A DNA stretch of 45,104 nucleotides from Candidatus Nitrosocaldus sp. (GTDB taxonomy: Archaea > Thermoproteota > Nitrososphaeria > Nitrososphaerales > Nitrosocaldaceae), in NCBI GenBank assembly GCA_025054855.1, contig JANWZS010000015.1:1-45104 (forward strand), written 5' to 3'. The first letter of the stretch is position 1, and each line of letters starts with the position of its first letter. The notes under the pieces were generated by a model. That model was not told the origin of the DNA, did not search any database, and was given only the letters and a program-made list of their open reading frames with translations. The position numbers were made by a program, and so were the translations under genes. Positions 1 to 45,104 of the stretch are shown one piece after another.

Positions 1-1
1 A

Positions 2-205
2 CTTGTGTACGATGATCTGAGCATGAGGAGTAAGATGAGGACGCTCAAGTACTATTCAGGAAGCATGGATGATATACTAAGGCATGCGAGGGCACTGCTC
101 GAGGAGGCCCTTGGAGAGGGCAGCAGGCCAGTGAGGCGCCTGGGGGTGAGGGTATCAGATCTCATGAGTGTGAAGGGTCAGGAGACTCTTCAGAGGTTCA
201 TGTGA
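2..205 (+). CDS. dinB: DNA polymerase IV (Y-family), C-terminal end only
   Basis: The reading frame is open to the left edge of the window, so only about the last 67 residues of the gene are present. The end of the protein, with the pattern RPVRRLGVRVSDL followed by GQ-TL-RF, matches the last beta strand and tail of the little-finger domain of archaeal Dpo4/DinB polymerases, which grips DNA during translesion synthesis. The palm and fingers with the catalytic carboxylates lie outside the window. The GTG at position 5 is an internal codon rather than the start. No PCNA-binding motif can be confidently assigned in the tail, although the QETLQRF stretch resembles one. The next gene is convergent. 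Confidence 0.75.
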   Translation, partial: LVYDDLSMRSKMRTLKYYSGSMDDILRHARALLEEALGEGSRPVRRLGVRVSDLMSVKGQETLQRFM

Positions 206-254
206 GATGCACGTAATGTAACCAGCCTACTGTATGCCCATGGTTTGCTTCTGG

Positions 255-1232
255 TCACTGCTTACCCCCACTGATACCAGCAGCATCCTTGCCCATGCTC
301 CTTCTAGCCCTCCTGCTCTCAACGTACATTATCAGTATAAGGTAGCCAGCAAGCCATGGCAGGAACATTATCTCCCCTGCGATGGAGTGGAATGACTCGA
401 ATGCATTGACATCAGCGCTAACGGTGAGCACGTATATGGATAGTGCGAGTATCCTCATAGTGTTAACGAATACCGTACCAGCAACCCCTATGGCAAAGTA
501 TATGGCCTTCCTCCTGGGCTGTATATTCATCTTGAGGAGGAATGCGAGCATCACTAGGGAGTATATGATCATGCTGTGCACACCTGCCGATGGCCAGAAG
601 ACCTGGAGTGCCATGGAACCCTTGCTCCCGTTCAGGAAGAGCATGTTCCCCCTTGCAGTGGCACTGCCTATGTCCAGGGTGTTTATTATCCAGGCATCGA
701 ACTGGAGCAGGTAGGGCACTACGAACTGGAGTGGGCCGAGGGTGTTGTAGGGGAAGAACGCATCGAGCGAGAGTATTATTGCGCTCCCCAGCAGGTATAT
801 TGGGCTGGCTGGGGCTATCCTTAACCATCTCCTCCCGTATATGATGCTGAGCGATGCCACCATGAAGGTGCCAAGCACAACGTAATCCCACATCCACGTC
901 CAGCTGTCCTTCAGCCTTGCACCGTACTGTGATGCAGAGTCCATTATGACCTGCCTGTACCCGTTCTCTACCAGTGTAAAGTAGACCATGCATGCAACAG
1001 CTATGGCGGATGCAGCGTAGAGCCTCCTCCTCGATACACCATACCTTATACCGACTATCTCTGCCACTATGAAGACTAGGGCGAAGAGGAACCCCCCTCT
1101 GCCCTCGTTCCAGCCCATCTGGAATGTATCTGGTGCTATGGCTATGGTGTAGAGCACTGGAGAAGCGAGGAGTATGAGTATGGGGATGTAGCTGCTACTG
1201 CTGCTACCCTTACCCGCTAGAGCCTCCTCCAT
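255..1232 (-). CDS. archaeosortase/exosortase family membrane protein (thaumarchaeal type)
   Basis: A 325-residue polytopic membrane protein with about eight hydrophobic segments. Exosortases and archaeosortases are membrane transpeptidases that cut exported proteins at a C-terminal sorting signal; their catalytic residues are Cys, Arg and His on the outer face. Here the Arg is in the NTMRI motif (residue 260) and the His in FHSIAGE (residue 282), but the position of the catalytic Cys is occupied by Ser215 in WPSAG. Likely substrates are encoded in this window: the proteins at 28817-29302 and 11799-12119 end in VPE-x(3)-GAI, a hydrophobic stretch and a basic tail. The start is the ATG at 1232, after a short linker from the gene upstream. 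Family assignment is strong; the reaction carried out by a Ser variant is inference. Confidence 0.85.
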   Translation of the reverse strand: MEEALAGKGSSSSSYIPILILLASPVLYTIAIAPDTFQMGWNEGRGGFLFALVFIVAEIVGIRYGVSRRRLYAASAIAVACMVYFTLVENGYRQVIMDSASQYGARLKDSWTWMWDYVVLGTFMVASLSIIYGRRWLRIAPASPIYLLGSAIILSLDAFFPYNTLGPLQFVVPYLLQFDAWIINTLDIGSATARGNMLFLNGSKGSMALQVFWPSAGVHSMIIYSLVMLAFLLKMNIQPRRKAIYFAIGVAGTVFVNTMRILALSIYVLTVSADVNAFESFHSIAGEIMFLPWLAGYLILIMYVESRRARRSMGKDAAGISGGKQ

Positions 1233-1256
1233 GGCATGATTACACCCTACACCTTA

Positions 1257-2519
1257 TTAAAACTGTTCAGCATAGTCCGATAGCCTCATCTGCACCCCTC
1301 GCATGTATCGTAGCATATGGCATGACTCCCTCCATCGCCTCAGGGGTATCCTGAGCATGCCCATGGCATGGCTCAGCGCACCATCCATGCTGCTGAACCT
1401 TGCCCCTCTACCCCTGAGCATCGCTCTAACATTCTCCCTGACGAACCATACACCGACTGGTATATTGAACCCTGGGTATATCTCCCTGAGCATGAGTACC
1501 CTTGCCTGCCTCCTGAGTGCCAGAAGATGCTCAGCAACAGCAAGCCTGGCGGAGTAGTAGCACCCTCCAACTATAGCGTAATCCTTCCTGCCCCTGTAGC
1601 CCTCGTGATCCCCTACCATCTCAATCCCAGCACCATCGCCTAGCATATTCCATGTTGTGTATGGGAACCACGCCTCAACCCACTCGAACTCCCATGTGCC
1701 TGGCATTACGATGCATACGAACCTGTTCATGCTGACATCCCTAGCGTATACTATGTACTCATCCACGCTGGGCATACCCTTCACCTGCTCAACCAATGCC
1801 CTAGATACCGTATCATCTACTGCCGTTATGCTCCACCTCGTAGGTACCAGCCTCCTCCTGCGCCTATGCCCTAGGCATCCAGCACTCAGTGCCCTTACTA
1901 TACCAGTTACGCTCACACCCCTGGTGTAGAGCTGGAGTATAGCATCCCCTGCACCCAGATCGCCATCGTTGTAGGCATGCTCTATCCTAGAGTCAACCCT
2001 TACGTTACCAACCCTCAGCCTCTCTATCTCTGCAGATGGTCCGGATGGAGGCAGGTACTCGCTCAGGCTTGCTCCTGAGGGTTTATGCTTGAAGAGCATC
2101 TCAGCATCAACTGGCCTATCTGCCATCGCAAGCTCCTGCATGAGCGATACCATGCTAGATGAGAGGTCATGGGCATGGAGGCTGACCTTGCCCCTGACCA
2201 GTGCAAGCCTTAGCCTGAGTACCTCATCGAGGCTCATGCTATGCCACTCCTCTGGGCTATCGTAGATGCCTATGCTCATACCACTCGCATGGTCGTGGAG
2301 CGGTACCATGGGGCCTATGCTTACCCTAGGGTACCCTCGCCTTCCAACGAATATGCATGGTGGTGTGTAACCATCAATGCCATTACCAACATCCAGACGC
2401 TCAAGGAGGGGCTGTATACTCGCAGATACCAGTATGGGGCAGTATGCTAGACCACAGAGGTACCTGCTGCCCCTACACCTGGTGCAGAGGGAAGGGCTCG
2501 GCTGTATTATTATATGCAA
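1257..2519 (-). CDS. nreA: archaeal DNA repair protein NreA
   Basis: Matches the archaeal Nre family (formerly DUF650/DUF651), which takes part in repair of DNA damage and binds the sliding clamp PCNA. Near the N-terminus there is a zinc-binding Cys cluster (Cys12, 15, 22 and 27 from the chosen start), followed by the family hallmark FVGRRGYPRV-IGPMVP. The last residues, beginning QMRL about ten from the end, resemble a PCNA-interacting QxxL motif. The chosen start is a TTG at 2519, which puts the zinc cluster at the very N-terminus as in relatives; an in-frame ATG at 2603 would add 28 residues with no family resemblance. The gene lies 28 bases (or 112 with the TTG start) after the ABC ATPase gene on the same strand and may be read from it. 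Confidence 0.85.
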   Translation of the reverse strand: MHIIIQPSPSLCTRCRGSRYLCGLAYCPILVSASIQPLLERLDVGNGIDGYTPPCIFVGRRGYPRVSIGPMVPLHDHASGMSIGIYDSPEEWHSMSLDEVLRLRLALVRGKVSLHAHDLSSSMVSLMQELAMADRPVDAEMLFKHKPSGASLSEYLPPSGPSAEIERLRVGNVRVDSRIEHAYNDGDLGAGDAILQLYTRGVSVTGIVRALSAGCLGHRRRRRLVPTRWSITAVDDTVSRALVEQVKGMPSVDEYIVYARDVSMNRFVCIVMPGTWEFEWVEAWFPYTTWNMLGDGAGIEMVGDHEGYRGRKDYAIVGGCYYSARLAVAEHLLALRRQARVLMLREIYPGFNIPVGVWFVRENVRAMLRGRGARFSSMDGALSHAMGMLRIPLRRWRESCHMLRYMRGVQMRLSDYAEQF

Positions 2520-2631
2520 CCCTCCATGCAGTGATCTATGCGCTTGATGGTAAGGGCTATAGTTGCTGTGATCTGGCACCACGGGTAAGCATGATCCTGG
2601 CATACATTATGTAGGTATGTATGGATTCAAT

Positions 2632-3453
2632 TTAACTCTTCTCCATTGTAGGTGGATCAGCACCCATACCATCGAGGCTCCTGTACTCCTCCCTCATGGC
2701 CGCTATAACCTCTCCCTTTAGAGCCTCTATTATCTCGCTGGTATACCTGCTCAGATTCGTATCCTCTATAAGCCTGGGCCTCCTGTAGTCTATCCTGACC
2801 TCCTTCTTGACCCTTGCTGGTCTGTGGGTGAATACTATTACCCTGTCAGCAAGGCATACAGACTCTGTTATGTTATGCGTAACGAACAGTATGGTCTTCT
2901 TGGTCTTCTGCCAGAGGAGTTGCAGGTCAACCAGCAGGAAGTCTCTGGTCTGAGCATCGAGTGCGGCAAAGGGCTCATCCATGAGGAGTACCTCTGGGTC
3001 CATGACCAGTGACCTTGCTATTGCTACCCTCTGCTTCATACCTCCAGAGAGCTGGTGCACGTAATAGTCGGCAAACTTCTCCAACTGCATCAACTGCAGG
3101 TAGTGCATGGCCATCTCCCTCCTCTTCTTCTTATCAACACCTGCTATCTTGAGCCCAAACTCAACATTCTCAACCACAGTAAGCCATGGGAATAGCGCAC
3201 CCTCCTGGAATATCATTATCCTATCTGGGCCAGTATCGTTTATACATCTACCATCCAGCAGGATCTCGCCCTCGGATGGGCTCTCAAGCCCTGCTATTAT
3301 GTTGAGTAGCGTGGTCTTGCCACACCCAGATGGCCCGACTAGGCATACGAACTCCCCATCCTCTATGCTTATGCTAACACCATCTATAGCCTTGACTACC
3401 CCATTAGAGTGGTTGTAGATCTTGCTCACATTCCTAACATCAAGTTTGGCCAA
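2632..3453 (-). CDS. ABC transporter ATP-binding protein (nitrate/sulfonate/taurine type)
   Basis: A complete 273-residue ABC ATPase. Visible motifs are Walker A GPSGCGKTT (40-48), Q-loop Gln83, signature LSGGM (135-139), Walker B VLLMDE (155-160), D-loop ALD and H-loop His193. The sequence belongs to the SsuB/TauB/NrtD branch, which powers uptake of nitrate, sulfonates, taurine or related small anions and pyrimidine precursors; the substrate cannot be told from this subunit. The start codon is TTG at 3453, with GAGGCAGGG a short way upstream. It follows the binding-protein gene by 21 bases and is almost certainly co-transcribed with it. No permease gene is found next to the pair or elsewhere in the window. 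Confidence 0.92.
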   Translation of the reverse strand: MAKLDVRNVSKIYNHSNGVVKAIDGVSISIEDGEFVCLVGPSGCGKTTLLNIIAGLESPSEGEILLDGRCINDTGPDRIMIFQEGALFPWLTVVENVEFGLKIAGVDKKKRREMAMHYLQLMQLEKFADYYVHQLSGGMKQRVAIARSLVMDPEVLLMDEPFAALDAQTRDFLLVDLQLLWQKTKKTILFVTHNITESVCLADRVIVFTHRPARVKKEVRIDYRRPRLIEDTNLSRYTSEIIEALKGEVIAAMREEYRSLDGMGADPPTMEKS

Positions 3454-3474
3454 GGTACCCTGCCTCTACTGCAT

Positions 3475-4554
3475 CTACCTATCTCTCCTATTAATAAGTA
3501 TAATTTGAGTATTCTCGCTCTGTACACTCGCCAACTGCCCTGTGATGCTCATGAGGCCAGCATCGTAGAAGAGTCTATCCATAGCAGGCTCAGAGTGGAA
3601 TAGCCCGATCATTATACCCTTCCTCAGGTAACCCTTAACTGATTCATGCATGGGATCGTATGTGAACTCGAGCGAGGAGAATGCCCTCCTCACTATATCC
3701 TCAGGCAGTGATTGACCAGTTATACCCTTTATCTCCCTGCTCGCTATGATCAGTGCCTCATCCCTATTCTCATTGATCCACTTTATTATGCCTATGTGGA
3801 CTCTCAGCACCTTATCGATCAGATCTGGCCTCTCATCTATCAGATCCGATCTTGCAACCAGCACAGTGGTTGCAAACCTCCCGTCTGGCCATAGACTCCT
3901 CTCATCGAGGAATACCTTGCCCCCTTCCTTGAGTGCCCTACTGGCCCAGGGTTCAGGCACCCATAGTCCATCTATCTCGCCCCTCCTGAACAGCAGGAGC
4001 AGTTCGGTACCCCTTGCATGTATTACGCTTATATCACCCATATCCTCCTTCAGCCTCAGCCCATGCTCCATGAGGTATGATCTCAGTGCCACATCCTGTG
4101 TATTGCCATACTGGGGAGCACCGAACCTCTTGCCCCTCAGATCCTCAAGCGTATCTATACCCTCACGGGTTACGAACATCGCACCTCCAGATGCTGCACC
4201 CGCTATTATCCTAACGGAGCCATTGCTTGCAAGGTGTGCCTGTATCGCAGGTACAGGGCCCGTGTATGCTATATCCACCTGCCCCGTGAGCAGTGCGAAC
4301 ATGGTATCCGGACCAGCCTTGAATATCATGTACTCAACATCCATGCCGAGCTCCTTGCTGAATGCATCGCTACTCTTCGCTATCAGTGCTGGGGTGTGTG
4401 TTAGGTTTGCCTGAAGCCCTACCCTTATAACGGTTCTTGCAGAGGCGCTGCCACCATCATCGTGGTGTTGTGGTGCCGATATGGATACGATGATGATAGA
4501 CGATAGTACTATCGTGACCGATGCCACGAGCATAGCCACGATCCTACGCTTCAT
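3475..4554 (-). CDS. ABC transporter substrate-binding protein (NMT1/TauA-like)
   Basis: A 359-residue periplasmic-binding-protein-like receptor of the NMT1/TauA (SsuA/NrtA) family. The N-terminus is MKRR followed by a hydrophobic stretch of about 25 residues, which is a signal peptide or a membrane anchor; there is no lipobox cysteine. Family features follow: IRVGL near the start of the mature protein, DVEYMIF, ALLTGQVDIAYTGPVPAI, and later GEIDGLWVPEPWA. The start at 4554 is chosen because a TATA-like box sits 27 bases upstream; an in-frame codon at 4611 would add 19 unlikely residues. The ATPase gene follows by 21 bases. The ligand is probably a small anion or sulfonate-like compound, but this is not shown by the sequence. 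Confidence 0.88.
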   Translation of the reverse strand: MKRRIVAMLVASVTIVLSSIIIVSISAPQHHDDGGSASARTVIRVGLQANLTHTPALIAKSSDAFSKELGMDVEYMIFKAGPDTMFALLTGQVDIAYTGPVPAIQAHLASNGSVRIIAGAASGGAMFVTREGIDTLEDLRGKRFGAPQYGNTQDVALRSYLMEHGLRLKEDMGDISVIHARGTELLLLFRRGEIDGLWVPEPWASRALKEGGKVFLDERSLWPDGRFATTVLVARSDLIDERPDLIDKVLRVHIGIIKWINENRDEALIIASREIKGITGQSLPEDIVRRAFSSLEFTYDPMHESVKGYLRKGIMIGLFHSEPAMDRLFYDAGLMSITGQLASVQSENTQIILINRRDR

Positions 4555-4575
4555 CTGTATGCTAGAAGATAATAC

Positions 4576-4586
4576 CATATTTAAAC
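4576..4586 (-). promoter_or_regulatory. TATA box for the ABC importer genes
   Basis: On the minus strand the sequence reads TTTAAATATGG, centred about 27 bases before the ATG at 4554. This is the spacing expected for an archaeal promoter giving a leaderless transcript, and it decides between the two possible starts of the binding-protein gene. Confidence 0.65.
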
Positions 4587-4748
4587 GGAGGTGCTCCTCT
4601 TGCAGATACATAAGTGTGAAGGGGTTAGCGCATGCAGATAACTGGCCATGCGCCTTCCTTATACAGATGCCGTGAGCGAGCAGGGCAGGGAGTCATGGAG
4701 AGGGAAGGGAGAGGGAGAGGGAACCAGCCGGTATCTGCTATGCTTTGC

Positions 4749-6014
4749 TCACACCACATCAACCTCAAGCACCTGCACTGGTGCAAGGGCAACGGGCTTA
4801 CCTATGCTATCCCATACAAACACCTCTATCCTGTATGAGCCCTCCCTATCAGGGGTCCATGGTAATGTGACTATTGCACGTGTGTTGCTCTCCAACTCAG
4901 ATGCCACCATGCTTATAGATGCAACCGTGCCATCTGAGTACTTCACCTGTGATATGCATACGAACCCCTGCACCATAGGCTGCCTGTTTAGCAGCTCAAC
5001 CTTCACGGCCAACTTGCTCCCGAAGGAGAGTACCCTTATCTGCTCACCGAACTGGGTTATCACCTCTGGCCTTGATACGAGCATCCTCTCGCTGGCAGGT
5101 ATGCCAGTGCCGAATATGGCCTCTGCAGTGACATACCTCATCTCCATCGTAGTCACATTATCGGCAGCAAGCCTCACAGGATATGGAAGTGTATCGTCAA
5201 GGTACCTCGCATATATCCTATCGTTGTCCGTGACCCTTAACGATGGCTGCTCACCATCCCTGCTGCTGGAGAGTTTCACGATGCCAGTGAATATGCCAGT
5301 GTTGACATCGCTCTCAACTAGCGTTATCCTTGTGCCAGAGGTATCCGTATCGGACCATAGGAAGACCGTGGCCCTATCCTTGGCGTATGGGTCCCTGTCG
5401 GCCTCAGGCTCCTCAAGCCTAACCTCCGCCCTATCGGTGCTGTAGTAGTACTGCCTATCGAACGAGAGCCTGGCCTCATGGTAGACTATCCTGGCAGATG
5501 TGGCTACTGCAGTGTTGTACACAGCGACTATCCAGTCATCACGCCTGACCTCCAGATCACCCCTGTAAGTTAATGGGTTTGGTGTCAGCCTAATACTCCC
5601 GCTGAATACCCCGCTACTCTCGGACGTCTCTCGCAGGTACACAGGTATGCTGGAGTTCCTACCCTTGACGGCCACGCTCACAACATCCACTGCCCTTGGG
5701 TCTGAATCCCTCGATGCGTCCTGTAGTGTTATACCGACTATATCGAATGGTGTGTACTCTACCCTATCGAATGCCAGCAAGGGTACAATACCATCGTTGC
5801 TCTTGCTACTACTACTGCTAATGCTAATGCTAATGCGAATGCTGTTACTGCTACTACCGTTATCGTTGATGAGCCAAGCATCATGATCTAGGTAGTGTGT
5901 ATCTGCACCGCCTTCATGCACATATGCTAGTGTGTGTCCAGTGTAGGTACCCATCATGTATGGGAGTAGCATCACCATTGCTACTAGGGTAGTCAGGCGT
6001 CTATGCGCATCCAT
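4749..6014 (-). CDS. secreted beta-sandwich repeat protein
   Basis: A 421-residue exported protein with no enzymatic motif. An N-terminal signal peptide (hydrophobic residues roughly 8-30) is followed by a Ser-rich, low-complexity linker of alternating Ile and Ser. After this come at least two repeats with the pattern E-(S/T)-x(2)-(S/N)-(S/T)-G-(V/I)-F-(S/T)-G, seen as ETSESSGVFSG and ESDVNTGIFTG, each in a predicted beta-rich module of about 100 residues. The last 90 residues form another beta-rich domain ending in RIEVFVWD and a short tail. Such repeats are common in thaumarchaeal S-layer and cell-surface proteins. There is no C-terminal membrane segment, so it is probably released or bound non-covalently. 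ATG at 6014 is preferred over the GTG directly before it. Confidence 0.7.
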   Translation of the reverse strand: MDAHRRLTTLVAMVMLLPYMMGTYTGHTLAYVHEGGADTHYLDHDAWLINDNGSSSNSIRISISISSSSSKSNDGIVPLLAFDRVEYTPFDIVGITLQDASRDSDPRAVDVVSVAVKGRNSSIPVYLRETSESSGVFSGSIRLTPNPLTYRGDLEVRRDDWIVAVYNTAVATSARIVYHEARLSFDRQYYYSTDRAEVRLEEPEADRDPYAKDRATVFLWSDTDTSGTRITLVESDVNTGIFTGIVKLSSSRDGEQPSLRVTDNDRIYARYLDDTLPYPVRLAADNVTTMEMRYVTAEAIFGTGIPASERMLVSRPEVITQFGEQIRVLSFGSKLAVKVELLNRQPMVQGFVCISQVKYSDGTVASISMVASELESNTRAIVTLPWTPDREGSYRIEVFVWDSIGKPVALAPVQVLEVDVV

Positions 6015-6017
6015 CAC

Positions 6018-6035
6018 CTATACTTATAAGTATAG
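6018..6035. promoter_or_regulatory. perfect 18-bp palindrome at the start of the secreted-protein gene
   Basis: CTATACTTATAAGTATAG is identical to its own reverse complement. It begins four bases before the ATG at 6014 and contains a TATA-like core. It could be an operator for a dimeric regulator acting on the secreted-protein gene, or a promoter element for a transcript starting further in. A second A/T-rich stretch at 6040-6050 (TAAAGTTTTTA on the minus strand) lies about 30 bases from the start codon and is a better-placed TATA box. Confidence 0.5.
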
Positions 6036-6077
6036 TACGTAAAAACTTTAGGCTTGCACACTCGCACCCTCTCGCTC

Positions 6078-7055
6078 TCATCCTGCAGATCCCTCTGCAA
6101 CGATAAGGTCTATGACCTGCCTCAGACCATCCCTGTACGTTGGGTATGTGAACCTGAAGTTCATGTGCCTCTTCAGCCTTGAGTTGCTGTACATCGCTGA
6201 GTACCTTATGGCCCTCATCAGATCTGGGCTGAGATCGCTGGCCATGTTGAGTGCCCTTGCCATACCATGCATCACATAGGATATGCTGCTTACTAGGGTG
6301 TATGGGAGGAGCACTGGCCCTCCTATACCCAGCAGTGAGCATGCATGGTTGAGGTAATCGAGCCACCTCACGGGCTCATCATCTACCAGGTTGAGTATCC
6401 TCGCATCACCCCTGTACGATAGGCACTCTATGAATGCCCTCGCACAGTCGTGCACGTGCACTACACCGGTGTAGTTTCCACCATCCCCTATCCAGAAGAC
6501 CTTGCCCTTGGCAAGCATCCTTGATATTGGATCGCAATAGCTGTGATCGATGTAGCCGTAGACGTAACCCGGTCTGAGTATGATGGCATCCAGTCCCTGC
6601 TCCATTAGGCTTGATATGATCATCTCAGCCTCCAACTTCGCCCTCCCGTACCCAGTATCAGGCCTGCACATGCTCTCCTCATCCAGCGCATTTCCATTGC
6701 CATTGCCATATGCTGCTATACTGCTTGCATACACCAGCCTTGCACCATGCTCCATGCATATCCTTGCTATCCTCTCAGTGCTATCGACCATCACAGCCCT
6801 AAGCATGCTGTACGGATGGAATCTCACCTTCGCTGCCAGATGTATCACAGCATCGGAGTCGCTCATCAACTCCTCCAATACACTGGTCTCAGCATCCTCA
6901 AGGTCCAGTATATGGATATCTGCGTACTCCTCCAGTGATGATGCCTTGCTCCCATCCCTGACCAGTGCTAAAGTATCATGGCCACGTGTGTGGAGTTGCT
7001 TAACAACCTCCCTGCCTATGAACCCCGATGCCCCTGTTACACATACCTTCTTCAT
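6078..7055 (-). CDS. NAD(P)-dependent epimerase/dehydratase (extended SDR)
   Basis: A 325-residue extended short-chain dehydrogenase. The Rossmann dinucleotide motif GASGFIG is at residues 8-14, an acidic residue (Asp51) lies at the end of the second strand region, and the catalytic pair Tyr136 and Lys140 appears in YGRAK, preceded by SS at 111-112. Proteins of this group oxidise, reduce or epimerise nucleotide sugars, or act on steroid- or flavonoid-like substrates; this one is closest in feel to the nucleoside-diphosphate-sugar epimerase set, but the substrate is unknown. The small membrane protein gene ends 34 bases upstream on the same strand, so the two may share a transcript. Confidence 0.85.
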   Translation of the reverse strand: MKKVCVTGASGFIGREVVKQLHTRGHDTLALVRDGSKASSLEEYADIHILDLEDAETSVLEELMSDSDAVIHLAAKVRFHPYSMLRAVMVDSTERIARICMEHGARLVYASSIAAYGNGNGNALDEESMCRPDTGYGRAKLEAEMIISSLMEQGLDAIILRPGYVYGYIDHSYCDPISRMLAKGKVFWIGDGGNYTGVVHVHDCARAFIECLSYRGDARILNLVDDEPVRWLDYLNHACSLLGIGGPVLLPYTLVSSISYVMHGMARALNMASDLSPDLMRAIRYSAMYSNSRLKRHMNFRFTYPTYRDGLRQVIDLIVAEGSAG

Positions 7056-7089
7056 CAGCTGCCCCGTTATACGCTGGAATCTCTTAAAT

Positions 7090-7455
7090 CTATTCTCTGA
7101 GCATTGGTCTCAACGCTAGAATACCCCCTATAACTCCAAGGATAGTGCCAGCGGTACCTACGTAACTTCCAGTCCCTGCTATTGAGAATGCGATTATCAG
7201 TGCTATCCATAACAGCTTATCAGACCCATACTCTTTAAGTTTCATCGCACCGATTATCACTATACTACCAAACCCAAACAAGGAGGATATCCTGGCATAC
7301 TCGAATATCCAGAATGGTATCTCGTATATGTACGCTAGTTGTATAGCCTCCCAGACACCATTTGCTACAATCAACCATCCGGCGATGAATGATAGCCTGA
7401 AAGGTAGGTCACCACTACCACCACCGTTAGTACTACTACTACTACCACCATTCAT
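7090..7455 (-). CDS. small four-helix membrane protein, function unknown
   Basis: A 121-residue protein with a Gly/Ser/Asn-rich N-terminus (about 18 residues) and four hydrophobic segments, separated by short charged turns such as KLKEYGSDK. No catalytic or binding motif is visible and I do not recognise the family. The ATG at 7455 has a TATA-like box about 27 bases upstream. The SDR gene follows 34 bases downstream on the same strand, suggesting joint transcription. Confidence 0.65.
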   Translation of the reverse strand: MNGGSSSSTNGGGSGDLPFRLSFIAGWLIVANGVWEAIQLAYIYEIPFWIFEYARISSLFGFGSIVIIGAMKLKEYGSDKLLWIALIIAFSIAGTGSYVGTAGTILGVIGGILALRPMLRE

Positions 7456-7758
7456 ATCCGATCATGACCGATCTTCGTTTATATCCTTTAAGTGCATTCA
7501 CGTTGCATTGATCTGACAGTACACCTATTCGAAAGGATGAATATGGGAGTGTAACAAAGGTACTCATCCCCTAACTCCATCATCCATCTCTACTTATACG
7601 GAGCCTCCTGTTGAACCGTAATTATGCGCAATAGCATGTTCTGCATACCTATATACAACCTACTGTGCCTGTTATACACCATATATCATCCACCATCCCT
7701 ACCCATTGAACCATTCACGTGTAGCAAAGGTTTAGTGCATGTATGTACATAATATGCT
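7456..7758. other. intergenic region between divergent genes
   Basis: About 300 bases without a gene. It holds the TATA box of the leftward membrane-protein gene and the upstream region of the rightward Lrp-type regulator. A 10-base palindrome TATGTACATA (7742-7751) lies directly before the regulator start and could be an autoregulatory site. No RNA gene is apparent. Confidence 0.5.
7478..7487 (-). promoter_or_regulatory. TATA box for the small membrane protein gene
   Basis: On the minus strand GGATATAAAC is centred about 27 bases before the ATG at 7455. A direct repeat of CCGATC (7458-7463 and 7468-7473 on the plus strand) lies between the box and the start codon. Confidence 0.55.
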
Positions 7759-8202
7759 ATGGAACTGAGCGAGCTTGATAAGCGCTTGCTCGCTGAACTG
7801 CTCAGGGATGCAAGGAGATCGTACAGGCAGTTGGCAGATGCCCTGAATGTCTCTACTGGAACTGTGCTCAAGCATGTAAGGGATATGGAGCGATCTGGTA
7901 TAATAAAGGGATACTCAGCACTACTAGAGCATAGGCTACTAGGTTATACAGTAACAATAGTAATGGAGGTTACCATGTCTAAAGGTAGACTGCTGGAGAT
8001 GGAGAGGGAGATAGCCAAGGTACCAAATGTATGCGCTGTGTACGATACCACTGGCACAACAGATGCCATGATAGTTGCAAAGTTCAGGAGCATAGATGAG
8101 CTGAGCAACTTCACGAAGCATGTGCTTAGCCTGCCATACGTTGAGAGGACAAATACACATGTTGTGCTCAACACTATCAAGGAGGACTTCAGGCTGCTCT
8201 AG
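7759..8202 (+). CDS. Lrp/AsnC family transcriptional regulator
   Basis: A 147-residue protein of the usual Lrp/AsnC length. The N-terminal half has the winged helix-turn-helix (LDKRLLAELLRDARRS, then RQLADALNVSTGTVLKHVRDMERSG in sense order), and the C-terminal half is the RAM/AsnC ligand-binding domain with VCAVYDTTGTTDAMIV and a closing beta strand. Such proteins bind DNA as dimers or octamers and respond to amino acids or other small metabolites. Its end overlaps the convergent aldo/keto reductase gene by 14 bases, which may couple the two through antisense transcription. The target genes are unknown. Confidence 0.92.
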   Translation: MELSELDKRLLAELLRDARRSYRQLADALNVSTGTVLKHVRDMERSGIIKGYSALLEHRLLGYTVTIVMEVTMSKGRLLEMEREIAKVPNVCAVYDTTGTTDAMIVAKFRSIDELSNFTKHVLSLPYVERTNTHVVLNTIKEDFRLL

Positions 8203-9310
8203 CGAGGGTTGCTAGGATGGATGAAAACTCATCGCTGCTCAATGGAGGTATTCTCGCTATCCTCAGATTCTCCTCAACATGCTCCCTCCTCTTCTGCCCT
8301 ACAAGCGGTATTGCCCTAGAAGATCTTGTGAACTGTAGGCAGGCAAGTGCTGGTGTCTCAGCCTTGACAGCCTTGATCAGGCTCATGATGCTGCTGTTCA
8401 GCAATCTACCCTGAAGCAATGGCACGCTAGTGAATATGCTTATGCCCAGAAGCCCCGCTGCCTCCATTGGAGTGTATGCTCTCCCATCTATGATCTGGTT
8501 ATTGAGTGTTGCAGCCTCGCTCATCGCAATGTTGAAGGGCATCTGTATGAACCTGAACCCATGCTCCTCGCCTGCTACTCTCCTTGCAGTATCCACAACA
8601 TCCTTCATGCTGATATGCACTGAACTGCCCTGCTCAACCCTGAAGCAGTCCCAAGTAGCCATACCGTAGTAGCGTATAATCCCTTCCCTCCTCTTCTCCT
8701 CATAGAACTCGAATGCATCCCTGAGCATGCGCATGAACACCTCCCTGCCCACATCATGCAACTGCTCCTCAGCAGCATTGTGCAGGTAGATCAGGTCTAT
8801 GCACTCCAACTGCATGTTCCTTAGGCTCCTCCTCAGCTGATCCTCCAGATATGATACCTTGATGCAGTTGTAGCCAGATGAGATATCCTGCGCAGTTATT
8901 ATGCCAGGCTTTATGAGCTGTGCATGTATGTACTCCCAGAAGTCCATGCTCATATCTGCATCGTGCGTAAGGTAGCCATTCTTTGTGCTTATGAAGACCT
9001 CATCCCTTCCACACTTACCCTCCTCCACCAGTTCCTTCATAGCCCTCCCAACCGCACGCTCAGACTTCTGGAACCTGTAGTTTATCGCTGTATCAACTAC
9101 GTTCATGGCACCACTTGCTATAGATCTCTTCACAGCATCTACTATCAGTGCATCAGTAGCATCATCTGCCCTGCCAAGGTATGTACCCATCCCTACGCTG
9201 GTCAATGTGTACTCACCGAACTGCTTGAAGTGTCCTATGGCAGTATCCCTGCCCTCATGCCTTGCCCTGAACCTTGCCGTACCCTCTCTAGTTGCATTGC
9301 CTTGGATCAT
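8189..9310 (-). CDS. aldo/keto reductase family oxidoreductase
   Basis: A 373-residue member of the aldo/keto reductase superfamily (NADPH-dependent TIM barrel). The catalytic tetrad is present: Asp73 and Tyr78 in VVDTAINY, Lys110 in ISTKNGY, and His177 in IDLIYLHN. An extra segment of about 40 residues between the Lys and His motifs makes it longer than the usual 280-330. The region that usually binds the NADP phosphate shows SSRAIPLVGQKRREH near the C-terminus. The substrate cannot be predicted. ATG at 9310 is used; the protein starts with about 28 residues before the first barrel strand. The gene is convergent with the Lrp-type regulator. Confidence 0.88.
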   Translation of the reverse strand: MIQGNATREGTARFRARHEGRDTAIGHFKQFGEYTLTSVGMGTYLGRADDATDALIVDAVKRSIASGAMNVVDTAINYRFQKSERAVGRAMKELVEEGKCGRDEVFISTKNGYLTHDADMSMDFWEYIHAQLIKPGIITAQDISSGYNCIKVSYLEDQLRRSLRNMQLECIDLIYLHNAAEEQLHDVGREVFMRMLRDAFEFYEEKRREGIIRYYGMATWDCFRVEQGSSVHISMKDVVDTARRVAGEEHGFRFIQMPFNIAMSEAATLNNQIIDGRAYTPMEAAGLLGISIFTSVPLLQGRLLNSSIMSLIKAVKAETPALACLQFTRSSRAIPLVGQKRREHVEENLRIARIPPLSSDEFSSILATLARAA

Positions 9311-9318
9311 CCTTTACT

Positions 9319-9334
9319 CCTTCCTTCCTTCCTT
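9319..9334. repeat. tetranucleotide repeat (CCTT)4
   Basis: Four perfect CCTT copies lie between the divergent aldo/keto reductase start (9310) and the exported-protein promoter (about 9352). Change in copy number would alter the spacing of the leftward promoter. No evidence of variation can be seen in a single sequence. Confidence 0.7.
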
Positions 9335-9350
9335 ACTCTCTAGCACAGGA

Positions 9351-9365
9351 CTATTTATTATTATA
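9351..9365 (+). promoter_or_regulatory. TATA box for the DUF4367-like exported protein
   Basis: The A/T-rich stretch CTATTTATTATTATA is centred about 26 bases before the ATG at 9384, as expected for an archaeal leaderless promoter. Confidence 0.6.
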
Positions 9366-9383
9366 TTGGTAGCATAGTACACC

Positions 9384-10691
9384 ATGGGAATGAATCATGT
9401 AACCATTGCTATAATCGCTATTACAGTAGCACTAGCATCGATACTTATGATGACCAGCATAACTCACAGGAGTAACGGGATAACGCTATCAGACCTCTAC
9501 AGGGTTAATGCGTATGCTAGCGTAGCGATAGTCGATGGGCTGGATGGTAAAGAGCCATGCCTTCTTGGCGTGGGAGAGGAGTTCCTGAACATATCAAATG
9601 CGTTGAAGGATCAGATCATGCACGTTAGATACCTGGCAGATTCTACAGGCATGTACAATGAGTACCATGCTACAACCATATCTGGGGCTGAGGCATACAA
9701 ACTCATAACAGCCATCACGAGAGGATACTCAACCACTACGCTGAGTAAGCCACATGTGGATACGCTCTACAGGTTGGGGGATGAGCATGGTTACATCTCA
9801 TGCATAATAGAGTATGATGGTAGGTACTACGATGTAAGGATAAACCCCCTAGAATCCTTCCTCAGCGATATCGAGAGGTATGGTATACCAGAGGATATGG
9901 GCTACATAACCAACAGGGTAACCATAAAGGCTCTAGATGATGGCAGGTTCAGCATAGTAGCATTGGACAAGAGCGAGCAGGAGGTATTCTACCCATTCAA
10001 CAGCCTGCTACTCCTAACCAATGAACTCGATAGCAAGGTTAGGATCAGGGTCACTGCGCATACCAGCGATGGTTGGGATGAACATCCATACTACTATGTG
10101 ATACCCCCAAAGGGTATCTGGTCTTTAGTGCTCAGTGGATGGGCTGCAGATGCATACGCATATGCGGTAGAGCAGTACAACCTCCATGGCACAGTAAAGA
10201 TAAGATCGTACTCCTCATGCATGAGCGAGGAGGATGTGAGGTATGGTTATGCACTGGCAAACTTCAACGTTAGACTACCATCATACCTGCCAGAGGGTTA
10301 TGAGTATAGATGCGGTATACACATAATGAACAACTATTTGATGATATACTATAGCAAGGATATAACTAGTGGTCAGCATATCAGCATGCAGGAGGCACTG
10401 GCAAGGGGCATGCTCGTCATTAGTGCTTATAGAGTGCTCTCATATGAGAGGGGTTACTGGGATGCATCGACTGATGTGAAGAGCGCTGATGGTAAGGATG
10501 CTATAACGATGGAGATAGATGGTAGGCAGGCAGTAGCATACAGAGAGGTAGATGTTGACTATGATCTATGGGAGAAGTATTACTACAATGTCCTGAACCT
10601 CTACGATCATGAGAGCAGAGTTATATACTCATTCAAGAGCAGACTCTTGAGTCTCGATGATCTAGTAGACATTGCAAGATCGCTAAGGTAG
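9384..10691 (+). CDS. exported protein with DUF4367-like domain
   Basis: A 435-residue protein with one N-terminal hydrophobic segment (residues about 7-25), so it is secreted or membrane-anchored facing out. The middle region is beta-rich with no known motif. From about residue 290 the pattern NFNVRLPSYLPEGYEYRCG, then a strand ending in IMNNYLMIYYSK, and near the end IDGRQAVAYRE and LLSLDDLVDIARSL, matches the DUF4367-type domain found in exported proteins of archaea and Gram-positive bacteria. The function of that domain is not established. It is a single gene with its own promoter, convergent with the UbiA gene; the two are separated by 19 bases. Confidence 0.75.
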   Translation: MGMNHVTIAIIAITVALASILMMTSITHRSNGITLSDLYRVNAYASVAIVDGLDGKEPCLLGVGEEFLNISNALKDQIMHVRYLADSTGMYNEYHATTISGAEAYKLITAITRGYSTTTLSKPHVDTLYRLGDEHGYISCIIEYDGRYYDVRINPLESFLSDIERYGIPEDMGYITNRVTIKALDDGRFSIVALDKSEQEVFYPFNSLLLLTNELDSKVRIRVTAHTSDGWDEHPYYYVIPPKGIWSLVLSGWAADAYAYAVEQYNLHGTVKIRSYSSCMSEEDVRYGYALANFNVRLPSYLPEGYEYRCGIHIMNNYLMIYYSKDITSGQHISMQEALARGMLVISAYRVLSYERGYWDASTDVKSADGKDAITMEIDGRQAVAYREVDVDYDLWEKYYYNVLNLYDHESRVIYSFKSRLLSLDDLVDIARSLR

Positions 10692-10710
10692 AGTGGCAAT
10701 ATGCTGGAGG

Positions 10711-11604
10711 CTATCTGAGTAGATATTCCATTGCAACTCCTGCTACCATTGCCATACCGACTACCCTTGAGAGTGCTACAGTGCTGCTCATGCATGGTAT
10801 GAGCCCTTCAGCATCATCGTAACTTGCCCTTAGTATGGTGTATGCTCTTAGTGCTAGTGGTAGTGCTGCAAGACCGATCAGGGTATAGACTGGAAGGATG
10901 CCAAGGATCACACCAGCAGCGAGCATAGCATATACTGCTAGGGGGAATGCTATGAAGAGCCTTGCTGCCCTAGCAGGACCCAGCAGTATCACAAGCGTTC
11001 TCCTCCCTCCCTGCCTATCTGCCTCATAATCAGGGAATGAGTTGATGAAGAGCACTGTGGATGAGAGCATCCCAGCAATAGCCCCAGCATACACAGGTTC
11101 TACGCTCAGTGCTCCCACCTGAACGTAGTACGTGCCCATGACTATGAGCATCCCCTTTATGGCAACGAAGAGTTCCCCAAGCCCTAGCCTGACCACCTTG
11201 GTTGAGTACAGGTACACTGCTGCTACAGCAAATGCAAGTATGATCGCAATGGTAACACCTCTAACGGCAACGAAGTACAAGCCTATCAATGCACCTGCCA
11301 TGAGGAAGATGATACCCATCCTATACACACTTGCTGGGGATAGTCTATGCTCTGGTAGTACTCCAGTGCCTCCAGAGAATGGAGTTCGCCTTGTAGCCTT
11401 GTCTATACCAGATCTGTAGTCCCAGTAGTCGTTGAGTAGGTCAACGCTGGCATGGAGGCTCAACACCCCTAGATATGTGAGGAGTGCATGGTATGGATCT
11501 AGCACATCGTTCTTCCATAGCGCCACTGCTAGTCCAATGCTCACGGATATGATGGAGGCTAGGAGGAACCTTGCCCTTATCGCTCTGAGCCATACATGCA
11601 CCAT
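10711..11604 (-). CDS. UbiA family prenyltransferase (MenA-like)
   Basis: A 297-residue integral membrane prenyltransferase with about eight or nine transmembrane segments. The two magnesium-binding Asp motifs of the superfamily are present: NDYWDYRSGID after the second helix and SFPDYEADRQ later. UbiA enzymes move a prenyl chain to an aromatic or other acceptor. The match to the MenA subgroup suggests quinone (menaquinone-like) synthesis, in keeping with respiratory archaea, but archaeal geranylgeranyl-glyceryl phosphate or heme O synthesis are family alternatives. ATG at 11604 is preferred to the GTG at 11616 because a TATAAT stretch at 11632-11637 is then about 30 bases upstream. Confidence 0.85.
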   Translation of the reverse strand: MVHVWLRAIRARFLLASIISVSIGLAVALWKNDVLDPYHALLTYLGVLSLHASVDLLNDYWDYRSGIDKATRRTPFSGGTGVLPEHRLSPASVYRMGIIFLMAGALIGLYFVAVRGVTIAIILAFAVAAVYLYSTKVVRLGLGELFVAIKGMLIVMGTYYVQVGALSVEPVYAGAIAGMLSSTVLFINSFPDYEADRQGGRRTLVILLGPARAARLFIAFPLAVYAMLAAGVILGILPVYTLIGLAALPLALRAYTILRASYDDAEGLIPCMSSTVALSRVVGMAMVAGVAMEYLLR

Positions 11605-11798
11605 AACCAAGCTCACTAAGATTGATCCACCTATAATAACTACTCTGTACCCTCTTGTGGTGTGATTCGTGTAGCCAACTGATCAGGGAAGAAGGTATAA
11701 GGCTTGCTTACTCATGAATGGTAAGCAGGCAAGAGTAAATAATGGGGGTAGGGTTGATTGATGTAGATGTACCCCTGCTCCCTCTCTGCTCTTACTCA

Positions 11799-12660
11799 TC
11801 ATGTCCATCTCTTCCTTGCATAGAGCATCATGGTAGCAAGCAATGCTCCTCCTATGCCTATTGCCCCTGCAACTGCCTCAGGTACTACAAAGAATGATAT
11901 TCTGAACTCTGTGATTATAGGATCGCCAACCTCAGTAGTCAACATGGCTGTGTACTTGCCTACAGTGCTTGTGTCGCAACCTGAACCTGTAAAGTCATCA
12001 GGGTATGTTGCTGTGAATGTACCATTTGCTGGTACCGTTACTGGTATACCTGTGTAACTGCATGTGTTGCCATCTGGTGTTGTTACTGTGAGACCAGTTA
12101 TGACCACATCGTTATCCACGCTTGAACGGAATACAAGGTCTACGCTCTCACCTACATTTATTGTATCATCTGCATCATCTGTATCGAGTACTGCCAGACT
12201 AATATATCAGAATACTCACAGTTCATGGCAGAAGGATCATCAGTATCTGTGGAGCATATATCCTGAGTTCCATTGGTTGTTGTCTCTGCCGATATATAAT
12301 CACCATTTATGCTGATATCAGCAACACCATCTGCAGCCTCGATCACATCATTCCCTCCATATGCTGTATCATTACCATCAAGATCAACTAGATAATCACC
12401 ATATAGCCCATCATCACCATCACCTCCCTTCAGTGTATCATTCCCTCCCTGTAGTGTATCATCATCATTACCACCATATAGCCCATCACCATATAGCACA
12501 TCACCGCCCTTCAACCCGACTAAAGTCATCCCCTTCCTTACCATATATTCCATCACTATCATCGCTACCAACTATGAAGTCATTACCACTGCTACCATTA
12601 ATCGTGCCAGAGCCTATCATTACTGTGTAGGTCTTGCCATCTAGGGTTATAGAATAGAAG
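11799..12660 (-). pseudogene. frameshifted RTX-like surface protein with C-terminal sorting signal
   Basis: Reading leftward, three segments in different frames together make one protein. Segment 1 (about 12655-12530) encodes [19 protein letters not shown]. Segment 2 (about 12530-12195) continues with GGND-type repeats such as [13 protein letters not shown] and ends [10 protein letters not shown]. Segment 3 (about 12190-11799) encodes [19 protein letters not shown], a beta domain, then VPEAVAGAIGIGG, a hydrophobic stretch and YARKRWT. Segments 1 and 3 are in the same frame and segment 2 is shifted by one base, so two compensating indels are needed. No good start codon or signal peptide precedes segment 1; a stop lies just upstream. 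The GGND repeats resemble calcium-binding nonapeptide repeats. A paralog lies at 44380-45104. Sequencing error is an alternative to true decay. Confidence 0.6.
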
Positions 12661-13021
12661 ATTACTAGCGTATGTTATAAGTTCTACGCCGTAACCATTC
12701 CTATATTTACTGCATCAGATGATCTATTCGTAAAGTGCAGTTTCGCCTGATATGCTGGCCTTCATCTCCGTCTACCAATATATACGCACCTACTTACTAC
12801 ACACTATGCATCGATGATGCATACATAAGCATAGATGGCTAGAAGGGCATGAGTAACCTATGGACATGGATTACTGACTGCCCTATACTTACTTACTTAT
12901 TCAACACCAACCCCTGACTAAATATACATGCTTGCTGTAGTAAAGACCAGAAGAACAGTGCGATATGGTAGTAACCAGCATCGCTACCATGCAAGGTCAG
13001 CCATATCACTCACTCACTCAC
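12661..13021. other. intergenic region with inverted repeat and short tandem repeats
   Basis: About 360 bases without a gene. It holds an inverted repeat at 12805-12823 (arms TATGCATC and GATGCATA, three-base centre), short runs of TACT and a CACT run at 13007-13024 that enters the end of the next gene. No RNA gene is recognised. The N-terminal part of the broken RTX-like gene may once have extended here, but no coding signal remains. Confidence 0.5.
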
Positions 13022-13423
13022 TCATACAAGTGACTCATCACTCACAGGTAAGGGCTTCCTGCCCATGAACCCCTCATCCTTCCCATGCCAGAACTTCACC
13101 TCATCCTCGCCAGCCTTCCAGCATAGCCATACATCCTCACCAAACCTCTTCGCTGGGAAGTCTATCAAGCCCTCATCTATGCTCTTAAGCACAACGCCCA
13201 TGGCCTCCAACTCCTCTATCGCCTGATACAGTCTTGTCAGTGCAGAGTTGAGCTCCTGCTTCTTCTCTATGTATAACTGCATTGATGCGTCATGATCAAC
13301 AATACCCTGTAGTTCCTCCTGCAACTCAATGACCCTATCCCTCAGTGCAACTATGCTGTTGAACCTCCTCTTGACCTCCCCAAGGACCCTGTTGGCCTGC
13401 TGTGGTGTGAAGTACTGGAACAT
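13022..13423 (-). CDS. DUF2203 family protein
   Basis: A 133-residue protein matching the DUF2203 family of bacteria and archaea: YFTPQQANRVLGEVKRR at the start, a long charged helical (coiled-coil-like) middle, then GVVLKSIDEGLIDFPA, VWLCWKAGEDEV, FWHGKDEGFMGRKPL. The role of the family is unknown. The chosen ATG at 13423 begins two residues before the YFT motif and has a TATA-like GATTAAATTGG about 28 bases upstream. An ATG at 13504 would add 27 residues and overlap the tRNA methylase gene by 34 bases; co-transcription with that gene is likely in either case. Confidence 0.8.
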   Translation of the reverse strand: MFQYFTPQQANRVLGEVKRRFNSIVALRDRVIELQEELQGIVDHDASMQLYIEKKQELNSALTRLYQAIEELEAMGVVLKSIDEGLIDFPAKRFGEDVWLCWKAGEDEVKFWHGKDEGFMGRKPLPVSDESLV

Positions 13424-13470
13424 CTCCAGAGGGTTCTCATCAATCCAATTTAATCTTAATCCTTCCACCT

Positions 13471-14508
13471 CTACCTCTTCTCCCCAACCAGTATGTGCGT
13501 CCATAGGTCTCCATGCATGACAGGTACATCCCTGCTCACTGCGAACCCTACGCTGGAGAGTATATCCCTCATCATCCCATGCTTGAGCGTTATCACAACA
13601 AGCCTTCCTCCACCGACCATGGCCCTGTACGCTGCCCTAGCAAACCCCGTGTATAGCCTCCTTATCCCTATACCAGGCTCCATCCTTATCCCGTATGGAG
13701 GGTTGGTGACTATCCTGTCTGGTGTGATCATGCTGTCGAGCATCCTGCAGTCGTACTGCATGAACCTTATCCTATCACCAACCCCTGCACGCTCAGCATC
13801 TGCCCTAGCACCATCTATGTAAACACCATTTACATCCATCCCATAGAGCTCAAGGTTGAGCATACGCATCGATAGCGCAGCCTCTATGGGTATGGTCCCG
13901 CTCCCGCACATGGGATCAACTAGTATGTTCCCTTCTCTAGGCTCTGCAAGCCTGAGCATGGCATACGCTATACTTGGCTTGAGTGCTGCCCTGTGATGGA
14001 ACGCTCTGTAGCCCCTCCTGTGGAGTGATTCCCTGGTTAGTGCTATGCCCACTATGCACTGCTCCCCAACCACATCCACCCTTACCTCGACATCGTAATG
14101 CTCCAGATCCACCTTGCTTGAGAACCTATCGACCAGTGCCTGGCCAGCAGCCCTCTGCACATCCATGGATGTGAACTCGTGTCTGCCAAGCCTAGCGCTG
14201 GTCACCCTGAACCTCGTGCCAGCATTGAGCACACCATCCAGGTCAAGGGCAGCAACCTCCCTGTATATGGTGTTGAGGGCATCCCTACCCCTTCCTATGC
14301 GGAATGATGTTACATACCTCATGACATGGTGTATAGAGCGCATGGATAGTACGCTGCTCACCTGTTCAGGGTCGCTTATGCTTAGAAGCAGATGCCCCTT
14401 TACACCCAGTGGCCTCTTGCTTATGCGTGCGTATGGTACCCTCTCCATAGCCTCCAACTCCACCACATCCTCCAAGCCAGGGGGGCATGTCAGTAAGAGA
14501 TCTACCAT
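13471..14508 (-). CDS. THUMP-domain tRNA (guanine-N2) methyltransferase
   Basis: A 345-residue enzyme with an N-terminal THUMP domain (roughly residues 5-165; RNA binding) and a C-terminal Rossmann methyltransferase. The AdoMet motif is DPMCGSG (198-204) and the catalytic motif is NPPYG (269-273), the form used by guanine N2-methylases such as Trm14 and TrmG10. The target is probably G6 or G10 of tRNA; the two cannot be separated by eye, and a 23S rRNA (RlmL-like) role is less likely for an archaeon. The ATG at 14508 starts just before LLLTCPPGLEDVVELE, which is the usual N-terminus; a longer version from 14604 would run through the promoter. Confidence 0.88.
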   Translation of the reverse strand: MVDLLLTCPPGLEDVVELEAMERVPYARISKRPLGVKGHLLLSISDPEQVSSVLSMRSIHHVMRYVTSFRIGRGRDALNTIYREVAALDLDGVLNAGTRFRVTSARLGRHEFTSMDVQRAAGQALVDRFSSKVDLEHYDVEVRVDVVGEQCIVGIALTRESLHRRGYRAFHHRAALKPSIAYAMLRLAEPREGNILVDPMCGSGTIPIEAALSMRMLNLELYGMDVNGVYIDGARADAERAGVGDRIRFMQYDCRMLDSMITPDRIVTNPPYGIRMEPGIGIRRLYTGFARAAYRAMVGGGRLVVITLKHGMMRDILSSVGFAVSRDVPVMHGDLWTHILVGEKR

Positions 14509-14535
14509 CCTGTGTAGAAAAGCTCTTACCCTGCC

Positions 14536-14547
14536 ATATTTATAATA
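14536..14547. promoter_or_regulatory. shared TATA box of two divergent genes
   Basis: ATATTTATAATA lies about 32 bases before the methylase start (14508, minus) and about 26 before the metalloprotease-like start (14568, plus). The sequence reads as a TATA box on both strands, and only 59 bases separate the two start codons, so one element probably serves both directions. Confidence 0.5.
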
Positions 14548-14567
14548 CTGGCGTATATAACCCCTCC

Positions 14568-15365
14568 ATGGGGCTGGACCCGTTGCATAGCCTTGAGGAG
14601 GCAAGGGCTAGGGAGATTATACCTGAGAAGGTCTACTCCAGGGTTATGGAGCGCTACAGGTACGTAAGCGAGGGTATAGCAAGGGTCGAGAGGGCATCTG
14701 GCATAGGTTACCCAGAGTACTACATAGAGCCTAGGATGGTCGTTGCTGAATCCGAGTACGGTCTAGGGCTCATGTTCGCAAGGACCATACCTGTAGTCAG
14801 GGGCGAGGATGGTTACGGCTATGGCTATGGTTATGGTTATGGAGGTGAGGGCAGGCTATCCATAGTAGTGCAGGTGACTGCTGCTCTGGTAGCATATGGG
14901 CTCAAGGGCACTATACATGCTATACTTGCACATGAGTTCCTCCACTACATAGAACTGCTCTCCAGGTTCGTGAGGATGGATGTGCTATCGGATGAGGTCA
15001 CTAGCAGTATCTTCGAGGGGGTGTATGCGGATATGGGCAGGTTGGTCGAGCCCAGCATAGCGCTCAGGGGGGATAGGGCACTGATAAGGCTCATAGCAAG
15101 GAAGTTCAACGATGGGCTGAGTGATCGGAGGCTGGAGGATAAGTGCCTTAGGGAGTGGATAGATAAGGGGCTACCGACAGCAAGGATAACGCCTGAGGAG
15201 AATATAGCAAGGATACCTATAGAGGCTATAGCATCCCTCAATATAGATGAGGGGCTGAGGGGCAAGATATATGAGTTTATTAGTGCTAGCAGTAACGGTA
15301 GGGGCAGGAGGAGGAAGAAGGGAGAGTATGGTATCCATAGAGATGAGGGGAGGAGGAGGGGGTAA
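14568..15365 (+). CDS. HExxH putative metalloprotease-like protein
   Basis: A 265-residue soluble protein with the zinc-peptidase-like motif HEFLHYIE (His122, Glu123, His126) in a helix. A third ligand is not obvious; Glu or Asp residues in the helix around FEGVYADMGRLVE are candidates. Residues 82-93 are a Gly-Tyr dipeptide run encoded by a GGTTAT-like tandem repeat. The tail after residue 240 is basic (GRGRRRKKG). I do not recognise a named family. The gene starts at the ATG 14568 and its end overlaps the start of the nucleotidyltransferase-kinase gene by up to 38 bases, indicating a shared transcript and perhaps linked function. Confidence 0.65.
   Translation: MGLDPLHSLEEARAREIIPEKVYSRVMERYRYVSEGIARVERASGIGYPEYYIEPRMVVAESEYGLGLMFARTIPVVRGEDGYGYGYGYGYGGEGRLSIVVQVTAALVAYGLKGTIHAILAHEFLHYIELLSRFVRMDVLSDEVTSSIFEGVYADMGRLVEPSIALRGDRALIRLIARKFNDGLSDRRLEDKCLREWIDKGLPTARITPEENIARIPIEAIASLNIDEGLRGKIYEFISASSNGRGRRRKKGEYGIHRDEGRRRG
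14812..14842 (+). repeat. hexanucleotide repeat GG(T/C)TA(T/C) in coding sequence
   Basis: About five imperfect copies of GGYTAY encode a Gly-Tyr run in the HExxH protein. A similar run of GGTTAT units is at about 37989-38007 in the small AP-companion gene. The unit length keeps the frame, so copy-number change would only vary run length. Confidence 0.7.
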
Positions 15366-17232
15366 TGATGCTGGTGGTAGCATCGACTATGTGTTGAGCA
15401 AGGAGGAGAGCAACGAGTTATCAAGGATAGTCAGTGCGCTGGCAGGGGAGTGTGGGTGTGAGATACTCTCATACTGCATGTACGGCTCGAAGGTTGCGGG
15501 TTATGCCAGGCCAGATAGCGATTACGATATCCTTCTTGTGCTCAAAGACTACAAGGATGTGATCAAGTACGTATATGCTCGCAGTGGTCTGAATGCATCA
15601 GTGCTCATGGTCGATGGCAAGGCGCTTCTGAGGGATGCTGAAAATGCTATGCTTGGGGAGTTCGTTGCAGGCAGGCTCCTCCACCCATACCTGCCGTTGC
15701 TGAACGGTGATTACCTCAAGCATGTTGAGACCATGTACAAGAAGAGGGTTATAGTTGAGGAGTATAGCGCTCTAGCATCCACCAGCCCTCTCGTATGCAC
15801 CGAGGAGGTATCCGTACCATTGGAGTACTTCCTCTTCTCGAAGCTGAAGAAGAGGGCAAGGATATACCCGCATGCGCTCTACAGTTACGTGAAGACGTAC
15901 ACTGGGGACCATGCATCCAGGAATATGAAGGTGAGCATGGAAGGGTTCGTAAGAGCTTTGAGGGCGCTCGAGCAGGATGGGCTGATCAGGCTCAGGATGC
16001 TTGGTGATGATGGGGCTGGGGGAAGGTACCACTACTACACCATGATCCCCAACGATGAGATCAAGGGCCATGGTGGTAGGGCACTCATCAGGGAGATGCT
16101 CAGGGGCGCACTCGCATGGCTTGTGCACTCTTACGCTGCCAGAAGGTCCCTGAACTTCTTCAGGGAGGAGGCCACATCCAAGCTGAACAGGAGGAGGGAG
16201 GTGAAGGCCCACAGCATACCCCCAGAGTTCGATAACCCCTCCATACTCCTTAGGGTGGACGAGGGTATAGTGGTCGATGGTGAGCACTGGCTAGATATGA
16301 TAGCGAGGAGTCTAGGCTTCAGCGGTGGTTACTCTGCAAGGTTCACTGGCATAGGCGATAAGCATGCAGCAGCGAGCCTCTGCACCATGGAGCAGGATGG
16401 GAGGAGGGAGAGTGTGGTGATCAAGTACTATACCAACTTGAAGATGGCAAAGTGGGTAGCACTGAACGTATGGCTAGCAGGGATAAGGCGCTACGAGATC
16501 TCGCCAGAGAAGAGGATGATGAATGAGTATGTAGGGGTGAGGAGGATAAGAGGTCTGGGCATATGTACGCCAGAGATCATTGCTATATCATTCGGTAAGA
16601 GGCTCATAGCATTCAGGTACCTCGAGGGTAGACCGTTGAGTATGATGATAAGGGATATGCTGGACAGGGGTGGTCATGGGTATGATGGGGAGGTGCAGGG
16701 GTACCTGCTCGAGTGTGTGAGGTTGTATGGGTCAATTCTGAGCAGGATACACGCCTCTGGATACGTGCTCAGGGATACGAAGCCTAGCAACGTGCTCGTG
16801 CGCCATGATGGTGGCTATGGAGCGAGTGATACCATCTCCAATGGTGATGGAGCTGGTAGTAGCCGTAGCGGTATCGGTAACGGTGATAGTAGTAGTAATA
16901 GCAGCAGTGGTAACGGGAGAGTCAGTAGCAGCATAGACATCATCAGCAGTAACATGCTATACCTCACGGACTTTGAGCAGTTCATGGCATCTAGCAGGCA
17001 GGATGATATGGCATGGGATATAGCATGCTTCCTCTACTACTCCCTTCTATTCACAAGGAATGAGGGTGGTGCAAGGGCACTCGTAAGGGCCTTCCTAGAG
17101 GGTTACTCACAGCATGGTAGCAGGGATGCTATAATAGGCGCAGCGAGGAGCTCCTACTTCCTGCCATTCTATCCAGCGATGGTCATGGGTATAATAAGGG
17201 CTGTCAGGGAGGAGATCAGGTCATTCCCCTAA
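15328..17232 (+). CDS. nucleotidyltransferase - protein kinase-like fusion
   Basis: A 634-residue fusion. Residues about 15-120 are a minimal nucleotidyltransferase with YGSKVAGYAR then DSDYD (Asp65 and Asp67 as metal ligands). Residues about 160-290 are helical and may hold a winged helix (VSMEGFVRALRALEQDGLIR). The C-terminal part is a kinase fold: Lys366 in SVVIKYY, Glu400 in NEY, catalytic loop LRDTKPSN (Asp483, Asn488) and metal-binding LTDFEQ (Asp548). A Ser/Gly/Asn-rich insert of about 50 residues splits the catalytic loop from the DFE motif. The kinase is closest to the RIO/Bud32-type atypical kinases. Substrate of either domain is unknown. Overlap with the HExxH gene suggests an operon. 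Start at ATG 15328; 15343 is also possible. Confidence 0.78.
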   Translation: MVSIEMRGGGGGNDAGGSIDYVLSKEESNELSRIVSALAGECGCEILSYCMYGSKVAGYARPDSDYDILLVLKDYKDVIKYVYARSGLNASVLMVDGKALLRDAENAMLGEFVAGRLLHPYLPLLNGDYLKHVETMYKKRVIVEEYSALASTSPLVCTEEVSVPLEYFLFSKLKKRARIYPHALYSYVKTYTGDHASRNMKVSMEGFVRALRALEQDGLIRLRMLGDDGAGGRYHYYTMIPNDEIKGHGGRALIREMLRGALAWLVHSYAARRSLNFFREEATSKLNRRREVKAHSIPPEFDNPSILLRVDEGIVVDGEHWLDMIARSLGFSGGYSARFTGIGDKHAAASLCTMEQDGRRESVVIKYYTNLKMAKWVALNVWLAGIRRYEISPEKRMMNEYVGVRRIRGLGICTPEIIAISFGKRLIAFRYLEGRPLSMMIRDMLDRGGHGYDGEVQGYLLECVRLYGSILSRIHASGYVLRDTKPSNVLVRHDGGYGASDTISNGDGAGSSRSGIGNGDSSSNSSSGNGRVSSSIDIISSNMLYLTDFEQFMASSRQDDMAWDIACFLYYSLLFTRNEGGARALVRAFLEGYSQHGSRDAIIGAARSSYFLPFYPAMVMGIIRAVREEIRSFP

Positions 17233-17341
17233 CAACACTATATGGGATGATCTTACCTTACCAATATCATAATCATACCATCATGATAATTATCATCGCC
17301 CAGATCCTCTTCTTACTCTACTCCTAACCATTGCTGCTGCT

Positions 17342-17611
17342 CTACTGCCCCTTGCCTCCTCCCTTCCCCTCTCCTTTACCCCTACCAGCCTCTACCCCCT
17401 TACCACCCTTCTGCCTCTCCCTATCCCTATCCCTCTCCCTATCCTTACGCTTGAACTCTGTGTAGTTGCACCTCCCGCATGTGACCCTATCGCTATGCTC
17501 TGCCATGAACACACCCCTGCCACACCTAGGGCACTCCCTCCTCAACCTCCTTATCTTGTTACCCTCTATGGCATAATACTTCCATACCTGCGTATTGCTC
17601 CCTTTGCCCAT
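17342..17611 (-). CDS. rps27ae: ribosomal protein eS31 (S27ae)
   Basis: An 89-residue protein of the small ribosomal subunit. A zinc ribbon is formed by CPRCG and, after 13 residues, CGRCNY, preceded by the family pattern [22 protein letters not shown]. The ATG at 17611 begins MGKGSN, with a longer version from 17632 possible. The C-terminal third is unusual: a run of Arg/Asp/Glu repeats followed by a Lys/Gly-rich tail not found in typical archaeal eS31, which ends shortly after the zinc ribbon. The tail resembles that of eS24 directly upstream. The two genes are 29 bases apart and co-oriented. Confidence 0.9.
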
Positions 17612-17640
17612 ATTATCCCATCCTCCAACCAATACTACTA

Positions 17641-18006
17641 CTACTTCTCCCCTCCGCCCTTTGCACCCTCTCCTCCTCCCTTACCCTTACCCTTACCCTC
17701 CCCTCCCTTCTTCTCCAACTTCTCCCCAGTGAGCCTAGCGATCAGGTATCTGGGCAGTTGAGATCTAGCAGTAGCCTCATCATCGTATATGTAGAATGTG
17801 CATCGAAGGTCCCTCTTGCCCTTCTCACCATTCATCTTCACCGGTACCACGAACCTCCCGGAGTAGCCCCTGCCCTCTGCTATGAGCCTTGCAGCATCCT
17901 GCCTCTTGAGCATGCCATTAGCACCCTTGATCACACACTCCAGCTCTACCCTCTTGAGCAGGGGGTTGTACCTCTCTCCTTCCACCACGACCTCACCCAT
18001 TACCAT
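17641..18006 (-). CDS. rps24e: ribosomal protein eS24
   Basis: A small-subunit ribosomal protein of about 121 residues. The start region [14 protein letters not shown], then [11 protein letters not shown] and the late [22 protein letters not shown] match the eS24 family. The last 25 residues are a Lys/Gly/Glu-rich low-complexity tail, similar to the tail of the neighbouring eS31. The ATG at 18006 is chosen because a TATA-like box is centred 27 bases before it; in-frame ATGs at 18018 and 18000 are alternatives. eS24 and eS31 are neighbours in many archaea, which supports both calls. Confidence 0.88.
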
Positions 18007-18027
18007 CACCACATCCATAACCCAACT

Positions 18028-18037
18028 CTTAATAAAC
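18028..18037. promoter_or_regulatory. shared TATA box of eS24 and DUF309 genes
   Basis: CTTAATAAAC is centred about 27 bases before the eS24 start on the minus strand and about 24 bases before the DUF309 start at 18057 on the plus strand. Only 50 bases separate the two start codons. Confidence 0.5.
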
Positions 18038-18056
18038 CTAATGATACATCTACTGC

Positions 18057-18629
18057 ATGCAGAGGTACATGGTGAGGCTCCTGAACAGGGGCTACGGGCC
18101 AGAGGATGCAAGGATGATCCTGAGGAGGGTTCTGAGCATGGTCAGTGCCATGGGTGATGCGGTAGATCTCAGGGATGTGAGGGTAGCGAGCAGGCATATA
18201 GAGTTGGATGTCAGCCTAGAGCCATCGATGCTGGATAGGCTGATGGCGGTGCTGAGGGATGTAGCAGAGCCAGTGGGCTACACAGAGGTCAGGGAGAGGG
18301 CGATGAGCAAGGAGGAGAGGATCATACATGCTAGGGAGCTGTTCAATGCTGAGCGCTACTGGGAGGCACATGAGATGCTTGAAGGAGCATGGAGGGATAG
18401 CACTGGGGATGAGAAGGAGCTCCTGCAGGGTATCATACTAGTTTGCGCTGCCCTAGTACATGCACAGAAGGCTGAGCACGATGTATGCATATCCATACTG
18501 AGGAGGGCGCTGAGCAAGTTGCAGGGCAAGCCAGAGCATTACCATGGGCTTGATGTGGCAGGTATGGTGAGGCAGGTGGGCAGAGCATTGGGTGGGGATA
18601 TCGGTGCTATACTGGAGTATAGGCTGTAG
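18057..18629 (+). CDS. DUF309 domain protein
   Basis: A 190-residue protein. The N-terminal 80 residues are helical and unrecognised. Residues about 90-180 match DUF309: ARELFNAERYWEAHEMLEGAW, then ELLQGIILVCAALVHAQK and a helix with ILRRALSKL. The family forms a small helical bundle; the conserved Glu and His (WEAHE) suggest a metal or ligand site, but its role is not known. It is divergent from eS24 with a shared promoter region. Confidence 0.8.
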   Translation: MQRYMVRLLNRGYGPEDARMILRRVLSMVSAMGDAVDLRDVRVASRHIELDVSLEPSMLDRLMAVLRDVAEPVGYTEVRERAMSKEERIIHARELFNAERYWEAHEMLEGAWRDSTGDEKELLQGIILVCAALVHAQKAEHDVCISILRRALSKLQGKPEHYHGLDVAGMVRQVGRALGGDIGAILEYRL

Positions 18630-18739
18630 TCTATCTGCCATGGAAGCCAGATCATACTGTACTGTTACTGATCATGAGCACACCATCCATACGATACGCC
18701 TGATCCATATGGGCTATCTGTGATAGCTCATAGTGCATC

Positions 18740-20080
18740 TCATCCATCACGAGTAGTTGTAGATATGATGCTGAATACCCTGCTCAGGACATCGTAGCCC
18801 ATCAGGTAACCTATGCTACCCCTTCTAGCCTCACGCTCGGTGAACCTGCCAAGCCCGTCATTCCTGTAGTCGCTGCTGGTAGAGGATACCAGCAGGGGCA
18901 CCGGATCAGCACTGTGTGCCTTCTTTATGCATGGCGTTGAGTGGTCCCCAGAGACCACAACGAATATCCTGTCACTTGCATGTGTGTTCAGTTCACCGAA
19001 GAACTTGGCATCTATCTCCTCTATACTCTCCTCCTTACCCCTTGCATTACCATCGTGCCCGAACTCATCTGGGCCCTTGAGGTGCACGTACACAGCATCG
19101 TACCTGCTCAGTGCCTCCAGTGCCCTCCTCGCCTTGATCTCGTAGTCCTTCATGCCCCCACCATCGAGTATGGCCATGCCTGTAACCCTCGCTATACCGT
19201 ACTCCACAGGCATATCGACTATGCATGCGAATACTGCATCGTACCTGCTTGATATGGGCTCTACTCTAGGCAGCCTGCTCCCAGCATCCCTCAGGAGTAT
19301 GCAGTTCGCCTCAAGCATACCCATACTCCTCCTCCTCTCATTCACACCGCTACCCCTGAGCACACCTATCGCCTTCTCAGTGAACTCGTTCACCAGCCTG
19401 GCAGAGAGTAGTGCAGCGCTGCTCCTGCTGAGCGCCTTGCAGCGGTCTATGCTCATCCTGGCATCGTGAACCTCCTTCGCCACACCCATGCCCTTCACCC
19501 TCTCATATGCTGGGTCCGTGTTGCTTATATCTGCGGATAACCTGTCCTTTGCTCTTATCCTGAGCACTACCCTGTGCCCCCTCGTGTGCACCAGTTCGTA
19601 CTCTGCACCATCTAGCCTCACACCATCCTTCACCTCCCTGACCAGTTCCTTTGCCTCATCATCTGCAAGGTTCCTCCCAACCCTCCTGTCCACTATCCTC
19701 CCCTCACCATCCACGGTAGCAAAGTTCCCCCTCATGGCAAGGTCTCCATCCCTGACATCTATACCTGCGCCTATGGCCTCTATCATACCCCTCCCAGCGT
19801 ACTCCTCATCCCTGAACCTGTAGCCTAGCATGCTGAATACAGCGATATCCGACTCTGGGGCTATACCCTTGCCCACTGTGTACACCATGCCCATCCTCCC
19901 CCTCCTTGCAAGGGCATCTAGGTTCGGTGTGTATGCTGACTCTAGGGGTGTGAGATGGTTCAGGCTTGGATGGGGTAGATCCCCTACCCCATCTAGCAGC
20001 ACGTAGATGATCTTTGCGTTACCTCTACCATCCCTCCTGCTTCTACGATAATCATCCTTGGTGCCCATGCCACCAGTCAA
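18740..20080 (-). CDS. apgM: 2,3-bisphosphoglycerate-independent phosphoglycerate mutase, archaeal type
   Basis: A 446-residue enzyme of the alkaline-phosphatase superfamily that interconverts 3- and 2-phosphoglycerate in glycolysis and gluconeogenesis. Visible features are IIYVLLDGVGDLP with the first metal Asp (30), PLESAYTPNLDALARRG, APESDIAVFSMLGY holding the nucleophile Ser (77), and the late metal-binding stretches HLKGPDEFGHDGN and VVSGDHSTPC. The frame begins at a TTG at 20080, 24 bases after a TATA-like box; an ATG at 20068 is an alternative that shortens the protein by four residues. The first 20 residues are basic and precede the conserved core. Confidence 0.92.
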   Translation of the reverse strand: MTGGMGTKDDYRRSRRDGRGNAKIIYVLLDGVGDLPHPSLNHLTPLESAYTPNLDALARRGRMGMVYTVGKGIAPESDIAVFSMLGYRFRDEEYAGRGMIEAIGAGIDVRDGDLAMRGNFATVDGEGRIVDRRVGRNLADDEAKELVREVKDGVRLDGAEYELVHTRGHRVVLRIRAKDRLSADISNTDPAYERVKGMGVAKEVHDARMSIDRCKALSRSSAALLSARLVNEFTEKAIGVLRGSGVNERRRSMGMLEANCILLRDAGSRLPRVEPISSRYDAVFACIVDMPVEYGIARVTGMAILDGGGMKDYEIKARRALEALSRYDAVYVHLKGPDEFGHDGNARGKEESIEEIDAKFFGELNTHASDRIFVVVSGDHSTPCIKKAHSADPVPLLVSSTSSDYRNDGLGRFTEREARRGSIGYLMGYDVLSRVFSIISTTTRDG

Positions 20081-20096
20081 TCCTCTATCCCTTCAT

Positions 20097-20110
20097 CCTT
20101 ATATATAGTC
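20097..20110 (-). promoter_or_regulatory. TATA box for apgM
   Basis: GACTATATATAAGG on the minus strand is the strongest TATA-like sequence in this gap. Its position favours the TTG at 20080 as the start of a leaderless message. Confidence 0.6.
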
Positions 20111-20320
20111 TAATGGCGTATACGGAGCGATATCCATACCTCTATCTAGGAGTGTTGCGTATCTGCTATCCCTAGCATGTACCGTATAGGGTTGGCAGTA
20201 ACGTGCACGGATGTTGTGTATAAACCGTGTGTGGAGCATAGAGTAGGAGAAGTGCCAACATACTATGATTAATTGATGCAGGAGTCAGTTTTTATTAATT
20301 TATTCCTGCTATATTGGTAC

Positions 20321-21040
20321 ATGGATACCAAGAGACGAGTAAGAAGGGGAGGGAGGCAGGGAGATGAGTACGTGCATAAGGAGGTTACCACGCAGGATGG
20401 GGATATTGTATGCTCCAACTGCGGAGTCGTGCTCGGCTATGCCAATGGAGAGGCGTATGGGATGTATGTTAAGGCCAGGGATGGTAAGGGTATAGAGGGC
20501 AAACAGTACGGCATGTACATCAAGACCCTCTCGGAGTATCAGGAGGAGATAAGGGAGATACTCAGATCGATGAGGGGAGGAAGGTATGTGCAGGACAACA
20601 GCAGGTACCTTGCGGAGTTGATCGCAGGTAACAGGGACTATAGAGTGTTGAACACAGCCCACATCATCCCTCCTGGGCTTATAGATGCGCTAACCAGTCT
20701 GTACAGGAGGGCAACTGGTGCAAGGGAGGTAAGGGCAACGATGCTCTACATCCTCATACTGGAGCATATGCCGAACCTGAGCAGAGAGGATAGGGAGAGG
20801 GTCAAGATGGGACTACTCGCCTACACAAACTACAGGAATGGGCAGATGAGCAGGAGGTACGGGATCAAGCATGCAAGGATATTCAGGTATAGTGATGAGG
20901 AACTGGTAGAGAATGCAAGGAAGGCCATATACCTTATGCTATGGAGGAATGGCATGAGGGTACCGTTAGGGGAGGTAAGGCGGTTTGGGAGGATAACAGA
21001 TCTGCTCAAGTGGTTGGTAGAGAGAGGATCTCATCCATGA
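20321..21040 (+). CDS. TFIIB-type zinc-ribbon-like protein, function unknown
   Basis: A 239-residue protein. Near the N-terminus, EVTTQDGDIVCSNCGVVLG resembles the second half of the TFIIB zinc ribbon, with Cys31 and Cys34; the first CxxC pair is absent, and His19 is the only nearby candidate ligand. The rest is helical and basic, and I could not align it to the two cyclin repeats of TFB. A helix-turn-helix may lie near the C-terminus (DEELVENARKAIYLMLWRN). It could be a diverged transcription factor B-like protein or another DNA-binding protein. The ATG at 20321 is supported by a TATA-like TTTATTAATT centred about 26 bases upstream; a longer version from 20273 would include this promoter. 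Confidence 0.6.
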   Translation: MDTKRRVRRGGRQGDEYVHKEVTTQDGDIVCSNCGVVLGYANGEAYGMYVKARDGKGIEGKQYGMYIKTLSEYQEEIREILRSMRGGRYVQDNSRYLAELIAGNRDYRVLNTAHIIPPGLIDALTSLYRRATGAREVRATMLYILILEHMPNLSREDRERVKMGLLAYTNYRNGQMSRRYGIKHARIFRYSDEELVENARKAIYLMLWRNGMRVPLGEVRRFGRITDLLKWLVERGSHP

Positions 21041-21394
21041 GTTCAGATGTCCCTTCAGATGCTCCTTACCATGGAGGCTAACCGACTAACCAGGCTGCCT
21101 TGCTCTAATACAGCATGAATGGATCTTGGTTGCTAGTATATTGGTTGGATTACAATGGGCATGATATGCTATCTCATTAGTTAGTTAGTAGGTCATGACG
21201 ATGCACGGTACGCAGAATGCTTACTGCTGTACGTTATGATCACGACGGCATCTATCTCTGCATGCACTGATCATGATGCATTGAAGCAAACGTATCCTGT
21301 ATAGTAGCCATGGATGGATATAATATCCATTATTGTAGAACCTTCCATCGATGCGCCATCAGCATCAGCATCAGCATGTGAGTGCAATGGATCA
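21041..21394. other. convergent intergenic region with inverted repeat
   Basis: About 350 bases between two convergent genes, with no open frame of note. It contains the short runs TTAGTTAGTTAG (near 21177) and AGCATCAGCATCAGCATCAGC-type triplet repeats (near 21360), and a 17-base inverted repeat at 21314-21330. No tRNA or other RNA gene could be recognised. Confidence 0.5.
21314..21330. repeat. 17-bp inverted repeat
   Basis: ATGGATATAATATCCAT has two perfect 8-base arms around one central A. It lies 64 bases beyond the end of the MetE-like gene, between convergent genes, so it is more likely a 3-prime structure or protein-binding site than a promoter operator. Confidence 0.55.
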
Positions 21395-22390
21395 CTAAGG
21401 GGTTAGACCAGTCTGCTTTGCCTTCAGTAGCCTGGTTATCCTACCGAGTACGCTCAGCTTCTTCACTGCAAACCTGTATGGAAGATACTCGAGGCTGTTG
21501 TTTGTGCTCAATACTACATGCTTAACATCCATCCTATCCAGTATGAAGTCCAGAGCACTCGCCGTGCTCTTGATCTCCTCGATCCTCGTGTTCATCGCAT
21601 CCACTATCCCCAGAATCAGAGTCTTATCCATGCTGTAATCTACGAGCGATGCGAGTTTAGTGCTAGATATATCGATACCTATACCATCCACCTTAATCTC
21701 CATGAGTCTGGGGAATATACTCGTTACGTTACCGAAGTATAGGTAGAGGTACACCTTGCTCTTGACGCCCTTCTTCACCCTAGCGATTGCATCGCCTATA
21801 ATGCCGAGATCCACGCTGGTCCTTCCTCCATTGCTGAAGTCGTATGCTATGGATGGTGCGTTGAGCTGTATCACATCAACCCCCTCCCTTGCAAGGGCCC
21901 TCGCCTCTGCATTGAGCATATCTGCTACTGCGAAGAGGTAGTCCTCGTGACTCCTGTAGTACCTGTTCTCGTTGAGCATACTGAACGTATACGGGTCTGG
22001 TAGTGCCACTACCTTCCTATCGTCCTTCATGAGATCTAGAGCGAGCATGGACCTTGTTATGCTACCATAACCATCGAGGGCATCACCTACTATCAGCCTC
22101 CTGTAGAACGTATTGGTCTCGAAGAACCTGTTCAATGGCCCTAGCGATATGCCCTTGACCCTTGAGAATGGCCTGAATATATCATCCCAGTCTATCATCG
22201 GGTCTGCTATGTAAGTCAGCCCAGCACGCCTCTGTACATTCATCCAGGACTGCTTACCCTTCCTGAAGAGATCTGGCAGGTTAGGGCTACTCCTCCTGGT
22301 TGCTGTAACAAGTAACTGTGATCTGGGGTATATGCCTACGGCATAATTCTCAACCTCTATATCCGAATGCTTATCTAGGTCTTTACTCAT
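21395..22390 (-). CDS. MetE N-terminal-barrel-like protein without zinc ligands
   Basis: A 331-residue TIM-barrel protein related to cobalamin-independent methionine synthase (MetE). Recognisable stretches are MIDWDDIFRPF, GPLNRFFETNTFYRR, VALPDPYTFS and KVYLYLYFGNV followed by VDGIGIDIS. In the catalytic MetE barrel the equivalent of residues 216-221 is a His-x-Cys motif that binds zinc; here it reads YLYFGN, and the later zinc Cys region reads STNNS. The conserved acidic residue of the DEP motif is replaced (QLNAPS). These traits fit the non-catalytic N-terminal barrel, here as a separate protein; the zinc-binding half must be elsewhere if the pathway is complete. The MTHFR gene lies just upstream, supporting a role in methyl transfer to methionine. 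ATG 22390 is preferred over GTG 22393. Confidence 0.72.
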   Translation of the reverse strand: MSKDLDKHSDIEVENYAVGIYPRSQLLVTATRRSSPNLPDLFRKGKQSWMNVQRRAGLTYIADPMIDWDDIFRPFSRVKGISLGPLNRFFETNTFYRRLIVGDALDGYGSITRSMLALDLMKDDRKVVALPDPYTFSMLNENRYYRSHEDYLFAVADMLNAEARALAREGVDVIQLNAPSIAYDFSNGGRTSVDLGIIGDAIARVKKGVKSKVYLYLYFGNVTSIFPRLMEIKVDGIGIDISSTKLASLVDYSMDKTLILGIVDAMNTRIEEIKSTASALDFILDRMDVKHVVLSTNNSLEYLPYRFAVKKLSVLGRITRLLKAKQTGLTP

Positions 22391-22440
22391 CACAGTTCAC
22401 CATTATGCATATATCTTCACACTATACCTTCATTTCTCAC

Positions 22441-23316
22441 TCATTTCTCCTTGTATATGGCTTCACTCCCATCACTTCCCCTTATGCTATCTTTCTGGTT
22501 AACTTTGCCATGTACCAACCTCTTAAGGATACTCACACCATCATTAAAGCTATTCGGTGATGTTATCATAACCTCGCCGCAGAGGCTATACGCCTCGAGT
22601 GCAAAGGACTCTACATCATGCTCGTACATGCTCCAATCTAGGTTTATGCTGGATGCACTTGCCCTATTCTTTGGGGATGGCACCATTATGCATGGTACTA
22701 TGCACATATTATTAGCCTTTACCTTGTCCACGAGAGAGAGAAGAGGGTCTAGAGAGGATATGCTCTGCGTTATGAGGCCATGCGGTTCAGCGCTCAGCTT
22801 CCTGTTCAGTTCATCCTCGCTGTAGTTCTCAGCATCTATGGAGAGGTAGAGCCTTATATGCTTGGAGAAGCCATGATCGTTGAGGAACCTCACCACGCTA
22901 CTAGGCCTCAGTGCGGAGTCTATGCTCGAGTGCCTAGGCTCATCACCCTTGATTATCAACAATCCATCTATACCAGCGAGTATCGCATCAGTGACCAGTT
23001 GGAGGATAGCGTTCATATTCCTATCCCTAACCCTTATGCTGCACCTTGCCCTCTGCCTGTACCCATGCACTATCTCCCTACCTACACTTATGCTGGAGAG
23101 CCTTGGCGTGCCGAGCACGGAATCGGTAACATGTATCGTATGCACTAATCCATCCAGCATACCTACCCTAGAGTAGAACCTCTCCAGATCACTGCTCAGC
23201 GATCGGATATCGAAGTGCTCCACCCTATCCCCATCAGATGCTGGATTCTCATTGCTATCTCTACTACTAGCCATTATCCTTGGTGGGTTCATCTCGTACG
23301 TGATCTTCATCCTCAT
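22441..23316 (-). CDS. methylenetetrahydrofolate reductase-like protein
   Basis: A 291-residue TIM-barrel flavoprotein of the MetF family, which makes the methyl donor for methionine synthesis from a methylene-tetrahydropterin. Features are YEMNPPR at the N-terminus (the catalytic Glu lies in this ExxPPR motif), VTDSVLGTPRLSSI, and RDRNMNAILQLV followed by GIDGLLIIKGDEPRH, the flavin-binding end of strand 4. In thaumarchaea the carrier could be tetrahydromethanopterin-like; this cannot be read from sequence. The start is one of two close ATGs (23316 or 23310), just before KITYEMNPPR. The MetE-like gene follows by about 50 bases. The C-terminal 20 residues are Lys/Ser/Asp-rich and poorly conserved in type. 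Confidence 0.82.
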   Translation of the reverse strand: MRMKITYEMNPPRIMASSRDSNENPASDGDRVEHFDIRSLSSDLERFYSRVGMLDGLVHTIHVTDSVLGTPRLSSISVGREIVHGYRQRARCSIRVRDRNMNAILQLVTDAILAGIDGLLIIKGDEPRHSSIDSALRPSSVVRFLNDHGFSKHIRLYLSIDAENYSEDELNRKLSAEPHGLITQSISSLDPLLSLVDKVKANNMCIVPCIMVPSPKNRASASSINLDWSMYEHDVESFALEAYSLCGEVMITSPNSFNDGVSILKRLVHGKVNQKDSIRGSDGSEAIYKEK

Positions 23317-23322
23317 CCTTGT

Positions 23323-23371
23323 GGTGCAACCAATGACTAATGCACCCAACTATATAATGCTTAGTGCACCC
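23323..23371. promoter_or_regulatory. MTHFR promoter with three TGCACC-type boxes
   Basis: A TATA box (TATATAA at 23351-23357) is flanked by two direct copies of TGCACCC on the plus strand, at 23341-23347 and 23365-23371 (24 bases apart), each preceded by TAA or TTAG. A third related box, GGTGCAACC, is at 23323-23331, between the TATA box and the start codon. The arrangement looks like operator sites around the promoter of the methyl-metabolism genes. The regulator is unknown. Confidence 0.5.
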
Positions 23372-23460
23372 GCATATGGGGCAGCGCCTTGTAGCCTTCA
23401 TGTAGAAGATTATGCGCCATACCTTATAAGTTCTTAGCATGATGGGTAATATAGAGGCTA

Positions 23461-24370
23461 ATGTATAGATCCAAGGGAAGGGATCATGGCGGGAAGGGTA
23501 CACGCACGAGTAGGTTTGGCGTTAAAGGTAGAGAAGGGCATGACTCATCACCATTCTACTCCAGAAGGCTGTACGATGAGTACCGTGTTCCAGAACCTAG
23601 CAAGGCTGATCTTGAGGAGCATGCTGTAGCAGATGGGTTACTGGACAAGGTACTCTTGGGCGATGCAAGGCACATCCTTCCAGACATCCCATCCAACAGC
23701 ATACACCCCATGGTAACATCTTACCCGTACGATGTCGGCAAGGAGTATGATGGTGACATTACCCTTGGGGAGTATCTGGAGTTCATACGTGAGGTTATGC
23801 TTGAGGTGTATAGGGTACTGGTATGGGGAGGTAGGTTATGCCTGAATATAGCCGACTTGACCATCATACCATAGTCTGTTACATCACAAGCGTATTAGGG
23901 GATATAGGGTTCCTGGTGCGGGGAGAGATAATATGGTACGAGGGGATGCTGTTGCTGGATCATCAACCGCATGGGGGAGTTGGATGTCAGCAAGCAATCC
24001 AGTACTGGGGGATGTGCATGAGTACATACTCGTCTTCAGCAAGGGTTCGTTTGAGAGAGTTCAAGCAAAGAGAGCACGATCTCAAGGGATGAGTCCATGG
24101 AGTTCATCAAGAGTGTATGGAGTTTTGCCGAGTCAGCAAGCAGGGTTGGGCATCCAGCACCATTCCCATTGGAGCTCCCATACAGGTGCATACAGCATTC
24201 ACGTTAATGGAGATATCGTACTAGATCCATTCGTAGGGAGCAGTACTACATGCATTGCAGCGCTTGTAACCGGGAGGCACTACATAGGGATGGATGTTGA
24301 TGAGCGTTATGTTACACTGGCGAGGAGGATAGAGGAGTACAATGCCCAGAGGAGGCTGACAGAGTTCTAA
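23461..24370 (+). pseudogene. decayed DNA (N4-cytosine/N6-adenine) methyltransferase
   Basis: Five segments in shifting frames reconstruct a restriction-modification type methylase. Segment 1 (23461-23874) has FYSRRLY, LLGDARHILPDIP, TSYPYDVGKEYD (catalytic motif IV, where the family has TSPPY) and LEVYRVLVWGGRLCLNIA, then a stop. Segment 2 (from about 23870) gives CYITSVLGDIGFLVRGEIIW. Segment 3 (from about 23936) gives GDAVAGSSTAWGSWMSASNP and VHEYILVFSKG. Segment 4 (about 24085-24195) gives DESMEFIKSVWSF and VGHPAPFPLELPYR. Segment 5 (about 24205-24370) gives DIVLDPFVGSSTTCIAAL, the AdoMet-binding motif I, and YIGMDVDERYV. At least four frame changes plus the loss of the first Pro of motif IV make it non-functional. 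Permuted order (motif IV before I) marks the beta class. Confidence 0.85.
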
Positions 24371-24378
24371 GCCGTCTC

Positions 24379-24633
24379 CTAGCCTATTCTCTCTATGATC
24401 TTGACCATCATCTTTAGTTCGTTATAGTCAGTTGCATCTATCAGCCCATCGACAACATCACCTAGTGCGAGATCACGCATACACTTTGCATTACCTCCTG
24501 CTGCTGGTTTGTGGCTTGTTACTACGAAGAAGAGTATGTTGGGGCATACTAGGTAGGGTGTAGCCAACCATTCACCGACCACGCCAAGCGTACCCATCGT
24601 GACTTTACATATGAGAGGTTGAACACTTCCCAA
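24379..24633 (-). CDS. hypothetical short protein, possible remnant of the methylase partner
   Basis: An 84-residue frame that converges on the decayed methylase with an 8-base gap. The last 50 residues (PNILFFVVTSHKPAAGG, then LALGDVVDGLIDATDYNELKMMV) read like a real protein with normal codon use. The N-terminal part starts at a TTG and is less convincing, and the DNA upstream has no continuing frame. Placement next to a methylase gene raises the idea of a truncated restriction endonuclease, but I see no nuclease motif such as PD-(D/E)xK, so this is only inference from position. Confidence 0.35.
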   Translation of the reverse strand: MGSVQPLICKVTMGTLGVVGEWLATPYLVCPNILFFVVTSHKPAAGGNAKCMRDLALGDVVDGLIDATDYNELKMMVKIIERIG

Positions 24634-25128
24634 CCAGAGACTCCAGCATGCAACTACAGTGAATGAATCCCCAAGCTATCTACCTATGGGTACTTTATAA
24701 CTCGACCATAGTGTACTAGAGTAAATCTTACTCCCATATTATTTGTAGCTATCAATACTCACCTTATCCTGTTGTATTTACCATTACCAGTAAACAGTGT
24801 CATCGGCAGAGGTTGCCCTGCTGTTACTGTAGGGGGTGCTGGGCCCTTGCATAACGTTAGTTAACATGAAATGGCCCAGTTGTCCAATGTACTTCATACA
24901 ATTCATGTGCTGGGCCTATGGTCTGCCGTAGCATATATTCTTACTACTAATTCGTACAGCCTCGGTCAGGCCATATTCACCTCTACCTTATAATCAAGTA
25001 ATTTATTACCAATCAATGATTAATTATGTAATACTTAATGAGTATATAATTACCACACAAAATTTACTATTAATATATATGCTATACATGTCCAGGGAAG
25101 GCAGGGAGCACGTTCCATTCCTCAAATA
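24634..25128. other. A/T-rich non-coding region with alternative hairpins
   Basis: About 500 bases without a supported gene. TGCTGGGCC occurs as a direct repeat at 24837-24845 and 24908-24916, and GGCCCAG (24873-24879) between them can pair with either CTGGGCC copy, giving two mutually exclusive stem-loops. From about 24940 on the sequence is strongly A/T-rich with many ATTAAT-type words. A short frame at 25081 ends in HVPFLK and a stop and may belong to the fragment that follows. Confidence 0.5.
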
Positions 25129-25371
25129 ATGCTCAGGGATCTCGATAGATACCTTGCAGGCAATGAGGCTAAGCGGTATGGTATGAGTAGGTTAGAATTG
25201 CGAAGGGCAAGGTTCATAGTCAGGAGGTTCATGGATGGGATGCCGCTCATAGGGGTTAGCGTACTGATTAACATACTGAAACCATTATTATATGTGCAGG
25301 TAAAATACTTCATACAAGATCATCTAAAATATTTTATCTCTAAATTTATATATATTAACGTGATAGTTTAA
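25129..25371 (+). pseudogene. truncated gene fragment, origin unknown
   Basis: The first half of this frame (LRDLDRYLAGNEAKRYG, then LELRRARFIVRRFMDGMPL) has normal local codon use and looks like the helical, basic part of a real protein. After GVSVLIN the composition changes abruptly to A/T-rich DNA, giving Phe/Ile/Tyr/Lys-rich residues that do not look like protein. A preceding frame at 25081-25128 ends in GREHVPFLK and may be the same gene shifted by one frame. This fits a coding fragment cut by an insertion or deletion at the edge of the A/T-rich stretch. The family is not recognised. Confidence 0.4.
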
Positions 25372-25519
25372 ATATTTTGACAATAAAAAGAAAGTTATGC
25401 ACATCTTTGCCATTTATGGAGGACAAAAGGTCAAAATTAACGATAAGAGGTATAATATGCGGATCCATTACCCACCGAACATTAATCACCAGGAACAGAG
25501 AATATCTGGTATAAAACGC

Positions 25520-25882
25520 ATGGATACAACTTTTTCTGTATTTTATGGAGTAGAAAGGGTACAGATAGTTCATTCATCGTATACGCCAACAGATAATATC
25601 GGTATGGAGAGCAATACCATAACCAGGCTCGTGAACCTTGGTATAGTGGAGGAGTATGATGGGGTTGTGACTCTAACTGATAAGTACATGAAGTACCTCG
25701 ACGATGTATGCAAGAGGCTCATCAAAGACGGGTACTGTGATGCATCGCTCGATCCCTACTCGTTCATGTTGGACAGCAACGCATATGCCATCACCTCCTG
25801 GGTAGGCATCATAAGGGAGAGTGAACTAGTTGAGATGCTTGCTGCTGTGATGTGCATATGGAGGGAGATGGTTGTATGGTAG
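25520..25882 (+). CDS. small winged-helix-like protein
   Basis: About 120 residues from the ATG at 25520; the frame is open further left to 25397, but that part is A/T-rich and unlike protein. The stretch NTITRLVNLGIVEEYDGVVTLTDKYMKYL has the helix-turn-strand pattern of a winged helix, with the wing in VEEYDGVVTLT. The remainder is helical and ends in REMVVW. A start at 25604 (MESNT) is also possible, since normal codon use begins there. The end overlaps the next start (ATGGTAG), so the two are translated together. The function is unknown; DNA binding is inference. Confidence 0.5.
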   Translation: MDTTFSVFYGVERVQIVHSSYTPTDNIGMESNTITRLVNLGIVEEYDGVVTLTDKYMKYLDDVCKRLIKDGYCDASLDPYSFMLDSNAYAITSWVGIIRESELVEMLAAVMCIWREMVVW

Positions 25883-26100
25883 CGTATGTACGTGCACTCA
25901 ATGACGATCTGAGGATACAGATGGCATATATACTTGGTGTGCTCGTTGGCAAGGGTCTAGATGATCCAAGGGCGGTATGCATGCTCCTGGAGGAGTGGGT
26001 GAGGATAAATGAGCCAGAGGTGAGTGAGAGGGATATAACCACAGCTATAGCGGAGATAGTGCAGATAGTGAAGAGGATAGAGCGCTGGAGGTACTGTTAG
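25876..26100 (+). CDS. small helical protein, function unknown
   Basis: A 74-residue protein starting at an ATG that overlaps the stop of the winged-helix gene. It is predicted to be all-helical (QMAYILGVLVGKGLDD, then AVCMLLEEWVRIN, then DITTAIAEIVQIVKRIERW). There is no recognised family. The tight overlap with the upstream gene and the same-strand genes downstream place it in a short operon. Confidence 0.5.
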   Translation: MVAYVRALNDDLRIQMAYILGVLVGKGLDDPRAVCMLLEEWVRINEPEVSERDITTAIAEIVQIVKRIERWRYC

Positions 26101-26114
26101 AGGGGTGTCATAAT

Positions 26115-26282
26115 ATGGTAAATAATATTAACGTTCCCCATATTCGGAGATGTAGGTCATGTTCCTCCATTAAGGAGATATATGCCAGTAATTTATGCAA
26201 GAGATGCTATTATCGCTTTTATATGCGCTGGTGGAGGGCAAAAAATAAGAAAGTTCCCATATTAAAGGAGGGCGAAGTATAG
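26115..26282 (+). CDS. 55-residue protein with two CxxC pairs
   Basis: A very short gene found by reading the gap. It encodes 55 residues with CRSC at residues 13-16 and CKRC at 28-31, spaced by 11, typical of a zinc ribbon or treble-clef knuckle. The tail is basic and aromatic (YYRFYMRWWRAKNKK), suitable for nucleic-acid contact. The stop is followed two bases later by the next ATG (26285), which supports translation as part of the operon. The gene is more A/T-rich than its neighbours. Zinc and nucleic-acid binding are inferred from the pattern only. Confidence 0.6.
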   Translation: MVNNINVPHIRRCRSCSSIKEIYASNLCKRCYYRFYMRWWRAKNKKVPILKEGEV

Positions 26283-26284
26283 GC

Positions 26285-27121
26285 ATGACATTAGAGGCTC
26301 TAGCATCATACAACATAAAGAAGCACCAACTCCTCGAGGAGTACAGAAGATTCAACAGGTTGAAGGCCAGTGACATAGCGGAGCTTGCAGAGGAGTTGGA
26401 ACTGGTAGGTTACCCCGTGGATAGGATAGTGGATAAACTGCTCAGGGACCTGGGAGAGGAGATATCGAAGGCTGTGATACTGAAGGCGCTACCAGAGAAG
26501 TACCTTAGGAGCAAGGGTAACTGCGCCAACATGATGGATGGCAGTTACCACATGGAAGGGTACTGCAGTAGGCATGGAATGGAGATTGGTGGTGATGGTG
26601 TGCATAGCAATAGGATGATTGAGTATGGTGATGATGATGGGAGCCATGGGGGTAATGATAGTGAGATACTCCTAGCAGTTACCGATGCCCAGATAACTGT
26701 GGAGGATATGCTCAGTATGGTCAAGGACCTTGTGAGCAAGTTGAGGAACAACCCTGCACTCTTGAGGCAGCTGGGGCAGGAGGATATCAGATCCCATGTA
26801 GCATCGATGAATGAAAGCATCAGATCTATACGAGCAACGCTCGATGAGATAAGGAGTAGCAAGGACCTCGATATGAGGGCATACATAAGGGAGTTGCAGG
26901 AGTTGTGCATACACCTGCTCTCGCTCTCGTACTCTTACAGGCATATAGCCAAGGTCTTCGGCATATCGGCAAAGTGGGTCAGCAAGATAGTAAGGGAGAG
27001 GAGCATAGAGCACCTTCCAAGTGTCTACATAAAGATAGATAGGGATGTGAGGGCAGGGGAGGAGATAGATATACTCCCATACGCCATAGCACTGTACAAG
27101 AGGAAGAGGCAGGAGGAGTAG
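26285..27121 (+). CDS. helix-turn-helix protein, family unknown
   Basis: A 278-residue protein. Residues 1-80 are helical with an ASDIAELAEELELVGYP unit, residues 80-125 are a Gly/His/Asp-rich low-complexity linker, residues about 130-205 are coiled-coil-like helices, and residues about 210-240 contain YRHIAKVFGISAKWVSKIV, a good helix-turn-helix. The last 35 residues end in a basic KRKRQEE tail. It may bind DNA as a dimer through the coiled region. It is placed between the four-cysteine protein (two-base gap) and the ATPase-GNAT gene, all on the plus strand. I do not recognise the family. Confidence 0.6.
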   Translation: MTLEALASYNIKKHQLLEEYRRFNRLKASDIAELAEELELVGYPVDRIVDKLLRDLGEEISKAVILKALPEKYLRSKGNCANMMDGSYHMEGYCSRHGMEIGGDGVHSNRMIEYGDDDGSHGGNDSEILLAVTDAQITVEDMLSMVKDLVSKLRNNPALLRQLGQEDIRSHVASMNESIRSIRATLDEIRSSKDLDMRAYIRELQELCIHLLSLSYSYRHIAKVFGISAKWVSKIVRERSIEHLPSVYIKIDRDVRAGEEIDILPYAIALYKRKRQEE

Positions 27122-27185
27122 TAATAGTAGTCTAGAGCACTAACATCCAATTTTTCTTGCTATTTATGCTACATGCTTGACCCTC

Positions 27186-28625
27186 ATGTTATTCTCCATA
27201 GATATTGCATTCGAGCAGGGTTACCCTGCCACCGATCGTGCCATGGATGTTGCACAGGCATTCGGTATAGCACTGGATACGAGGGTATTCAGGGTGCTGG
27301 ATGGTGTAGAGGTGGATGTGAATCCTGGGGATGTGGTGTACATAACTGGGGAGTCTGGGTCTGGCAAGTCAATGCTGTTGAAGGCATTGGCAGAGCATAT
27401 CTCCAAGCATGAGGGTATCTTTGGTAGCGTATGCCTCGCCGACACCATACGTATAGATGAGGATGAGGTCCTGGTAGAGAGTGTAGGCTCGAGCACGGAT
27501 GAGGCGCTCAGACTGCTGAGCACGGTTGGGCTCAACGATGCCTACCTCTTCCTTAGACGCTACAGGGAGTTGAGTGATGGCCAGAGGTACAGGTACAGGA
27601 TAGCCAAGGCCCTAGCAGATGGTACACATGGCGTGCTAGTATTCGATGAGTTCTGCTCAACACTAGATAGGGATACTGCCAAGGTGGTAGCATACCTGCT
27701 CCAGAAGGTCGCCAGGGCAAACAGGAGGACCCTGCTCGTTGCAACTGCACACGATGACCTTGCAGATGATCTAATGCCAGATCTGGTTATACGCAAGGGT
27801 TATGGGCCAAGTATAAGCATAGAGTATGCTAGAAGGGGAAGGGGTGTAGGGGGGCAGAGCAACCGTAGTCATGGTTCAGGCAGTAACCGTTCAGGTAGAT
27901 ACACGCACAGATGCTCACTCCTCAAGTACGTAAGGATAGAGAAGGGTGGCATGGACGATTGGCGCATGCTCGAGGGCTACCACTACAGGGGCAACAGGCC
28001 ATATGGTATAAGGCATGTGTTCAGGGCGAGGATGAGGGATGAGGTCGTTGGTGTTGTACTCTACAGTGTACCATCGCCATCATGCAGGGGTAGAAACATA
28101 GCACTCGCCAGAGTGCCCAGCATAGATGAGGTGAACAGGGACTTCATAACCATAAGCAGGGTAGTTGTGCTGCCAAGGTTCAGGGGTATAGGTCTGGCAA
28201 GTATGCTGGTAAGGCATACCATGCCCCTCGTAGGGAAGAGGTACGTTGAGAGCATAGCCGTCATGGGGAGATACAACCCGTTCTTCGTGAAGGCAGGGAT
28301 GAGGGAGATAGTGTACGAGCCAGATAGAAAGTATGTCAAGGCACTCGACAGGCTTGAGCGGTACGGGTTCGATAGAAGGCTGGCAGCGAGCAGGGAGTAC
28401 TGCTACTCCATACTCAAGGGCATGGGTGATGATGATGTCAGCGATCTGGTGGGCATAGTATCGAGGATTAGGTTTGCTGTATGTAATGCAGTAGGTAGGA
28501 GCAGGGAGTACTCGAGCGATATGTTGCTCGACAGATATGTGCTTGCCAAGGCTATAGCGAACATAGCTATGCTTGCTCAGGAGAAGCACTACTACATATG
28601 GGAGAATACTGGTCTTTCAGACTAG
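27186..28625 (+). CDS. ABC-type ATPase fused to GNAT acetyltransferase (COG2401 type)
   Basis: A 479-residue two-domain soluble protein. The N-terminal ABC ATPase has Walker A GESGSGKS (55-62), a variant signature LSDGQ (129-133), Walker B VLVFDE (150-155) and a His in TAHDD. After a Gly/Ser/Asn-rich linker (about 217-238), the C-terminal domain is a GNAT acetyltransferase, with RFRGIGLA (331-338) as the acetyl-CoA loop and AVMGRYNPFF following. This fusion is known as COG2401 from archaea and viruses; its substrate is not established, and it has no transmembrane partner. A TATA-like TATTTATGC is about 22 bases before the ATG at 27186, while the frame opens at a TTG (27177). It may be read both from this promoter and from the genes before it. 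Confidence 0.82.
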   Translation: MLFSIDIAFEQGYPATDRAMDVAQAFGIALDTRVFRVLDGVEVDVNPGDVVYITGESGSGKSMLLKALAEHISKHEGIFGSVCLADTIRIDEDEVLVESVGSSTDEALRLLSTVGLNDAYLFLRRYRELSDGQRYRYRIAKALADGTHGVLVFDEFCSTLDRDTAKVVAYLLQKVARANRRTLLVATAHDDLADDLMPDLVIRKGYGPSISIEYARRGRGVGGQSNRSHGSGSNRSGRYTHRCSLLKYVRIEKGGMDDWRMLEGYHYRGNRPYGIRHVFRARMRDEVVGVVLYSVPSPSCRGRNIALARVPSIDEVNRDFITISRVVVLPRFRGIGLASMLVRHTMPLVGKRYVESIAVMGRYNPFFVKAGMREIVYEPDRKYVKALDRLERYGFDRRLAASREYCYSILKGMGDDDVSDLVGIVSRIRFAVCNAVGRSREYSSDMLLDRYVLAKAIANIAMLAQEKHYYIWENTGLSD

Positions 28626-28816
28626 AGTCAGTAAGCATATGCTGGTAGGTACGACATGGCTCAAGAGGAGTACGTTAGAATACCTATCCACTGAATCCAA
28701 ATACGTTTGCGCTAGGCAAGATCATAAACTAGTCCATAAACGAGTAACCGATCAAGTATATTGGATGATGGTGTAAATGTATGGATAAAATAAAAGAGGG
28801 CTTATGGCTGTTTTGC
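28626..28816. other. short intergenic region between convergent genes
   Basis: No supported gene in about 190 bases. The stretch just after the ATPase-GNAT stop shows no clear T-run; A/T-rich DNA begins near 28790 (ATAAAATAAAA), which could serve as a terminator for the leftward gene when read on the minus strand (T-rich). Confidence 0.4.
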
Positions 28817-29302
28817 TTACTTGCTCCTGCTCCTGAGGACCTTGAAGCCAGCGAATGCTGCCAATGGTGCTGTGACCGCTGTTATGGCACCCAGTATGAA
28901 CTCGGGGACGACCTGGAAGGTCACTTGGAACTCATAGAGGAATGGGTTACCACCATCAGCATTTGCAGCGAATACCCACCAATCACCTACCATATCAAAG
29001 CCAGCAAAGCCATAGGTTCCTGGATCTATGGTTACACATCCACCCCCAGGTATAGTCACCATTGGGCTAACTACTGAACTGAATGCGAAGGTTCCATTAG
29101 GCTTAACCAGTGCTATGAGATCTATATTCATTGTTGTATTTGCACATAGTTGGAAGAGTCCTGTATCGCCAAGTACGTATGGTGAACCTACAGCCGTTAC
29201 ACTAGCAGCAGCATGCGCCTTGTTGCCGTTGGCTATCATCCCTACTACCAGAAGCGATCCCAGTGCCATTATTGCGAGTATTGCCTTGGACTGCATTATC
29301 AT
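28817..29302 (-). CDS. exported protein with archaeosortase-type C-terminal sorting signal
   Basis: A 161-residue protein with an N-terminal signal peptide (hydrophobic residues about 7-22, then a likely cleavage after KAHAA). A beta-rich middle of about 100 residues contains one CAN and one GGGCVT pair of Cys. The C-terminus is a tripartite sorting signal: VPEFILGAI at residues 132-140, a hydrophobic segment, and a basic tail (KVLRSRSK). This is the kind of tail recognised by the archaeosortase encoded at 255-1232, and the same VPE-x(3)-GAI pattern is found in the broken gene at 11799-12660. A strong TATA box lies about 25 bases upstream. It is probably an abundant small surface protein; its role is unknown. 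Confidence 0.8.
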   Translation of the reverse strand: MIMQSKAILAIMALGSLLVVGMIANGNKAHAAASVTAVGSPYVLGDTGLFQLCANTTMNIDLIALVKPNGTFAFSSVVSPMVTIPGGGCVTIDPGTYGFAGFDMVGDWWVFAANADGGNPFLYEFQVTFQVVPEFILGAITAVTAPLAAFAGFKVLRSRSK

Positions 29303-29318
29303 CTTTAGCCATGAAGAG

Positions 29319-29330
29319 CTATTTAAATAT
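29319..29330 (-). promoter_or_regulatory. TATA box for the sorted surface protein
   Basis: On the minus strand ATATTTAAATAG is centred about 23-27 bases before the ATG at 29302. It is one of the best TATA matches in the window, as might be expected for a highly expressed surface protein. Confidence 0.65.
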
Positions 29331-29410
29331 TTCTAAAAGTAGCAGGTTTAGTTCTATAACTTATATTATAGAAGATATATTATAGAAGATTAATTAGAAC
29401 GTTGTACCGG

Positions 29411-30130
29411 TCAATCATCTCTGTCCTCTTCTATACCCCTATTTATAATATATGTTCTGTACACACCTGCGAGTGCGAGTGTTATGCTCATTGCGCTCAT
29501 AGACACAACTATTGGATCCAGCCTTATACCCCATGGGCTGTAGTTGAGCAGGAACCCGGTCAATGGTACAACTGCAAGGCTCAAGCCTATGCTCAGCGCT
29601 ATCCTCTCTATCATATCCATCTCCCTAGTAGGGAAGAGCAGTTGCATAAGCGCATAGCCAGGGATGAAGAGCACGAATGCCCCTCCAACAACTATCCTCA
29701 CTATACTCCATGGTAGTGTGTCTGGGAGCACGTATATCGTGAGTATGGTCACTGCAGTTACTATTGCAGTTATCCAGAGTGTCATGCTCAGGTACATATT
29801 CTTGATGTAGTCCTTGAATGATGTTATACTTGAGTTGTAGAGTGCTATGGCCTTCTTGCGTGCAAGCCTATTCACAGCATCGAGGATATCGTCAACGCCT
29901 ATGCTGGATGAGGAGAGCCTTGCCCTTACTGCTTCGTTGCTCATCAACATTCCAACAACATCCCTTACCTTGCTGCAGTTACTCCTTACAGCGTAGAGTA
30001 CCAGTTGCTCAAGCATCTCATCCCTATCCTCTATCTTGAGGATCTGCTCTATATCCCTGTACCTTGTTACCCTCCCCTTCTTCCCCTCCCTAACCTCCTC
30101 TACTTTACGTTGAACCATATCTGATTCCAC
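29411..30130 (-). CDS. DUF1616 family membrane protein
   Basis: A 239-residue protein. The N-terminal half is cytoplasmic and helical (EQILKIEDRDEMLEQLV, then SIGVDDILDAVNRLARKKAI), resembling a small adaptor region. The C-terminal half holds four transmembrane segments with the DUF1616 pattern: FVLFIPGYALMQLLFP, then DMIERIALSIGLSLAVVPL and LNYSPWGIRLDP. DUF1616 proteins occur in archaeal envelope and S-layer neighbourhoods, with unknown function. It overlaps the gene before it by 31 bases and ends the five-gene leftward operon that starts at 32397. The start could also be the second ATG at 30118. Confidence 0.8.
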   Translation of the reverse strand: MESDMVQRKVEEVREGKKGRVTRYRDIEQILKIEDRDEMLEQLVLYAVRSNCSKVRDVVGMLMSNEAVRARLSSSSIGVDDILDAVNRLARKKAIALYNSSITSFKDYIKNMYLSMTLWITAIVTAVTILTIYVLPDTLPWSIVRIVVGGAFVLFIPGYALMQLLFPTREMDMIERIALSIGLSLAVVPLTGFLLNYSPWGIRLDPIVVSMSAMSITLALAGVYRTYIINRGIEEDRDD

Positions 30131-30753
30131 ACGCTCCTCCTCTCATTCATGCTATCCAACCACGAGAACTCGAATGCTCTACTCTCAGGGTTGTACCTCC
30201 ATAGCTCCATAACGAGTCTAAAGTTCTTCCCATCTATGCTCCTCACATCTGTGCTGACTCTCTCACCATTTATGAGCACCTCCTTAACCACAACATACAT
30301 CCTTCCATCATCGCCGCGCTCCCTTGCTATGCTTGCTATACTCCACTCTAGTGGGATGGTTATGGTTGAGTCATGAGCGACTACCTGCCTAACCTCGTAC
30401 AGATGCTCCACAGGGCTAGGTGTGTGCATGTTATCATCTGGTATTGGCATATCAGCGTTGAGCAACTTCACCCTTACTGCTATGTACTCGGCACTCCCCA
30501 TCCTGTTGTACACCTGCAGGTACCATCTCATATCATCCCCCAGCGCTACGTCTGGGCTGGTGGAGGGATAGTAGTTGGATGCCATCATCTCCCTGCCTAG
30601 GGTGCTCAGACTCATGAACCTCTCGTACCCTCTAGGCATAGATGCAACATAGGCTATGCTCATGCTTACCGCTATGAGTATGGCAAGTGCGATGAGGAAC
30701 TGCCTGGACCTTAGAGGCCTCAGCACATATGACTCTAGACCAGAATCTGCCAT
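30100..30753 (-). CDS. membrane-anchored protein, DUF1616-associated
   Basis: A 217-residue protein with one transmembrane helix (about residues 18-36) and an outward beta-rich domain. The stretch DDMRWYLQVYNRMGSAEYIAVRVKLLN, read in parts, resembles the extracellular second domain of DUF1616 proteins (VYNRMG, AVRVKLLN), followed by ITIPLEWSI and MELWRYNPES. Split DUF1616 halves in adjacent genes are consistent with a two-chain complex. It overlaps the DUF1616 gene by 31 bases and is four bases after the gene before it, so it is part of the operon. Confidence 0.7.
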   Translation of the reverse strand: MADSGLESYVLRPLRSRQFLIALAILIAVSMSIAYVASMPRGYERFMSLSTLGREMMASNYYPSTSPDVALGDDMRWYLQVYNRMGSAEYIAVRVKLLNADMPIPDDNMHTPSPVEHLYEVRQVVAHDSTITIPLEWSIASIARERGDDGRMYVVVKEVLINGERVSTDVRSIDGKNFRLVMELWRYNPESRAFEFSWLDSMNERRSVWNQIWFNVK

Positions 30754-30757
30754 ACAC

Positions 30758-31291
30758 TCACTCCTCCTCCTTCCTCTCCCTTATGCCCATCTCCATCATC
30801 TCTGCCCTTATGTAGCCCTTCAGGTTGGTGTAGAGCATAACTACTGCCACTGATGACACTACACCAGCGATTGGTGCATAGACTAGCATGTTCATGTAGA
30901 ACCTATCTGTATTCTCCCTCACCTTCTGCTCATATAGCACTCTGGCATCTCTTGCTATGGAGTCAAGCATATCAGCTGCAACTGCTAGGCACTCCTCCCT
31001 GCTTGTACACTGATCCTGAAGATCGCTATCATCACCATGCTCTGCCTGCCTCATCAGGTTGAGTGCTGCATTGAGCCTCTCTACAAGATGCGATGTATCT
31101 GCACCAGCAGAGTCAGCCTCCATTATCCTTACCAGTGCTTGATGGACACGATCATCAACCTGCGCCGCATCCACGGTAGGTATCATTGGCATGTCTCTAT
31201 ACCATTGATGTATTATCATGAGTGATAGGAAGGCTAGTGCTGTCAGGTAGTAGCAGTAGTGGTACCTTACCTTCACATATACTCTATCCAT
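30758..31291 (-). CDS. two-helix membrane protein, function unknown
   Basis: A 177-residue protein with a transmembrane helix near the N-terminus (residues about 12-28) and another near the C-terminus (about 132-152). The extracytoplasmic loop between them is helical and acidic, with Cys94 and Cys100 (QCTSREEC) that may form a disulfide. The tail is charged (RERKEEE). No family is recognised. Gaps to the neighbouring genes are 4 and 12 bases. Confidence 0.65.
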   Translation of the reverse strand: MDRVYVKVRYHYCYYLTALAFLSLMIIHQWYRDMPMIPTVDAAQVDDRVHQALVRIMEADSAGADTSHLVERLNAALNLMRQAEHGDDSDLQDQCTSREECLAVAADMLDSIARDARVLYEQKVRENTDRFYMNMLVYAPIAGVVSSVAVVMLYTNLKGYIRAEMMEMGIRERKEEE

Positions 31292-31303
31292 GCCATGCCC
31301 ACC

Positions 31304-31513
31304 TCATCCTATTATGGCGGATATCCTTATCATCGCTATCACAATGAATGCCAAGCCTGAGCCCACCGCTATGATCCTGAGCCTCTTCACATCCAGCACG
31401 GTCTTTGCCCTGCCGTAGTATGGCGCAAGTAGTTCTGAGGTTATCAGCATTATTATTGAGGATACTGCGAGCCATAGACCGATATCCCAGAGGCTGAATG
31501 CGAATGAGTACAT
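31304..31513 (-). CDS. small two-helix membrane protein
   Basis: A 69-residue protein with two transmembrane helices (about 8-27 and 45-65) joined by a basic cytoplasmic loop (YYGRAKTVLDVKRLR). It starts two bases after the end of the upstream gene and ends 12 bases before the next, so it is clearly part of the operon. It may be an accessory subunit of the envelope complex formed by its neighbours. No family is recognised. Confidence 0.65.
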   Translation of the reverse strand: MYSFAFSLWDIGLWLAVSSIIMLITSELLAPYYGRAKTVLDVKRLRIIAVGSGLAFIVIAMIRISAIIG

Positions 31514-31515
31514 AT

Positions 31516-32397
31516 CTACCCAACCATCTCCAGCAGTGAGTACGTTGTATCAACCCTACTCTTCCCTACACTACTCTCCTTCACCATCACAGCCTTGCCT
31601 GTGCTCTTGCCCAATGCAAGTGCTATGCTCGAGCATACGGGGCATAGCGCAGTGCTTATGGAATGCATGCTGGAGCATATCCTTGCTGTATCCCTGCCCT
31701 TTATAGTAACCCTCACCGTATCATCGCCATCTGCGCTGATCTCAACACTATCAGCCATCATGAACTCCTCGACGAAGAGCCTTCCAATGTTCATGCTCAA
31801 CTCCTCCATGCTCATCAGTGCAAAGTTGGCATCGAGCCTATCCTCGAAGAGATCGATCAGGCCCTGTGCTGGTGCCTTTATGATCATGCCCTTCTTCTGC
31901 AAATACTGCGCATCTGTAGTACCTATCTTGTCTATATCCTCGCCATCACCTACGCTAGCGATGTACTGGATCAGATCCGCTGTGCTGCTCTGCTCGCCCT
32001 GATGTACAAGTATGTAGCCTTGGCTCAGCCCACCTAGCCTGAGCTGCCTAGGGTAGAAGAGTATCGCATTGCCCACTGCGTAGCCTATATGCGATAGTAT
32101 ACTGCTCATACTCTTGCCGTATGCCTCCACCACTGCCCTGAATATCTCATCAGGGTAGTAGCGTGCTGATGTGATGTAGTATAGCACTGAGCCCCAGAAC
32201 GTCAGACCAAGGCCTATGAACGTGAGGATAAGAGAACTGTATATGTAGGAGAAGAGTAATGCCACTCCCCCTGTTGCAACCATGGGGAGTACGAATACAA
32301 ACCTACTCCTATCATATCTGTTGAGCCTTATAGGGCTCACGCTTGAACCATGGCCTGAACCATGCTCCTTACGCTCCTGGTTCACCTGTTCACTCAT
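31516..32397 (-). CDS. two-helix membrane protein with large cytoplasmic domain
   Basis: A 293-residue protein. A polar, His/Gly-rich N-terminus is followed by two close transmembrane helices (FVFVLPMVATGGVALLFSY and LILTFIGLGLTFWGSVLYYI), then about 200 residues of soluble domain. In that domain, a late CPVC motif (ALCPVCSSIALAL) could bind metal or be redox-active, although a single pair is not conclusive. It is the first gene of the five-gene leftward operon. The ATG at 32397 is supported by a TATA-like TAATAAATAT about 36 bases upstream; the frame opens further at 32424, which lies too close to that box. Function unknown. Confidence 0.68.
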   Translation of the reverse strand: MSEQVNQERKEHGSGHGSSVSPIRLNRYDRSRFVFVLPMVATGGVALLFSYIYSSLILTFIGLGLTFWGSVLYYITSARYYPDEIFRAVVEAYGKSMSSILSHIGYAVGNAILFYPRQLRLGGLSQGYILVHQGEQSSTADLIQYIASVGDGEDIDKIGTTDAQYLQKKGMIIKAPAQGLIDLFEDRLDANFALMSMEELSMNIGRLFVEEFMMADSVEISADGDDTVRVTIKGRDTARICSSMHSISTALCPVCSSIALALGKSTGKAVMVKESSVGKSRVDTTYSLLEMVG

Positions 32398-32427
32398 TAT
32401 TATACCTACCCTTCTACTCCTCACTCA

Positions 32428-32440
32428 TATTTATTATTAA
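32428..32440 (-). promoter_or_regulatory. TATA box for the five-gene membrane operon
   Basis: On the minus strand the A/T-rich stretch TTAATAATAAATA precedes the first gene of the operon by about 36 bases. A second A/T-rich box for the divergent gene lies at 32474-32482. Confidence 0.5.
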
Positions 32441-32473
32441 GCCCTATGTGTGTCACTCTTCATACTTTATTCT

Positions 32474-32482
32474 TCAATATAG
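32474..32482 (+). promoter_or_regulatory. TATA box for the beta-sandwich fragment protein
   Basis: TCAATATAG is centred about 24 bases before the ATG at 32502, supporting expression of this short protein as its own unit. Confidence 0.45.
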
Positions 32483-32501
32483 CAGTAACCATTATAACAT
32501 C

Positions 32502-33080
32502 ATGTCAAGCAACAGTAACAACAATATCAACATACCCACGGGAAGTGTAGCAGAGGGCGAGCATACGCTGGAGTTCTATGCCATGGATATGCTAAGCATA
32601 AGGGGTAGCGTAAGGCTCGTAAGGTTCACGAGGATGTCCCTGGATGCTGTTGCAATAGAGTTCGGTAACCCTACAGTTGTCAGGGATGGTACAACGTTCG
32701 TATCATCATCTACACCAGTTACGGTGAGCACTCCCTACAGCGTGCTGAAGGTGCAGTACCAGGTCGTCCCTGCTGGAAGGAACCCAACAGATTCAGCATG
32801 GGTAACATCCACTGGAAGCAGTATAACATTCACCATGCCAGCGACCCTTCAGGATGGTTCATACACCGTATTCTACAGAGCAACCACTGGCAATAGGCAT
32901 GGAAGCGTGAAGAGCATAACTGTAACGCTGGATAACACTCCACCAACTACAAGCATAAACATACAGGATGGTGCATTACTTACCGATAGCGATACCATAA
33001 CCATAACGGCAAGTGATTCAGGCTCTGGAGTAGCAAAGATATTCTACAGGATAGATGGAGGAGAGTGGGTATCCAACTAG
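32502..33080 (+). CDS. beta-sandwich protein beginning and ending in half-domains
   Basis: A 192-residue protein without a signal peptide or transmembrane segment. It opens with GEHTLEFYAMDMLSIRGSV, which is the second half of an OmpL47/Ig-like domain (usual pattern EGTHTLEYYAxDxxGN). It then holds one Ig-like module (FGNPTVVRDGTTFVSSSTP up to VKSITVTLDNTPPTTS). It closes with SGSGVAKIFYRIDGGEW and two further residues, which is the first half of the same OmpL47-like domain, and a stop. The missing continuation has the same form as the N-terminus of the protein at 39442. The gene has its own TATA box and a T-rich terminator, so it may be expressed. It could be a gene split by insertion, a cassette of a shuffled surface gene, or a true short protein. 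Confidence 0.6.
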   Translation: MSSNSNNNINIPTGSVAEGEHTLEFYAMDMLSIRGSVRLVRFTRMSLDAVAIEFGNPTVVRDGTTFVSSSTPVTVSTPYSVLKVQYQVVPAGRNPTDSAWVTSTGSSITFTMPATLQDGSYTVFYRATTGNRHGSVKSITVTLDNTPPTTSINIQDGALLTDSDTITITASDSGSGVAKIFYRIDGGEWVSN

Positions 33081-33456
33081 TTATATGACCCCCTCTCCTC
33101 CGCCTCTTTTTATATTATTTTTATAGTTTGTTCAATAATTATAGCAAGAGTAGCAGCAATCTCAATCTCTAGTTATGTGACCATCTACCAGCTCCCTACC
33201 TCATCGTGCCTACATCCGTGTGCACCTGCTACAGATCACTGCTATAAGCCTCCTTATAAATAGCCTATAACTGATCCTCACCATTGGCCCTAGAAACAAT
33301 ACAACTATAGCCTCTTAAGTATAAATATGTAATAGTTCACTGCAACTAATGTATTAGAAAGATGGTGATGATTCTAACCTACATTATATTATGGATGTGC
33401 TTATCTATGACCAGTATTATCTAGCCTAGTAGCGGGGGTACCTTGTTTATGACTAC
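33081..33456. other. intergenic region with degenerate direct repeat
   Basis: About 375 bases without a gene between convergent units. CTAGTTATATGACC (33077-33090, spanning the stop codon) recurs as CTAGTTATGTGACC at 33169-33182, 13 of 14 bases identical and 92 bases apart. A TATA-like CTTATAAATAG occurs near 33251 with no frame after it. No RNA gene is recognised. Confidence 0.5.
33105..33124 (+). terminator. T-rich terminator after the beta-sandwich fragment gene
   Basis: Runs of T (CTTTTTATATTATTTTTAT region) begin 25 bases after the stop at 33080, the usual form of archaeal transcription termination. Confidence 0.5.
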
Positions 33457-34623
33457 TCAACGTACATTGTATGCTAGCCTTATCGCATTAATGATATCAT
33501 CATAACCTACGATATCTAGGATGGTGAACCTGCCCTTCCTCGTGTATGGGGCGAGCCTCACAGCATGAAGGAACTCATCGAGAGATATACCCATGGAGTC
33601 CAGCGTTGTGGGGAATCCAAGTGCCTCATAGACATGCGTTATATCTGCAAACTCTGACCCTCTCAATGCCATAGCAAATACCGTTGCAAACCCCACCTGT
33701 ATGCCATGGGGCCTGGGGTGCTCAAGTATCCTATCCAGGGCATGGCTTATCAGATGCTCTGCCCCACTCGCTGGTCTCGATGAGCCTGCTATGCTCATGG
33801 CTATCCCACTCTGCACCAGACCCTCAGCAAGGCATACGAGCAGGTCATCATCGAGCAGTGGGTCTGTACTAGAACGGTGAACGCCAGCATCATCGCTCTT
33901 GCCCCTGATGGTACTACCATTGCTATGCCCATGGTTCTTCAGCACGTAGTAGATGAACCTCTCTGCAGCGTTCCTCGAGAGCATCTCAGCGAGTAGATCG
34001 ATCTTCACCCCTGTATGCTCGCTGGCAAGCCTCCAGTCCTGTACTGCTGATAGGTTGGATACCAGATCCCCTATACCAGCGAGTGTGGTCTGCCTTGGTG
34101 CCCTCCTGACTATATCAAGGTCCAGGAGTATGCCTGCTGGAGATGTTGTGACCATGCTATCACTACTACCATCACCGAACCTAGCAACCACTATGGGTGA
34201 TGCTATGCCATCATGAGATAATGCAGTTGGTATGGATATTAATGGTCTGGCAGCAGTATGCGCTGCATACTTGGCAGCATCAAGCACCCTTCCTCCTCCA
34301 ACCCCTGCTATGAATGTTGGATCGTACTCCATGATATGCCTAATCAGTAGCCCTGCAACCGTGTCCATTGACCGGTTGCTGCTGCTGTCTATGCCTATGC
34401 TCAGGCACTCCATCCCATGGGATATGTTACTGCATATCACCCTAGTTATACCGCTACCAGATATGAGCATGGGCCTCCTGGTATCTATACCCTCATGCTC
34501 TAGAATGGTGAGTAACCTGTTACCATCCAGCCCCCTTGATATATGCATGAAGAGGGGCACCCTTATCTCCCTGACCCAGGGCCTACCAGTACTACTGCTT
34601 ATCTCCATCTTCAGACCTTGCAT
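33457..34623 (-). CDS. egsA: sn-glycerol-1-phosphate dehydrogenase
   Basis: A 388-residue enzyme of the G1PDH/AraM group. It reduces dihydroxyacetone phosphate to sn-glycerol-1-phosphate, the backbone of archaeal lipids. Hallmarks are FIAGVGGGRVLDAAKYAA (NAD(P) site), LISIPTALSHDGIASPIV (catalytic Asp and substrate site), SGAEHLISHALD and HGIQVG (the two zinc-binding His). The insert of about 30 residues near IRGKSDDAGVH is Ser/Asp-rich and longer than usual. The start is one of several ATGs (34623, 34608); a TATA box CTATAAATAT at 34641-34650 favours 34623. It lies 79 bases after the flippase gene. Whether it is the only copy in the genome cannot be told here. Confidence 0.9.
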   Translation of the reverse strand: MQGLKMEISSSTGRPWVREIRVPLFMHISRGLDGNRLLTILEHEGIDTRRPMLISGSGITRVICSNISHGMECLSIGIDSSSNRSMDTVAGLLIRHIMEYDPTFIAGVGGGRVLDAAKYAAHTAARPLISIPTALSHDGIASPIVVARFGDGSSDSMVTTSPAGILLDLDIVRRAPRQTTLAGIGDLVSNLSAVQDWRLASEHTGVKIDLLAEMLSRNAAERFIYYVLKNHGHSNGSTIRGKSDDAGVHRSSTDPLLDDDLLVCLAEGLVQSGIAMSIAGSSRPASGAEHLISHALDRILEHPRPHGIQVGFATVFAMALRGSEFADITHVYEALGFPTTLDSMGISLDEFLHAVRLAPYTRKGRFTILDIVGYDDIINAIRLAYNVR

Positions 34624-34701
34624 GCTTATCATACACACTACTATAAATATGCTGGCCATGCTACTGTGAGCATAGTTAATCTGCAGGCTCGTAGAATAGG
34701 A

Positions 34702-36165
34702 CTAGTGCTTACCCCCATATCCAGTGATCGACCTTATGATCGACGATATCTCCCTACCCGTTATTGCCCTGATGGAGAATGATGCCAGAGCATATATCGC
34801 TAGCGTGACGATCAGGGTTACCAAGGCAGTAGCTATGTAGTAGAGCATCAGATGCCCAAATGCTACAGATGCTACGAGTGCAAGTGCTGGCCTTGCTACG
34901 GATACTCTGATGGTGAAGCCTATCCTCCTTACCAGCACTATGGATATGATCAGGTTGAGCATGGAGCCTATGAGCAGTGCATATGCTGCACCATCCATGC
35001 CCATGGCAAGTGCAAGCACGAGTAGAGGCGTGAGGGCTATACTTAGCGCTGACGATGTGGCATCCTTTATGGCAACGAGCCTTGCCCTGTCTGCTGCATT
35101 GAGTAGAGAGTTCATGACAGTACCTATGGAGTTGAGCGTGTATGCCACTGCAAGCATCCTCAGTGTCCCAACAGCATCAGCGTACGATGGTGCGATGATG
35201 CTGAGCACTATCCTAGGCTCTACCATGAGGAGTACGAGCATGAACCCGTTGAGTACCAGTGCTATCCTCAGTGCTGTATTGGCCAGTGCATTCACCCTCT
35301 CCCTGTTCCCCTTCTCTATCTCCTCCCTTGCAGTAGGGAGCATCATCCCTGCTATGGATACCAGTATGCTGCCTATCACCTGCGCTATGAGCGATGATAT
35401 GCCATAGAAGGCTGAGTACTGCATGCTCTGGGATGCAAGTACCATGACACCAACCTGGTTCCTTGCTATGTTCATGCCAGATGCCAGATAGTTGTAGCCA
35501 GAGAAGCCTAGAAGGCTCAGGACCTCCCTCCCGGATGGGCGATGTGTGCTCCTCCCAGTCGCTCTGATGAGCATGATGATGCTCATGGCTGATGCTATGA
35601 TCGATGCCAGCACGAAGGATACGACTATGGCGTCTGAGCCCCCTGTAAAGGATAGCAGGGCTACTGCAGATCCCAACCTCACAGCCTGGAATGTTGCCGT
35701 AGTCAGCACAACATACTTGGTCATGTGAAGACCCTGGTACGCACCCTGGAGCACCACCACGGTACCCTGAGTAGGTATGTACAGCATTGAAGCAAGTATG
35801 AGGAGTTGAGTGAATTCAGTATCGTATGGCTGGGTATAGTGCGCTACTACCGTCATCGTTACACCTGCAGCAACATTAATGCCTGCTGATAGCATGAGTG
35901 TTAACATGCTCAGGCTCCTGCCCACGTTGAGCCCCCTTGCGTTGTACTCTGCGATGTACCTTGAGAGCATCAGCTGGAATCCATTGGTTGTGAACGCTAT
36001 AACCACTGCTGTGTATGCGAATATGGTCATGGTCTGCCCTATGGCATGGGCATCTACGAGTCTAGCAAGCACTATCCAGAATAGTGCCCCGACTATGGAG
36101 TTTATGAGGTTGCTTAGTATCAGGAAGAACGAACCCCTAGCAAGCCTCTCGAACGGCTGATCCAT
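34702..36165 (-). CDS. polysaccharide (lipid-linked oligosaccharide) flippase, MATE/Wzx type
   Basis: A 487-residue integral membrane protein with about 14 hydrophobic segments. The N-terminus RLARGSFFLILSNLINSIVGALFWIVLARLV, seen in parts, matches the MOP-exporter polysaccharide biosynthesis (Wzx/RfbX) family, as does the following RYIAEYNARG. These proteins turn lipid-linked sugar chains over the membrane before they are attached to surface proteins or capsule. The cargo is unknown. The gene is divergent from the alkaline-phosphatase-fold gene at 36287, with a CATATAAGG box about 35 bases upstream. It supports a surface-glycan role for this region. Confidence 0.85.
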   Translation of the reverse strand: MDQPFERLARGSFFLILSNLINSIVGALFWIVLARLVDAHAIGQTMTIFAYTAVVIAFTTNGFQLMLSRYIAEYNARGLNVGRSLSMLTLMLSAGINVAAGVTMTVVAHYTQPYDTEFTQLLILASMLYIPTQGTVVVLQGAYQGLHMTKYVVLTTATFQAVRLGSAVALLSFTGGSDAIVVSFVLASIIASAMSIIMLIRATGRSTHRPSGREVLSLLGFSGYNYLASGMNIARNQVGVMVLASQSMQYSAFYGISSLIAQVIGSILVSIAGMMLPTAREEIEKGNRERVNALANTALRIALVLNGFMLVLLMVEPRIVLSIIAPSYADAVGTLRMLAVAYTLNSIGTVMNSLLNAADRARLVAIKDATSSALSIALTPLLVLALAMGMDGAAYALLIGSMLNLIISIVLVRRIGFTIRVSVARPALALVASVAFGHLMLYYIATALVTLIVTLAIYALASFSIRAITGREISSIIRSITGYGGKH

Positions 36166-36253
36166 TATTAAACCACCGTCCTATGCTCATCCCTCCTTAT
36201 ATGGTTATTTGTGTTAACTGCGATACTGTGTACCGCTGGCTCTTCAGGCATCA

Positions 36254-36264
36254 AGGATAATATG
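36254..36264 (+). promoter_or_regulatory. TATA box for the alkaline-phosphatase-fold gene
   Basis: AAGGATAATAT is centred about 28 bases before the ATG at 36287. A GGAGGTG close behind it is also a good Shine-Dalgarno-like sequence, although it sits about 15 bases from the start codon. Confidence 0.45.
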
Positions 36265-36286
36265 TGGAGGTGCCACACTATGGGTT

Positions 36287-37702
36287 ATGAGGCTGCTCGT
36301 CATAGGGCTGGATTCCATGCCTGCTGATGCACTGTTCAGCATGAAGGATGAACTACCCAACATAGGAAGGATGATAGATGATGGTGTGGCAGCAGTACTC
36401 GAGAGCTGCCATCCACCAATAACGATACCAGCATGGATGGTGATGATGACAGGTAGGAGCCCTGGCAGCCTAGGCATATACGGGTTCAGGCACAGGAAGG
36501 GCTACTCCTATACCGAAGGCTGGATAGCCAACTCTACCAGCGTGAAGGCCAAGAAGGTATGGGATTATCTGGCAGAGAATGGGCTCAGATCATGCCTTGT
36601 TGGGGTACCACCAAGCTACCCTCCATACCCTGTCAATGGCAGCATGATATCATGCTTCATAACCCCATCAGAGAAGGCTGATTACACGTACCCTAGAGGA
36701 TTGAGGCAGGAGGTTGAGAGCCTAGTTGGTAAGTACATCTTCGATGTTGTCTTCCGCACGGAGGACAGGGATGCCATACTCAAGGATATATACGAGATGA
36801 CTGAGAGGAGGTTCAAGGTCATCAAGTACCTGCTGAGTAAGGAGAGGTGGGACTACTTCATGTTCGTGGAGATAGGGGTTGATAGACTACATCATGCGTT
36901 CTGGAAGTTCCATGACAGGAACCATCCCAAGTACGTGCCAAGGAACAGGTATGAGGATGTTGTAAGGGAGTACTACAGGTTCATAGATGGTAAGATAGGT
37001 GAGCTGTTGCAGATGGTTGATGATGACACATGTGTTATGCTTGTATCTGATCATGGTACGACTAGCATGAAGGGTGCATTCTGCATAAATGAGTGGTTGA
37101 TAGAGAAGGGCTATCTAGTGCTCAAGAGCTACCCTGATGGGGTTACGGATCTTGACAAGTGTGATGTGGACTGGGGTAGAACAAAGGCATGGGGATGGGG
37201 GGGCTACTACGCCAGGATATTCCTGAATGTCAAGGGTAGGGAGGCACAGGGCACCATAGCAGGAGGGGAGGAGTATGAGAGGTTCAGGGATGAACTTGCC
37301 AGGGAGATCATGGACATCAGAGGACCAAGGAATGAGCGATGGGATACCAGGGTGTACAAGCCTGAACTGCTCTACAGGGAGTGCAATGGTGATAAGCCTG
37401 ATCTCATGGTCTACTTCGATAACCTGTACTGGCGCTCGGAGGGTAGTGTTGGGCATAGGGCATTGTACCTGTCAGAGAACAACACTGGTCCAGATGACTC
37501 GGTGCACTGGTACGATGGCGTATTCATACTCTACAGCAAGAGGAAGAAGGGTGCAGTAAAGGGAGGTAAGATGCTTGGGAGGTTGAGCATATACGATGTT
37601 GCACCAACCATACTTGCGATCATGGGCATCAAGCCAGGTGGTGATGCCATGGAGGGCAGGATAGTCGATGAGGCTGTGAGTTATGCTCTACAGGATGGAT
37701 GA
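36287..37702 (+). CDS. alkaline phosphatase superfamily phosphodiesterase/pyrophosphatase
   Basis: A 471-residue cytoplasmic enzyme with no signal peptide. It belongs to the nucleotide pyrophosphatase/phosphodiesterase branch of the alkaline phosphatase superfamily. The first metal Asp is in LLVIGLDSMPADAL, the nucleophile Thr in PPITIPAWMVMMTGRSP, and further metal ligands are in FVEIGVDRLHHAFW, VMLVSDHGTTSMKGAFC and a late VGHRALYLS. Such enzymes act on nucleotide sugars, phosphoesters or phosphonates; many archaeal copies lie in surface-polysaccharide clusters, as here. The next gene, coding for a small RHH-like protein ending in RLRALGYI, is a common companion of these enzymes. ATG 36287 is chosen because the DNA-encoded strand starts at once with MRLLVIGLDS. 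Confidence 0.87.
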   Translation: MRLLVIGLDSMPADALFSMKDELPNIGRMIDDGVAAVLESCHPPITIPAWMVMMTGRSPGSLGIYGFRHRKGYSYTEGWIANSTSVKAKKVWDYLAENGLRSCLVGVPPSYPPYPVNGSMISCFITPSEKADYTYPRGLRQEVESLVGKYIFDVVFRTEDRDAILKDIYEMTERRFKVIKYLLSKERWDYFMFVEIGVDRLHHAFWKFHDRNHPKYVPRNRYEDVVREYYRFIDGKIGELLQMVDDDTCVMLVSDHGTTSMKGAFCINEWLIEKGYLVLKSYPDGVTDLDKCDVDWGRTKAWGWGGYYARIFLNVKGREAQGTIAGGEEYERFRDELAREIMDIRGPRNERWDTRVYKPELLYRECNGDKPDLMVYFDNLYWRSEGSVGHRALYLSENNTGPDDSVHWYDGVFILYSKRKKGAVKGGKMLGRLSIYDVAPTILAIMGIKPGGDAMEGRIVDEAVSYALQDG

Positions 37703-37844
37703 TGTATGCATGCATCCACGCATATACCTGCCTATAGCCTATTATCGACCTACCTCACTGATCCTGGATACTATGTTATATAACATGCGTTACATGTCTC
37801 CTGCACAGTTTACTTTATAAGCATCCTCGGCATCATAGAGTCAG

Positions 37845-38141
37845 ATGGAGAGGGTGAGCATAAGCATAAACAGGGTACTGTATGAGAGGCTGAGGGAGTT
37901 CAACCAGTCGACCGCTACTGGATTCGGTAGTGTCGATGAGTACGTTGAGCATATACTCGAAGCATTCCTGAGGGAGTACGGCATGGCTGGTTATGGTTAT
38001 GGTTATGGTGATGATGATGATGATGCCATGAACCATCGCATGGTTGGGACGGTGGTGTTTGATGTACATGGAGCAGGCATATCAAAGGATGAGGAAGAGG
38101 AGGAGATAAAGAATAGGTTGAGGGCCCTCGGTTATATATAA
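37845..38141 (+). CDS. small protein, companion of alkaline-phosphatase-fold enzymes
   Basis: A 98-residue acidic protein. The N-terminal half (RVSISINRVLYERLREFNQ, then FGSVDEYVEHILEAFL) has the strand-helix-helix pattern of ribbon-helix-helix proteins. After a Gly-Tyr run and an Asp run (residues about 47-60) it ends KNRLRALGYI, a tail typical of a family that accompanies archaeal AP-superfamily and sulfatase-like genes. It may regulate or bind its neighbour. A CTTTATAAGC box lies about 30 bases upstream. The tandem GGTTAT codons and the GAT run make its middle variable in nature. Confidence 0.7.
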   Translation: MERVSISINRVLYERLREFNQSTATGFGSVDEYVEHILEAFLREYGMAGYGYGYGDDDDDAMNHRMVGTVVFDVHGAGISKDEEEEEIKNRLRALGYI

Positions 38142-38165
38142 GAAAGAAAGATCTCTAGATTCTCA

Positions 38166-38630
38166 TCATCTTGATCTGGATCTGGATACCTCCCTTAGCA
38201 CATCCAGCAGAGCCTTGAGGGATGATGAGAAGAAGTCCATGGCCTCCTTGGTATCGTTTACGCTTACAACCTTGATGAGCGCTGGTAGATCATCCCTGAT
38301 CATCTTGAACCCATGGAGCGTGCCATGCTGCATCATGGCTCTGAATAGAGCCTCTACCCTCTCCGCTATACCCCTATCTATCCTGCCCTTGGGGTCTGTG
38401 AAGCACAGTGCTATGCACCTTCCTGGTCGACCATCGCTACCATCATTCATGAGTCCAAGGAGTATCCCTACCTGCACACCATTTATGCTCATGTAGAAGT
38501 ACTTGCCCTTGACATGCTTCGACTTCTCATCCCATATGACTGGGCTGCCAACGCTCTCCCTTATCAGATGCTCTAAGGAGTTTAGTATGCTGGTGTAGGT
38601 ATCTGCACTACTCACATTACTGCTACTCAT
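38166..38630 (-). CDS. conserved-looking hypothetical protein
   Basis: A 154-residue soluble protein from ATG 38630. The N-terminus is Ser-rich; then a predicted alpha/beta domain follows (HLIRESVGSPVIWDEKSK, GKYFYMSINGVQVGILLGL, CIALCFTDPKGRIDRGIAERVEA). The C-terminal helix ends in RSRSR. I do not recognise the family. The gene overlaps nothing from this start and comes directly after cysC on the same strand (its ATG lies just beyond the cysC stop), so they are probably co-transcribed. An upstream ATG at 38660 would overlap cysC by 29 bases. Confidence 0.55.
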   Translation of the reverse strand: MSSSNVSSADTYTSILNSLEHLIRESVGSPVIWDEKSKHVKGKYFYMSINGVQVGILLGLMNDGSDGRPGRCIALCFTDPKGRIDRGIAERVEALFRAMMQHGTLHGFKMIRDDLPALIKVVSVNDTKEAMDFFSSSLKALLDVLREVSRSRSR

Positions 38631-38631
38631 A

Positions 38632-39243
38632 TCAACTACTGCCTTCCTTCTTGACTCCACTACCCTCTACGGCCTCTCTCACCTGTACAGTAGTAGTTGT
38701 AGCAGCAGTAGCAGCAGTTATGTAACCCAGCCTACGTAGCCCATCCATTATTATGTTGACGCACTCCTCGACGCTCTGCCTATCCGTATCAACCGTGATC
38801 TCTGGGTTCAGAGGCTCCTCGTATGGGTCCTGTATGCCAGTCATATCAGGTATCTCACCATTCAGTGCCTTCTTGTATAGACCCTTTGGGTCCCTCTTTA
38901 TGCATGTGTCTATTGAGCATTTAACGTAGACCTCTACAAAGTCCTTCAGCTCTTCCCTAGCGTATGCCCTGAAAGCTCTGTATGGAGAGATGAGTGAGAC
39001 CAGTGCTATAACACCGTTCCTTGTCAGCAGCTTGCTTATGTACACTACCCTTCTGGCATGAGTCTCCCTATCCTGCTTCGTGAATCCTAGATCTGGGCTG
39101 AGGTTCTTCCTCACCTCATCCCCATCGAGGAGTTCTGCCCTGTAACCCATATCCATGAGCCTCCTCTGTAATACCCTAGCAATCGTTGTCTTGCCAGAGC
39201 CTGATAGCCCTGTGAGCCAGACCGTGAAGCCCTTATTTAGCAT
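38632..39243 (-). CDS. cysC: adenylyl-sulfate (APS) kinase
   Basis: A 203-residue kinase that makes PAPS, the universal sulfate donor, from APS and ATP. The P-loop GLSGSGKT is at 12-19. Further family motifs are ELLDGDEVRKNLSPDLGF, then FVEVYVKCSIDTCIKRDPKGLYKKAL and a tail with DPYEEPLNPEITVDT. The last 30 residues are an Ala/Thr-rich low-complexity extension (encoded by repeated GCT-type triplets) not usual in the family. The ATG at 39243 has a TATA-like box TTATTAACC about 29 bases upstream; the frame opens at 39318. A sulfotransferase is encoded at 43250-44209, a natural user of PAPS. Confidence 0.92.
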   Translation of the reverse strand: MLNKGFTVWLTGLSGSGKTTIARVLQRRLMDMGYRAELLDGDEVRKNLSPDLGFTKQDRETHARRVVYISKLLTRNGVIALVSLISPYRAFRAYAREELKDFVEVYVKCSIDTCIKRDPKGLYKKALNGEIPDMTGIQDPYEEPLNPEITVDTDRQSVEECVNIIMDGLRRLGYITAATAATTTTVQVREAVEGSGVKKEGSS

Positions 39244-39263
39244 ACCTTGAAGGGGGATGGAGA

Positions 39264-39274
39264 GGTTAATAAGG
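39264..39274 (-). promoter_or_regulatory. TATA box for cysC
   Basis: CCTTATTAACC on the minus strand is centred about 27-29 bases before the ATG at 39243, which fixes the cysC start. Confidence 0.6.
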
Positions 39275-39407
39275 GTTAGTATGTAATGTACAGTATGGTA
39301 TTCACTGGTGGTATTCATCGCAGGAGATGAACCTGTTGCTTGTACGGTTAGTGTTGGTGAATATACAGAGAAGAGGAGTGGTAGTATACATTGGTTAGAT
39401 AATTGGA

Positions 39408-39418
39408 AGTATTTTTAG
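39408..39418 (+). promoter_or_regulatory. TATA-like box for the beta-helix protein
   Basis: AGTATTTTTAG is centred about 29 bases before the ATG at 39442. The frame is closed by a TAA about 15 bases upstream of that ATG, so the start is well defined. Confidence 0.5.
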
Positions 39419-39441
39419 CCTAAGCCTATCAATTTATCCAT

Positions 39442-41277
39442 ATGGTTCCACATAATAGTGAATTGTCTATACCAGCCAGGTCTGGTACACACAGGCTTGA
39501 GTACTATGCTACCGATAGGCTGAATAACCGCAGTAATGTAGGCTCTATCACGTTCACCTCATACAAGGTATTCAATGTCAAGGACTATGGAGCAAGAGGA
39601 GATGGTATAACAGATGATACACAAGCGATAAGGAATGCTATAGAGGCAGCAAGAGCCCATACATCATCAACAGATACCCCGGTGGTTGTATACTTCCCTG
39701 CAGGTACATACAGGATCAAGCAGTTCAAGGTACACTCGAACATGATACTCAAGGGTGATGGTATGCAGCGTACAAAGCTGGTAAGGTTCGTGGACAGGAA
39801 TGCGCCTAACTCTACGTATCAGGGGAGTGGTAATGAATCCAATATAACGGTGACAACGAACCTATTCAACTCTGGGACGTTCGAGCAGCTCCCATCCCCT
39901 CTGCCTCAAGATCATCCTGCAAGAGGCAGAACAGGTATATGGGCCAAATCTTTCATAGCCAACTACGATGCTAGTAGGAATGGCAATAGCAACATCGCCA
40001 TATACGATATGACCATCAACGGTAATGGGTATGCATTCAACATAGACCCGAACAGGCATACGCAGGTAGGCTTCAGGTATGCAGAGGGTAGCAATACCTA
40101 TACTGTCTCGTTATACAGAACCAAGAACATAAGGATAAATAATCTGAGGATAGAGGACAGTATGAACTGGTCGCTATCATGTGAGGAGTGTGAGGGGATA
40201 GATGTAGGCTATCTAGAGATAGATGGGAACACCAGATTCGGGAGCAGGGTGAGCGACAGGCTGAATCAGGATGGTGCAAACTTCAAGCACAGCAAGCATA
40301 TACGCATAGACAGGGTGGTGGTCCATGAGAGCTATGACTCTGCAGTGGTATTCGAGGTGGTCAACAGACCCTTGCCCGTGCACGATGTGAGGGTCAACTA
40401 TATAGAGTTGCACAGGCATATACATGCTGGTAGTGGTGTTGGTATAGTCTGCGGGAATGAAGAGGGAGGGGATGTATACGATGTGCATATCAAGCACATC
40501 AGGATATATGCAAGGGATACCAGCAGAACCCCTACGGGCAGGGAGAGGGGTAGCCATACATCGCACTTCGTTGATATAGGGTATGAGGACTATCCTGAGT
40601 TCAGGGGCAGGGAGGGTAAGGGGAAGGCATACAACATAAGGATAGATAAGATAGAGATAACTGGATTCTCGCACAGGATACTGCCCTATGACTTCCAGAC
40701 TGGTGCAGCAAAGGCACCAGAGGCTGGTATGCCCATACTCCAGATCAACTCCAGACCGAGGGAGCTCTACTACGATCCTAACTCGCCACAGACATCGGCA
40801 TGGAATATCAACAGGGTAAGGGATGTTACCATAGGCGAGGTGATAGTGGATTACCAGATGCAGGATTATGCTGCAACAGACCAGTACGGAGCACAGTTCG
40901 GTCTAAGGGTGATCGGGGCAGAGAATGTACATATAGGCAGGTTCCACAGCATGAACAAGAGCAGTAGAGGTATCAGCGATGTACAGGTACTATACTCCAG
41001 TAACGTTGCGCTGCACGAACTGTACATCAAGAGGGTCAATACTGGGGGAGCATCGCTGATAACCATCAACAACTCGACTGGAGTACTGCTGGATAATGTA
41101 AGGATACCGCTGCTGGATGATGGTCAGAAGCAGGGTGGAGCAGCCTTGAGGGTTGAGGGGAGTAGCAGCAGGGATATACTGCTGAGGTACAGGGAGTTGC
41201 AGACCAGAAGCCAGATCAACTGGGGCAGTGATGTGCCAGAGGCTAATAAGGCAACGGTGATAGTACAGCCTGTTTAG
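39442..41277 (+). CDS. pectate-lyase-superfamily beta-helix protein with N-terminal half-domain
   Basis: A 611-residue protein. The first 40 residues (SGTHRLEYYATDRLNNRSNV) are the second half of an OmpL47/Ig-like domain. From residue about 45 the Pectate_lyase_3 pattern FNVKDYGARGDGITDDTQAIRNAI begins, with VYFPAGTYRIKQFKV and ILKGDG, followed by a right-handed parallel beta-helix with many IRIDKI-type coils up to the C-terminus. Relatives are polysaccharide lyases or glycan-modifying enzymes and phage/surface depolymerases; catalytic residues cannot be assigned. There is no signal peptide, although a surface role is expected. The half-domain fits the open end of the protein at 32502-33080. 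A T-rich stretch near 41333 can end transcription. Confidence 0.75.
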   Translation: MVPHNSELSIPARSGTHRLEYYATDRLNNRSNVGSITFTSYKVFNVKDYGARGDGITDDTQAIRNAIEAARAHTSSTDTPVVVYFPAGTYRIKQFKVHSNMILKGDGMQRTKLVRFVDRNAPNSTYQGSGNESNITVTTNLFNSGTFEQLPSPLPQDHPARGRTGIWAKSFIANYDASRNGNSNIAIYDMTINGNGYAFNIDPNRHTQVGFRYAEGSNTYTVSLYRTKNIRINNLRIEDSMNWSLSCEECEGIDVGYLEIDGNTRFGSRVSDRLNQDGANFKHSKHIRIDRVVVHESYDSAVVFEVVNRPLPVHDVRVNYIELHRHIHAGSGVGIVCGNEEGGDVYDVHIKHIRIYARDTSRTPTGRERGSHTSHFVDIGYEDYPEFRGREGKGKAYNIRIDKIEITGFSHRILPYDFQTGAAKAPEAGMPILQINSRPRELYYDPNSPQTSAWNINRVRDVTIGEVIVDYQMQDYAATDQYGAQFGLRVIGAENVHIGRFHSMNKSSRGISDVQVLYSSNVALHELYIKRVNTGGASLITINNSTGVLLDNVRIPLLDDGQKQGGAALRVEGSSSRDILLRYRELQTRSQINWGSDVPEANKATVIVQPV

Positions 41278-41310
41278 TTAGTAGTAGTCGCAGTAGTCGC
41301 AGTTGGTTAG

Positions 41311-43248
41311 TTAGTGTTTTATCCAACCCCAATTTTTTGTTATAGTTAGCAATATAAATGATAATGCCAGTATAATTATGTGGAATGGAAACTCTGGTAC
41401 AACGACTGTGTTGAACTCTGCACTCTTACCATCGAGATTGAGCCTTATTGTTGCCGATCCCTCTTCCTCTACCCTGATCACATGCTGTTCCATCCTGCCC
41501 CCTTCATAAATCACCTTACCTCCCTGCATCACAATGATCTTATAGTCTTTATCCAACTGCCTCTCACGCCTATCGAAGAACTCTACAGAGATGACCACTG
41601 GCTTGCTTGTGTCCAGATTATCAGATAGCCTGATCCTGGCTATTACATCATCTAGCAGTGTCTCATATACGGGACCCCTGAACTCCACATCTTGTACTGG
41701 TTCAGGTTCTGGTGCAGGTTCTTCTAGGTCAGTGGTTGCTCTTGCTACCTCAACCCTTACAATCCTCTCATCCATACTAGGTTCATAGCCATCAAGGAAG
41801 AATCTTGCTGAGACCCTCTGCTCCCCTTCCTCTACGAACGTGTATGATACCTTTGCTATACCTGCTATAGTTCGTACAGTTGCTATCACATTATCGTTTA
41901 TCAGAAAGTTTACATATCCAAAGGTTATTGGTCTGCCTTGTTCATCCTTGACAGTTGCTGTGAGCTCAAGGGTATCGTACTTCCTTACTGTCTGTGGCAC
42001 ATCGAGTGTTATAGATGAGCGTTGTGCTGTGTGGATGGGGTTGAACGATACTATCCTGTATATCTGCGATGGACCCATGCTTCCTATGTATATCCAACCA
42101 TCATACTCCTCTACATCAATCAAAGCACCAGTTAGACCCTTGTAGACTATGACATCCTGTACATCAGTATAGTCAGGAGGTCTCAGTATAACCCTGTATA
42201 TTGCAGAGTCATTAACCGTTGTGAAGAAGAGGTTGTACTTGAACTCCTCACCATACCTATCGCCAGTGTAGAATAGCATGTTCGTAGGGGCAACTGCCAT
42301 ATGCCCTGAGGAGAGTAAAGGTCTCTCGAACCTATCCAGGTCCTCGTTGGCAATGGTGTATTGCCTGTTAACATCCCTAACCTCTGGCTTGGATTTCTTG
42401 CTTATATACTGCTGGTCATAGCCTAGGAGGAGTGGCCATCCATAGTTCCTTCCAGGATAGAGTATGTTCACCTCATCATCCGTGTCTGGACCATTCTCAG
42501 TTACGAAGAGGATTCCAGTTAGAGGATGTACTGCTATACCAAACACATTCCTGTGCCCTAGCGTGTAGATAGTAGAGTTGGGGAATGGGTTATCATCTGG
42601 TATGCTGCCATCCCTGTTTATGCGTAGTATCTTGCCTGCAAGGGAATCCATGCGTTGTGATGTATGCTCTGGAAATGGTATATCTGTCGTGCCAGGTGTA
42701 TGGCCAATTGCATCGCCTGTGGTTATGTACATGGTATTATCTTTACCAAATACTAGAGGTCCTCCTATATGAACCCTATTGCCAGGCTTCTCAAGTAGTA
42801 CCTTCATATCTGTAAGCATCGTCCTCTCATCCAGCATGAATCTAGCAACCCTTGTGTACTGTTTGCCATCCTCTCCCTTTATGCTCCAGTGCAGGTATAT
42901 GTAACGGTTGTTACTGAACTCAGGGTCTATTGCCAAGCCAACTAGACCTCTCTCTAAGGGATGTTCTCCCTCCTCTCCAAGATAGATATCAACCTTACCT
43001 ATCTCCTTGTAATCAAAACCTCCTTCTTTAATGGTTATGATGTAGACCTTACCATCCCTTAAACCTCCACATATGATCCTCCCATCAGGAAGGAACTCAA
43101 AGTTGGCACCACAGTGACCTAAACGAGATAACCTGTCAGCAACAACCTCATGATCAACAGTATATGCACTGGCAGCGCTAGTCAAACCAGCAAGCACCGT
43201 GAGGAAGAAGGTTATATAGAGTATAGATAATAAGTATAGGAGTCTCAT
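41311..43248 (-). CDS. secreted PQQ-dependent sugar dehydrogenase-like protein with PEFP C-terminus
   Basis: A 645-residue exported protein. A signal peptide (residues about 1-27) leads into a six-bladed beta-propeller of the glucose/sorbosone dehydrogenase family: GLVGLAIDPEFSNNRYIYLH, GKILRINRDGSIPDDNPF, YTLGHRNVFGIAVHP, TENGPDTDDEVN and YGWPLLLG. A beta domain follows (ITLDVPQTVRKYDTLELTATV; about residues 415-500), then an acidic Pro-rich linker (EEPAPEPEPVQ) and another beta domain. The C-terminus is VPEFPFHIIILALSFILL with a short basic tail, a membrane anchor of a PEF-type form distinct from the VPE-GAI tails. Members oxidise aldoses or act as sugar-binding propellers. The start lies one base after the stop of the sulfotransferase gene, so the two are translated together. 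Confidence 0.85.
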   Translation of the reverse strand: MRLLYLLSILYITFFLTVLAGLTSAASAYTVDHEVVADRLSRLGHCGANFEFLPDGRIICGGLRDGKVYIITIKEGGFDYKEIGKVDIYLGEEGEHPLERGLVGLAIDPEFSNNRYIYLHWSIKGEDGKQYTRVARFMLDERTMLTDMKVLLEKPGNRVHIGGPLVFGKDNTMYITTGDAIGHTPGTTDIPFPEHTSQRMDSLAGKILRINRDGSIPDDNPFPNSTIYTLGHRNVFGIAVHPLTGILFVTENGPDTDDEVNILYPGRNYGWPLLLGYDQQYISKKSKPEVRDVNRQYTIANEDLDRFERPLLSSGHMAVAPTNMLFYTGDRYGEEFKYNLFFTTVNDSAIYRVILRPPDYTDVQDVIVYKGLTGALIDVEEYDGWIYIGSMGPSQIYRIVSFNPIHTAQRSSITLDVPQTVRKYDTLELTATVKDEQGRPITFGYVNFLINDNVIATVRTIAGIAKVSYTFVEEGEQRVSARFFLDGYEPSMDERIVRVEVARATTDLEEPAPEPEPVQDVEFRGPVYETLLDDVIARIRLSDNLDTSKPVVISVEFFDRRERQLDKDYKIIVMQGGKVIYEGGRMEQHVIRVEEEGSATIRLNLDGKSAEFNTVVVPEFPFHIIILALSFILLTITKNWGWIKH

Positions 43249-43249
43249 A

Positions 43250-44209
43250 TCAGTTGGTATCTTTTGACTTAGTATTAAGGACTTCTAACAGTATTCCACG
43301 TTCTTTACAGTATAAAACCGTTCGATTATAATCCTCCTCCAGTACAGTCTTCAGTGATGAAGGCATCTTCTCCAATAATTCTCTATACACCTGTTGTTTA
43401 TCTTCAGGGTTAGAAACTGCAGAAAGTAGGCTCCTCCAGCGTCTATGGAGAGGACTTAATACGGAATATATTAACCGTGATCCATACTGCATATGTTCTA
43501 AACGCTTCGCAAATACATGACTCGCATACTCGAATCTCGACAGTATCTTGTTGGCAATTCTGCTGTTTATGTATAGGCTCTCATTACTCGTAACATACTT
43601 TACTGCTATCCTCTCTACACCTAGGAAATCACATATCCTATCCATAACTTGTTGTGGATTCTCCATGAGTGCTTTCTGTTGTAGAACTAGTAGATTAGAG
43701 CCAAATTCATCATAAAATCTTGAGGTCTTCTCATAAAATAGGAAATCGTTTATATGAGGAGTTATCCTGTTCAACCATGTTGAGAAATCGTAATCGTGAA
43801 GCCCTAAACCCTTACTAAACAGATAATATGATATCAATCTGTTCTTCTGTTCCCTGATCATCAGTACTATCTTTGCGTTAGGAGAGAATTCTCTTATGTA
43901 CCTTGCCACATTAACAGAGAGGTCTATGGCAGAGAATGGTTGCGATGCATCAACCCTATACTTCTTTCTCGCATTCTCTTTATATAATCTCTCATACTCT
44001 TCATATGGTAATACTGTCCATATTCTATCTTTGCCTTGAAGCTGTGTCCTGCTGAGTTTAGAGAGGGGTAGACTTGTTGCGAGCGTATTAGGTTCTTTGA
44101 TGGGTATTACATAGATATCTTTATGTTGTGCTAGATATTCGCATAAGGCTGATGTCCCACACTTTGGAAATCCTGGAATGAATAGGTTCGGTTTCCAGTC
44201 AGATTCCAT
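43250..44209 (-). CDS. PAPS-dependent sulfotransferase
   Basis: A 319-residue protein of the sulfotransferase family, which moves sulfate from PAPS to sugars or other acceptors. The 5-prime phosphosulfate-binding loop is PGFPKCGTSAL (residues 12-22), near the N-terminus as in the family; the 3-prime phosphate-binding motif is VLMIREQKNRLISYY, with Arg119, Arg124 and Ser127. Later QQVMDRICDFLGV resembles the tail of the family. There is no signal or membrane segment, so it acts in the cytoplasm or on the membrane inner face, before export. The gene is visibly more A/T-rich than most of the window, hinting at transfer. It is the first gene of an operon with the sugar dehydrogenase; CysC is 4 kb away. 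Confidence 0.85.
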   Translation of the reverse strand: MESDWKPNLFIPGFPKCGTSALCEYLAQHKDIYVIPIKEPNTLATSLPLSKLSRTQLQGKDRIWTVLPYEEYERLYKENARKKYRVDASQPFSAIDLSVNVARYIREFSPNAKIVLMIREQKNRLISYYLFSKGLGLHDYDFSTWLNRITPHINDFLFYEKTSRFYDEFGSNLLVLQQKALMENPQQVMDRICDFLGVERIAVKYVTSNESLYINSRIANKILSRFEYASHVFAKRLEHMQYGSRLIYSVLSPLHRRWRSLLSAVSNPEDKQQVYRELLEKMPSSLKTVLEEDYNRTVLYCKERGILLEVLNTKSKDTN

Positions 44210-44379
44210 TTCTTGGTTTTATTGAGTTTAGATAATGACGTTTACGACTTCGCAATGATAACGCTTGAATGCCTTCTTATTCCTGTCTTGTATACCTGCA
44301 TATTGCATATACACAAGGAGTATGGACATACATTGAATATAGATTAATAATACTGTTTCTAGCATACGACTTGTAGTGT

Positions 44380-45104
44380 TTATGTATTGAGTTGGCAGTT
44401 AGTTGTGATATCGGGATCAGTACTACATCTGTTCAATCCAGATATTTTAGTTCCTGTCAATATATAGTCTCCGTCAACTCTATCATTATCTACTATACCA
44501 TCTCTTGTTATTATGGTATCGTTCCCCCCTTTGCCAAAATCATTAGTATCACCATCCAATCTATCTCCATATATCAGGTCATCACCATCATCTGCATATA
44601 TGGTATCGCTACCCCCATATACACGATCTATACCTTGCTGACCAGATATATAGTCGCCCCATACTGTATCGTTACCAGGACCACCCATGATGAAGTCGTT
44701 GCCACCAATCATAGTATCAGCACCTAGCTGCCCCCAGAATGCCCCGCCTGCTATTGTATCATCTCCTTCCTCTCCATAGATAAAGTCATTACCATCTATC
44801 ATTATATCCTTTCCATCAGGGTCCACAGATATTGGTCCGCCTTCAGATCTCATTCCATATATGAGATCATTTCCAAGGCCACCATATATGGTATCGTTAC
44901 CACCGATGAGTATATCGTCTCCTCCCTCACCACCTATAAAATCACCGTAAAGCAGATCATCTCCATCACCTCCATATACTGTATCGTCGCCTCCATATAC
45001 TGCATCATTCCCCCCTAATCCCCAGCAACCATCTCCCCTTACATCATCACTCCCTTCATCGCCATAAATAATATCTTTCCCGCAGTATATCACATCACTA
45101 CCCT
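44380..45104 (-). CDS. RTX-like GGND-repeat protein, N-terminus beyond window
   Basis: The frame is open to the right edge, so the N-terminal part of the gene is missing. About 240 residues are seen, made of loosely repeated units such as GGNDAVYGGDD, GGDDILIGGND and GGNDTIYGGLGND, separated by short spacers with DGDD, similar to the calcium-binding nonapeptide repeats of RTX toxins. The protein ends CSTDPDITTNCQLNT after a spacer, without a transmembrane or VPE-type tail. The same spacer and Cys pair occur in the broken gene at 11799-12660, which does carry a sorting tail, so the two are paralogs with different ends. The repeats suggest a calcium-stabilised extracellular fold. Whether a signal peptide exists cannot be seen. 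Confidence 0.75.
   Translation of the reverse strand, partial: GSDVIYCGKDIIYGDEGSDDVRGDGCWGLGGNDAVYGGDDTVYGGDGDDLLYGDFIGGEGGDDILIGGNDTIYGGLGNDLIYGMRSEGGPISVDPDGKDIMIDGNDFIYGEEGDDTIAGGAFWGQLGADTMIGGNDFIMGGPGNDTVWGDYISGQQGIDRVYGGSDTIYADDGDDLIYGDRLDGDTNDFGKGGNDTIITRDGIVDNDRVDGDYILTGTKISGLNRCSTDPDITTNCQLNT

Follow-up and report, generated by a model that had tools for sequence, protein, structure and literature searches.

In chaperone-usher pili, such as type 1 and P pili, the subunits have donor and acceptor ends, and a one-ended protein caps the chain. In the strand-complemented surface assemblies known to us, a single strand is lent and the subunits are exported. Glycan-cutting enzymes can also be encoded within the gene cluster of the glycan itself, as are the hydrolases and lyases of the BcsZ, AlgL and PelA type, which are exported by means of a signal peptide; we know of none that has a half-domain at its N-terminus. 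An archaeal assembly, the thread filament of Sulfolobus acidocaldarius (Saci_0406), is built head to tail, with the N-terminal segment of one subunit completing, in trans, the incomplete Ig-like domain of its neighbour (PMC9715654).

Here we describe a locus of Candidatus Nitrosocaldus sp. at which the two halves of an OmpL47/Ig-like domain lie on different proteins. The genus comprises thermophilic ammonia-oxidising archaea of hot springs. We found nothing on these proteins in the literature. A preliminary description of the same DNA had offered three explanations for the halves, namely a large gene broken by an insertion, cassettes of a gene that is reshuffled, and separate proteins that complement each other's split domain.

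The locus and the genomes compared

The window, that is, the whole stretch of DNA analysed (45,104 nucleotides), is the entire contig C6 of a 1.56 Mb genome (G000; 42 contigs, 98.9% complete). The genomes compared were a one-contig Nitrosocaldus genome of 1.577 Mb (G001), Ca. N. schleperae (G004), Ca. N. tengchongensis (G005), G002, G003 (just 67% complete) and G006, which represents another genus of the family and is hereafter called the sister genus. The coordinates and reading frames previously given for the two half-domain genes proved correct (Table 1). The shorter protein is referred to as sh192; the longer one matched both of its beta-helix families above the cut-off (PF12708, 1.5e-20, 74.3 bits; PF00295, 23.1 bits).

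Table 1. Features of the half-domain genes and of the glycan island in the window
Feature	Position	Strand	Evidence
sh192, 192 aa: half-domain, one complete Ig/FN3-like domain, half-domain	32502..33080	+	ORF, conservation, dN/dS
sh192 N-terminal second half ('EFG' strands), OmpL47/Ig-like	32502..32636	+	gain on joining with NF047446; independent HMM positions 49-74
sh192 complete central Ig/FN3-like domain	32637..32942	+	AF2 pLDDT; Foldseek to FN3; Big_13 weak
sh192 C-terminal first half ('ABC' strands), ending in AKIFYRIDGGEW, putative 'socket'	32943..33077	+	NF047446 positions 2-31
G1PDH-like (Fe-ADH_2) gene, between sh192 and the beta-helix gene	33457..34659	-	PF13685; present in G001 and G004 too
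Polysaccharide flippase (Wzx-like), island	34702..36165	-	PF01943
Type I phosphodiesterase / alkaline-phosphatase-fold gene, island	36287..37702	+	PF01663
cysC, APS kinase (sulfate activation), divergent from the half-domain gene	38632..39318	-	PF01583, 5e-61
Beta-helix protein, 611 aa: half-domain N-terminus, pectate-lyase/GH28-like beta-helix	39442..41277	+	PF12708, PF00295
Beta-helix protein N-terminal second half ('EFG'), putative 'plug'	39442..39558	+	NF047446 positions 41-67; homologous N-termini in N. schleperae and the sister genus
Sulfotransferase, island	43250..44209	-	PF13469, 8.8e-12

Three further genes of the window, all on the minus strand, are recorded here. An exosortase-like membrane protein (258-1232) scored below the Pfam cut-off. 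A GSDH protein with a signal peptide (41311-43248) carries a C-terminal VPEFP motif and a transmembrane tail, which resemble archaeal sorting signals, and RTX-type calcium-binding repeats (PF00353) lie at the contig end (44380-45093).

Two complementary halves of one domain

The OmpL47-type domain is represented by the NCBIfam profile NF047446, which has 68 positions and a curated cut-off of 40 bits. sh192 had been described as ending, and the beta-helix protein as starting, in the middle of such a domain, and the profile bears this out: the C-terminus of sh192 matched positions 2-31 (37.1 bits) and the N-terminus of the beta-helix protein positions 41-67 (26.8 bits), so that the whole domain is present in neither chain. 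When the two were joined, positions 2-67 were covered in a single stretch at 62.9 bits. Only the joined halves pass the cut-off, in agreement with the earlier statement that together they make one full domain. That sh192 also begins with a second half was likewise borne out, since joining its own ends, C-terminal half before N-terminal half, gave 47.1 bits as opposed to 37.1 bits for the C-terminus alone (21.6 to 29.7 bits with Pfam Big_7). The N-terminus of a GH5 protein on another contig (C4) of the same genome matched positions 40-66. Compared with the PDB, the joined domain gave insignificant matches only, to FN3/X1-like modules and a turret protein.

In addition, an independent HMM, from whose training set this archaeal family was left out, was used to score the C-terminus of sh192 joined to each of 1000 ORF N-termini from the sister genus. 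The six best scores, together with a seventh by a tie at 37.4 bits, belonged to precisely the seven known second-half proteins of that genome; the match of the halves is therefore not due to chance.

Conservation of sh192

The start and stop of sh192 are identical in four Nitrosocaldus species (the window genome, G001, N. schleperae and N. tengchongensis), the three other proteins being 75-79% identical to that of the window. The C-terminal first half is near-invariant in five genomes. With dN/dS values of 0.15-0.35 over the whole gene, sh192 is under purifying selection; its separate parts mostly gave values below 0.35 each, with up to 0.58 in the short N-terminal half for the closest pair. 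The conservation of both ends between species shows that the split is a maintained feature. G005 and G002 yielded no cysC and no second-half enzyme, yet in both the stop of sh192 is at the same position and no second half follows it.

These data bear directly on the proposal that one large gene was split by the insertion of a 6.3 kb cassette, which would fit the complementarity of the halves, their common plus strand and the island between them. Ends conserved in several species and kept under purifying selection are at odds with a broken gene, as is the unchanged stop in genomes where cysC or the second-half gene was not detected. Moreover, the intact fusion was found in none of 60 relatives and nowhere in a sample of 398 genomes of the phylum. 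We therefore reject this explanation as extremely improbable.

The fifth copy of sh192 (G002; L026:8048-8620) is frameshifted by a 2-nt deletion, which may reflect decay, possibly as a joint loss with cysC and the second-half enzymes, or an assembly error. Read-through of the sh192 stop was also considered and rejected, the extension beyond the stop not being conserved. Separately, over about the last 14 codons before the final two (window 33030-33071, VAKIFYRIDGGEW) the codon is identical in 92% of comparisons, whereas the mean is 66% (sd 8%); a preference for certain codons or some other constraint may account for this.

The second half precedes unrelated enzymes

Besides the copies of sh192, the second half stands directly after the start codon of 11 genes in four genomes of the family. 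Outside the sister genus these encode the beta-helix protein of the window, a GH5 cellulase on C4, a GH5 protein in G001 and a beta-helix protein in N. schleperae that is cut by the contig end. The seven of the sister genus comprise five GH5 proteins (for the one on C21, the assignment follows from similarity to the protein on C13), one other beta-helix protein and one protein without an assigned type. The segment thus precedes GH5 cellulases, two kinds of beta-helix and one unassigned protein, which makes at least three unrelated enzyme types. This recurrence strengthens the case for split-domain complementation. Selection is less clear here than for sh192, with dN/dS values of about 0.3-0.8 for the segment among close copies.

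The neighbourhood of these genes is linked to sulfation. A divergent cysC is the neighbour in 8 of the 11 cases (in the window, in G001, in N. schleperae and on five contigs of the sister genus) and a divergent sulfotransferase in one case in the sister genus; for one further gene the contig ends before the neighbour, and the gene on C4 is isolated. cysC and the second-half enzymes also occur together, both being present in G000, G001, G004 and G006 and neither being found in G002, G003 or G005. In the phylum sample, 10 matches (E <= 1e-4) were obtained outside the genus, all of them within longer ORFs and in most cases preceded by a visible first half. Within the sample searched, an exposed half is therefore special to this family.

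A very old gene fission would account for part of this picture: an ancestral protein with an Ig-like domain and an enzyme would have been split once and both parts kept, bound or not, their present function possibly differing from assembly. In relatives from the sister genus, the same enzymes do follow complete domains at the N-terminus, but these domains are of the cadherin type rather than OmpL47, and a single fission does not explain why sh192 also begins with a second half. We regard such an origin as improbable.

Cassette exchange in the glycan island

The sister genus has seven copies of cysC in one bin of 1.5 Mb; six of these copies lie on small contigs that also carry glycosyltransferases, membrane proteins and pieces of flippase genes. 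The clusters may well be one surface-glycan island in the versions of several strains. DNA identity between the cluster copies is high through cysC and then drops in the intergenic region. In one pair (C13:1187-3230, L093, and C21:861-2970, L095), identity starting at cysC stays at about 95% as far as position +720 nt or so in the GH5 gene, beyond which it falls to about 50%, marking a recombination breakpoint inside the enzyme gene. Cassette exchange is thus real in the island, as a mosaic anchored on cysC.

To this extent the earlier idea of reshuffled cassettes was right. As an account of the half-domains, it would make the common cut the exchange point of a reshuffled gene family, which would agree with second-half genes occupying the same position but encoding different enzymes from one genome to the next. 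The breakpoints, however, are intergenic or lie in the middle of the enzyme gene, none being at the half-domain border, so exchange does not explain the half-domain. Furthermore, the conserved 3′ end of sh192 has a single DNA match per genome, sh192 itself is invariable, and no long direct repeats flank the sh192 and beta-helix genes. Recombination as the reason for the cut is therefore largely refuted, and we give it only a slight chance.

Two candidate junction sites were rejected. A recombination site at the half-domain border itself was set aside, the sh192 3′ end being a single locus per genome and sliding identity placing the breakpoints elsewhere. The motif TAGGCTAA, which occurs after the sh192 stop and before some ATGs of second-half genes, is no commoner in the window than expected by chance and is missing at some junctions.

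A different constant front was seen on two other proteins of the sister genus. The C9 protein (L029:6225-8714) consists of a signal peptide, LamG and cadherin-like domains and a pectate-lyase-like start followed by GH5, and its cadherin/pectate-lyase start is identical to that of a beta-helix protein on C7 (L027:8055-9743); the front is thus constant and the enzyme different.

Export signals and predicted structures

The absence of signal peptides from the half-domain proteins was confirmed, the maximum 15-residue hydropathy within the first 45 residues being 0.14-0.83, compared with 2.4-2.6 in secreted controls. In 10 of the 11 non-sh192 genes an in-frame stop precedes the ATG by 3-8 codons; in the GH5 gene on C4 it does so by 20 codons. 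The conserved DNA ahead of the sh192 ATG was considered as a possible source of a signal peptide, but this was rejected, as the frame is broken by a 2-nt indel in N. tengchongensis. Both partners have the lack of a signal peptide in common, so it does not separate them. The C9 protein, a relative of the same enzymes, does carry one. Each of the two proteins had also been credited with a TATA box of its own; the TATA-like TTTATTATTAAG that precedes 32502 may instead belong to the divergent gene (31516-32424), and a second AT-rich element appears to lie nearer to the 32502 ATG.

In an AF2 model of the sh192 monomer built from a three-sequence alignment, residues 51-140 or so are folded (pLDDT about 73-90), whereas residues 1-45 and most of 148-192 have pLDDT below 50. 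With so shallow an alignment, the low values at the ends are weak evidence and say only that the model did not close the halves on each other. According to the preliminary description, its proposals would be refuted by distant genomes with exactly the same two short proteins and well-folded predicted ends; sh192 is indeed present in other species, but its ends are predicted, at low confidence, to be unfolded. Foldseek with the sh192 model returned generic FN3/Ig matches, none at E <= 0.001. For the beta-helix protein, single-sequence AF2 placed two strands (17-25 and 30-38) before the helix, at low confidence and too poorly to be used.

A possible split-domain assembly

The best reading of these observations, which we put forward tentatively and on sequence grounds, is a non-covalent split-domain assembly linked to a sulfated surface glycan. 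Because sh192 has a half-domain at each end, the two together making one whole domain, its subunits are proposed to link up head to tail, such that the C-terminal half (A-B-C) left open in one accepts the N-terminal half (E-F-G) of the next. Pairing between sh192 chains would be likelier than within one, as the ends of Ig-like domains sit at opposite poles. Enzymes with the N-terminal half only could dock on the free C-terminal end of sh192 and cap it, and docking would place a glycan-cutting enzyme on a constant sh192 scaffold. In a more specific and somewhat unlikely version, sh192 would be a constant two-ended adaptor for exchangeable, cassette-borne glycan enzymes, each sulfated-glycan cluster that is acquired bringing a fitting enzyme.

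The earlier proposal of split-domain complementation is thus the best that remains of the three, but it meets its main objection in the sister genus, where no first-half end was found in 1.39 Mb of the assembly against seven second halves and sh192 is not present at the syntenic place. There the first half may have been missed, through lack of assembly or excessive divergence, or the second half may not need one. Further points against an assembly are that N. tengchongensis has sh192 while no second-half enzyme was found there, that export signals are absent, and that dN/dS in the second half is comparatively high.

The same facts could suit a somewhat less likely alternative, in which the N-terminal half would be a self-sufficient small module derived from OmpL47 (a beta-hairpin cap or dimerisation element), and the open end of sh192 would be a separate remnant or would close within its chain or in a swapped dimer. 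Second halves without a detectable partner are expected under this alternative, sh192 carries both halves and could be self-contained, and the two strands predicted before the beta-helix would agree with it. It is less easily reconciled with a conserved motif that corresponds to a strand pair without its sheet partner, with the same segment preceding unrelated folds, or with a first half of sh192 that is near-invariant where nothing follows it. Should the split-domain assembly be correct, the division of one domain between an adaptor that is conserved and a family of enzymes that can be swapped would be a new assembly principle, and the route by which proteins lacking signal peptides reach the surface in thermophilic ammonia oxidisers would then call for an explanation.

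Comparison with known systems

When joined, the halves score like a complete member of the OmpL47-type domain (NF047446; related to Big_7 and Big_13), which in the other genomes examined is whole and within longer proteins, whereas here it is divided between two chains. The locus resembles BcsZ, AlgL and PelA in having a gene for a glycan-cutting enzyme inside a glycan cluster and differs from them in the half-domain N-terminus and the lack of a signal peptide. A constant short N-terminal module followed by an exchangeable beta-helix or hydrolase also recalls phage tail-spikes and depolymerases, and PHROG tail-spike matches cover the beta-helix start of the 39442..41277 protein. Unlike tail-spikes, however, the genes lie in sulfated-glycan clusters, with no virion genes among the annotated genes of the window, and an origin from a virus or tail-spike was rejected in that no relatives were found in IMG/VR viral contigs. 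A shufflon-type arrangement is not supported, as the breakpoints are not at the module border and long direct repeats are missing near the two genes.

Chaperone-usher pili differ in lending a single donor strand and in relying on a dedicated chaperone and usher, neither of which was noted here. The proposed assembly would work like that of the archaeal thread, with which the locus would share the in-trans completion of an Ig-like domain at an archaeal cell surface; for the thread the assembly was shown (PMC9715654), and here it is suggested by complementary sequences, the ends of the sh192 monomer being unfolded in the AF2 model. We do not class the locus with the donor-strand-complemented filaments, since an export signal is absent and a half-domain would be lent. 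The thread protein has a Sec signal peptide, belongs to another fold family and donates one strand, whereas here a half-domain of about three strands would be donated, from proteins without a signal peptide, and the same N-terminal half is carried by enzymes as well.
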